A stretch of DNA of 44,968 bases. It comes from Microcaldota archaeon. GTDB lineage: Archaea > Micrarchaeota > Micrarchaeia > Micrarchaeales > CABMGC01. A program made the translations under genes and the position numbers. The notes beneath the pieces are model-generated. The model saw only the letters and a program-made list of their open reading frames with translations. It ran no database searches and was not told the origin of the DNA. Below, one piece after another: positions 1-44,968 of the stretch; position 1 is the stretch's first letter; each line of letters begins with the position of its first letter. The DNA lies in contig JAJYJW010000005.1 in the NCBI GenBank assembly GCA_021789155.1, forward strand, positions 1 through 44,968, given 5' to 3'.

Positions 1-2522
1 ATGGTTGCATTCCCGATTGCATTCGCCGCGTTTTTCTTCAGTGCAAGCTCCTTCACTTTCCTTATGTCCGATACGAGGCTGTTTATCATTTCTTCCTCTT
101 TGTCGAGCTTGCCGTTTATCATGCTTTCATCGCACGTTGGCCATCTCTCCGTTACCGCAAGCGTGGCGTTTCCTAGGTTATGCCATAATTCCTCTGATAT
201 GTGCGGGGCAACAGGATGGAGCAGCAATGCAAGATTCTGCAGGTAATCCTTTATCACTATCCCGTTGCTGCCTCCCCTTTCCATGTAATGGCGGAGCTCT
301 ATTACCGAGTTATAAAGAACATCGGTGGCAACGTCCCTTACCTCTAGATCCTCCATTTTTTCAGTTGCCCTCTTTATCTTGTAGTTGAGTTTCGAGTACA
401 GCCAATAATCAATGTGCTTCAATTCGCCAGATTGGAAGTCCGCTATTTTATTCACTAGGTCATTTAGGAATTCGAATCTTTCCTTTATGCCGTTTATCGC
501 AGCAGCAGAGTATTCGGAATCGCTGAAAAGGTCGGAACTCGTTATTATTACAGTTCTGAGGGCGTCAGCGCTCGCTATTTTGAGTCCGTCTACCAAAGGC
601 ACTATGTTGCCCATGCTCTTGCTCATTTTTTCCCCTTCATAGAGGACAAGGCCATTTACCACCATCTGCTTTGGCCAATACTCTTCGCCGAACACTGCAA
701 CGTGGTTGAATATGTACATGGTAAGGTGGTTGAATACAAGGTCTGAGCCTGAGTGCCTGGAAGTTTCCCTGTACCAATATTCGAACGATTCCCTGCACTT
801 CTTTACGAGTTCGAAATCTATTCCAGTTGATTCAGAGACTTTGTTTGCATCGCCTTTGCCAAGCATCACGAAGTCGAAGAATTCTGGTTTGAGTTTTTCT
901 GGCTCAATGTCCCTTATGAGGTGGGATATAGTGTAGAACGACATGTATATTGTGGAATCGGATAACGATTCGATTATGAAGTTCTTATCTATGGGAAATT
1001 TGGTTCCAAGTCCCTGCGCTCTCGCCACAGCCCTAAGGTCTATCCAGTTTATCGCGGTAAGCAGCGTGTTCCTGAGCTTCTCGGGTTTAACCTGCATTTT
1101 TTCGAATGCACGTTTCGTAAGCTCTTTCCATTCCGCGTTTCCATAATTAAGGAACCACTGATTGTCTACTATCTTGACTACCACGTTCTCTTTGCATCTG
1201 CACTTTATCGGGGCATTCTGTATGACATACATCTTTAGCGCATCCTTAGACGAGACTAGTTGCGCCTTTATCTTCTCGCGCGCAGCAGGTTCGCTCATTC
1301 CCTTGAACTCCTCTACGAGCATTGTCCCCCAGTGCGATTCTTCTCGATATTGAAGTTTTGTCGCAAACTCGAGCATTTCGTCTATCGCATTTGCATCTGC
1401 GTGAAGCACTTCCAGATATGCCAATGCAGGCATGTCGACATGCACTGGTTTGGCTTCTCCCGCGGATACATCGCTCAACGATCTCCCTATTTTAACTTCT
1501 ATGAGCTTCTTGGGCTTTATCGACGATACGTCTACTCCTTCGTTTCTCAGCCTTTCTATTGCAGAATAATCGAACGGCGCGTGCGCGGGTACGCTCATTA
1601 CTGCGCCAGTTCCTATAGCGTCTTTCACGAAAAATCCCGGAAGAACCGGTATTACCTCGTTTGTCTTAGGGTTCCTGCATTTCTTCGAAAGCATTTGCTC
1701 TGCGCTGACTTCCTGGATTATGTTTATCTGCAACTGGAAAGACAAGACTGAAGATGCGGCTTTTGACATGTAGTATTTGCTTCCTTCTACATCGCATAGA
1801 ACGTATGGCACATTTTTGTTTACGAATATGTTCGTAACCCCGAATATCGTTTCAGGTCTGTATGTGGTGCATATTATGCTTGCATCTTCTCCCTCTACCT
1901 TGAACTTTATCGCTATCTCTTCTGCTATCTCGGGTTCGACATCTCCCTTCGTGTCATGCATGCCTACGGCGTTGTTCTCATTTGGGCACCATCCTAACGG
2001 GTGCTTGCCCTGAACAAGGAAGCCTTTCGCATTCAGGATTGCGAATTGCCATTCGACGAATTTGCTGAATATCGGATCTATCGAACGGAATTTTCTGCGC
2101 CAGTCTATCCCAAGTCCCTGTCTTATCATGCCCTGCTCCTGTTCTTTCATCATGTATTCCACAATGAAAACTGGGTCGGTCATCTTTTCTATGTCTTCCT
2201 TGCTTATGTGAAACAGATCATGCAGCTCATGTATTAAATCATCGTCGTTGTTCTTCAGTCTCTTCGCTATCGCGAGCACAGGAGTTCCTGTTGCATGAAA
2301 TGCCATCGGGTAAAGAACGTTGTAGCCTCGCATGCGTTTGTACCTCGCAAGCATGTCAGCAGTGCCATATGACCTTATATGGCCTATGTGCTGTGGGGTA
2401 TTCGCATATGGGAATGCGGCAGTTACCATGTATCCAGGTTTATCGTTTGGTTCTGCTTCGAATACTTTGGCATTGGCCCATTCTTCCTGCCATTTTTTCT
2501 CTATCGCCGTATAATCTATCAT
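1..2522 (-). CDS. leuS: Leucyl-tRNA synthetase, archaeal type (3' end runs off the left edge; absent from the ORF track because it has no stop in the window)
   Basis: Minus-strand reading from CAT at 2520-2522: MIDYTAIEKKWQEEWANAKVFEAEPNDKPGYMVTAAFPYANTPQHIGHIRSY...; class I aaRS HIGH-like motif (HIGH) and KMSKS (GEKMSKSMGN) present; open to position 1. Confidence 0.93.
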   Translation of the reverse strand, partial: MIDYTAIEKKWQEEWANAKVFEAEPNDKPGYMVTAAFPYANTPQHIGHIRSYGTADMLARYKRMRGYNVLYPMAFHATGTPVLAIAKRLKNNDDDLIHELHDLFHISKEDIEKMTDPVFIVEYMMKEQEQGMIRQGLGIDWRRKFRSIDPIFSKFVEWQFAILNAKGFLVQGKHPLGWCPNENNAVGMHDTKGDVEPEIAEEIAIKFKVEGEDASIICTTYRPETIFGVTNIFVNKNVPYVLCDVEGSKYYMSKAASSVLSFQLQINIIQEVSAEQMLSKKCRNPKTNEVIPVLPGFFVKDAIGTGAVMSVPAHAPFDYSAIERLRNEGVDVSSIKPKKLIEVKIGRSLSDVSAGEAKPVHVDMPALAYLEVLHADANAIDEMLEFATKLQYREESHWGTMLVEEFKGMSEPAAREKIKAQLVSSKDALKMYVIQNAPIKCRCKENVVVKIVDNQWFLNYGNAEWKELTKRAFEKMQVKPEKLRNTLLTAINWIDLRAVARAQGLGTKFPIDKNFIIESLSDSTIYMSFYTISHLIRDIEPEKLKPEFFDFVMLGKGDANKVSESTGIDFELVKKCRESFEYWYRETSRHSGSDLVFNHLTMYIFNHVAVFGEEYWPKQMVVNGLVLYEGEKMSKSMGNIVPLVDGLKIASADALRTVIITSSDLFSDSEYSAAAINGIKERFEFLNDLVNKIADFQSGELKHIDYWLYSKLNYKIKRATEKMEDLEVRDVATDVLYNSVIELRHYMERGGSNGIVIKDYLQNLALLLHPVAPHISEELWHNLGNATLAVTERWPTCDESMINGKLDKEEEMINSLVSDIRKVKELALKKNAANAIGNAT

Positions 2523-2635
2523 TAGTATTACCAGATAGAATAACACACGGAATCTTATAAAACATGTGTTCAGGCGGCATGCTGCCTTCTAGGCAACATT
2601 AAAATAGTTTGTATATGAAGTGATACCGGATAAGC

Positions 2636-3520
2636 ATGTATCATAGGGGAAAGCGCCTTCAATCCGCAATGGAATACCTGATGACCTACGGATGGGCAAT
2701 ACTGATCATTGCAGTCGTACTTGGAGCACTATTCCAGCTCGGCATTTTCAACGCATCAACGTTTACACCTAAGGCGCCGCCTGGGGCATGCCACGTGTTC
2801 AGGCCAAACGGCCCTTACACTACATCGTTCATCAACACGCAAGGAATATGCAACGGCGAACTTCCCCAATACGTTGCCAAGAGTAGCTCGAGCGTTTACG
2901 CAATGGGCATTCCATATAAGCAGCAATTGTACCCCAGCACTCACGTAACCGTGTCATTTTGGATCAACACGAAGATTAGGAATTCTGGCGGATGGAAGAA
3001 TTTGGTAGGGAACATGGCAGCGTACGACATATGCGATAACACCGGTTCGTACTGCATAAGGGACTGCTGCAACTACATCTATTTCTCGAATTTCAATAGC
3101 ATAAGCGGGGGCTTCGCTTACATGCCCGAAAGCTTGATTAACGACGGAGCATGGCACTTTGTAGCCGGAACGAACAACGGCGCACTTCTTTCCTTGTATG
3201 CGGACGGAAAGCCCGCGGGAACGACTGGTACGTTTGTAGGTTCTCTGCGCCAGGGAACGAATCAAATAACGGTCGGAGACTACGGTGGTCTTTCGGCATC
3301 GTTCGCAAACCTGCAGATTTACAATACATCTCTTTCCGCAAACGAAATAGCCGCACTTTATAATGAGGGAATTGGGGGTGCACCTATTGCGTTGAATAGC
3401 CTGATTGGCTGGTGGCCCCTAAATGGAGATGCAAAGGATTATTCGGGAAACAACGACAATGGGGTCCCGAATGGGCTTACCTTCTCCAGTAACTGGGAAT
3501 CAGGTTATTCCGCGCCTTAA
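2636..3520 (+). CDS. Secreted or pilin-like protein with class III signal peptide and LamG/concanavalin-like domain
   Basis: N-terminus KRLQSAMEYLMTYGWAILIIAVVLGALFQLGIF (class III/pilin-like signal); C-terminal region with VTVSFWINT, GAWHFVAGTNNGALLSLYADGKPAG, IGWWPLNGDAKDYSGN typical of LamG folds. Confidence 0.8.
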   Translation: MYHRGKRLQSAMEYLMTYGWAILIIAVVLGALFQLGIFNASTFTPKAPPGACHVFRPNGPYTTSFINTQGICNGELPQYVAKSSSSVYAMGIPYKQQLYPSTHVTVSFWINTKIRNSGGWKNLVGNMAAYDICDNTGSYCIRDCCNYIYFSNFNSISGGFAYMPESLINDGAWHFVAGTNNGALLSLYADGKPAGTTGTFVGSLRQGTNQITVGDYGGLSASFANLQIYNTSLSANEIAALYNEGIGGAPIALNSLIGWWPLNGDAKDYSGNNDNGVPNGLTFSSNWESGYSAP

Positions 3521-3541
3521 TGTTAATGCAGTCCTTGCGTA

Positions 3542-4318
3542 TTACCGAATTTCGATCTTCAGCGGAAGATGATCGGAAACCGCGGCGTTTAACACTTCGA
3601 AGTTTTCCACTTTCATGCCTTTGGAGACGTAAACGTAATCCGCAAAAGTATCTCCCTCCCCCAATGATTTGTAATAGCTGCTTCGCGTAGAGGCAATATT
3701 GTTTTTTCTGATCAAATTGGTGAACTTCTTTTCGATGATTGCGTTGCATTCCGTGTTCAGCGTATAGTTGAAATCTCCGCACAGTATTCTCTTGTATGGC
3801 CTGTCCTCCATGAACTGAATTATGCTATCTGATTGTTCGGTCCTCTCTTCGCAATCATTTCTTGAACCTTTTATCCATATCCCGTGTACGTTTGCGACCA
3901 AAATCTTTTCGCCGTTGTTTTCCAGAATCACGTACTGCAATTTCGGATAGTGCCTGAATGGCATTCCTTCGAACATGGAATCTCTGACTCTCTTGCACAG
4001 CTCTATGCTGCCTGATTCGATTGCCTTTAGTTGCTTTCTAACGAATATCGCCTCCTTTAATCCGTTATTTGAGTTGCCGTCATTAAAAGGAGCATAGCGA
4101 TTGTAGCTCATCGTTATGAATGGGGTGAAATCCCCTAAGATTTTCTTGAACCTAGAATACAAGTCTGGCGTTCCGGTGCTCCAGTTAACCGGAAGCTCTT
4201 TCTGATCGAACATTTCCTGAAAGCAAAAGACGTCTACGCTAGCGCTTTGTTTTCGTATGAAACCGCTAAGCTCGTCGTATAGCTTGCCTCCCCACAAGTT
4301 GAGTGACAGAATCTTCAT
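3542..4318 (-). CDS. Endonuclease/exonuclease/phosphatase (EEP) family protein
   Basis: MKILSLNLWGG start, FQEMF, VANVHG, CGDFN and C-terminal SDHLPLKIEI motifs of the EEP fold. Confidence 0.8.
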   Translation of the reverse strand: MKILSLNLWGGKLYDELSGFIRKQSASVDVFCFQEMFDQKELPVNWSTGTPDLYSRFKKILGDFTPFITMSYNRYAPFNDGNSNNGLKEAIFVRKQLKAIESGSIELCKRVRDSMFEGMPFRHYPKLQYVILENNGEKILVANVHGIWIKGSRNDCEERTEQSDSIIQFMEDRPYKRILCGDFNYTLNTECNAIIEKKFTNLIRKNNIASTRSSYYKSLGEGDTFADYVYVSKGMKVENFEVLNAAVSDHLPLKIEIR

Positions 4319-4325
4319 TGATCCG

Positions 4326-5819
4326 TCACTCCAATTTGCCCGCTTCCTTGGTGTAGATTATTATGTCAGGGTGCTTTCTGGGCATTGGATTTGCCTTTAT
4401 GCCGTATACTGCGCGTATCCTTTTCTGCAATGCAAGTTCGACCAGCCGTTGCGTTATTACTCCGTCGAGAACTACCCCGTACACGTTCTTTGCCCTCAGT
4501 TCCTGCATGTAGTTTATGAGCTCCCTTATCGGCAGCTCTTTTACCATGTCTCCATTTGTAGAGTATATCCTGCTTCTTAGAGTGCCGGAAAGTTTATCCA
4601 AGCTGGTTGCAAGTTCTGATAATATCGCGCTTTCGATTGCGGGATTTACTTCTATCTGCATTTCAAGGGGCTCTTCCATCTTTGCATCATGTTCTTCCCT
4701 GGTTGGCTTGCCTTGGTATTCTATGCGTTCTATTTCCGCGAAATCGTCAACCTTTTCCTCATTGTGTTCTGGCTTCTTTTCGAAGTGCTTTGTGTCGAAA
4801 TGAGGTGCGTTGCTGCTTGGCATGTTTGCATAATCCTGCTCAAAGCTGCTTTCATGCTCTGATTCGCGCTGCTGTTCAACAGTCGGTTGTTCGCGTTCAT
4901 GTTCGTTGTGACCGTAATTATGCTTGTTTTCGTATTGCTTGTTGCCCTTGAATCTGCCCTCATGGTAATTGTGTGGCTTTACGTTCTTGTTGTTTTCCAG
5001 ATATTGGTCAAGAGGAACCTTCGATCTAATAGCTTTTATTATTTCCTTGCGCTGCAATTCTTCAACTTCCTTTCCTTCGGGTGCCTTCGCCACGAAATCC
5101 ACATTGCACACGCTGAGGAGGTTCCTCAGTATCATGTCTCCTCCCCTATCTCCGTCAAGGAATACGGTTATTTCCCTGTCGCGTGCAAGGTTGATTATGG
5201 TTTTCGGAATCGCTGTTGCTCCGCCTATCGCGATCGCGTTAGTAATGTCGCTTTTGAGAAGATTCAGCACGTCTGCCCTTCCCTCAACAAGCATGACTTC
5301 TTTGCTATTCGCCACATCAGGTCCGGCAGGAAGCTTTTCCTGACCGTATTCCATAATCTCTCCGGCTTTAACATCTGATTGAACCAATTCCGCAAGTTCC
5401 TTGCTGTCTGGCATTTCCGTGGAAATAAGCCTGCTCAACAATTCCTTTGCTCTCGTGAGCAGTTTCTGCCTCTTCGCACTGCGAGTATCTTCTACTTTTT
5501 CTACTTTGAAGCCGGCATCGTAAGGCCCAACTCTGTCAACCGATTCAACTGCGGCTGCAAGTATGCAGGTCTCTACTCTGTCGAGAGACGCAGGCAGTAG
5601 AAGCTTTCCAAAGGTTCTGTTCTGGCTTTGGCTGGACTCTATCTCTATCCTGCCTATCTTGCCGTTTTTCTGCAATTCCCTAAGGTCGAGGTCATCTCCC
5701 AATAACCCTTCGGTTTGCCCGAAAACAGCACCAATTATGTCTGGTTTGTCTACCAAACCATCGATCTTGAAATCTGCACTTATCATGTATTTTACTATAT
5801 CAAGGTATGTTTTACCCAT
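4326..5819 (-). CDS. dnaG: Archaeal DnaG primase (Toprim domain)
   Basis: MGKTYLDIVKYMISADFKIDGLVDKPDIIGAVFGQTEGLLGDDLDLRELQ; Toprim EGRADVLNLLK and FLDGDRGGD. Confidence 0.92.
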   Translation of the reverse strand: MGKTYLDIVKYMISADFKIDGLVDKPDIIGAVFGQTEGLLGDDLDLRELQKNGKIGRIEIESSQSQNRTFGKLLLPASLDRVETCILAAAVESVDRVGPYDAGFKVEKVEDTRSAKRQKLLTRAKELLSRLISTEMPDSKELAELVQSDVKAGEIMEYGQEKLPAGPDVANSKEVMLVEGRADVLNLLKSDITNAIAIGGATAIPKTIINLARDREITVFLDGDRGGDMILRNLLSVCNVDFVAKAPEGKEVEELQRKEIIKAIRSKVPLDQYLENNKNVKPHNYHEGRFKGNKQYENKHNYGHNEHEREQPTVEQQRESEHESSFEQDYANMPSSNAPHFDTKHFEKKPEHNEEKVDDFAEIERIEYQGKPTREEHDAKMEEPLEMQIEVNPAIESAILSELATSLDKLSGTLRSRIYSTNGDMVKELPIRELINYMQELRAKNVYGVVLDGVITQRLVELALQKRIRAVYGIKANPMPRKHPDIIIYTKEAGKLE

Positions 5820-6140
5820 GTTAACCCCTCATTGTCGTATGATGTGCACTAGCCACGCAAAATTACCATATGTTCTGTGGTGGATTGCGTCGTGCAATTC
5901 ATACACTTCAGAAGTAGAAGATTCTAGCTAGGAGTGTCTAGCGCACGCGCACTACCTTCACCATTGAATGCAACGCGAGCTGATTTTGAAAATTTAAATA
6001 TTATCATAACACTTCACTTTCATGAACCTGCTTTCTTCCACTATTCCTTTGATATAATAGGTTCTTATACATTTGGCTACGTTACGTCAGGCTCACTTTT
6101 ATATTGTTTTAAAGCATATACTCAACAGCGACTGGTTGGT

Positions 6141-6560
6141 GTGGCATTGAACAGATATTCTAAAGGTGCTAGAGGGGAACGCGAGCTCATGGCGAAGTTC
6201 CAGGAACTCGGCTATTCCGTTGTGAGGAGTGCGGGTTCAGGGGTTAATTCGATAAGCCCTGACATAATAGTGATAAAGGACGGAGTTGGCTTTTCTTTCG
6301 AGTGCAAGGCGTGGGATAAATCTAGTCTTAATATTGAGCCTGACAAGCACAAGGTGCTTGTAGACTGGCAGAGGAATACGAGGATGCACACGTTCATAGC
6401 GTGGCGCATGAACAACATGGGCTGGTTCTTCATAAAGCCAGAGGAGATGAACCAGAACGAGAAGAGCTTCACCGTAACTAAGAAGCAGGCAGTATCGATA
6501 AACAGGCTGTTTGGAGATCTCATAAATCTCGCCGCAATTCCAAATAGCAATAATCCGTAA
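6141..6560 (+). CDS. hjc: Holliday junction resolvase Hjc
   Basis: VALNRYSKGARGERELMAKFQELGYSVVRSAGSGVNSISPDIIVIKDGVGFSFECKAW matches the Hjc core (RGxxxE, RSxGSG, DI, ECK); GTG start chosen in frame with the longer ORF 5934..6560. Confidence 0.9.
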   Translation: MALNRYSKGARGERELMAKFQELGYSVVRSAGSGVNSISPDIIVIKDGVGFSFECKAWDKSSLNIEPDKHKVLVDWQRNTRMHTFIAWRMNNMGWFFIKPEEMNQNEKSFTVTKKQAVSINRLFGDLINLAAIPNSNNP

Positions 6561-6570
6561 ATACACTTTC

Positions 6571-7638
6571 TCATTTGTTGAAGGAATTGAATGCATAGAA
6601 CGATGGCCTCGGCTCGAATATGCTTGCATTCAGCATTCCGAAGTCAAGCGCGTATCCTGCATGCTCATGCCCTTCGAGATTGAACCAGTAAACTCCTTTT
6701 ACATAAGGCTTCGACAGGAAAATGCTGAAGCTTTGATTGAGGAACTCTGCCTGCTTTCTCAATGAATCGTTCAGATTATATTGCAACGGTATTCCAGTAG
6801 CGTTGTTCATGGGTATTCCAGTTTCAGTTATGTAAATCTGCTTTTTCGTTAGGTTTTCGTATAGGTTCAGGGAAATATTGAGTATGTCTGCTATGCTGGT
6901 TCCATAGCTTGGGATATAGCTTGGCAAATACGCGAATCCGGTATACATATGTAATGATATCGCATCGCAGTACTTGCTTGCATTCATGTTCCATAGTTCC
7001 TGCACCCAGTAATAACTTTGCAAATCCATCTGGGGACCGCCGGAATACATATTCGATCCACCTAGGCATATTACCGTATCGGATTCGTTGTGCTGCTTGA
7101 TTATAGAGTAAGCTGCCTTTAGAAGCATCATGTAATTTTTCGTGCTTCCGTTCTGCAAGCCATCCTGGAACATCGTCACCAAAGGCTCGTTCCATATCTC
7201 CCATTTGTGCACGCTTGGATACGCGTTCACCGCATTTTCTACGCTCGCGTTCCAATCCGCAATGCTCCAGTTGCAGTTCTCAATGCATGCTCCATTGGAA
7301 TTGATAACTCCTAGAGTGTCATAGTCCAGTATTCCAAGAAAGCTGGCTCCATTCTCGCTCATGTTTGCTACAAGTTGCTCTTCGCTGCCATTCAACAGTA
7401 TATCCAATCTGTAATTGCGTATCCCAAGATGCATGGCGCGGTTCATCGCAAGCGTATTTTCTGTGCCTGCAACTCCAACGTATCCAGAATAAAGCGTGGG
7501 TTTGCCTGTATTGCCGCTTGCGAGAAGGTATTCTGCAGCAATCACCGCAACAGCACAAAAAACAATGCCCATAATCAGTAGCTTCATCTTTTCCCGCAAA
7601 ACATCACGCAACGCTTTTCCGTCGAATATGTAGCTCAT
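6571..7638 (-). CDS. Membrane-anchored TIM-barrel glycoside hydrolase-like protein (clan GH-A type motifs)
   Basis: N-terminal TM segment LLIMGIVFCAVAVIAAEYLL; WEIWNEP (acid/base Asn-Glu-Pro) and IYITETGIP (nucleophile-like Glu). Confidence 0.65.
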   Translation of the reverse strand: MSYIFDGKALRDVLREKMKLLIMGIVFCAVAVIAAEYLLASGNTGKPTLYSGYVGVAGTENTLAMNRAMHLGIRNYRLDILLNGSEEQLVANMSENGASFLGILDYDTLGVINSNGACIENCNWSIADWNASVENAVNAYPSVHKWEIWNEPLVTMFQDGLQNGSTKNYMMLLKAAYSIIKQHNESDTVICLGGSNMYSGGPQMDLQSYYWVQELWNMNASKYCDAISLHMYTGFAYLPSYIPSYGTSIADILNISLNLYENLTKKQIYITETGIPMNNATGIPLQYNLNDSLRKQAEFLNQSFSIFLSKPYVKGVYWFNLEGHEHAGYALDFGMLNASIFEPRPSFYAFNSFNK

Positions 7639-7785
7639 GTTTAATACAGGTTTAAATAGCTATCTTGAAGTTTCGGGAAGTGCCACTATTCTGTCAGGTT
7701 GCAAATCATTTTTAAAGCTTGGTAAAGTATCTATAGCTGCAAAGGAAACGGCAAGTAACTTTCATGGAATGAAAAAGGTGGTGGA

Positions 7786-8007
7786 TTGAATAGCAAAAGA
7801 ATGTTCAGTTTATATGACGTGGAACAATTCATACGCGAGGCGGGCGCGGAACAGGTAACCGAGGATGCGGTTGTAAATTTGGAATTGGAATTGGAAAGGC
7901 TTACCAAAAAGATAGCAGGCAAGGCTTCAGTGTATGCCAAGCATGCGGGAAGAAAGAAATTCGTAAAGAGAGCAGATCTCCTCCTAACTAGGAATATTAA
8001 CAGATGA
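7786..8007 (+). CDS. Archaeal histone
   Basis: TTG start; histone fold pattern FIREAGAEQVTEDAVVNLELELERLTKKIAGKASVYAKHAGRKKFVKRADLLLT. Confidence 0.85.
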   Translation: MNSKRMFSLYDVEQFIREAGAEQVTEDAVVNLELELERLTKKIAGKASVYAKHAGRKKFVKRADLLLTRNINR

Positions 8008-8026
8008 ATGAGAAAACTCATTCATC
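8003..8026. terminator. Perfect 10-bp hairpin between convergent histone and rad50
   Basis: GATGAATGAG-AAAA-CTCATTCATC; both stop codons lie within the stem arms. Confidence 0.6.
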
Positions 8027-10327
8027 GGCAGTTATTACAGTAGAACCTGCATCTCCCTTGTTTCTACTGAACATGTATGTTTTCGAACTGCTTCCGTGCT
8101 TCAGCGCTTCGTCATGCGTTATTATGAAAATCTGATCCACTATTTGGGGCAAAACCTCGTTTACCACTTTTATGAAACTGCCGAGCCCATTCTCATCGAT
8201 GTTGTGCGTTGGCTCATCCAGTATCATCCATTTCAGGTTCGGAACCAGCACCAATGCGAACGCCATGCGCATGGCAAGGCATGCGAGGCTTCTCTCCCCT
8301 CCGCTTGCTATCGCATCAACCTCTTCCCATTTGCTTCCCTTCGCGTCTGATGTTTTGACCATGAGCACGTAATCTGAAGCGCTTGGCTCCAGCATTATCG
8401 AGGAATAGTCTTTGTAAGGGTATATTTCAGGCCATATCCTCTGCATGAAATCGTTTATCGAGCTTATCAGTCTTTTCCTGAGTTCTTCTTGAGTCGAATG
8501 AAGCACGTTCCTGAATTTCGCAAGTTCCTCTACCACTTTCTTCCTTGAGCTTATGTCTGCGGATATGCGCTCTATCCGTTCAAGAGTGCTTTTCTTCTCT
8601 GCGAGTATTGCTTCCTTGTCTTTGATGTAGGTCGCGTGCGCTGATACTTCTACCTTGAGCTTTTCGGTTCCGGCTTTCTGCTCAGCAAACTTCGAATTCG
8701 CAGAATCTACATCCTTTTGCGTTGTGGCAATCTGCTTGAGTTCCGCATGTGCTGCTTCCAATTCCTTCGAAATGCGCTCGAATTCTCCCTTGTGCCTATG
8801 CAGCATAAGCGCCTTGTCCTTGTTCGCGTTGATTTTGCTTTGCTTTTCCATCAGTTGTTTGAGATTTTCCTCCTTTTCAGCCAAAATCTTGGAATGCGAA
8901 ACGTTTTCTGCTGCAGCCTTTTCGCGCTCCTTCGCATTGGTTTCTATTTTTCCATCTATTCCTTCGTATTTCTTCAGCATTTCAGTAGTGGATTTGATTA
9001 GGTAAACCTGTTCGTTTTCCTTGTTAAGCTCTTCCTTTTTGATTTTGAGATTTGCATTTGCCTCTATCCCCTTCTTTTCGTAGCCTTCTATGCTCGATTT
9101 CTTCTCGCTTATCATTTTGGTTCGCAGTTCTTCGCTGAGTTCACGTTCGCACACAGGGCATTTTCCCAGATGCGTTTCGAGTTCCTTCAGCATCTTGCGC
9201 TGTTCTGCGGCATTCGCGTCGTACGTGGCCATGCTCTTTGTCAGTTCGTCAATGGTCTGCTTGCACTTTTCCAGAGCTGCGTTCGCCTTTTCAATGCTCT
9301 TGCCCTCTATTTTACCTGTTAGCGAAGCACGTTCGTCTTTTTGCTTTGCCAATTGCCTGGATAGTTCTTCAAGCCTTGCGATGTTGGTTTGAGACAGCGT
9401 TGCTGCTTTCTTCGCATCCTTCAACGCAACGTCGGAGTCGGCAACGAGTTTCGCTACCTTTTCCAATTCCTCTTTTAGTTCTGCATATGCTGGCAGAGCC
9501 TCCTTGGATAACGCCTCTGCTTCTTTCTTGTGCAGTTGTGCCTTGCTTTCCATCTCCGCGATTCTTTTCTCGCTCTCTATTCTTTTAGCTAGCTCCTTCT
9601 TAGCAATTGCAAGTTCGTCGGTGTACGCTCCCAAGAGCTTTTCCGCGCTCTCCAATGCGGAATTGAGTCCTTCGCGTTTTTTGAGCAGTAGATCAAGCTC
9701 TCCAGTAGTTGTCTCAATATCTTTCTTTACCTTTTCCAGATCGAGCTCTTTCATCTCGCTTTCCTTGTCGGATATGCTTTCCTTCAACCTGTTAGCTAAG
9801 GATGTGGAGTTTTCCTGCGCAGTTGCGAACTTGTTCAACCCCAGAAGTTCGTCTATCTGCGATTTTCTCTCGGAAGAACGTAATTCGAGGAAATAATCTA
9901 GCCTGTTCTGCTCAGAATAGACTGCCCTGGCAAAAAGATCGTAGTCTATCTTGAGTATTTTCTCTATCTCTTCAGTGACCCTCTGCGGTTGGCTCTGAAG
10001 ATATTCCCCGTTCCTCTTTAGCGTAGCCTTCGCGGCTTCTTTCAGAGATACGTTGCGTTCTACCTCATAAGAACTTCCGTCGAAATCGAATTCCAATCGT
10101 ACGCTTCCGCTGTTTTGCTGCTCCGGTCTGCTGGTTATCACGTCGTTTATCTTGGTACGCTTGTGTGCCATTGCGGGAAACGTGCCGAATAAAGCGTATG
10201 AAATAGCGTCCATTATAGAGCTCTTCCCAGCACCCATTATGCCTATCATTACGTTTGTGCCCTTGGAGAATTCGAGCAGCGTATGCTTGTGGGTCTTCCA
10301 GTTGGTAAGCTCTATTGCCTTTATCAT
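8018..10327 (-). CDS. rad50: DNA double-strand break repair ATPase Rad50
   Basis: Walker A GIMGAGKSS, long coiled coil, zinc hook CPVC, C-terminal ASGGERSLACLAMRMAFALVL and LDEPTHNID. Confidence 0.93.
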   Translation of the reverse strand: MIKAIELTNWKTHKHTLLEFSKGTNVMIGIMGAGKSSIMDAISYALFGTFPAMAHKRTKINDVITSRPEQQNSGSVRLEFDFDGSSYEVERNVSLKEAAKATLKRNGEYLQSQPQRVTEEIEKILKIDYDLFARAVYSEQNRLDYFLELRSSERKSQIDELLGLNKFATAQENSTSLANRLKESISDKESEMKELDLEKVKKDIETTTGELDLLLKKREGLNSALESAEKLLGAYTDELAIAKKELAKRIESEKRIAEMESKAQLHKKEAEALSKEALPAYAELKEELEKVAKLVADSDVALKDAKKAATLSQTNIARLEELSRQLAKQKDERASLTGKIEGKSIEKANAALEKCKQTIDELTKSMATYDANAAEQRKMLKELETHLGKCPVCERELSEELRTKMISEKKSSIEGYEKKGIEANANLKIKKEELNKENEQVYLIKSTTEMLKKYEGIDGKIETNAKEREKAAAENVSHSKILAEKEENLKQLMEKQSKINANKDKALMLHRHKGEFERISKELEAAHAELKQIATTQKDVDSANSKFAEQKAGTEKLKVEVSAHATYIKDKEAILAEKKSTLERIERISADISSRKKVVEELAKFRNVLHSTQEELRKRLISSINDFMQRIWPEIYPYKDYSSIMLEPSASDYVLMVKTSDAKGSKWEEVDAIASGGERSLACLAMRMAFALVLVPNLKWMILDEPTHNIDENGLGSFIKVVNEVLPQIVDQIFIITHDEALKHGSSSKTYMFSRNKGDAGSTVITADE

Positions 10328-10391
10328 TTTACCAAAGAATATTTCGCTGGCAAACTATAAAAGCGAACAAGATGGTTAATTTGGCTTTGGG

Positions 10392-11180
10392 TTACATGTG
10401 ACCTGATTCAAACAAAGCGCGCATTATCCTATAAGCGAATTCATCGCTGATTTCAGGGAACTGCTCCAAAATCTGCATTTCAGTTACCGCCCCTTTTTCT
10501 TTTGCAAACTTCAATATTTCTATTGCGGAATTGCTTTCGTTTATGTCTCTTACTTTGGCGTACTTGCAAAACAGTCTTTTTTCAGATGTGGTTACCTCCG
10601 CATCACTCTCGCTTCTAAGCAACTCATTTAGTGCGTTTAACTGATCAGTTTCTATGTTCCTCCTTTGATTTTTATCCTCTGCAAGCTTTTCCACCATCCT
10701 TCTGTTGGCATCGTTCAGCTTGTCCAGTTCCTTTTCGACCAATTTCTGCGCTTCTTCTGGTGCGAGCGTCTTGAAGTTCTTGAGTAATTCTGCGTTTTCT
10801 CTAGCAAACTGCCTCAATGCATTTAGTACGATATTCCCCTTGTCTGTCAAATGCAACTTTCCATACGGCGATACCAGCTTGTCATTGACGCAAAAGTTCA
10901 ACGCTCCTTCAGCATCAAACTGCCTGAACACATCATCGTTGGTTTTTGCAATTGCCCGTGCATAATTAAGTATGCCTTCTTTGCTGCTCCTGTAAGATGG
11001 TCGCGTGTCAACCGCAATCATCACCACCAGCTCGTTCGCATCAGGGTATGCATAGGGATGTGTTACAACCCCCCTGGTGAAGACAATCGAGAGATAATCG
11101 TCATGCGCTAGCAGACTGTCGTTGAACCAGTTTATCAAGACTTGGTTGACATCTACTTCTGCCTTCTTCTGACCGTTCAT
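10392..11180 (-). CDS. Hypothetical protein upstream of rad50 (C-terminal winged-helix-like region possible)
   Basis: 262-aa ORF without overlapping alternative; no family recognised. Confidence 0.6.
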   Translation of the reverse strand: MNGQKKAEVDVNQVLINWFNDSLLAHDDYLSIVFTRGVVTHPYAYPDANELVVMIAVDTRPSYRSSKEGILNYARAIAKTNDDVFRQFDAEGALNFCVNDKLVSPYGKLHLTDKGNIVLNALRQFARENAELLKNFKTLAPEEAQKLVEKELDKLNDANRRMVEKLAEDKNQRRNIETDQLNALNELLRSESDAEVTTSEKRLFCKYAKVRDINESNSAIEILKFAKEKGAVTEMQILEQFPEISDEFAYRIMRALFESGHM

Positions 11181-11257
11181 GCTATCTCTTAAATTGGGTA
11201 TGCTTATTAAACGTTTTTCCGTCTTCGTTTATGAGAAAAAGAATGGAGAAAAAGAGG

Positions 11258-11503
11258 TTAGAGAAGACTCTCTTCCTCTACTTCAACTTGCGTTACGCCG
11301 TTTACCTTCTTCAGAGCTTCTTCTATGCTTGAGCTTCCGTCTTCGGCTTCGTACATGAAAAGAACTTTTATTACCTTTATGCCGAATGCCAGGTCTTCCA
11401 ATTGCATTCCCTTCGGATTCATTACCTTCTTTATTTCATCGCTGACCTTCTGCTCGTTGCCGGCTTCGGTATAAACCTTGAAAAGTATTGTTGCCTTTCC
11501 CAT
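11258..11503 (-). CDS. Translation elongation factor aEF-1 beta
   Basis: MGKATILFKVYTEAGNEQKVSDEIKKVMNPKGMQLEDLAFGIKVIKVLFMYEAEDGSSSIEEALKKVNGVTQVEVEEESLL; internal ATG of the longer ORF. Confidence 0.87.
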   Translation of the reverse strand: MGKATILFKVYTEAGNEQKVSDEIKKVMNPKGMQLEDLAFGIKVIKVLFMYEAEDGSSSIEEALKKVNGVTQVEVEEESLL

Positions 11504-11688
11504 TAAGGTCCCTCGAACTTGCAACTCTTGCACGTGTATTTTGCATACACCTCTCTGCAGTGCAGGCATCTTACCATGTCGGTTTCGCCGCACTTAGGGC
11601 ATTTGAATTCTACGTATCTGTCGCTTAGCTTGCCGCATGAGCAGCAAACCTTTCCTGATGCTATTGGCATATAAACACTATCTATCAA
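11503..11688 (-). CDS. Small zinc-ribbon (putative RNA-binding) protein
   Basis: CSCG, CPKCG, CLHC, CKSC zinc-knuckle pairs; next to aEF-1beta, as commonly seen in archaea. Confidence 0.82.
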   Translation of the reverse strand: MIDSVYMPIASGKVCCSCGKLSDRYVEFKCPKCGETDMVRCLHCREVYAKYTCKSCKFEGP

Positions 11689-11747
11689 AGAGATATAGAG
11701 TTAATATACAAGAACATATAAAAAACAGTGGGAAAACGTATTTTTGT

Positions 11748-11822
11748 GGGCATGTGGCGTAACTTGGATAGCGCAACGGCTTGCGGAGCCGTAGGTTGCG
11801 GGTTCAAATCCCGCCATGCCCG
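11748..11822 (+). tRNA. tRNA-Arg (anticodon GCG)
   Basis: GGGCATG...CATGCCC acceptor, ACGGC-TTGCGGA-GCCGT anticodon arm, GCGGG-TTCAAAT-CCCGC T arm; AT-rich TATA-like acatataaaaaa upstream. Confidence 0.95.
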
Positions 11823-11902
11823 AATCCTCTTTTCAAGGTACGAAACGATGAATCAGATATGATTATAAATGCAGATAATCTAAGCTTGTCCTAAGTGTTG
11901 CG

Positions 11903-13072
11903 ATGAATGCGCTCAGCAATGGCGATGACGAAACTGTTCATGTGAAAACCGAACAGAATTTCGGTTCGAGGGCGGAAATACAGAAGCTGCTCATGGATAA
12001 CGTCAGAAATCCTATGCGTGAGAAGGAAATAATCAGCCAGCTAGAGAAAAGCATTGTCGCAGATGACTTCAATGGTGCAGCGAACCTTCTGGAGAATTCT
12101 GGCTTGCATAAGAAAGGTGCGTCTGGCAAGTTGGAGATGTTCGTCATCAAGAGCCTAGTTGAGAGCATAAATTACAAGAAGCAAGACAGCAGGGATACTG
12201 CCTCTCGCTTGAAGAGAGAATATGGGTTGGGCTACTTTGATCTAAAGAATATAGTCGCTAAGAGCATGGAGAAAAACCTCAGCAAGAATACATATGACGG
12301 GTTGGCTAATGCCGCATTGCTGGCAGAGATATTCCACGTTCCAAATTCCGATCTTGTAAAGTACAGGGACATGGCACTTAAATGTGCAACCGATACGTTC
12401 GCAAATGCATACGTCAACCCTAAGAGCACTACTGCCGAGTTGCGCGCATTTGGAATAAACTCCGAAGACGCAAAGCTATCGTTTCTGGCATCGATGGGAA
12501 AGTTGATGGAAAACGGACATTTTTGGTATATTGATTTGGCTGAAAAGTTTTTCCACTTGACGTATGGCGATATAAAACACCTGAAAGGCATTGCGATTGA
12601 TTCAATCGGGGCTTTTCTCAAGGCAAAGAACAGGGCGTATTTCATCGATGAAGTTGCGAACATGGCGAAGCTCTTTAAGATAGGCGCCGGAGAACTAAGC
12701 GCATTCAAACCATCTGCGATAAAAAGCGTGGGCAGGGCACTGCACTCAGGAGAAGACCTGGAAAAACTGAACCACATAATGCGATTGTTCGATATAACAA
12801 ATTCAGATATTAAGGGAGAAGTGGGTATTGTCATCAAATCACTTATAGCACAGGGCAGCGATCTGAAAATGGAGGTTGCACGCTTCCTCGTCGAACGATT
12901 CAATTTCTCAGATTCGGATTTTGATATGATGGTGAAGGAAGTAGCAATGGAATACGTGATGCACCTCAGGCTGAAAGACGCGGAAAGAATAATATGGAAT
13001 GCCGGGATGAAAGTTGAGGATGTCAAAGCGCTAATATCCGAGGCAAACGTCAAGGCGCGAGGTCCCCAATAA
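11903..13072 (+). CDS. Hypothetical alpha-helical repeat protein (paralog A of tandem pair)
   Basis: 389-aa ORF; shares NVRNPMREKEII, SMEKNLSKNTYDGLANAALL and LRLKDAERIIWNAGM with the next ORF. Confidence 0.7.
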   Translation: MNALSNGDDETVHVKTEQNFGSRAEIQKLLMDNVRNPMREKEIISQLEKSIVADDFNGAANLLENSGLHKKGASGKLEMFVIKSLVESINYKKQDSRDTASRLKREYGLGYFDLKNIVAKSMEKNLSKNTYDGLANAALLAEIFHVPNSDLVKYRDMALKCATDTFANAYVNPKSTTAELRAFGINSEDAKLSFLASMGKLMENGHFWYIDLAEKFFHLTYGDIKHLKGIAIDSIGAFLKAKNRAYFIDEVANMAKLFKIGAGELSAFKPSAIKSVGRALHSGEDLEKLNHIMRLFDITNSDIKGEVGIVIKSLIAQGSDLKMEVARFLVERFNFSDSDFDMMVKEVAMEYVMHLRLKDAERIIWNAGMKVEDVKALISEANVKARGPQ

Positions 13073-13093
13073 TAGAAAATTAGGGATGGTTTT

Positions 13094-14344
13094 ATGGTAG
13101 AGACAACAAAGAAAACTGATGTGTTCACATCTGAGAATGAAGTGTGCGAATTTCTAGTTAAAAACGTGTCGAATCCGATCCGTACGCAGGAGATAGTTGC
13201 GGAACTGAAGCGCGTTTATTCGCTCCAGAGCGACAGGAGCATACATGCCATCAGAGAAGACATGGACAATGCGGGTATAGATGGAAAGAGCATAGCCCAA
13301 GAAATAAAGCCTTCAATCATTGAATTTCTCGCGAGGGTGGACTTTTCAGTCAATTCGATGGATCTTGCGCATAGCGTAAATCATCTGTTCGGGTTAACAT
13401 ATGAAAATATGAAAAGCGAATTCGCAAATTCCATAACAAAAAACTTGAAAGAGAATACGTTTCAAGGATTGTTTAACGCAGCGATTTTGTTGTCGTCATT
13501 CGTGCCGGGAGGGAAGACGGAGGAATTCAAGGATTTGGCTCGTGAGACAGCAAGGGACCTATTCGCATACGATTTGCCCAGGTTAGCAAGCCAAAACCCT
13601 AAGTTCCATGAGTCTCTGCTTTTTCACATAAATTGCGTGTCTGGCTGGTTGGAGCAGTTCGGCGTTTCAGAGGGAGAGGTCAAGCAGGATTACCTGTCTC
13701 AAATCCCGAACATAATGCACCGTTTCGGGAACGAAGGAATCAAGTTCATAGAAAGGACGGTCGAAGGCACGGGCAGATCCGGGGTGCTTGGTCTTAAGAG
13801 AGAGGATATGCTTGTTTTCAAGCAGAATGCGATAGAGCAAATGACAGTGTTTTTGGATCTAAGGAAAACCACATCCTCTTTTGATGATTTAGTCAGGACC
13901 ATCGAGTTCTTCGGAATTTCGCAAAATGATACTGGGCAATTCAAGCAGAAAGCAGTAAAGAAGATTGGCGGCATAATGTTCAACAGCAATTCGAGGGAGT
14001 GGTTGCTTGCCCATGGAGGTTCGCCAAGCAATTTAGCGAGAGTGATGGCAGCATTCGGCATTTCTACAGACGACATGAAGCAGGAAATCATAAAAGTGGT
14101 CTGGAAGAGAATAAAAGAAGCAAGCGCTTATAGCGTAGAAACCGCAATGCTGCTCATAAACGGATTCGGATTTCGCAAAGAGGATTTCCAGGAGAGCATA
14201 AACAAAGCCGTAAGACATCTCATGAACGGGCTCAGATTCAAAGAAGCATCAGAGATAATAATGCTCGTCGGCATGGACAAGAGAACTGTGGAAATGCTCG
14301 CAAGCCAGGCAAGCCTGGAATTCAGCAAACGCGGGTCAGATTAA
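13094..14344 (+). CDS. Hypothetical alpha-helical repeat protein (paralog B of tandem pair)
   Basis: 416-aa ORF; NVSNPIRTQEIV, SITKNLKENTFQGLFNAAILL and LRFKEASEIIMLVGM align with paralog A. Confidence 0.7.
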   Translation: MVETTKKTDVFTSENEVCEFLVKNVSNPIRTQEIVAELKRVYSLQSDRSIHAIREDMDNAGIDGKSIAQEIKPSIIEFLARVDFSVNSMDLAHSVNHLFGLTYENMKSEFANSITKNLKENTFQGLFNAAILLSSFVPGGKTEEFKDLARETARDLFAYDLPRLASQNPKFHESLLFHINCVSGWLEQFGVSEGEVKQDYLSQIPNIMHRFGNEGIKFIERTVEGTGRSGVLGLKREDMLVFKQNAIEQMTVFLDLRKTTSSFDDLVRTIEFFGISQNDTGQFKQKAVKKIGGIMFNSNSREWLLAHGGSPSNLARVMAAFGISTDDMKQEIIKVVWKRIKEASAYSVETAMLLINGFGFRKEDFQESINKAVRHLMNGLRFKEASEIIMLVGMDKRTVEMLASQASLEFSKRGSD

Positions 14345-14369
14345 TAAAACTTCAATGCATATTCAGTCC

Positions 14370-14738
14370 ATGGCGAGGAAAACGGACGATATCGATAGCA
14401 TAATCGAATCGGTAAACAGATGGGAGGCTCGCAGAAGCAGGAATAGCGGAGTAATATCGCGGCAATCGCAGGAATCTCAGCAGCAGGGCAAAATTCTGGT
14501 TGGCAAAGTAGACAAGTTCTTCTCGAAACTCAATGTGGCTGCAGTGAAACTTGCGCTTCCGATAAGCGTTGGCGACGTGATCGAGATAGGAACAGAAGAG
14601 GAAGCGATAAGGCAGAGAATAACGAGCATGCAGATAAACAGAGTGGAAGTAAACGAAGCAAAGGAAGGAGACGATGTGGGCATAGCACTCAAGTACAACG
14701 TCGCAGAAGGGAGCGACGTATACAAAATCGTGCGATGA
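14370..14738 (+). CDS. Translation elongation factor-like beta-barrel protein
   Basis: VGKVDKFFSKLNVAAVKLALPISVGDVIEIG...ITSMQINRVEVNEAKEGDDVGIALKYNVAEGSDVYKIV resembles EF-Tu/IF2 domain-2-like archaeal proteins; alternative ATG at 14355. Confidence 0.7.
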   Translation: MARKTDDIDSIIESVNRWEARRSRNSGVISRQSQESQQQGKILVGKVDKFFSKLNVAAVKLALPISVGDVIEIGTEEEAIRQRITSMQINRVEVNEAKEGDDVGIALKYNVAEGSDVYKIVR

Positions 14739-14766
14739 TTTGCATACGTGCCAGATTCCGTTCCGA

Positions 14767-15999
14767 TCATGAAACAGGGGCTTGCTGTTCACCTTCGACC
14801 TTGGGGTAGTGCGTTTTTCCGAAATACAAGCTCATTATGATGTTCAATTTTCCTGAAAGCACTACCCAATACGCGATTCCGAATGCCTTCTTCATTACGT
14901 ATTTCAATATCGAAGGCGTCTGCTTCTGCGTTTGCGAGGTATACGTGGCAGATACGAATAATCCGTGCCTGTTTCCCACTTCCATAGGGCAGTTTATCCT
15001 TCCGTTGTACGCAACCAGCTTTCCGGTGTTCCTGAGCAATGCGATAATGTTCTCAGACACCACTTCAGATTCCAGATGTGCAACTACTCCTGATTTCGAC
15101 ACGGGAATATCGGTGGCATCGCCCATTGCGAATGCGTTCTCGAATCCCTTAATCTGCAGAGTGTCCCTTTCTGTGGGCACCCATCCGTACTTGCCGCCAA
15201 TGCCAGAGTCTATGACTGCTTTTGCCCCTCTGTGCGGAGGTATCGCTATCAGCAGGTCATATGATACATCATCGCCTTCCATGGAGTAAACTTTCTTTGC
15301 CTGCGGGTCCACTCTGCTCACGTTGAAAAACGTCATTATCTCTATGCCTTTTTTCTTCAATCGCGGTTCCACCACTTCGGATATTGGTTCCGCGGAATAT
15401 GGCCTCGCATATGGCGTTGTCAGTATTATCTTAACGTCATTCCTGAGATTTTTCCTTCTTAGGAATTCGTCAAGGAGGAACGAAGCCTCTATAGGGGAAG
15501 GAGGGCATTTGTGGGGAACTCCAGCTATAGATATAACCACCGTGCCGCTCTTTAACTCGTTTATCGCAGTCCATATCTTGTGTGCGTTGAACGGTCCGGT
15601 GTGGAAATTGAGAGAGCTTTCCTCCAAACCTTCAAGCAGCGACGGATCGGCCACGGATCCTGTCGCTATGACCAAATAGTCGTAATTTACCTCTTTGCCG
15701 CTAACTGTCGTTACCTTATTGCTTTCCAATGATATTTTCGAAGCGGCATCCACTACGTATTCCACTCTGGCATTCAAAAGTGAAATTTCGCTTTTCACGA
15801 AATCCCCTGGATTCGCACCTTTGAACGCAACATCCAGATTCGCGGGTTGAAACGTATGGTAAATGTTCTCTGCGAGCACTTCAACGGAAATTTCGCCATT
15901 CAATATTTCCTTGTGGAGTTTTGAAGCTAGGTCGTTTGCGAGCATAGTAGCAGAAGTGCCCGCTCCGAGTATGAGTATTTTTTTCTGCATGCGTTTCAT
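14767..15999 (-). CDS. FAD/NAD(P)-dependent oxidoreductase, sulfide:quinone oxidoreductase-like
   Basis: ILILGAGTSATMLANDLA, YDYLVIATGS, PHKCPPSPIEASFLLDEFL, AFAMGDATDIP; start ATG overlaps the upstream TGA (ATGA). Confidence 0.82.
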   Translation of the reverse strand: MKRMQKKILILGAGTSATMLANDLASKLHKEILNGEISVEVLAENIYHTFQPANLDVAFKGANPGDFVKSEISLLNARVEYVVDAASKISLESNKVTTVSGKEVNYDYLVIATGSVADPSLLEGLEESSLNFHTGPFNAHKIWTAINELKSGTVVISIAGVPHKCPPSPIEASFLLDEFLRRKNLRNDVKIILTTPYARPYSAEPISEVVEPRLKKKGIEIMTFFNVSRVDPQAKKVYSMEGDDVSYDLLIAIPPHRGAKAVIDSGIGGKYGWVPTERDTLQIKGFENAFAMGDATDIPVSKSGVVAHLESEVVSENIIALLRNTGKLVAYNGRINCPMEVGNRHGLFVSATYTSQTQKQTPSILKYVMKKAFGIAYWVVLSGKLNIIMSLYFGKTHYPKVEGEQQAPVS

Positions 16000-16235
16000 C
16001 TTGGCGCGGTGTTGATCCTTACTATTATCCTGGTGTAACCCTGTTCCTCCTTTGCTTCTACTAATTCGTTGCCGCTTTTCTTGCACCACGCTTCGATGTC
16101 GCTTTTTGCGGCGGGATCTGTAGCCAGCAGGTCTATCACGTCGCCAACTTTCGATTCTTTGTATGCTGCGTAAAGGTCAGTAAGCGGTCCGGGGCAGAAG
16201 CTCCCCCTGGAATCTATTACTTTGTGCTCGTCCAT
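15996..16235 (-). CDS. TusA-family sulfur carrier protein
   Basis: MDEHKVIDSRGSFCPGPLTDLYAAYKESKVGDVIDLLATDPAAKSDIEAWCKKSGNELVEAKEE; CPGP motif; internal start of the longer ORF. Confidence 0.85.
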   Translation of the reverse strand: MDEHKVIDSRGSFCPGPLTDLYAAYKESKVGDVIDLLATDPAAKSDIEAWCKKSGNELVEAKEEQGYTRIIVRINTAPR

Positions 16236-16243
16236 GCTATCAT

Positions 16244-16717
16244 CTATATGAATATTATCTGTCCGCCTTCGCTCATGCTTATGAAAGTAGCGGCGCCAAC
16301 CATTCCGTCTATCTCGGGCAGAAGGTCCTCTTTTTTCACGTCCATGACTGCCATCGTTGTTGAGCAAGCATTGAGTTTTACTCCTGCCTTCTTCGCGTTC
16401 TTTATCATAGTGTAAACATCAGGAATTTTCGTCTTCTTAATCTTGCTGCTCATCATGGCAGTCATGAGGTGCGTCATTCCCGGAAGCATGCCTATTATGT
16501 TCGGCATCGGCATGGTGGGATTTGCCACCGGCGATATCTTCAGTTTGTTCACGCTTTTCTTGCTTGCTGCGAACATGCCCCAGAAAGTGAAGAACACGTT
16601 TACCTCGTAGCCCATAACCGCAGCAGTATTTGCGAGTATGAACGCAGGGTATACCATATCGAGCGTTCCCTTCGAGAGTATTATCGACAGTTTTTGCGTG
16701 GCCACGTTGTCTGCCAT
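16244..16717 (-). CDS. DsrE/F-like (DsrE2-type) family protein
   Basis: KLSIILSKGTLDMVYPAFILANTAAVMGYEVNVFFTFWGM... VKLNACSTTMAVMDVKKEDLLPEIDGMVGAATFI. Confidence 0.8.
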   Translation of the reverse strand: MADNVATQKLSIILSKGTLDMVYPAFILANTAAVMGYEVNVFFTFWGMFAASKKSVNKLKISPVANPTMPMPNIIGMLPGMTHLMTAMMSSKIKKTKIPDVYTMIKNAKKAGVKLNACSTTMAVMDVKKEDLLPEIDGMVGAATFISMSEGGQIIFI

Positions 16718-16853
16718 TTTTTCACCGTTTTATACTATGCATGCTGTTAATTTAAGTGTTTCTGACGGTGAAAAAGCCGTATTAACCTTTTGTTTTGCGC
16801 AATCATCTGATGCGATGTATTTTAAGGAGTTCAAACTAAGTAATTCCGATTGT

Positions 16854-17855
16854 ATGGCAAAGCCAGTGATATTTGTAACCGACATATGCGAAGATCCCGA
16901 TGATGCGTTGGCGCTGATACTGGCACTCGCCTCCCCAGAAATAGGGGTGAAATTGGTTGTCACCTCCGATGAGAAGGATGGGAAGAGAGCCGCATTCGCG
17001 AGGGCGCTTCTAGACGCGTTGGGCTCCAGCAACATACCTGTGGTTAGAGGTCATGAGAGCATAAAAGAAGGAAGCGGCGCAGTCATCGAGAAAGTGTTCG
17101 GCAGCACTGGCATTCTTGCGCGCACGAAAATACCAGAGGAAAAGGATTACGTCTCAACGATAAGGCAAACAGTCAAGCAGAATCCCGGAATAAGCATAAT
17201 ATCCGTAGGCACTTTCGTGGAGCTTGCAGATCTTGCCAGAAGGGAACCCGAAATAGCAGGTTCTGTCGGAGTTACCCTGATGGGTGGAGCACTTAATTAC
17301 CATAAACCCGGAAAGGCCGAGCACAATGTTCGCTATAGCATAAGCGATATCACCGGCATAGACTCGAAGCCGGTGATCAACGCAGCCATGGATCTTTTCA
17401 CCTCTCGCATGAACCTGAGGTTCGTGCTTGGCGACACCACGTTCATGCCAGACAAGATAGGCATTACGAAGGACAGCGAGACGTACAAATTATTCGACGG
17501 ATTGGGATCCACCGCCGCGGCTCTAGTGCAGGCAAACATGGATGCATTCTTCGAGAAATACTACAAGGTAAGCATAATGCACGATCCGCTTACTGTAGCG
17601 TCAATGTTGGGCGATTCCATCGTAGAGTTCGGCGATAAAAAGATAGCGATGGGCGAAACCGGCGAAATGCGCGAGGCAGGGAACGCCGTCGAGGGAATGG
17701 TTCTCAGGCAGTTAAAGGTAAGCACTAACGCAAACTATTCCGAGTTCATGCAGCTATTCTCCCAAAGAATATCTGCGCTGGTCCTGAAGAGCGCGCAAAA
17801 CGAACTCAAAGTGCTCGAGCGAAAGGAGGAAGTGACCAAGGTAAAGATAAAGTAA
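16854..17855 (+). CDS. Inosine-uridine-type nucleoside hydrolase family protein
   Basis: MAKPVIFVTDICEDPDDALALILALAS; ISVGTFVELADL, VTLMGGAL, IMHDPLTVASML; start is internal to ORF 16638..17855. Confidence 0.75.
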   Translation: MAKPVIFVTDICEDPDDALALILALASPEIGVKLVVTSDEKDGKRAAFARALLDALGSSNIPVVRGHESIKEGSGAVIEKVFGSTGILARTKIPEEKDYVSTIRQTVKQNPGISIISVGTFVELADLARREPEIAGSVGVTLMGGALNYHKPGKAEHNVRYSISDITGIDSKPVINAAMDLFTSRMNLRFVLGDTTFMPDKIGITKDSETYKLFDGLGSTAAALVQANMDAFFEKYYKVSIMHDPLTVASMLGDSIVEFGDKKIAMGETGEMREAGNAVEGMVLRQLKVSTNANYSEFMQLFSQRISALVLKSAQNELKVLERKEEVTKVKIK

Positions 17856-17860
17856 GAGTA

Positions 17861-19492
17861 TCAGTTTTCCTGTTCCTCGGGTTCCTGGCTTTCATCGCTC
17901 GCAGCCTCCTCCTTTTCCTCCTCGGAATTGGCAAAGAGGCTCTTGTATTTCGTCTCTATGAGATTCCTTAGCGAATTTTCTATGGTAACGGCGTCTTTTC
18001 CCGTAAGCTCCCCAAGGTCCTCCGAAAGCTGGCCTATGTACCTCATTATGGTTTTGTATCTTGTTTCCGCGATTCCCTTGTTCTTCATTCCGTGCAGGTA
18101 ACGCTGCAAATTCCTCAATCCGTCCATGACTGCAAGCTTTATCTCGTCTTCGATCTCGCTTTCGGGGGCTACGGACTGTTTGCCAACCCCTGCGTATGGC
18201 ACGTATACTGAGCATATGCTGACGAGTATGCTAACAGGTACGTTGTCTATGTCGTTTATTCCGTATCTTTTCCATGCTATGTCGCGTACTGCTTCCGTGA
18301 TCGCGCAGCTTCCCCCATCGAACAGCAATGGGACTTTGTTTGCGAATCTAAGTATGCTCATGCTCGCGGATTCCTCTCCGGATCTTCCCGCTGCGCCACC
18401 ATACGCTATGCCAATTTCAACCAGGAAAGGTATTCCCCCTTTGAACACCTTGGGTTTTCTCTGCACTACCGATACGAATTCCGGATTCAGTATGTTCCTT
18501 ATCGCGGCTTCTATACCCGCATCGCCTATTTCTGATATCGAATCCGTTTCTGGGCTCACCCACTTCATCTTCTTTATCGCATTCACTATCGCTTCTGATT
18601 CGTTCCAGGTTATGTTTCTAGGTTCCTTGTCAAAGTCTAGTTCAGGTATGAGCGTTTTCATCTCGTCTATTTTAGCCGGGCCGAATCTTGAGAAGCTCTC
18701 CGAGAAAAACGTCGATACCTTGTTGGATGTGCTTGCGTGCGCGAAATCGAGAAGGTCCGCAGCTTCCAACCCCAACGGGTGCGGTTTGGCCTGCTTCGCC
18801 TTTTTGGGCAATTCCTCCACGCTCCTGGGGAACACGTACTCCTTTCCTTCTGGATCAAGAAGGGTCAGGCTAGCATGCGGATTGACCATTGCGGTTCTCT
18901 TTACGTATTCGTAAACCCCATGCACGCTTTTCTCGTACTTTACTCCGGCAAACTCCGCCGTTACCTCCAGTCCGTGCATGTTTGTTGGATTCTCCAGCTT
19001 AGCAACGTTTTCGATTATTGGTTTGTTGTTCTTTATGTCAAGTGAGATATCGCATTCGAATGCTTCGCTGTCGGTATACGATTTAGCGTGAATGCCCTTT
19101 CCCGTGGTTATCTGCGCGAAAAGCGTGCAGCCCGCAGCGCCAATTCCCTGTTGGCCTCGCTGTTGCACATACCTATGGAACTTGGTCCCAGACAATACTG
19201 ATGCCAATGCCTTGCCGATTATCTTTTTCGGTATGCCTATCGCATTGTCGCGTACGGTAATTATGTATCTTTCTTCTCCGTTTTGCTGTATCTTCAGATA
19301 TATCTCGGGCATTATGCCTGCTTCCTCGCATGCATCGAGGGAATTCGTCACGTATTCGTGTATCGCAGTCGTAAGCGATCTCACCTTCCCGGAATATCCA
19401 AGCATCTGCCTGTTTTTCCTGAAGAACTCTGTTACTGAATGCTCTTTGAATTCCTTGAAAACATTTTCCGCATTCTTCTGTTCGTTACTCAT
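17861..19492 (-). CDS. top6B: DNA topoisomerase VI subunit B
   Basis: AIHEYVTNSLDACEEAGI (GHKL N box), VRDNAIGIP, QQRGQQGIGAAGC, and full-length TopoVI-B like C-terminus. Confidence 0.93.
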   Translation of the reverse strand: MSNEQKNAENVFKEFKEHSVTEFFRKNRQMLGYSGKVRSLTTAIHEYVTNSLDACEEAGIMPEIYLKIQQNGEERYIITVRDNAIGIPKKIIGKALASVLSGTKFHRYVQQRGQQGIGAAGCTLFAQITTGKGIHAKSYTDSEAFECDISLDIKNNKPIIENVAKLENPTNMHGLEVTAEFAGVKYEKSVHGVYEYVKRTAMVNPHASLTLLDPEGKEYVFPRSVEELPKKAKQAKPHPLGLEAADLLDFAHASTSNKVSTFFSESFSRFGPAKIDEMKTLIPELDFDKEPRNITWNESEAIVNAIKKMKWVSPETDSISEIGDAGIEAAIRNILNPEFVSVVQRKPKVFKGGIPFLVEIGIAYGGAAGRSGEESASMSILRFANKVPLLFDGGSCAITEAVRDIAWKRYGINDIDNVPVSILVSICSVYVPYAGVGKQSVAPESEIEDEIKLAVMDGLRNLQRYLHGMKNKGIAETRYKTIMRYIGQLSEDLGELTGKDAVTIENSLRNLIETKYKSLFANSEEEKEEAASDESQEPEEQEN

Positions 19493-20009
19493 TCAACCAC
19501 CCAATCTGTGTGCTATCCTTCCTCTCCTTTTCCATCGCAGCGTAGGCTTTCTTGTGCGTGCCGCCTTCAAGCAGAATGTTGACCGCAGTCATCGCTATCT
19601 TAGTCTCTTCCATATTGCCAATCATGCTTATCGTGTTGCCGTATATGCACATCACTACCCCGCTTACCCTTTCTATGTAGCCCTTCGTTTTCCCATCGCT
19701 GCCTATTACCCTGCTTTTAAGTCGCGTCCTCTGCGCTTCGCTGCTCGTCATTTCCTTGAGGTTTATGCTAGTGAACGTTTCCTCTTCCTTAAGGAGAAGC
19801 AGAGCGTCTTTAACTTCGAAACCTCTGCCATACGCTTGTATGACGTTCTTGGCATTGAACTCGTCAAGAGGCTCACCCTCTATTATTACCTGATTATCGT
19901 CTTCGACGCGCAGGCTGCACTTGAGCCTTCGCTCAAGATAGTGAAATTTTTCGTCATCCCTTGTAAGCGAATTTGCCCTAATCTCGGGTATAGCAATTTG
20001 TTGCATCAA
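19485..20009 (-). CDS. KH-domain RNA-processing protein (Krr1/Pno1-like)
   Basis: RLKSRVIGSDGKTKGYIERVSGVVMCIYGNTISMIG KH motif; overlaps top6B start by 8 nt. Confidence 0.82.
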   Translation of the reverse strand: MMQQIAIPEIRANSLTRDDEKFHYLERRLKCSLRVEDDNQVIIEGEPLDEFNAKNVIQAYGRGFEVKDALLLLKEEETFTSINLKEMTSSEAQRTRLKSRVIGSDGKTKGYIERVSGVVMCIYGNTISMIGNMEETKIAMTAVNILLEGGTHKKAYAAMEKERKDSTQIGWLNE

Positions 20010-20087
20010 TAACTACCGCAGTCGCCTTAACAGGGTATTATCTCTAGCAAAAGCTAAATATATTGTTTCAAATGTTTTGTTGATTAA

Positions 20088-20396
20088 ATGGCAAAAATTC
20101 TTGTTTGCGGATCTTCGGAGCTCCAGGAAGGGAACATGCGTGGTTTCGAGAGCAATGGGCATAAGCTGCTCATCGCCAGAATAGCTGGGAAGGTATATGC
20201 CATGAATGGCATATGCAAGCACCAAGGCGGACGCTTGTATGATGGCGAGCTCAGCGGAAAGAGCGTAACCTGCCCTTTGCACGGATCAGTCTGGGACGTA
20301 ACAACCGGCATTCTCATAGATTTCTACGACAACCTGCCTAATGAGGAAATGTATCCCGTAGTAGAAGAAAATGGCAGTATCTTTTTGGAACTCTAA
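20088..20396 (+). CDS. Rieske [2Fe-2S] ferredoxin-like protein
   Basis: CKHQGGRLYDGELSGKSVTCPLHGSVWDVTTG: CxH...CxxH Rieske cluster motif. Confidence 0.9.
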   Translation: MAKILVCGSSELQEGNMRGFESNGHKLLIARIAGKVYAMNGICKHQGGRLYDGELSGKSVTCPLHGSVWDVTTGILIDFYDNLPNEEMYPVVEENGSIFLEL

Positions 20397-20451
20397 GATT
20401 GCCGATGTTTTAAATAACAATTCAGACAATATATTTTGGTAGTGTATTCCA

Positions 20452-21657
20452 ATGCTGATTGACAAGTACGCGCCTACAACGCTCAACCAAATAGTCGGAA
20501 ATCACGACGTTGTAGACAGATTGCTTGCATTCGGCTCTGCTGCGCAGTCAGGCAAGCAGAAACCAATAATGCTTTTCGGGCCTCCGGGAGTGGGGAAGAC
20601 GTGCTCAGCGCATGCGCTCGCCGCTTCGAATGGATTCGAGCTTCTTTCTTTAGACGCTAGCGATTACAGAGACGCGGAATCGCTCAGGAAAACGCTTCTT
20701 CCAGCAGTGAATTCAAGCAGGCTTTTCGGGGGAAAACTTCTCATACTGCTAGATGAGATAGACGAGCTCTCCACAAAATTCGACGGCAATGCGGAAAAGG
20801 TGATACTCGACGTTCTGGAAAAAACAAAATATCCGGTGGTGTTCATAGCAAACGACTATTGGAACAAGAAAATTGCGTTTCTAAGGGATAAAGTCGAGAA
20901 ATTTGAATTCAAGCGCGTGGACAATGGAGAGCTCACCGCTTTCCTTACCAGCATAGCGGAGAAGGAAGGGAAGAAAGTGGAGAAAGAGATAATAGAGAAC
21001 ATAGCGATGAGGAGCAACGGCGACGTGCGCTGCGCAATGAACGACTTGGATGTGATGTTCGATGCCTCTCCGGAATTGCTTTCGAGTCTCGGAATAAGGA
21101 ACAGGAAAGCGGAGATATTCGGAGTTTTGGATAAGATATTCCTTTATTCGAACTTCGATACAGCAAGGTCAGCCTCAATTTCTTCCGATCTTGACACTTC
21201 TATGCTTATGAATTGGATAGAGCAGAACGTTCCCACAAGGTATAACGGGAAGAAGGAGAGACTTGATGCTTATGATAATCTTGCAAGAGCGAGCTTTTTC
21301 CTTCACAACGCGCAGCGCAACAACCATTACAGCTACTTGAGGTATTCCAGCATATTGATGACGAGCGGTGTGGCGCTCTCGGCTCGCGGCAACGTATCCT
21401 ACAGTTCCTCATACTCTTTTCCCGAAGTCATAAGGCAGCTCGCGTCAAGCAAGAAAGGCAGGGTGGTAGTATCCAACATAACTACGAAGCTCATATACTG
21501 CGTGCATACGCACAAAAAGAACATATACTCCGAATACTTCCACTTGTTTAGGGCAATGATAGCAGATGCGGACAAGAAAGGCACGAGGGAGGAATTGAAC
21601 GCTATGTTTCAAAGAACCTACGGGCTTACCCCGGATGAGATCAAGGCAATCGCATGA
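20452..21657 (+). CDS. rfcL: Replication factor C large subunit
   Basis: LIDKYAPTTLNQIVGN, GPPGVGKT Walker A, LLDEIDEL, NGDVRCAMNDLD. Confidence 0.9.
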   Translation: MLIDKYAPTTLNQIVGNHDVVDRLLAFGSAAQSGKQKPIMLFGPPGVGKTCSAHALAASNGFELLSLDASDYRDAESLRKTLLPAVNSSRLFGGKLLILLDEIDELSTKFDGNAEKVILDVLEKTKYPVVFIANDYWNKKIAFLRDKVEKFEFKRVDNGELTAFLTSIAEKEGKKVEKEIIENIAMRSNGDVRCAMNDLDVMFDASPELLSSLGIRNRKAEIFGVLDKIFLYSNFDTARSASISSDLDTSMLMNWIEQNVPTRYNGKKERLDAYDNLARASFFLHNAQRNNHYSYLRYSSILMTSGVALSARGNVSYSSSYSFPEVIRQLASSKKGRVVVSNITTKLIYCVHTHKKNIYSEYFHLFRAMIADADKKGTREELNAMFQRTYGLTPDEIKAIA

Positions 21658-21780
21658 TCAGAAGTATGCATATCATGCAAATGTCAAATTATTAATTATG
21701 CTGTGCTTGCGCTGAATAATGCCGTAAACTTTTGCCATAGTCAGGGTTATTAAGCCGAACGTGAAAGAGATTCTGGTTAC

Positions 21781-21951
21781 ATGCAGAAAATAATAAGCCT
21801 CAATTCCTTCCTGGAAAACGTTGCTCCTGCAGTCATAGAAAAACGCGATGCTTATGATGATAGGCAAACGCGCATAGTGCAGACGGATCTCAAACAATTC
21901 GTCTTCGAAAGAAGGCAGAGCCGAAGCCTGATGGAGTTTGTAAGGTATTGA
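21781..21951 (+). CDS. Small ORF (56 aa); possibly the 5' part of a frameshifted gene
   Basis: MQKIISLNSFLENVAPAVIEKRDAYDDRQTRIVQTDLKQFVFERRQSRSLMEFVRY; below the ORF-track length cut-off; fills an otherwise empty 400-bp gap. Confidence 0.4.
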   Translation: MQKIISLNSFLENVAPAVIEKRDAYDDRQTRIVQTDLKQFVFERRQSRSLMEFVRY

Positions 21952-22055
21952 AAACTACAGAAATGATCATCTTGCGCGCAAAGCGAGATAATTCCTTGTT
22001 GGAATCGCGTCCTTTGACCATAGATTATCAGGTTACCTACTCTAGCGAATAGCAT

Positions 22056-23165
22056 TCATCCTGATAACTTGCATTCTACTTTTGAATCGAGGAATCTGCC
22101 ATAACGCTCAGCTTCTTCAAGAATGCCCTTTTCCTGGTCGCGGGTTAATTTCGAAAATGAAGTAGTGGCAATCCTTATTTTGTCTTTCATCCGTTGTTTC
22201 TTCCACGTGCCTATGACCTTGCCTTCGTATACTATTATTGGCAGGAATATCCCGTTGCTGTAAATGATTTTACCCTTGTCGAATGCGTTCTTCACGTATC
22301 TTTCGTCCAAGGCTGCGCTTCTGTCCCTATAGCCTATCAAATACTCGTCGAATGCGGGAAGGAGATGGAGCGACGCATCGCGCTTCGACTTTGCGATGCT
22401 TTTTTGCATGTAATAGGTTCTTCCGTCAATCTCTTCCTTCTTTAGCTTCTGCTTCGCGCTTTCAATCCCTTTCCTTGCGTCGCTGACTTTCAGGCCAGAC
22501 CACCATACGTAATCCTCAAGCATAGCTGGCCCATGGCTAGTGAAGTAGCGTATCGCGAGTTCGCGCAGTGCATCATCTCCAGAGAATACGCTGCCGCCGC
22601 GCACCCATTCGTCGAGCAATGCGAAAGTGGGCTGCTTGCCGTCATGCGCGCCGAAACATATGAGCCCGTTCCATGCTGCCCTGTAAAGCATGTGATAACC
22701 CAGGTTGTTCTTGCTTGGAACTCCTCCCTTGCTAAGTATCTCGTACATCTCTTTTCGCTGAAGCTGTTTGTTCCCTTTCAGCGCGTTCTCGAACAGCAGC
22801 ATGGTCTTTTCCACTGTCTTGTCGGTCAACCCAAGGTGCGAATCGCGGAGTTTCGCAGTAGAAAGCAGTCTAGGCCCGAATAATTTGAGCAACCATCTTA
22901 TGTCGCTTGCGTGGGCGAAGTGCAGTGTTCCGCGCATAAGCCACGTTCTTACTATCTGCCGCGCCTCTATCCTGTTCTCAATATCTTTTTTCGTCATGCC
23001 TTCATTGCACCGCAAGCCTATCGCCCAAAGTGCCGCCTGATAATCCTGCGCCTGCATTGCGCCTATGCTAGCCACAACATCCTCTGGTTTGTCGAATGCA
23101 TTCGCCGTGATGTGTTGGTTGGATAGCCTCAGTTGCGTTATGTCCTGCTGATCCAAGCAATTCAC
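22056..23165 (-). CDS. Winged-helix DNA-binding protein, AlkZ-like DNA glycosylase family
   Basis: IGAMQAQDYQAALWAIGLR, TWLMRGTLHFAHASDIRWLL, LLPAFDEYLIGYRDRSA typical of the HTH_42/AlkZ family. Confidence 0.78.
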   Translation of the reverse strand: MNCLDQQDITQLRLSNQHITANAFDKPEDVVASIGAMQAQDYQAALWAIGLRCNEGMTKKDIENRIEARQIVRTWLMRGTLHFAHASDIRWLLKLFGPRLLSTAKLRDSHLGLTDKTVEKTMLLFENALKGNKQLQRKEMYEILSKGGVPSKNNLGYHMLYRAAWNGLICFGAHDGKQPTFALLDEWVRGGSVFSGDDALRELAIRYFTSHGPAMLEDYVWWSGLKVSDARKGIESAKQKLKKEEIDGRTYYMQKSIAKSKRDASLHLLPAFDEYLIGYRDRSAALDERYVKNAFDKGKIIYSNGIFLPIIVYEGKVIGTWKKQRMKDKIRIATTSFSKLTRDQEKGILEEAERYGRFLDSKVECKLSG

Positions 23166-23680
23166 GGATTAATGTTGAAATACTCCAATACTACTTTGAT
23201 CATGGTGAATACCGTCACTCCTACTACAACTATCAGAACGCCTACGTAATCCAATTGGTATATCACGAATGCAAAAGCTATTCCCATTGCCGCTGGATGC
23301 ATGCTGTCTGTTTCGAACATCAAAAGCGCAACCATGAAAAGCGTAAGCGCAGATGCAGCGTAGAACCCAATAGTGCCAGTAAGCAGATAGCCCATTTCCC
23401 CAAGTATAGCGGCTATGGTGTAGCTGCGTATGAACCTGTTGACGTTTGATGAACGTGCGTATGGCGTCATGAAAAGGGTAAAAGCGGAAGCGGCAAACGA
23501 CGCGAATACTATGGCAGAGCCGGAGCTGTAACGGAAGTCCTTGTCCAGTATTTCAAGAACATAGATGAGAAGCATCAGCGTTGCCACTGTAAGCAATATC
23601 GGTATGATGATATGCTGCCTGTTTGGCTTGTGCCTTGTTTTCCTGTATTTTTCATGGCTGAATTCTTCGGTTAGTTTCAT
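23162..23680 (-). CDS. HPP-family integral membrane protein
   Basis: Four to five hydrophobic segments and TDSMHPAAMGIAFAFV (HPP-like motif). Confidence 0.65.
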   Translation of the reverse strand: MKLTEEFSHEKYRKTRHKPNRQHIIIPILLTVATLMLLIYVLEILDKDFRYSSGSAIVFASFAASAFTLFMTPYARSSNVNRFIRSYTIAAILGEMGYLLTGTIGFYAASALTLFMVALLMFETDSMHPAAMGIAFAFVIYQLDYVGVLIVVVGVTVFTMIKVVLEYFNINP

Positions 23681-23684
23681 GCTT

Positions 23685-24791
23685 TCATCTAGTTGAATTC
23701 GCGATATTGGGGATTACTCCAGGGCTTCCTATAACTCCGTCAGTGTCGTATGCGCATCCTAGTCCTGAAGTATTGCAACCGGAAATCGCAGTCAAGAACG
23801 ACGATTTGGATATGGGTGTGGTTATGTTGTCTGTTATGGCAACGTCTATCGTTCCAGTTCCTGTATAAGTATAGTATTTTCCAGTAGCATTGTCATAATA
23901 GCCAGATGGAACACCCCCTATGCCCTGCTCTACGAGCATGTTTCCAGGTAAGCCGTTTATCTGCGAGTATGCGCCTTGCAACGAGTTAGATGTATAAGCT
24001 ACAACTCCTTGTCCTACGCTTGCATACAATACGTAAGTATCGTTAGCCTTGAATACTGCGGGATCAGATGCTGTCCCCCCTAAAGTGTCAATGCCAATAT
24101 TCACCCTCACTCCAGGGTCAATAACGAAATCCAACCCGTCGCTACCATTTATCTCTGTCGCACTCATTATCTGCTTAACGCAGCTCGATTCGCCACCGGG
24201 GCACTGTGCTGGGTCTTGGTTATACATCCCCGGCAAGAAGAACAGGACTATCGTATTGTTAATCAGGATCGGGCACGGATCAACGAATATCGCTTGCGTT
24301 CTATTTGGATACATCAGCTCCACATGTTTGGTTTGAGATTCTTCTCCGGTACTCAGGTTTAATGTCGTGAGTGTTCCGGGATTGTAAATGTAAAGCATGT
24401 CCCCTCTTCGCACCAAATCAGGCACGCTTCCAGAGAACGGCTTGAATCCAGAAACCAGTGTCCAATTGACGAGGTTGTTCGATTGCGCCAGATACGTCAT
24501 ATGATTTCTCGGATCGTTGCAAGATGGTCCGCTGCATGCAAGAAAGGCCATTAGATATTTGTCTGTAATCGCGGTCGATGTGCTTGAACTGCCAGCGTTA
24601 ACGTTGCTTGCAGAGCTGCTGTAATTGGGGTTCTGCCCTGAATTTTGGATAACCGGGCGCGTAGTTAAGTTCGATGCAGTGCCTTGCTGTGCGGAGTTGC
24701 TAGAATTGAGCAGCAATACATACGCTACGACTGCCAAAATTAGGGCGAGGATGATTATCCTTGACGCATTCATGTGTCTAATACCTATCAA
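23685..24791 (-). CDS. Secreted beta-propeller-like protein (GH43-like fold suspected)
   Basis: N-terminal TM ASRIIILALILAVVAYVLLL, Ser/Asn-rich linker, then SNNLVNWTLV, SDPAVFKANDTYVLYAS repeats as in five-bladed glycosidase propellers. Confidence 0.5.
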   Translation of the reverse strand: MIGIRHMNASRIIILALILAVVAYVLLLNSSNSAQQGTASNLTTRPVIQNSGQNPNYSSSASNVNAGSSSTSTAITDKYLMAFLACSGPSCNDPRNHMTYLAQSNNLVNWTLVSGFKPFSGSVPDLVRRGDMLYIYNPGTLTTLNLSTGEESQTKHVELMYPNRTQAIFVDPCPILINNTIVLFFLPGMYNQDPAQCPGGESSCVKQIMSATEINGSDGLDFVIDPGVRVNIGIDTLGGTASDPAVFKANDTYVLYASVGQGVVAYTSNSLQGAYSQINGLPGNMLVEQGIGGVPSGYYDNATGKYYTYTGTGTIDVAITDNITTPISKSSFLTAISGCNTSGLGCAYDTDGVIGSPGVIPNIANSTR

Positions 24792-24851
24792 TAAACTAAA
24801 AAGCTTTCATAAACCGCAAATCTGTGCAAAGAAGAATATATTTAAGCAATA

Positions 24852-24863
24852 ACTTTATAAAGT
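24852..24863. promoter_or_regulatory. Perfect palindrome overlapping the TATA region of the ArsR-like gene
   Basis: ACTTTATAAAGT 21 nt upstream of the ATG at 24884. Confidence 0.4.
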
Positions 24864-24883
24864 AAAGAGTTTAAAAGAATATC

Positions 24884-25204
24884 ATGGATGCTTTCTATGC
24901 TTTGGCAGAGCCAAGGCGAAGAAAAATAATGGAGTTGCTTGCCGCCAATGGAATTCTCACTGCTACTCAAATATGCCGTAAATTCGACGTTAGCGCGCAG
25001 GCGATATCTCAGCATCTGAAGGTTTTGCTTAATGCAAAACTAGTGAATGTGGAGAAGCATTCCCAAAAACGCATGTATAGCATAAACCAAGAATCGCTTA
25101 TTGAAATGGAGAATTGGATTGAAGTTACAACAATGCAATGGAACAATAGGCTTGATAAGCTTGACAAGTTGCTTGCTAACACTGATAAACGTATCAAGAA
25201 GTGA
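24884..25204 (+). CDS. ArsR-family winged-helix transcriptional regulator
   Basis: LAEPRRRKIMELLAANGILTATQICRKFDVSAQAISQHLKVLLNAKLVNVEKHSQKRMYSI. Confidence 0.88.
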   Translation: MDAFYALAEPRRRKIMELLAANGILTATQICRKFDVSAQAISQHLKVLLNAKLVNVEKHSQKRMYSINQESLIEMENWIEVTTMQWNNRLDKLDKLLANTDKRIKK

Positions 25205-25208
25205 GAAT

Positions 25209-25700
25209 ATGGAAGAACAAAATGTGAAAGAACTTACAATAACGAGAAGTTTTGATGTGCCTGTGGAAAAGGTTTGGAGGGCATTGGTAGACCAAGAACT
25301 GGTGAAGGAGTGGTGGGGTCCGAGAGGCGTTACTATTCCCGTATGCGAGATAGACGCGAGAAAAGGCGGAAAGATAAGCATAACGATGCGTGCGGGAAAG
25401 GAACTCGGTAATTTTGAAGGACAGGAATGGCCAATGATCGGAGAATTCGATGAGGTTATAGAGGGCAAGAAACTGGTGTTCACTTCCGGCGCAGTTCAGG
25501 AAAGAGAGAGCAAGAAGATGAGCATAAAGTCGCAGACAACCATGACCTTAGAGGAAAAGAACGGGAAGACGAAGCTTGTGGTTTTCATAAAAGTGATTGA
25601 ATCAGATTCGTCTCCAGAAGCGAAGTTCGCATTGCAGGGTATGTCGATGGGCTGGAACCAGCAAGTGGATAAACTGGGAGAATTCCTGATAAAGAGATAA
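25209..25700 (+). CDS. SRPBCC/AHSA1-family protein
   Basis: ITRSFDVPVEKVWRALVDQELVKEWWGPRG...MGWNQQVDKLGEFL. Confidence 0.88.
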   Translation: MEEQNVKELTITRSFDVPVEKVWRALVDQELVKEWWGPRGVTIPVCEIDARKGGKISITMRAGKELGNFEGQEWPMIGEFDEVIEGKKLVFTSGAVQERESKKMSIKSQTTMTLEEKNGKTKLVVFIKVIESDSSPEAKFALQGMSMGWNQQVDKLGEFLIKR

Positions 25701-25718
25701 TGTTGAAATTGTGGTATC

Positions 25719-26150
25719 ATGGAAAAGAAAAACAATTCGAAGAATGCGAAGGGATTCAGCGCCGAGGAAGTAGAAGCCATGAAAGAATATATCAAAGAGA
25801 AGAACATGGACAAAAAGGACATGGAAAAGGCAGTGCTTGAGAAAATCAACACCATGAACGGAAACGACAAGATTATCGGGAAGCGACTTCATTCTATAAT
25901 CACCGCAAACGCGCCTATGCTCAAGCCAAGGCTTTGGTATGGCATGCCCGCTTATGCAAAAGATAATGGCAACATAGTGTGCTTCTTCCAGTGCGCGCAG
26001 AAATTCAAGGCAAGGTACGCGACTCTCGGCTTCAGCGACAAGGCGCATCTTGACGATGGAAGCATGTGGTCTACATCATTTGCAATCAAGGAGTTGAGCT
26101 CTGCTGAAGAAAAAAAGATAGTGGCGTTAGTCAAGAGAGCAATCTCTTGA
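25719..26150 (+). CDS. DUF1801/YdhG-like family protein
   Basis: KRLHSIITANAPMLKPRLWYGMPAYAKDNGNIVCFFQCAQKFKARYATLGF. Confidence 0.65.
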   Translation: MEKKNNSKNAKGFSAEEVEAMKEYIKEKNMDKKDMEKAVLEKINTMNGNDKIIGKRLHSIITANAPMLKPRLWYGMPAYAKDNGNIVCFFQCAQKFKARYATLGFSDKAHLDDGSMWSTSFAIKELSSAEEKKIVALVKRAIS

Positions 26151-26162
26151 CTTTGCACCAAC

Positions 26163-28058
26163 TCACTCCCATTCTACGGTTGCTGGAGGTTTGCCAGTTA
26201 TGTCGTAAACTATTCTGTCTATCCTGCTTCCAGAATTCATTCCGGTGACTCGCGCAGCCGCTTTCTCCAGCACGTTCCATGGCAATTTTGAGAACTGCCC
26301 AGTCATGAAATCCTCTGATTCTATTGCCCGTATTGCAACCATATACTTCCCATTCATAGCGTTTGCGTAGTATGGCGAATCTGTAATATCTATGACTACC
26401 CTATTGACTTCCCTTATTTCTCCAGTAAGCCTTCTTGATATGTTCTCGAGCACTTCCCACGGCAACCTGTACTTGTCGCCGCTTATCCGGATCTCTTCGG
26501 TTATCATTATCGTGTCTCCATATGCCCTTCCATCTCCCTTAACTCCTGTGGATTTTATCCCTGTGATTATCGCAGAATAGAAGTTTGGGTTGATGACAAT
26601 TCCAGCATTCTTTATCTCCTCTCTGGTTATCGAAGTCGCAAGCTTTTGTATCTCCTCATTCCTTTGAGATAGCGTTGCCGCGCTGCCTTTTATCTCACCT
26701 AACACGGCGAAATACTGGCCTAACCTTTCATTTGCATTCGCATTGTCGATTGTCTTGCGCACAAAATAATCCGCATCCTGGAGGACCGCGACCCTGTCTG
26801 CGGTTACTTCACCTATTACGCGTATGCTTAATCCCGGTCCGGGAAACGGCTGCCTTTCGCTTATTGCAGCAGGAAGGCCAAGCGCCCTCGCCATCTGCCT
26901 CACTTCGTATTTGTAAAGATCCCTTAGAGGCTCTACAACTCCCTTAAACTTGATGTCTGGGGGCAATCCACCTACATTATGGTGGGTCTTTATCACTGCA
27001 GATTTCTTTTTGTCTCCGGATTCAACGATATCTGGATAAATCGTCCCCTGACAAAGCCATTCAGCGTTTATCTCACGTGCTTCTTCCTCGAATATTCTAG
27101 CGAAAAGAGCTCCGACTATTTTTCTTTTGTTTTCCGGATCAGTGACTCCCTCGAGCGCATTGAAAAATCTCTCGCCCGCATATACGATGTGCATGTCAAC
27201 GTGGAGTTTCTCGAACGTTTCCTTTATCTCTTCAGTCTCGTTTTTGCGCATGAGTCCTGTGTCTACGTATACTACCTTCAGGTTATTTCCAACGGCTTTC
27301 GCTATGAGCGCTGTTGCTACGCTAGAATCGACTCCGCCGCTAAGCGCTATCAGGCATTTGTCGTTTCCAACCTTTGCCTTTATCTCGTTTACATATCCTT
27401 CTATTTGGTGTTCAACGCTCCAGTTGCTGGAGCATTTGCAAATATCGTATATGAAATTGTGAATCGTTTCCTTCCCGAATTGCGTGTCAACAACTTCCGG
27501 ATGCCACTGCAGCCCGTACACTTCGCTGTCTATTTTCCTGAACGCTGCTATCAAGGTGTCCTTTGTGCTTGCGAGGATCCTGAAACTATCCGAAAGGTGG
27601 GTAACTTTGTCCCCGTGACTCATTATCGCCCTGAATGAATCTGGCAAATTCGACAAAACACCTTCAGGCGTTTTCACGTTTATCTCGGTTTGGCCGAATT
27701 CCCTGTTGTCTGAAGGCTCTACTTTCCCGCCGAGCATTTTCGCAATGAGCTGATGGCCGTAGCATAAGCCCAGAACAGGTATCCCCATATCGAGTATCTG
27801 CGGATCCATTGTGGGCGCATCTTTCTCGTATACGCTGTCTGGCCCTCCAGACAGCACTATGCCCTTTACATTCAGTTTTTCTCCTATTTTTTCAAGCTCT
27901 TCCGGAGTTATGTCATGTGGCACTATCTCGGAATAAACGCCAAGCTCTCTAATCCTTTTTGAGATTCTGTGTACGTATTGTCCGCGGAAATTAAGCACTA
28001 TTATCGCGTCCTTCTTTTCATCTACTCTGTTCTGTAGAGTCTTGGTTGCGCTTGCCAT
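26163..28058 (-). CDS. guaA: GMP synthase (glutamine-hydrolysing), single-chain, with extended C-terminus
   Basis: GLCYGHQLIAKMLGG (class I GATase Cys), SGGVDSSVATAL PP-loop, PFPGPGLSIRV, C-terminal DITGKPPATVEWE. Confidence 0.93.
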   Translation of the reverse strand: MASATKTLQNRVDEKKDAIIVLNFRGQYVHRISKRIRELGVYSEIVPHDITPEELEKIGEKLNVKGIVLSGGPDSVYEKDAPTMDPQILDMGIPVLGLCYGHQLIAKMLGGKVEPSDNREFGQTEINVKTPEGVLSNLPDSFRAIMSHGDKVTHLSDSFRILASTKDTLIAAFRKIDSEVYGLQWHPEVVDTQFGKETIHNFIYDICKCSSNWSVEHQIEGYVNEIKAKVGNDKCLIALSGGVDSSVATALIAKAVGNNLKVVYVDTGLMRKNETEEIKETFEKLHVDMHIVYAGERFFNALEGVTDPENKRKIVGALFARIFEEEAREINAEWLCQGTIYPDIVESGDKKKSAVIKTHHNVGGLPPDIKFKGVVEPLRDLYKYEVRQMARALGLPAAISERQPFPGPGLSIRVIGEVTADRVAVLQDADYFVRKTIDNANANERLGQYFAVLGEIKGSAATLSQRNEEIQKLATSITREEIKNAGIVINPNFYSAIITGIKSTGVKGDGRAYGDTIMITEEIRISGDKYRLPWEVLENISRRLTGEIREVNRVVIDITDSPYYANAMNGKYMVAIRAIESEDFMTGQFSKLPWNVLEKAAARVTGMNSGSRIDRIVYDITGKPPATVEWE

Positions 28059-28161
28059 ACCATCACGTAATAGGGATTTAGTTGTCTCGCATTAGTATTT
28101 AAACCCTGATAGGATGCAGAAAACGCATAGTATAACGTGCAGGTTTAATTCAAAGTGCATT

Positions 28162-28174
28162 GCATTTATAAATG
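28162..28174 (+). promoter_or_regulatory. TATA-like promoter element for 28206 gene
   Basis: GCATTTATAAATG about 35-45 nt upstream, with GGAGGG Shine-Dalgarno-like motif before the ATG. Confidence 0.5.
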
Positions 28175-28205
28175 AGATTTTATTCAATAATATGGAGGGC
28201 ATTGT

Positions 28206-28616
28206 ATGTCAAACGCTACTAAAATAGCAAATCCGCAAAAAAATGTGCCAACAACTATTGATCCGGAGCCGAAGGTTATAATCAAAAAGATCGGAAAAGA
28301 AGCCAGAAAAGAGCATAGAGTTTTCAACATAGCAAAAAAAGCAGCAAAGTATGCGTTGGCAAAGGCGTACGAAAAAGCGATTAAGAAGCAGATTAAGCGT
28401 GCGGTGAAATTGCAACTTGCAATGGATAAGGCAGCAGCAAAGTTAGTTGGAAAGCTAGCGATTAAGTGGTCCAAGGATATGGGAACAGTGGCGAAGACCT
28501 CTGCTGGAAAAATGACTGCAACTCTTTTGGATGGTGAAATGGAAAGGGAAATTGCTCAGGAGAAGCAAAGGATCGCCAGCCAATACCTTAAATTGGAGAA
28601 GGAGAATACTGAGTGA
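28206..28616 (+). CDS. Small Lys-rich helical hypothetical protein
   Basis: 136 aa with good promoter and SD; KKAAKYALAKAYEKAIKKQIKRAVKLQLAMDKAAAKLVGKLAIKW. Confidence 0.65.
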   Translation: MSNATKIANPQKNVPTTIDPEPKVIIKKIGKEARKEHRVFNIAKKAAKYALAKAYEKAIKKQIKRAVKLQLAMDKAAAKLVGKLAIKWSKDMGTVAKTSAGKMTATLLDGEMEREIAQEKQRIASQYLKLEKENTE

Positions 28617-28849
28617 TGTGCATGGCATATGATATGGACGAAGATGAAGTAAAACTCGAGCAGATAGGTAAGGACATTGATAAATATGGCAAAGCTCTAG
28701 ACGCGGCAATGTACGCACTGATGAACAATACTAATCCTGCGCTGACTCGTAGGCTTATCAACGAGTTCAACGTTCAAAAAGAGGAATACGAGAAAAGAGT
28801 GGCGTCAAAATTGCCAATACTCGAAAGAATAGAAAAAGAGAACGAATAA
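28616..28849 (+). CDS. Small acidic helical hypothetical protein
   Basis: Start overlaps the previous stop (TGATG); MCMAYDMDEDEVKLEQIGKDIDKYGKALDAAMYALMNN... Confidence 0.65.
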   Translation: MCMAYDMDEDEVKLEQIGKDIDKYGKALDAAMYALMNNTNPALTRRLINEFNVQKEEYEKRVASKLPILERIEKENE

Positions 28850-28869
28850 ATCAGTCAATGAAATATTAT

Positions 28870-28910
28870 GTGCGTGGAAATTAGTCCACGCACTTCGCTT
28901 TGAGAAGCGA
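28870..28910. terminator. Tandem hairpins between convergent genes
   Basis: GTGCGTGG-AAATTAGT-CCACGCAC followed by TCGCTT-TGAG-AAGCGA. Confidence 0.55.
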
Positions 28911-28911
28911 G

Positions 28912-29103
28912 TTAGGCCTTCTTCACATTCTTTGCGCGTGTTCCGCGTTCGCCTTGTTCCACTTCGTATTCTACAGAGTCTCCTACTGCTAGGGTAGCTC
29001 CACCTTCAACTGCCGATTTGTGGAAATAAGTATCCTTACCATCTTCTCCGGTTATGAATCCGAATCCGCGTCCTGCGTCAAACATCTTTACTTTTCCTTT
29101 CAT
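28912..29103 (-). CDS. Cold-shock domain protein (CspA-like)
   Basis: MKGKVKMFDAGRGFGFITGEDGKDTYFHKSAV: RNP1/RNP2 motifs. Confidence 0.92.
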   Translation of the reverse strand: MKGKVKMFDAGRGFGFITGEDGKDTYFHKSAVEGGATLAVGDSVEYEVEQGERGTRAKNVKKA

Positions 29104-29348
29104 TATATCACACCTATGCAGTCATATTCAAAAGAATACACTTGCATGTTGGCAGTATAATGTTAGTCTCGCAACACTTTTATGGCTTGGCATAAGCGCT
29201 TATTTGGCCATAATTGCGCAAAATTCGCTGAAATGTACTTGCAGTTGGATGTTTTCCAGCATATGTCGACTAAAAACAGCGCTTATGTTACGATTGGTTG
29301 AGCCAATGACAAAATCAGACCGTGTTGAAAAAGCCTCTCGCAAGAATA

Positions 29349-29419
29349 TGGAGGCACAGGGAATCGAACCCAGGCCCAGACCGTGTAAGGGTCTTATCCT
29401 ACCACTAGACGATGCCTCC
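29349..29419 (-). tRNA. tRNA-Val (anticodon TAC)
   Basis: Minus strand GGAGGCA...TGCCTCC-A acceptor, AGACC-CTTACAC-GGTCT anticodon arm, TTCGATT T loop. Confidence 0.92.
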
Positions 29420-29489
29420 AGGAATACAGATAAGTTATGTATGTAATTGTATTTAAATGCTACTTGTTTTCATTAAAGTGCTTGATTGA

Positions 29490-30704
29490 TTATTTCGCGT
29501 GTTTCTTGCAGAAATCGTTGAGTCTCGTTATCGCCGCTTCGAGGATTTCCTTTGGCGGCAGCGCGACTATCCTAACATGGCTCTTCGCTCCGAACCCCGA
29601 TCCCCTCGAGAGTTGCACGTATTCCTCTTCGAGGAACTTGTCGGTGAATTCCTTATCTGTGCTTATGTCAAGCGCCTTGAGGTTTACCCTAGGAAGTATG
29701 TAGTAAGCTCCGTTCGGTCTTACAGTCTCAAGAAACTCGTTTTCGTTGAGAAGCTTGGTGCTTAGGTTTACTCTGCTTTCTATCTGCTTTACCATGTTCT
29801 TCAATGCCTTGTTGTGCTCTTTCACGTTGTTTATCCCTTCTGCGATCGCGTATTCAGCCGGTGTGTTTGCGCTAACCCTTACGGCTGCGAATTGCGCGAA
29901 CTTTCTTTTCAACGCTTCAGATTTCTCGTCGTTTTCGGGGGTTAGCATGTAGCCTATCCTGAAACCGGTAGCGTCATACGCTTTACTTGCGCCGTTGAGT
30001 ATCACGTATGGCATTCCCTTTGCAAGTTGCGCTATGCTCGTGAACTTGGCTCCGTTGTAGACTATTTCATCGTATATCTCGTCAGACACAAGCAGAAGGT
30101 CATGCTCGTTTGCTATTCCTACTACTTCCTTGAGTACTTTTTTGTCCAGGACCGTGCCAGTCGGGTTGTTCGGATTCGTAAGAAGCATGTAGCGTATGGA
30201 ACGTTTCTTCTTCAATGCTCTGATGTGCTTTTCGAGTTCGTCGGTATCTATGCTCCATCCGTCGTTCTCCTTGTAATCCAGGATGTAGGGTTTCCCTCCT
30301 GCAAGCTTAATGTAAGGCATGTACTGCGTGTAGTAAGGCGCGAATACTATCGCATGGTCGTTCTTGTTGACTAACGCTGCATTGAGGATGTAGAGAGCTT
30401 CTGAAACCCCCTGGGTTATCGTTATGCTCTCGGCATCGACTTTCAGGTTGAACATGCGCTTGTACCTGTTCGCTATCGCTTCCCTCAATTCGAGTGCGCC
30501 GATAGGTTCGGTGTAGTGTGTTTTCCCGTCCTTTATCGCGTTCACGTAAGCGTCCTTTATGTAATCTGGTGTGGGAAAGTAGACTGCCGGATCTCCTCGG
30601 TTTAATCTTATGACGTGCCTTCCTTTTTTGTCTAGATTATCCGCGATGTAATTGTCTTCTTCAAGGGGATTTTCGGCATATTTGCTTCTTTCTGATAGGA
30701 ACAT
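29490..30704 (-). CDS. Pyridoxal-phosphate aminotransferase, class I/II
   Basis: TNPNNPTGTVLD, VSDEIYDEIVY, LNGASKAYDATGFRIGYM (PLP lysine). Confidence 0.88.
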   Translation of the reverse strand: MFLSERSKYAENPLEEDNYIADNLDKKGRHVIRLNRGDPAVYFPTPDYIKDAYVNAIKDGKTHYTEPIGALELREAIANRYKRMFNLKVDAESITITQGVSEALYILNAALVNKNDHAIVFAPYYTQYMPYIKLAGGKPYILDYKENDGWSIDTDELEKHIRALKKKRSIRYMLLTNPNNPTGTVLDKKVLKEVVGIANEHDLLLVSDEIYDEIVYNGAKFTSIAQLAKGMPYVILNGASKAYDATGFRIGYMLTPENDEKSEALKRKFAQFAAVRVSANTPAEYAIAEGINNVKEHNKALKNMVKQIESRVNLSTKLLNENEFLETVRPNGAYYILPRVNLKALDISTDKEFTDKFLEEEYVQLSRGSGFGAKSHVRIVALPPKEILEAAITRLNDFCKKHAK

Positions 30705-30708
30705 TCGT

Positions 30709-31326
30709 TCACTTCTTTTTCTCGAGTCTTGCCTTTACGTGCTTCAAAGCCGAGAAAGTATCTCTATCCATCTCTTCTATTCGCATCTTTATATATCTTG
30801 CCTGGCCCTCGAGCCTTGGCACCACAACGTTTTCGAGTGCGTTAACCCTTCTTTTGGTCTTGTCTATTGCTATTACGACTCTTCGCAATCCCTGCTCCCT
30901 TTTCGCAACTTCTATTATGGTTTTCTTGGTATCGGTAAACGAGTTCATTATGTCGCCTACAGCCGTGCTTGAGCTCGTAAGCACGTGGAGCATGTTAGCC
31001 TGGACGTTGCTGTAGCTTATCTCCGGAACGCGAACGCCCATGACGTTCTTCACGTTTATGCTTATGTTGTCGGTGTCTTCCGCGTTCTGAACCGCTGTGC
31101 TCAACGCGAATTCGCCTTCGTAAGCGGATGCAATCGCAACGGTGCTATACGATTTGGTGAGGAGCTTGTCCATGTAAGATCTGTCAGCTCCGGATAGCTT
31201 GAGCAGTTTCATGAACTCTGCTACTAGAACTTCCCTTTTCTTCTTGAGGAGGCCATGCCCTTTCTTCGCTAGCGCTATGCTCTTCTTCGTGTTTATCAGG
31301 TTTATTCTGGTTGGGTTTATCGGCAT
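30709..31326 (-). CDS. atpD: A-type ATP synthase subunit D
   Basis: INPTRINLINTKKSIALAKKGHGLLKKKREVLVAEF; C-terminal TKRRVNALENVVVPRLEGQARYIKMRIEEMDRDTFSALK. Confidence 0.93.
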   Translation of the reverse strand: MPINPTRINLINTKKSIALAKKGHGLLKKKREVLVAEFMKLLKLSGADRSYMDKLLTKSYSTVAIASAYEGEFALSTAVQNAEDTDNISINVKNVMGVRVPEISYSNVQANMLHVLTSSSTAVGDIMNSFTDTKKTIIEVAKREQGLRRVVIAIDKTKRRVNALENVVVPRLEGQARYIKMRIEEMDRDTFSALKHVKARLEKKK

Positions 31327-31328
31327 GC

Positions 31329-32738
31329 TTATTCCTTCTCAGGCACCATGTGCTTGTCCTGCTTGTTTCCCTTGTAGTACTTCTCTATGTATTCCGGCTT
31401 GATTCTGCTCAACTCGCGTTCGGGCAACGCAGAAACAAGATCCCATCCTATCTCAAGCGTCTTTTCTATGTCCCTTCTTTCGTCTCTTCCCTGGCTGATG
31501 AACCTGCCTTCGAAATCCTCTCCGAATTTCAGGTACATCCTATCGGTGTCGCTGAGCGCCTCCTTTCCCACTATAGAGCTTAAGCTGCTAGCTTCGAGCG
31601 CCTTTGCGTATGCTCCGTATAGCTGGTCCGCGAGGTTTCCGTGGTCCTCTCTCGTCTTTCCCTTTCCTATGCCGAGGCTCCTTAGCCTTGACAATGACCC
31701 GATGGGGTTTATGGGCGGATAAATGTGCTTGTTGTACAATGCCCTTCCGAGGTTGATCTGCCCCTCGGTTATGTATCCGGTAAGGTCGGGTATAGGATGG
31801 GTGACGTCGTCTCCGGGCATAGTCAAAATATCCAATTGGGTTATGCTGCCCTTGTTGTTGCTCACTATTCCGGCTCTTTCGTACAGGCTCGCAAGGTCCG
31901 TATACATGTATCCCGGATATCCTCTTCTTCCAGGAACCTCCTCTCTTGCGCTTGACATTTCGCGCATCGCTTCAGCGTAATTCGTCATGTCGCTCATTAT
32001 CACGAGAACGTGCATGTGCTTTTCGTATGCAAGATATTCTGCGGTGGTGAGCGCTATCCTAGGCGTCAATATACGTTCTACGCTCGGGTCCTCAGCGAGG
32101 TTTATGAATGCTACGGATCTTCGCATCGCGCCCTTCCTCCTGAAATAGTTCATGAAGAATGAAGCATCGTAGTTGGTCAAGCCTATTCCCGCGAATACCA
32201 CTGCGAAGCTGTCGTTAGTGTTCCTCACCGCGGACTGCATCGCTATCTGCGCAGCGAGCTCGTTGTGCGGCAATCCAGATCCTGAGAATATCGGGAGCTT
32301 CTGTCCTCTTACCAATGTCATCAATCCGTCTATGGTTGAAATCCCGGTTTCTATGAAGTCGTTCGGAAGCGCCCTTGCCGCGGGATTCATCGGCTCTCCA
32401 TTTATGTCGCGTTTCTCCTCTGCGATTACCTGCGCATTGATGTCTCTAGGCCTTCCCTGACCGTCGAATATCCTTCCGAGCATGTCTTCGCTTACCCCTA
32501 TCTGGAAGGTCTCTCCGGTGAAGCTAACGCTGGTATTGCTAGCGTTTATGTTGCTTGTAGTTCCGAATAATTGCACTATCGCGAATTTGGTAGATGTTTC
32601 AAGAACCTGCCCAAGCCTTTGCTCTCCATTGCTCAATTTGACTTTGACTATTTCGTTGTATGCTGCGTTGCCAATCTTGTCTACAACCACCAAAGGCCCA
32701 TAAACGCTTTGAACTGTTTTGTACTCTATATCGATCAT
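31329..32738 (-). CDS. atpB: A-type ATP synthase subunit B
   Basis: [51 protein letters not shown]. Confidence 0.96.
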
Positions 32739-32746
32739 TCAACCAC

Positions 32747-34504
32747 CTATTCCTCCTCGTTCGCAGCAAGCTCGCTGAATTCCTTCTCGAGCATTTTCAT
32801 TATCCTGCTGTTCTCCTCTTCGAACTTCTCGTTCGGCACGTATCGCATTCTGCTGATGCCGGTCCTGACCTGCATGCTCTTCAATTTTTCTATGTCCGCA
32901 CCGCGTGCTATTGCATCCTGCGCCATGCTTGAATAGCGCATGATTATCGAAAGCATCATCGCCTGCTTCTTCAATGTCGAATATGCGTCCGCAGGGTCGT
33001 ATGCGTTCTGCATAAGGAAGTCTTCCCTTAGCATTTTTCCAACTTCCAATATCACCCTTTCTGAATCCGGCAGCGCATCAGGCCCTACCAACTGCACAAT
33101 GTCCTTGAGTTCGGCTTCCCTTTGCAGTAGTTTGAGTGCCTCTTCGACTCTCGTCTGGAAGCCGCTGTCGGTGTTCTTCGCATACCATGGCGCAAGGGCG
33201 TCCTTGTACAACGAATAGGAATTCAGCCAGTTTATGGAAGGGAAGTGCCTTGAGCTTGCGAGTGCCGCGTCCAATGCCCAATACACCTTTACTATTCTTA
33301 GCGTTCCCTGCGACACAGGCTCTGAGATGTCCCCTCCTGGAGGCGACACCGCGCCGATCGTGGTTATGCTTCCTTCCTTTCCGCTCAAAGCGATGAATCT
33401 CCCGTTTCTTTCGTAGAAATCCGCAAGCCTCTTTTGCAGGTAAGCCGGATAACCCTCTTCGCCTGGCATTTCCTCAAGCCTGGCGCTCATTTCACGCATT
33501 GCCTCTGCCCATCTTGACGTTGAATCTGCCATGACCGCTACGCTGTATCCCATGTCCCTGAAGTATTCGGCAAGCGTTATTCCCGTGTATATACTCGCTT
33601 CCCTTGCAGCTACAGGCATGTTGCTCGTGTTCGCAATCAATACCGTTCTTTCCATAAGCGGTCTCCCCGAATTTGGATCTTCCAAATGCGGGAATTCGTC
33701 GAGTACTTCGGACATTTCATTGCCGCGTTCGCCGCATCCGACATATATCACCACGTTGCTGTTAGCGTATTTCGCAATTGAGTGCAAGGTTACGGTTTTT
33801 CCAGACCCGAATGGACCAGGTATTCCTGAAGAGCCACCCTTGGCTATGGGGAAGAAACTGTCTATGGATCTTACTCCGGTTATGAGCAATTCGTCAGCAC
33901 CGAATCTTTTTTCGTATCCTCCGGCTACTCTCACCGGTCTTCGCTGCAGCATGCATATCTCATGCAGTTTTCCGTTCTGCATGACTTTCGCTATTCCTTC
34001 CTCTACCGTGAAAGAGCCCTGCTTTATCGATTCCAATTTTCCCGAAATCCCTTTCGGTATCATTATGTAGTGCTTGATGAGCGGAGTTTCGTCAACGTAA
34101 CCTATTATGGTGCCTTCGCTTACGCGCGTGCCCTTCTTCGCAGTTGCAACGAACTTCCATTTCTTCTTCTTGTCTATTGGTTGCACGTTCACTCCGGCGC
34201 TTATGAAACTGCCAGTCTTCTTCCTTATCTCTCCCAGGGGTCGTTCCAGTCCGTCGAAGATGTTGCCAAGCAAGCCAGGGGCAAGCTCTACGGATAAAGG
34301 CTGTCCGGTTGTTTCCACTGGTTCTCCAGGCTTGAGTCCGTTGGTGTCTTCGTAAACCTGCACCATGACCTGATCGTTCCTTATCTGTATCACTTCGCCT
34401 ATGAGTTCCTTGCTTCCGACTTTTACAACATCGAACATCTTGCTTTCCGACAGATCCTTGGCTACCACCAAAGGCCCAGAAATTCTTTCAATATATCCCA
34501 ACAT
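32747..34504 (-). CDS. atpA: A-type ATP synthase subunit A (catalytic)
   Basis: GIPGPFGSGKTVTLHSIAK P-loop, [50 protein letters not shown]; no intein. Confidence 0.97.
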   Translation of the reverse strand: MLGYIERISGPLVVAKDLSESKMFDVVKVGSKELIGEVIQIRNDQVMVQVYEDTNGLKPGEPVETTGQPLSVELAPGLLGNIFDGLERPLGEIRKKTGSFISAGVNVQPIDKKKKWKFVATAKKGTRVSEGTIIGYVDETPLIKHYIMIPKGISGKLESIKQGSFTVEEGIAKVMQNGKLHEICMLQRRPVRVAGGYEKRFGADELLITGVRSIDSFFPIAKGGSSGIPGPFGSGKTVTLHSIAKYANSNVVIYVGCGERGNEMSEVLDEFPHLEDPNSGRPLMERTVLIANTSNMPVAAREASIYTGITLAEYFRDMGYSVAVMADSTSRWAEAMREMSARLEEMPGEEGYPAYLQKRLADFYERNGRFIALSGKEGSITTIGAVSPPGGDISEPVSQGTLRIVKVYWALDAALASSRHFPSINWLNSYSLYKDALAPWYAKNTDSGFQTRVEEALKLLQREAELKDIVQLVGPDALPDSERVILEVGKMLREDFLMQNAYDPADAYSTLKKQAMMLSIIMRYSSMAQDAIARGADIEKLKSMQVRTGISRMRYVPNEKFEEENSRIMKMLEKEFSELAANEEE

Positions 34505-34519
34505 ATCACCGAATAAATG

Positions 34520-34882
34520 TCATATCCTTTCAACGCGTAGGTCTATGCCTATCGCCCTCTTTATCAACCTTCTTAGCGAATCCTCGTTTGTCTCTGGCTC
34601 GTTGTAGTCGGGTATCTCCACCACGACCGGCAGTAGGCTTGTGTCTATGAGATTCAGTAATTTCCTGTCTTTCACGTTCCTGGAAAGGGACTCGCTTATC
34701 ACTATTACGCTTATTTCAGGGTCTTGGAAAAGGTCGAATAACTGCTTTTCAAGTACCTCTTTTTCCTGGTTCTTGTACGCGCTGGTGAGTTTCTTCACGC
34801 CGCTTATGCCGAACCCAAGGTTCATTATGTTGCTTCCGACTATCGCAATCTTCTTCCTTTCGTTGTTCGTAGCGGTGTTCAT
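34520..34882 (-). CDS. atpF: A-type ATP synthase subunit F
   Basis: KIAIVGSNIMNLGFGISGVK..., operon position between C and A. Confidence 0.85.
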   Translation of the reverse strand: MNTATNNERKKIAIVGSNIMNLGFGISGVKKLTSAYKNQEKEVLEKQLFDLFQDPEISVIVISESLSRNVKDRKLLNLIDTSLLPVVVEIPDYNEPETNEDSLRRLIKRAIGIDLRVERI

Positions 34883-34883
34883 A

Positions 34884-35942
34884 TCAACCACTGAAAAGCA
34901 ATTCCAGTATTTCCCTGTCTATGCCGTATTCGACGTTCTTTAACGCCGATCGTATCGACAACGCTTCCATCTCCTTCACGTACGCGTAGTACGCGATGGA
35001 TCCGAAAGAGAATACCTCGTGCGCAACGCTGGTTGTCGCAGCATTGAACAACTGCCTTCGCATGCTCATCTCGAATGCCAGCATCTGCCCCGTGTTCTTG
35101 TAAATGTCGTATGCCTTTCCCATCTCGAAAAGGTTCGTGCTGTTGATGAGGTTTTCAAGATTCGCAGCAGAATTGTAAGCGTCTAGCAGTTTGGCTTGCG
35201 CTATGCTTCCGCCATTTGCGAAAACTCCGCTCATTTCCTCTGCTTTGATGCTTCTTTCCTTTGCCCTGAATGCGAGGATTATGTTGTGCATGTCTATGCT
35301 GTGTTTTATGACCTGCGCCACGTTCGCGTCGTGTTTTGCAACTTCCACCGATAAGGAAGCAAGCATGTTGTAGTATGCTCTCTCCATTGCGTATACCGCG
35401 GTTGCTATGTTCGAGCTTCTTCTGTACTCGTCAAGCGTCTCCTGGAGCATTGAGGCATAAGGCGAGTTTATCATGAACCTGCTTATCATCATCTCAACCG
35501 TGTTTTCCTGCATGAGCTGCTTTATGTTTTCCTTGCCGTATTGGCCGGTTCCCACTATGTACCTGGATATGCTTTCGAATGGTATGTTCCTGGCTTTAGC
35601 GTGCATTGCCAATTTGATGTTGCTTATCTCGAAGCTGCCGGTTATGCTGCGCATCATCTCCTTGTCCTCTTTCGGCGCCACCCTGTTCAGAAGCTCCATG
35701 TTCCTTGCGATGTTGTTGCTCAGCGCGAAATCGACTAGTTGGCTTTTGATGCTCATTCCGCCGTATTCCTCGAGATCCTGCCTGTAATCCGTCTGCATAA
35801 GCACCGATAGTATGGTGCTTTCGTCTTTGGCATCGAATATCTGGCGCATCTGCTCGTTTGTCAGCAGCCTGGAGCGCATGGCCTTCACTCTGGCATTGGA
35901 ATAGGAATACTTCAATGCGCTCGAAAGCCCGTAGCTCCTCAT
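34884..35942 (-). CDS. atpC: A-type ATP synthase subunit C
   Basis: YSNARVKAMRSRLLTNEQMRQIFDAKDESTILSVLMQTDY; operon position. Confidence 0.88.
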   Translation of the reverse strand: MRSYGLSSALKYSYSNARVKAMRSRLLTNEQMRQIFDAKDESTILSVLMQTDYRQDLEEYGGMSIKSQLVDFALSNNIARNMELLNRVAPKEDKEMMRSITGSFEISNIKLAMHAKARNIPFESISRYIVGTGQYGKENIKQLMQENTVEMMISRFMINSPYASMLQETLDEYRRSSNIATAVYAMERAYYNMLASLSVEVAKHDANVAQVIKHSIDMHNIILAFRAKERSIKAEEMSGVFANGGSIAQAKLLDAYNSAANLENLINSTNLFEMGKAYDIYKNTGQMLAFEMSMRRQLFNAATTSVAHEVFSFGSIAYYAYVKEMEALSIRSALKNVEYGIDREILELLFSG

Positions 35943-35948
35943 AACATA

Positions 35949-36641
35949 TTACCTTCTCCTTTTGCCTTTATCCGAACTCTTGCCCTTCTTCGCGGATCTG
36001 ACCGCATGCTTTTTGCGAATATTCTTAGCGAGGCGGAATTTCCCGCGTTCGCCCTTTTCCTCATCCTTGTATGCATCGAACATTGGCTTTATTACTAGCC
36101 CTATCTCCTTTCTTATCTGGGCAACGCTGCTTTCCAGAATGTCGTCTATGCTTCCGTTCACCGTGACCTTTCCGTCAGTGCTTCTCGCCATCACGCCGTT
36201 GAACGATGTAATGCTAACTTTGTATTTCTTTTCATTGAACATCTGGGCCATCTGCTTATTCGTTTCCACTTCAACATTGGTCTCGTTCTCGAAAGCGGTG
36301 TCGACTCTCTTTTTGAGTTTTTTCGAGAGTTGCGCGCCATACTTGCCTGCGAGCAGCTTCTTAACCTCGCTGCGTATTCCGTTCATGTTGCCGTCTATGA
36401 GCTCCTTGTTGGCTTCGAGAAGCACATGGAACCTGTTCATGTAAGCTTCGCTTTTCGCTTCCTCTATCATGCCTTTCGCAGTTGCTTCGGCAGATTCCTT
36501 GGCCGCATTTTCTATGCTCTTCGCGCGCTCCTTCGCCTGTTCTATGGCTATTTTCCGCTCTTCCAATGCTTGAGAATGGATAACGTTCGCTTCTTCTGAC
36601 GCTTTTTTGAGTATTTCCTTCTCTATTGCCTCAAGCGACAC
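35949..36641 (-). CDS. atpE: A-type ATP synthase subunit E
   Basis: Charged helical N-terminus, then VNGSIDDILESSVAQIRKEIG; operon position. Confidence 0.83.
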   Translation of the reverse strand: MSLEAIEKEILKKASEEANVIHSQALEERKIAIEQAKERAKSIENAAKESAEATAKGMIEEAKSEAYMNRFHVLLEANKELIDGNMNGIRSEVKKLLAGKYGAQLSKKLKKRVDTAFENETNVEVETNKQMAQMFNEKKYKVSITSFNGVMARSTDGKVTVNGSIDDILESSVAQIRKEIGLVIKPMFDAYKDEEKGERGKFRLAKNIRKKHAVRSAKKGKSSDKGKRRR

Positions 36642-36652
36642 TCAAAACACCG

Positions 36653-36892
36653 TTAAACTATTCCGGCAGCGAGCATTATCAATATTGCCACTACGAAACC
36701 GAATATCAAAAGGGTTTCAGGCAGAACCATAAGCAGAAGTACTATACCCATCTGTTCCGGTTTCTCCGCCACTACGCCTAGTCCCGCGCTTCCTATTGCG
36801 GACTGTGCTATTCCGGTGCCTATTGCACCCCCTGCTATTGCGAATCCTGCGCCTATCGTTGCGATCGCGGTTGGTATGTCTATTGCTACCAT
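36653..36892 (-). CDS. atpK: A-type ATP synthase subunit K (c-ring proteolipid)
   Basis: 79 aa, two TM helices, GGAIGTGIAQSAIGSAGLGVVAEKPEQ and LPETLLIFGFV. Confidence 0.93.
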   Translation of the reverse strand: MVAIDIPTAIATIGAGFAIAGGAIGTGIAQSAIGSAGLGVVAEKPEQMGIVLLLMVLPETLLIFGFVVAILIMLAAGIV

Positions 36893-36906
36893 TTCATAAC
36901 ACCTAA

Positions 36907-38763
36907 TTATTCTTTAGTATGAACTCTCTTGTAAGAGAATGGGGAAAACTTCTTTCCATTCCCGCTGTAGAATTTCGAGAAGAATTCTATGAAGTTAAGC
37001 CTAACCCCCTGCACTATTCCTTCGAATATCGAAAGCATCATGTTCAGCGTGTGCAGCAGAATGAACAGCAGCGTGAAAAGCACGAACGGGATAATCCCGT
37101 TGTTCAGGGTTGGCGTGAATGCCATGTCTATGAGCTTCGCTATTATTATGCTGGCGAACCCGAACCCAAGGATTCTCGTGTAGCTCAGAGGATGCGTTAT
37201 AAGGTTCGTAAGTTCGACCGCTTCCCTTCCGCTGAGCGCTATGGTCAGCACGAGTGCAACTATGGCTATTATCGCAGCCACGTTTGTCGTATTGGCGCTA
37301 ACCGCACCGAATAACCCGCCCGCAACAGCTACAGTTCCCGCAAGTATCAAGATTATCGAAGTGAGTTTGCCGTATGCGACTTTCTTGTGCCCTTTGTTGT
37401 AGTTGTTCACGAAGCCGAGGAGTAACCCTAGGCATACTTGCAGCAAGCCGAATGCAACTGTAAGAACTACTATCGAGTTGACTCCAGTTGTCCAGTCAAG
37501 CGGTTTTGCGCTGGTGAAATTCTGGTTGAATTCGAAGCCGAAGTACTGGTTTGACAGGATTCCGAACACGACCACTGCTATTGCGTTTACCTGCCATATC
37601 TTCGCTACGTTGTATAGTAATCCGTCTTTCTTCGATCTCTTGGCAAGGAGCGTTGCTATAACGAAAGACAATACTCCGTAGCCTGCATCGCTTACCATCA
37701 ATCCGTAGAATATCGGAAAACTAAGTATGAATATCATAGTTGGGTCTATTTCATCGCTTCTCGGCAGTGAAAAGAATTCGACAAGGAAGTAGAAAGGCTC
37801 GAGAAGCTTAGATTTTCTGATCAAGGTCGGGGCTAGTTCCTCGCTTTTTACCTTTTCCACGTGCACCAACCCGCCTGCTGATGCGTCCAAGCCTGTTTTG
37901 AACTTCTCGAAAGTGTCTGTTGCAACCCATCCTTCTATCACGAAGCTTTGTTCGGTTTGCTTGAATTGCGCGCTCACTCCTGCCCTTTGCAATTCTATCT
38001 CTAGCATTTCTTTGTAGCCGATTAACTTTGAATAATACAACTTGCTTAGCTCGTGAAGGCTTTCGTTTATGTCAGCAAGTTCTTTGTTCAATTCCTTTCT
38101 CTTTGCAACTACGTGCTTTTCAACGTCTGCTGGAGTTCCTTCGATGTATTTCGCGCGAATGTCTATTTCCGTGGTGTTGAATTTCGACGCTATGTCCGCT
38201 ATGCTGCTCCCCTGTTCGTACGCAACCAACGCCAAGCTGCTCTTTTTGTTCATTTCTTTCGTTATAAGCTCGTACTTAATCTTTGATTTCGCCAGCATAG
38301 AGTCGAATTTTTGCACATCTGAGTTGGCCATTATGTATTCTTTGAATTCCAGTACGCCGCTCTCAAGAGCCGAAAAGTTTATGTCCATCCCCGCAAAGTA
38401 GTTCGCGGTTCTCTCGGCGTTTTCCAATGCCAGAAGTTCTTCGTTTATTTCCCTTTTCCTGTCGGCAAGAGAGAACATTTCGTCAAGTTTCGCGAATTCC
38501 TCTATTTCCCCTATCAGCTTGTCCCTGTGGATATGCCTTTCCTCCTCTATGGGCATGGGATCGAGAAGCTTTATCGCTCCAGAAACCTTAACCAATAACC
38601 CGCTTATCTTGCTTTCATAGCCGTCTGCTGCCGCATCCTGTATGTCCGTTGTGCCCTTTGTGATGTGGAGGTTGCCCGCTTTATGCAAGTACTCTACGAT
38701 TTTATCGCGCTTGGAGTTGACTCCGATTACTCTTACCTTCGTCATCTTCTCTGAGCTGAACAT
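36907..38763 (-). CDS. atpI: A-type ATP synthase subunit I (a)
   Basis: 618 aa, soluble N-terminal half, multi-TM C-terminal half with PIFYGLMVSDAGYGVL and LSYTRILGFGFAS. Confidence 0.93.
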   Translation of the reverse strand: MFSSEKMTKVRVIGVNSKRDKIVEYLHKAGNLHITKGTTDIQDAAADGYESKISGLLVKVSGAIKLLDPMPIEEERHIHRDKLIGEIEEFAKLDEMFSLADRKREINEELLALENAERTANYFAGMDINFSALESGVLEFKEYIMANSDVQKFDSMLAKSKIKYELITKEMNKKSSLALVAYEQGSSIADIASKFNTTEIDIRAKYIEGTPADVEKHVVAKRKELNKELADINESLHELSKLYYSKLIGYKEMLEIELQRAGVSAQFKQTEQSFVIEGWVATDTFEKFKTGLDASAGGLVHVEKVKSEELAPTLIRKSKLLEPFYFLVEFFSLPRSDEIDPTMIFILSFPIFYGLMVSDAGYGVLSFVIATLLAKRSKKDGLLYNVAKIWQVNAIAVVVFGILSNQYFGFEFNQNFTSAKPLDWTTGVNSIVVLTVAFGLLQVCLGLLLGFVNNYNKGHKKVAYGKLTSIILILAGTVAVAGGLFGAVSANTTNVAAIIAIVALVLTIALSGREAVELTNLITHPLSYTRILGFGFASIIIAKLIDMAFTPTLNNGIIPFVLFTLLFILLHTLNMMLSIFEGIVQGVRLNFIEFFSKFYSGNGKKFSPFSYKRVHTKE

Positions 38764-38778
38764 GTATGCACACCTTAC

Positions 38779-39102
38779 TCAATTCGCCAGTTCCTTCGCA
38801 ACTTTGTCCGCTATGTTCTCAATTTGCTTTTTGCTAAGTTTCAGTTTTAGTAGTTTCTTCTTAGCCTGTTCTGTGTTCTTGGCATTTTCCTTCGCTATCT
38901 TTTCGGCTTCCTTTTCAGCATCATCTAGCATTTTCTTCTTTATCGTAACCGAATTGCTTTCTGCAGAGTTCACTATCTTCTGTGCCTCGGTGTTTGCATC
39001 GACTAGCATCTTTTGTTTTTTTGAGATCATGTCGTCTATAAGGTTCTTGGCTTCTCTCTCTGCTTTTTGGACTTTTTTTATGGAGTCGATGTTTTTTTCC
39101 AT
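38779..39102 (-). CDS. atpH: A-type ATP synthase subunit H (peripheral stalk)
   Basis: Charged coiled-coil protein first in the operon: MEKNIDSIKKVQKAEREAKNLIDDMISKKQKMLVDANTEAQKI. Confidence 0.82.
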   Translation of the reverse strand: MEKNIDSIKKVQKAEREAKNLIDDMISKKQKMLVDANTEAQKIVNSAESNSVTIKKKMLDDAEKEAEKIAKENAKNTEQAKKKLLKLKLSKKQIENIADKVAKELAN

Positions 39103-39160
39103 GCAAACCAATTTCGGACAATTTAGAATATAGACAAATTCACTTCCTTATTCGCAGCGT

Positions 39161-39174
39161 GCATTTATAAATGC
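39161..39174 (-). promoter_or_regulatory. TATA-like palindromic promoter element of the ATP synthase operon
   Basis: GCATTTATAAATGC about 60 nt upstream of atpH ATG. Confidence 0.5.
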
Positions 39175-39267
39175 TACGCAGTCCGCGCAGAGGTTACGCC
39201 ATGATTTATGCAAACCGCGGCGCTACGCATCGCATGAGCTGTCTAAACGCGCATCTGCATTTCAAAA

Positions 39268-40941
39268 TCAGGTCAATTTTGTCGTTATATTGAAAGATAT
39301 ATCGAGTACCTTAAGGTTCTTCAATTTTAATACGTCGGTATTCAATTCAATGCTGCCGCACTCAAGCTTCAATACCTCCAGAGACGACATGTTTTCTATG
39401 CCTTTTGGCAAATACTTTATGGAATTTAAGTTCAAGGTCGCATCGCTGTAACTGCCCGGCTGGTTGTTCAAGTACAGGGATTTCAATGAGGCGATGTTGC
39501 ACAGCACTTCAGGAAATGCCCTGAATTTATTGTTGCTCAGCCCGAGTTGTTCAAGTTTTTGCATGCGTGCGAGGCTATCGGGCAATTCTGTCAGTTCGTT
39601 TTCATGCAGGATTATGACCGATGCTTCTTTCATCTCCCCGAATTTCTCCGGAAGAGCCCCTATTTTATTCCCACTTGCATCGAACACGCGCAATTTCGGT
39701 AAATTGCACATGCTTTCAGGCAGGTATTCGAGCAAATTGTCTTCTATGTTGAGTTCTTCCAATTGCGATAGATGACCTAAATTCTCCGGAAGCCTGACTA
39801 GCATGTTCGTACTAAGGTTAAGCTTCTTCAGCTTGCCCAGTTCACACATGCTTTCCGGAAGAGTGCCGAAATCATTATACTGCATTTCAATTTCTTCAAC
39901 GTTTTCTGTTCTAGAGAATATATCTGGAAATTGATCAATAACCTTCTCTTCGCTTTCCTCTAGAATGGCGTCAACCCCAAATTCCAGAAATCTCATTTTC
40001 AGTATTCGCTTCGAATGTTCGTCGTCTATCAGATCGTTGAATACGTACTTCAGGCATTCCACAGCATTCGGAAGTACCTTTGCGTTGGTGCTTAGTTGTA
40101 TTAAACTGCGCATGCTTTCCAGGTTCCCCAGTAATGAATGGATGTATATCCCTTCATTAGCGCTTATCGTTATCGAATGCTCAATGTCTATGTGCTGATG
40201 TACGTATGCTGAAAGTATCTTCTTCCTGTCTTCGATGTCTGAAGGTATGGATATCATGAGCTTGAGGTATCTTCCAAGGTAATAATCATCTATATCACTA
40301 TCCGGCATGTTCTCGTTCGCTGGATAATCCTCGTTTATCTTTTCGCATTCCTTTGCAAAGCAGGTATTAGAGAGATGGTTTAGTAATGGCCAAGTCTTGA
40401 TTATTGGGTTTTCGTTAGTGCTGCTTTGGGAACCCACGTCGTTTATTCTACCAAACTCCGTTGCGAGGAAATCTGCGAATACTCGCTTTCCCTGCTCGGG
40501 TCCGAGAAATTCAAGGATTGTTTCAAAGCCCTTATTGTAATCAAATGCGTGCCCAGCTGACGATATTATGGAGGAAACGTCCCGCGCACAGTCGTCAATG
40601 TCATTGTATTTGAGTTTTTCGCTAGTTCCTAGTCTTTCTGATATTGGCTGTGATACTTGGTTCATGAATTTGAGATAGGCGTTGAATTTTTCGCTGGCGT
40701 CCCTAAGAAATTCGGCTATGTTCTTCTCCTTGGCGCATTCTCCGCAGGACATGCTAGCGCTGGTTGTCGTGAATTCGTGCAGGGAGCGTGCTATGCGCGT
40801 AGGCGAAAATTCATCTGTGTCCTTTGCATAACTGACGTTGACGTTGGGGGGTAGTGCCAAACCCTCTTTTTCGTCAACGCCCCGCTTGCAGAAGTAGCAG
40901 AACTGCTTAGGCGCTTTGCCTTCATTAGTTTTGTTCTCCAA
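39268..40941 (-). CDS. Leucine-rich-repeat protein with N-terminal Cys motifs
   Basis: CYFC and CGEC near the N-terminus; about 23-residue LRRs: LGKLKKLNLSTNMLVRLPENLGHLSQLEELNIEDNLLEYLPESMCNLPKLRVFDASGNKIGALPEKF. Confidence 0.85.
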   Translation of the reverse strand: MENKTNEGKAPKQFCYFCKRGVDEKEGLALPPNVNVSYAKDTDEFSPTRIARSLHEFTTTSASMSCGECAKEKNIAEFLRDASEKFNAYLKFMNQVSQPISERLGTSEKLKYNDIDDCARDVSSIISSAGHAFDYNKGFETILEFLGPEQGKRVFADFLATEFGRINDVGSQSSTNENPIIKTWPLLNHLSNTCFAKECEKINEDYPANENMPDSDIDDYYLGRYLKLMISIPSDIEDRKKILSAYVHQHIDIEHSITISANEGIYIHSLLGNLESMRSLIQLSTNAKVLPNAVECLKYVFNDLIDDEHSKRILKMRFLEFGVDAILEESEEKVIDQFPDIFSRTENVEEIEMQYNDFGTLPESMCELGKLKKLNLSTNMLVRLPENLGHLSQLEELNIEDNLLEYLPESMCNLPKLRVFDASGNKIGALPEKFGEMKEASVIILHENELTELPDSLARMQKLEQLGLSNNKFRAFPEVLCNIASLKSLYLNNQPGSYSDATLNLNSIKYLPKGIENMSSLEVLKLECGSIELNTDVLKLKNLKVLDISFNITTKLT

Positions 40942-41072
40942 GCGTCATCACTGTATTCTTAGAGCTTGCCTTTGCCACGCTTTATATATTGTTCAATATT
41001 CGTTCATTTGCGTTTTGTGCTCATATTTTTATTTTGTGCTATTCCAATCATATCTGAAAATTCGGTGCGGAG

Positions 41073-42158
41073 ATGAAGCCAAATACCAAGAAAAACATGA
41101 ACTTCCATGGAAAATTGAAGCTGCCAAACGTCAAGCCAAGATTCTACCTGTTCGTAGCGCTGGCATTGATAATATTGTACGTTCTCGCGGCTACATTCCT
41201 TTTCAACAGCGTTTATACTGTATCGTCTACGACGAAAGTCGCACTTGCCGCTAATAGCAGCATGATAATCGCATTGCCAAATGATCCCGCACAGTATGCG
41301 CTGTTCGTCCGCAGTGTATCGAGCTCGTCCGCAGTAGTTTACATATCTAAATACCCAATACTGCAAAGCGGAGTGGAGTATGTTACATTGGGTCAAGGAG
41401 GTTCGGTGAACGTGAGCCTTACGAGCCCTTCGTATGCTAGCGTAAACATTAGACTTGCAAATACTACGGATTACAAGGCTTCGCTAGTCCTTACGTATCT
41501 TTCGCAGTCTCTCGGGATAAGGCAGAGCTCTTCGGTAATGCCCCTAACTTCATTCCAGCAGTCACAGCAGCAGTCTTCCGGAACGCAAACGAATTCTACT
41601 TCAACTCAAACGAATTCGACCAACTTGCAAAGCAACGCTTCCGGCTCATCTACAAGCACATCCTCTTCGTCAGGTTCTAATTCGACAAACACCTCCAGTT
41701 CAAACAATCAGGCGCAGATATACGCAAGCGTTATGAAAGCGGCCAACAACACTGCAATAGGTGCGCTGATGATAGCGCAGAAAGCTCTGTATAACCAGAT
41801 AAAATCATGCACGCCTCAACAGTACAACACGACCTATACCAGCGTGAAGGGAAAAGCCCCGAAAGACGCATTCACATTCCAGAACATGTCTAGCGTAACC
41901 CCGACAGACATAACATGGAACGTTTCCACGCTGACTGCGGGATCTTTGTACAGCGTGCTCTACAAGACCGTATCGCCCAATTCGCATTTCTCTGGAGCTG
42001 CCCTGAATCTGGAAATGGAATATCCAAGCAACTACATCAACAGCCAAACCTTCGAAGGCGCGTATTACGGCTTGAACTACACCACCCTTAACAAGTCCTA
42101 CGCTTACCAGAAGAGCATAGGAAACGCATGCGGAGCGCTTATTCCTTATTCGGGATGA
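41073..42158 (+). CDS. Membrane-anchored extracellular hypothetical protein with Ser/Thr/Asn/Gln-rich linker
   Basis: TM FYLFVALALIILYVLAATFLF, low-complexity SSGTQTNSTSTQTNSTNLQSNASGSSTSTSSSSGSNSTNTSSSNN, C-terminal conserved-looking domain; GGAG SD-like motif. Confidence 0.72.
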   Translation: MKPNTKKNMNFHGKLKLPNVKPRFYLFVALALIILYVLAATFLFNSVYTVSSTTKVALAANSSMIIALPNDPAQYALFVRSVSSSSAVVYISKYPILQSGVEYVTLGQGGSVNVSLTSPSYASVNIRLANTTDYKASLVLTYLSQSLGIRQSSSVMPLTSFQQSQQQSSGTQTNSTSTQTNSTNLQSNASGSSTSTSSSSGSNSTNTSSSNNQAQIYASVMKAANNTAIGALMIAQKALYNQIKSCTPQQYNTTYTSVKGKAPKDAFTFQNMSSVTPTDITWNVSTLTAGSLYSVLYKTVSPNSHFSGAALNLEMEYPSNYINSQTFEGAYYGLNYTTLNKSYAYQKSIGNACGALIPYSG

Positions 42159-42269
42159 GCGTTCTTCAGGCGGTGCGTGTCGGGAGCGTTAACCAAAACC
42201 GAACGAATAGGCAACATATATTTTAAATAAACCCCGTATAGTACTTACTGGCTTGAATTGGTGAGCTAA

Positions 42270-42431
42270 ATGAGGACTTTGAAATACACATCGAAGGTAG
42301 TTTTCGTTGCGACTTCGTCAGGAGCGAACTGTCCGCGCATAAGCGTGAACAGGACAAATGCCAAGTTCCGTGATGACTACCACAACGTGAAACAAGTAAG
42401 GAATTCCGTATTGCGGAAGATTTTCGCCTGA
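42270..42431 (+). CDS. Small hypothetical protein (53 aa)
   Basis: MRTLKYTSKVVFVATSSGANCPRISVNRTNAKFRDDYHNVKQVRNSVLRKIFA; TATA-like acatatattttaaata upstream, GGTGAG SD-like, terminator hairpin downstream. Confidence 0.55.
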   Translation: MRTLKYTSKVVFVATSSGANCPRISVNRTNAKFRDDYHNVKQVRNSVLRKIFA

Positions 42432-42441
42432 AAAAGGCATT

Positions 42442-42471
42442 GCGCATTGTTTTCCAATGCGCTCTTTTTTT
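42442..42471. terminator. Intrinsic-type hairpin plus T tract
   Basis: GCGCATTG-TTTTC-CAATGCGC followed by TCTTTTTTT. Confidence 0.65.
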
Positions 42472-42862
42472 ATTTGGTTATTATGGGTATGGCGCTTTTT
42501 GGCACCTTCCTAACTTTGATCTTAGTCTCTCCTGCCAAATACGCTTTCGCAAGCCTATGCAGTCCATCGAGCAGTACCCATCTGTCGTTGTTGAACATTA
42601 TGTTTAATGGGTATTTGAGATCGCACTCCATTATCTTGTTGTATTCGTTACCGTATTGAACAGGATTGGCTATCACTTCGTTCGGCGTTAGATTGTACCT
42701 GCCCCCTTCCTTGTTCCAGAACGGCAACTCGAAATGCCAGGTCAGTTCGTCTATGCTTATGTATTCCGATTCTATTTTAAGGTCCCACAGCTTCTTGTCG
42801 TCCCATTCGAAATCGAATCCAACTTTTTTGATCGAATCGGGCATGTTTTTCGGTTTTTCCAT
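42470..42862 (-). CDS. ParB/sulfiredoxin-like fold hypothetical protein
   Basis: C-terminal LNIMFNNDRWVLLDGLHRLAKAYLAGETKIKVRKVP resembles the DGxHR motif of ParB-like domains. Confidence 0.55.
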   Translation of the reverse strand: MEKPKNMPDSIKKVGFDFEWDDKKLWDLKIESEYISIDELTWHFELPFWNKEGGRYNLTPNEVIANPVQYGNEYNKIMECDLKYPLNIMFNNDRWVLLDGLHRLAKAYLAGETKIKVRKVPKSAIPIITK

Positions 42863-42866
42863 AAAA

Positions 42867-44968
42867 TCACGTACTGTGCTGTTCCTCTGGTTGCTGTCCC
42901 TGTTTCTGCTTCTTGATCTTCTTTCCGTTTATTGGCAACGCAAACCAGAACGTGCTTCCGTTCCCCGGCTCTGAATAAACTCCTATTCGCCCTCCGTGCA
43001 GCGATATGATCTCTTTTGCTATCGAGAGTCCAAGCCCTGTTCCAGAACCCTGTTGCGGGGTCAGCGCTTTCTTCGGCACCTGGTAGAACTTCTTGAATAA
43101 TTTCCTCTGGTCCTCCTTGCTTATTCCTATTCCCGTATCGTGAACTTCCACTCGGATGTTCGCCTTTCCGCTCCTGAACACTCGCACGTCTATTCCTCCC
43201 TTTTCCGTGAACTTCATCGCGTTCCCTATAAGGTTGACGAAGATCTGTATTACCCTGTTGGGATCCATGAGAACTTCCGGAACATCATGGGCTATGTCCC
43301 ATTTCAAATACAGGCCTTTGTTCAGCGCCACTTCCTCCAATGCACGCAGGCTCGGGTTGTCTTCTATCTTCGAGAAGCTTATCTGCTGCAGGTCGAGCTT
43401 TATCTTTCCAGACGAGAGCTTCGCAACGTCGAGTATCTGCTGAATCAGGAGCATGAGCCTGTCCGCTTCATCGCTTATTATCTTAATGTAGCTCTTTTGA
43501 TCGTCATTCAACTTGCCGAACTCCTCGCCGTAAAGTATCTTAGAGAAGCCCTTTATGTTCGTTATTGGCGTTTTGAGGTCATGAGAAATGTTGTATATGA
43601 ACTGCGTTTTGAGGTCGCTTTCGGTCCTGGATTTCTCCTCCCTCTTCTCCGCATCGTATAATGCTTCTCCGAGTTCCTCCATGTTCCTTTTCGTGAGCAG
43701 CTCGTTCACCAAAACAAGATAACTCTCCACTTCGTCGTCCACGTTTTTCAGACATATTACGCTCTGCTCCGATGGGATTGAAGTTCCGTCTTTAGCCCTC
43801 ATTTCGGCATATACTCCCAATATCCTGCCCTCTTTTGCCGCTATTCTCATTGCATTGTTTATCTTGTCCGGATATTCGCTTCCGTTGTACAATGAGGGTA
43901 AATACGACCCCTGGATGTCTCTCGCAGTATACCCGAACGTCCTTTCAGTGCCTTTGTTTATCGTCTTAATATAACCGAGCTGGTCTATTATGAATACCGA
44001 ATCCTTCGTGTTGTTTATTATGTCCTGTGTGCTTTTCGTGAATGATCTCACGTATTCCTCAATTGCGCTGCTTGAGAGTATGCAGCCGTAGCCGGTTCCC
44101 TTGATTTTGAAGCACGTGGCCATGACCTTCGACTTCATGCTGTTCGGAAGAAGCAGAGTTATGCCTGCGCTTTGTGCACTGCCATTAAGCAGAGCGTCGA
44201 ACTGCTCTTTCTGCTCTATCATGGAATGCATCTTGCCTCCCACTAGAGCTTCGCTGCCGTTTTTCAGCAAGCTTTCCAAATTCCCCCCGGCCCATCGTAT
44301 TATGTCGTCTTCCCCTATTATCAGCATCGCCTCGTGCTGAAGGTGCGATACTGCATCTGAAATGTTCATTGACAGTTTTTCGCTTGTGGTTTCGTTCGCC
44401 GCTATGTGCATAAGCTTTTCAGTTATCCTGCTTGAAGACATCGAGAAAATCCTGTTCCTTTCGGGAAGTATCTGCGCTTCGGCAACGAATCCCTTTGTCA
44501 TGATGCTGAGCATGTTAGCGTCTATGTCGAAAAGCGTTTTGATGTTCTTTCCTGTAAGTTCCCTGCTCCCGGAATCGAACATGTTCGCGAATTTTTTGTT
44601 GACTTTTACCAATGTCCCGTTTTCGTCGATTATTGCCTGGGGTATGCTGTTTCCGAATGCAGCATCGAAATACTTTGCAAGGCTTATGCTCCTGTCGTTC
44701 TCCTGCTTCGCGCTTACCATATATGCAAATACGCCTGAGGCTTCGCCTACGAATTGGGTTATCGCGTTGTCGAAGAAATCCGGTTGTCTCGAGAGAGAGG
44801 TTACAACTGCTATCGCCTTCCCGTTTGCTATGCAAGGGAATACGCCGCAGCTTTTGTATCCTTCAACGTTGAATCCAACCATGTCCTTGAAAGAAGAGTA
44901 TTCGCTGAGGTTGTTGTCTATCATCTGCTTCATGGAGTTCGCGGCGAATTCCTCCGACGAAGTGAGGG
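42867..44968 (-). CDS. PAS-domain sensor histidine kinase (N-terminus off the right edge)
   Basis: PAS-like segments; H box ISHDLKTPITNIKGFSK; N box VNLIGNAMKFTEKGG; G boxes DTGIGIS and GTGLGLSIAKEI; no stop upstream of the ORF-track Met to the window end. Confidence 0.9.
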   Translation of the reverse strand, partial: LTSSEEFAANSMKQMIDNNLSEYSSFKDMVGFNVEGYKSCGVFPCIANGKAIAVVTSLSRQPDFFDNAITQFVGEASGVFAYMVSAKQENDRSISLAKYFDAAFGNSIPQAIIDENGTLVKVNKKFANMFDSGSRELTGKNIKTLFDIDANMLSIMTKGFVAEAQILPERNRIFSMSSSRITEKLMHIAANETTSEKLSMNISDAVSHLQHEAMLIIGEDDIIRWAGGNLESLLKNGSEALVGGKMHSMIEQKEQFDALLNGSAQSAGITLLLPNSMKSKVMATCFKIKGTGYGCILSSSAIEEYVRSFTKSTQDIINNTKDSVFIIDQLGYIKTINKGTERTFGYTARDIQGSYLPSLYNGSEYPDKINNAMRIAAKEGRILGVYAEMRAKDGTSIPSEQSVICLKNVDDEVESYLVLVNELLTKRNMEELGEALYDAEKREEKSRTESDLKTQFIYNISHDLKTPITNIKGFSKILYGEEFGKLNDDQKSYIKIISDEADRLMLLIQQILDVAKLSSGKIKLDLQQISFSKIEDNPSLRALEEVALNKGLYLKWDIAHDVPEVLMDPNRVIQIFVNLIGNAMKFTEKGGIDVRVFRSGKANIRVEVHDTGIGISKEDQRKLFKKFYQVPKKALTPQQGSGTGLGLSIAKEIISLHGGRIGVYSEPGNGSTFWFALPINGKKIKKQKQGQQPEEQHST

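Follow-up and report, generated by a model that had tools for sequence, protein, structure and literature searches.

The question raised by this locus is what is encoded by two adjacent open reading frames, here called P1 and P2, which lie on the forward strand of a 44,968-nucleotide stretch of a Micrarchaeota genome (the whole stretch is referred to as the window). A preliminary description, made from the sequence, had regarded them as diverged duplicates built from alpha-helical repeats and belonging to no recognised family. Both frames were found exactly where that description had placed them, with P1 (389 amino acids) at positions 11903–13072 and P2 (416 amino acids) at 13094–14344. Codon usage in the right frame scores 0.33 bits per codon for P1 and 0.29 for P2, resembling that of the other genes in the window, whereas the other five frames are negative; both genes are therefore coding. 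The two proteins align over their whole length in BLASTP (405 columns, 27% identity, 45% similarity, E 7e-35), which bears out the proposed duplication and identifies P2 as a diverged tandem paralog of P1. Each of the motif pairs that had been quoted as shared at the N-terminus, in the middle and at the C-terminus was located in P1 and P2, respectively (NVRNPMREKEII and NVSNPIRTQEIV; KSMEKNLSKNTYDGLANAALL and NSITKNLKENTFQGLFNAAILL; LRLKDAERIIWNAGM and LRFKEASEIIMLVGM). The likeness is highest in an N-terminal NVxNPxR stretch, in a helix with the pattern KNLxxNTxxGLxNAAxL and in a C-terminal LRxKxAxxIIxxxGM stretch. The net charges are 0 for P1 and −4 for P2 (pI 7.1 and 6.2, respectively), and the majority of their relatives are acidic. 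Neither protein was found to contain a transmembrane-like segment (the maximum Kyte–Doolittle value over 19 residues is about 1.0), a secretion signal or a catalytic domain.

The internal units of roughly 35–40 residues that had been proposed for each protein are supported by self-alignment, in which P2 scores above all of 200 shuffled sequences and P1 above 197 of 200, indicating that the repeats are real and diverged. In P2 a trace of the repetition is visible in the DNA as an in-frame direct repeat (13817–13842 and 13940–13965) with a spacing of 123 nucleotides, or 41 codons. AlphaFold2 models, each computed from a two-row alignment holding only the two paralogs, are all-helical stacks of hairpins, with a mean pLDDT of 77.3 and a pTM of 0.63 for P1 and corresponding values of 74.3 and 0.63 for P2. 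In the P1 model the long helices begin at residues 37, 75, 115, 148, 187, 221, 262, 300 and 337, and after each of them comes another helix, in most cases a shorter one, to give hairpins of 33–41 residues. The repeat array of P1, drawn from these helices and from repeat similarity to a protein described below, thus comprises about nine predicted hairpins and a terminal cap helix that begins at residue 372 (residues 37–385; 12011–13057, forward strand). Most of the first 35 residues of P1 have pLDDT values below 50. The helices of the P2 model are similarly spaced, and its array, placed from the model and from the direct repeat, spans residues 28–412 (13175–14329, forward strand).

Comparison of the models with the PDB using Foldseek returned, at the top of the list, almost exclusively natural or designed helical-repeat proteins, which are scaffolds or adaptors. 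They include the TPR domain of OGT, the PCI proteins Rpn5 and eIF3a, AP-2, importin alpha, VPS35, the PP2A A subunit and designed helical repeats. None of the matches reached an E value of 0.001 or lower and the TM-scores were low (about 0.1–0.3), so that the structural comparison yields generic alpha-solenoids and no specific homologue. The predicted fold class, an alpha-solenoid as the preliminary description had suggested, is well supported by these models.

At the level of sequence, nothing in Pfam, NCBIfam, PHROGs or PADLOC matches P1, and the same four libraries give only sub-threshold matches for P2, the best in Pfam being TPR_COPA_B at E 0.011. No significant match to PDB chains was obtained, either with P1 alone or with a profile of the pair (E ≥ 0.095); the slight likeness of the profile to TFIIA and L41 is attributed to chance. 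Searches of phage and viral collections and of PHROGs gave nothing to indicate a phage, viral or plasmid origin. In a viral fold library the matches to African swine fever MGF505 and to giant-virus ankyrin proteins reflect generic helical repeats, none having E ≤ 0.001. A role in defence was rejected, there being no credible PADLOC match. Within the collection of papers searched, none dealt with alpha-solenoid, TPR or LRR proteins of Micrarchaeota. The view that P1 and P2 belong to no recognised family thus stands: the family is uncatalogued and undescribed, while its alpha-solenoid architecture is itself familiar.

The closest connection outside the genome is to a 375-residue protein of Candidatus Micrarchaeota archaeon DBS2-1.bin97 (genome G211; JAJYLX010000002.1, our locus L038, 808–1935), which is unannotated and consists of nine similar, near-identical 34-residue units such as KPEVLKQLGSLVHEGNTTRATNAATEFGLKPEEV. 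A profile of P1 and P2 finds this protein with an E value of 2.3e-8, the reverse search from the G211 protein finds P1 at 3.9e-7 (per genome), and hhalign gives a probability of 96.7 for the relation. The G211 protein scores 28.2 bits on P1 and 35.5 bits on P2, compared with maxima of 2.3 and 3.9 bits among 500 shuffles of each. The kinship is specific, in that consensus arrays of TPR, PPR, ARM, HEAT and Sel1 repeats run against P1 and P2 scored within the shuffle range or not at all, and the profile of the pair found nothing in these arrays or in an ankyrin array. The 34-residue unit of the G211 protein, PEVLKQLGSLVHEGNTTRATNAATEFGLKPEEV, is the same as the degenerate units of P1 and P2. The family is marked by tandem hairpin units of about 34 residues that end in F-x-(I/L)-x-x-(D/E), and such units are indicated in P1 and P2 by the helix spacing of the models and by a single-unit profile. 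The G211 protein differs in being a single gene with nearly identical units, in lying beside ftsY and a secretion ATPase, and in lacking the N-terminal NVxNPxR region. This profile, built without sequences from the window, gives a much weaker signal (its real score was reached by two of 1000 shuffles of P1 and one of 1000 of P2, p about 0.001–0.003), in keeping with the strong divergence of the units in these two proteins. In Pfam and NCBIfam the G211 protein also matches single, unrelated families (DUF6522, DUF1103 and others); these matches are mutually inconsistent and were set aside as artefacts of repeat composition. Judged by these sequence comparisons, P1 and P2 are not isolated, and their repeat unit belongs to a divergent family scattered over the Micrarchaeota.

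The distribution of this family was surveyed at two levels. Full-length homologs of P1 and P2 were found in their own genome only, with none in 60 relatives or in about 300 genomes of the phylum, and none at close range in viral, phage and GTDB collections. A match in genome G041 (E 0.0028) was dismissed as chance, as the protein reads as a DHH-type phosphoesterase. Related repeat proteins, on the other hand, occur in at least 15 of 296 genomes of the phylum. Members were counted only if the match was below 1e-3 or if one open reading frame held several units, because a looser count with the unit profile (45 genomes at E ≤ 0.1) would include about 30 genomes expected by chance and was not accepted. 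Searches with the G211 protein and the unit profile recovered at least seven repeat reading frames in G214, four of them clustered on one contig, and further repeat proteins in G050, G034, G218 and G100. Outside the genomes used as seeds the family was found in G098, G022, G253, G078, G099, G167, G060 and G191, several of the reading frames having many units. As to copy number and synteny, members are often in tandem in these relatives, with neighbours that vary from genome to genome.

Several details of individual loci may be recorded here. Among the members tested, a Pfam helical-repeat model covers only one (L061, 1–1869, on contig C52 of G214), a protein in which an N-terminal hydrophobic segment and true TPRs precede the helical-repeat units and which is a possible link between the TPR and helical-repeat unit types. 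Clusters of adjacent helical-repeat genes in G214 (contig C37, L058) and G099 (contig C16, L103) indicate that tandem expansion is recurrent. From gene identities read from the sequence, ftsY lies beside repeat genes in G211 (L040) and G060 (L105), and lipA lies near them in G022 (L100) and G191 (L106); the proximity of either gene is probably due to chance.

P1 and P2 start directly after a tRNA-Arg gene (anticodon GCG; 11747–11823, forward strand, ARAGORN), which is the last element of a conserved block containing aEF1B, an HVO_2753-type zinc protein and this tRNA, often with rad50. Nineteen loci of the same family were scanned, and in 18 of them this tRNA adjoins aEF1B and the zinc protein. 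Past the tRNA the relatives carry different genes, with no hidden ortholog and no P1/P2-like reading frame, and the pair is therefore peculiar to its lineage, at an edge of the block where gene content varies. A TATA-box-like sequence, TTATAAAT, read at 11863–11870 (forward strand) about 33–40 nucleotides before the start codon of P1, is a possible promoter of the P1/P2 unit; in a promoter consensus scan it was at chance level, with no statistical support. We also note that between rad50 and aEF1B the window encodes a 262-residue protein (10392–11180, reverse strand) with no homolog in the 60 relatives, which hold other genes in its place.

Downstream, the pair is followed by a 127-residue beta-barrel protein resembling domain 2 of EF-Tu (14355–14738, forward strand), assigned from a Pfam GTP_EFTU_D2 match with an E value of 9e-4 that is below the cut-off. 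The profile of its family matches EF-Tu (E 0.004) and the Pbp11 structure 7anu (E 0.11) best. Membership of the NCBIfam Pbp11 family (NF041207) is not indicated, the score being 12.3 bits (E 0.12) against a cut-off of 100. Because the intergenic gaps are only 21 nucleotides between P1 and P2 and ten between P2 and the EF-like gene, the three genes probably share one transcript, and P1 and P2 would then be translated from one message with the EF-like protein. The location of the pair directly upstream of this gene, as first described, is correct, but the arrangement does not extend beyond the lineage: the EF-like gene is kept in 40 of 60 Micrarchaeota relatives, beside other genes and independently of P1 and P2, and no hidden ortholog of the pair was found adjoining it. 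The adjacency is therefore lineage-specific and offers weak evidence of function.

In our view the best reading of P1 and P2, to which we assign a probability of about 0.55, is that they are specific to their lineage, act in the cytosol as scaffolds that bind proteins, and belong to an alpha-solenoid family not yet described. Alpha-solenoids in general serve as scaffolds or adaptors that bind partner proteins along their concave face, and it is this general behaviour that makes such a role the likeliest for P1 and P2. Their near-neutral charge and lack of a membrane segment are also easier to reconcile with a soluble binder of proteins than with a binder of nucleic acids or a membrane protein. 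Both proteins appear to be built almost wholly from the 33–41-residue helix-turn-helix repeats of the divergent Micrarchaeota family, and duplication of the whole gene in tandem would have followed formation of the repeat array. Each would fold into a curved superhelix and hold a protein or peptide partner on its concave side, where the second helix of every hairpin would be exposed. The two paralogs would thus serve as scaffolds or adaptors with a rapidly evolving ligand preference, and they may bind different partners. Neither a partner nor a fused catalytic domain nor a conserved neighbouring gene points to a specific function.

A separate matter is whether P1 and P2 descend from a classical repeat family, as diverged TPR, HEAT/ARM or PCI proteins that have become invisible to sequence models. 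This is a claim about descent that is compatible with a scaffold function, and we regard it as possible, if doubtful. In the TPR superfamily (OGT TPR domain 1w3b; PCI proteins Rpn5 and eIF3a) antiparallel hairpins of about 34–40 residues are stacked into a superhelix, as those predicted for P1 and P2 may be, and its members are among the top fold matches to the predicted hairpin stack. In the same direction point the sub-threshold TPR_COPA_B match on P2 and a Clathrin_H_link match (2.7e-5, below the cut-off) on a relative, L104. However, TPR structures were matched with a TM-score of only about 0.2 and E values above 0.001, P1 and P2 lack the TPR signature and reach no curated cut-off, and with the TPR consensus array they score no higher than shuffled sequences do. 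Likewise, the HEAT/ARM adaptors AP-2, importin alpha and VPS35 are superhelical scaffolds found among the fold matches, but show no sequence similarity to P1 and P2, whether by consensus array or in Pfam, and the P1 and P2 units are mostly shorter (33–41 residues). Binding of nucleic acid by a PPR- or OPR-like solenoid, which would target tRNA or mRNA jointly with the downstream EF-domain-2-like protein, appears unlikely. PPR repeats are also two-helix units, of about 35 residues, and the repeat profile built from other genomes, without P1 and P2, gives an idealised PPR array 26 bits; the faint likeness of the adjacent gene product to EF-Tu domain 2 and the tRNA-binding Pbp11, and the tRNA-Arg gene directly upstream, might be read in the same sense. 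P1 and P2 themselves, in contrast, score nothing against the PPR consensus with its 35-residue signature and have no Pfam PPR match, and with net charges of 0 and −4 they are not basic, as a PPR-type RNA-binding groove would be; it is for these reasons that we consider RNA binding less likely. The EF-like gene, moreover, exists without P1 and P2 in relatives, and the tRNA belongs to the older syntenic block.

That the pair is recent mobile-element cargo, integrated at tRNA-Arg and without a selected function in the cell, is in our judgement most unlikely. The location immediately 3′ of a tRNA gene, where synteny becomes variable, and the absence of the pair from relatives would suit such an event; yet the tRNA 3′ end is not duplicated in the window, the phage and viral collections gave no match, the codon usage and GC content are host-like, and at 27% identity the paralogs are old. 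A further proposal is that P1 and P2 are interaction proteins of symbiosis, part of a genome-specific expansion of helical and LRR repeat proteins that engage a host or its products. LRR_8 matches occur in five reading frames of this genome, while only one of 59 relatives has any, and a 997-residue LRR protein on contig C15 (L098, 2670–5663) has a P1/P2-like stretch before its C-terminal LRRs, a weak likeness equalled by one of 1000 shuffles. The counts support the view that this genome in particular is enriched in interaction repeats. The helical-repeat family is also patchy, fast-evolving and multi-copy. P1 and P2, however, have neither a secretion signal nor a membrane segment, and the pattern also fits internal scaffolds; a role in host contact is improbable for the pair itself. 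Of the LRR reading frames, one lies in the window (39268–40941, reverse strand) and the others on contigs C15 and C32 (L098, L138, L139 and L140); in three of them, the window gene and those of 465 residues on C15 and 263 residues on C32, an N-terminal cysteine-rich CxxC-type motif precedes the LRRs.

Once the unit is recognised, orphan proteins from at least 15 genomes of Micrarchaeota fall into a single family, which has no entry in Pfam, NCBIfam or PHROGs and is so divergent that its members pass as unconnected hypothetical proteins when genes are annotated one at a time. The cytosolic scaffold reading of P1 and P2 concerns this pair; a broader and unlikely extension of it is that the unnamed, fast-evolving two-helix repeat family, distinct in sequence from TPR, PPR and HEAT, is an interaction-scaffold toolkit of the Micrarchaeota that has expanded together with LRR proteins in this lineage, possibly for contact with a host. 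The family points to variable surfaces for binding, specific to a lineage, in archaea that are reduced and probably symbiotic and of whose interaction machinery little is known. If the toolkit reading is true, an ultra-small archaeal genome would be devoting coding space to variable binding surfaces.
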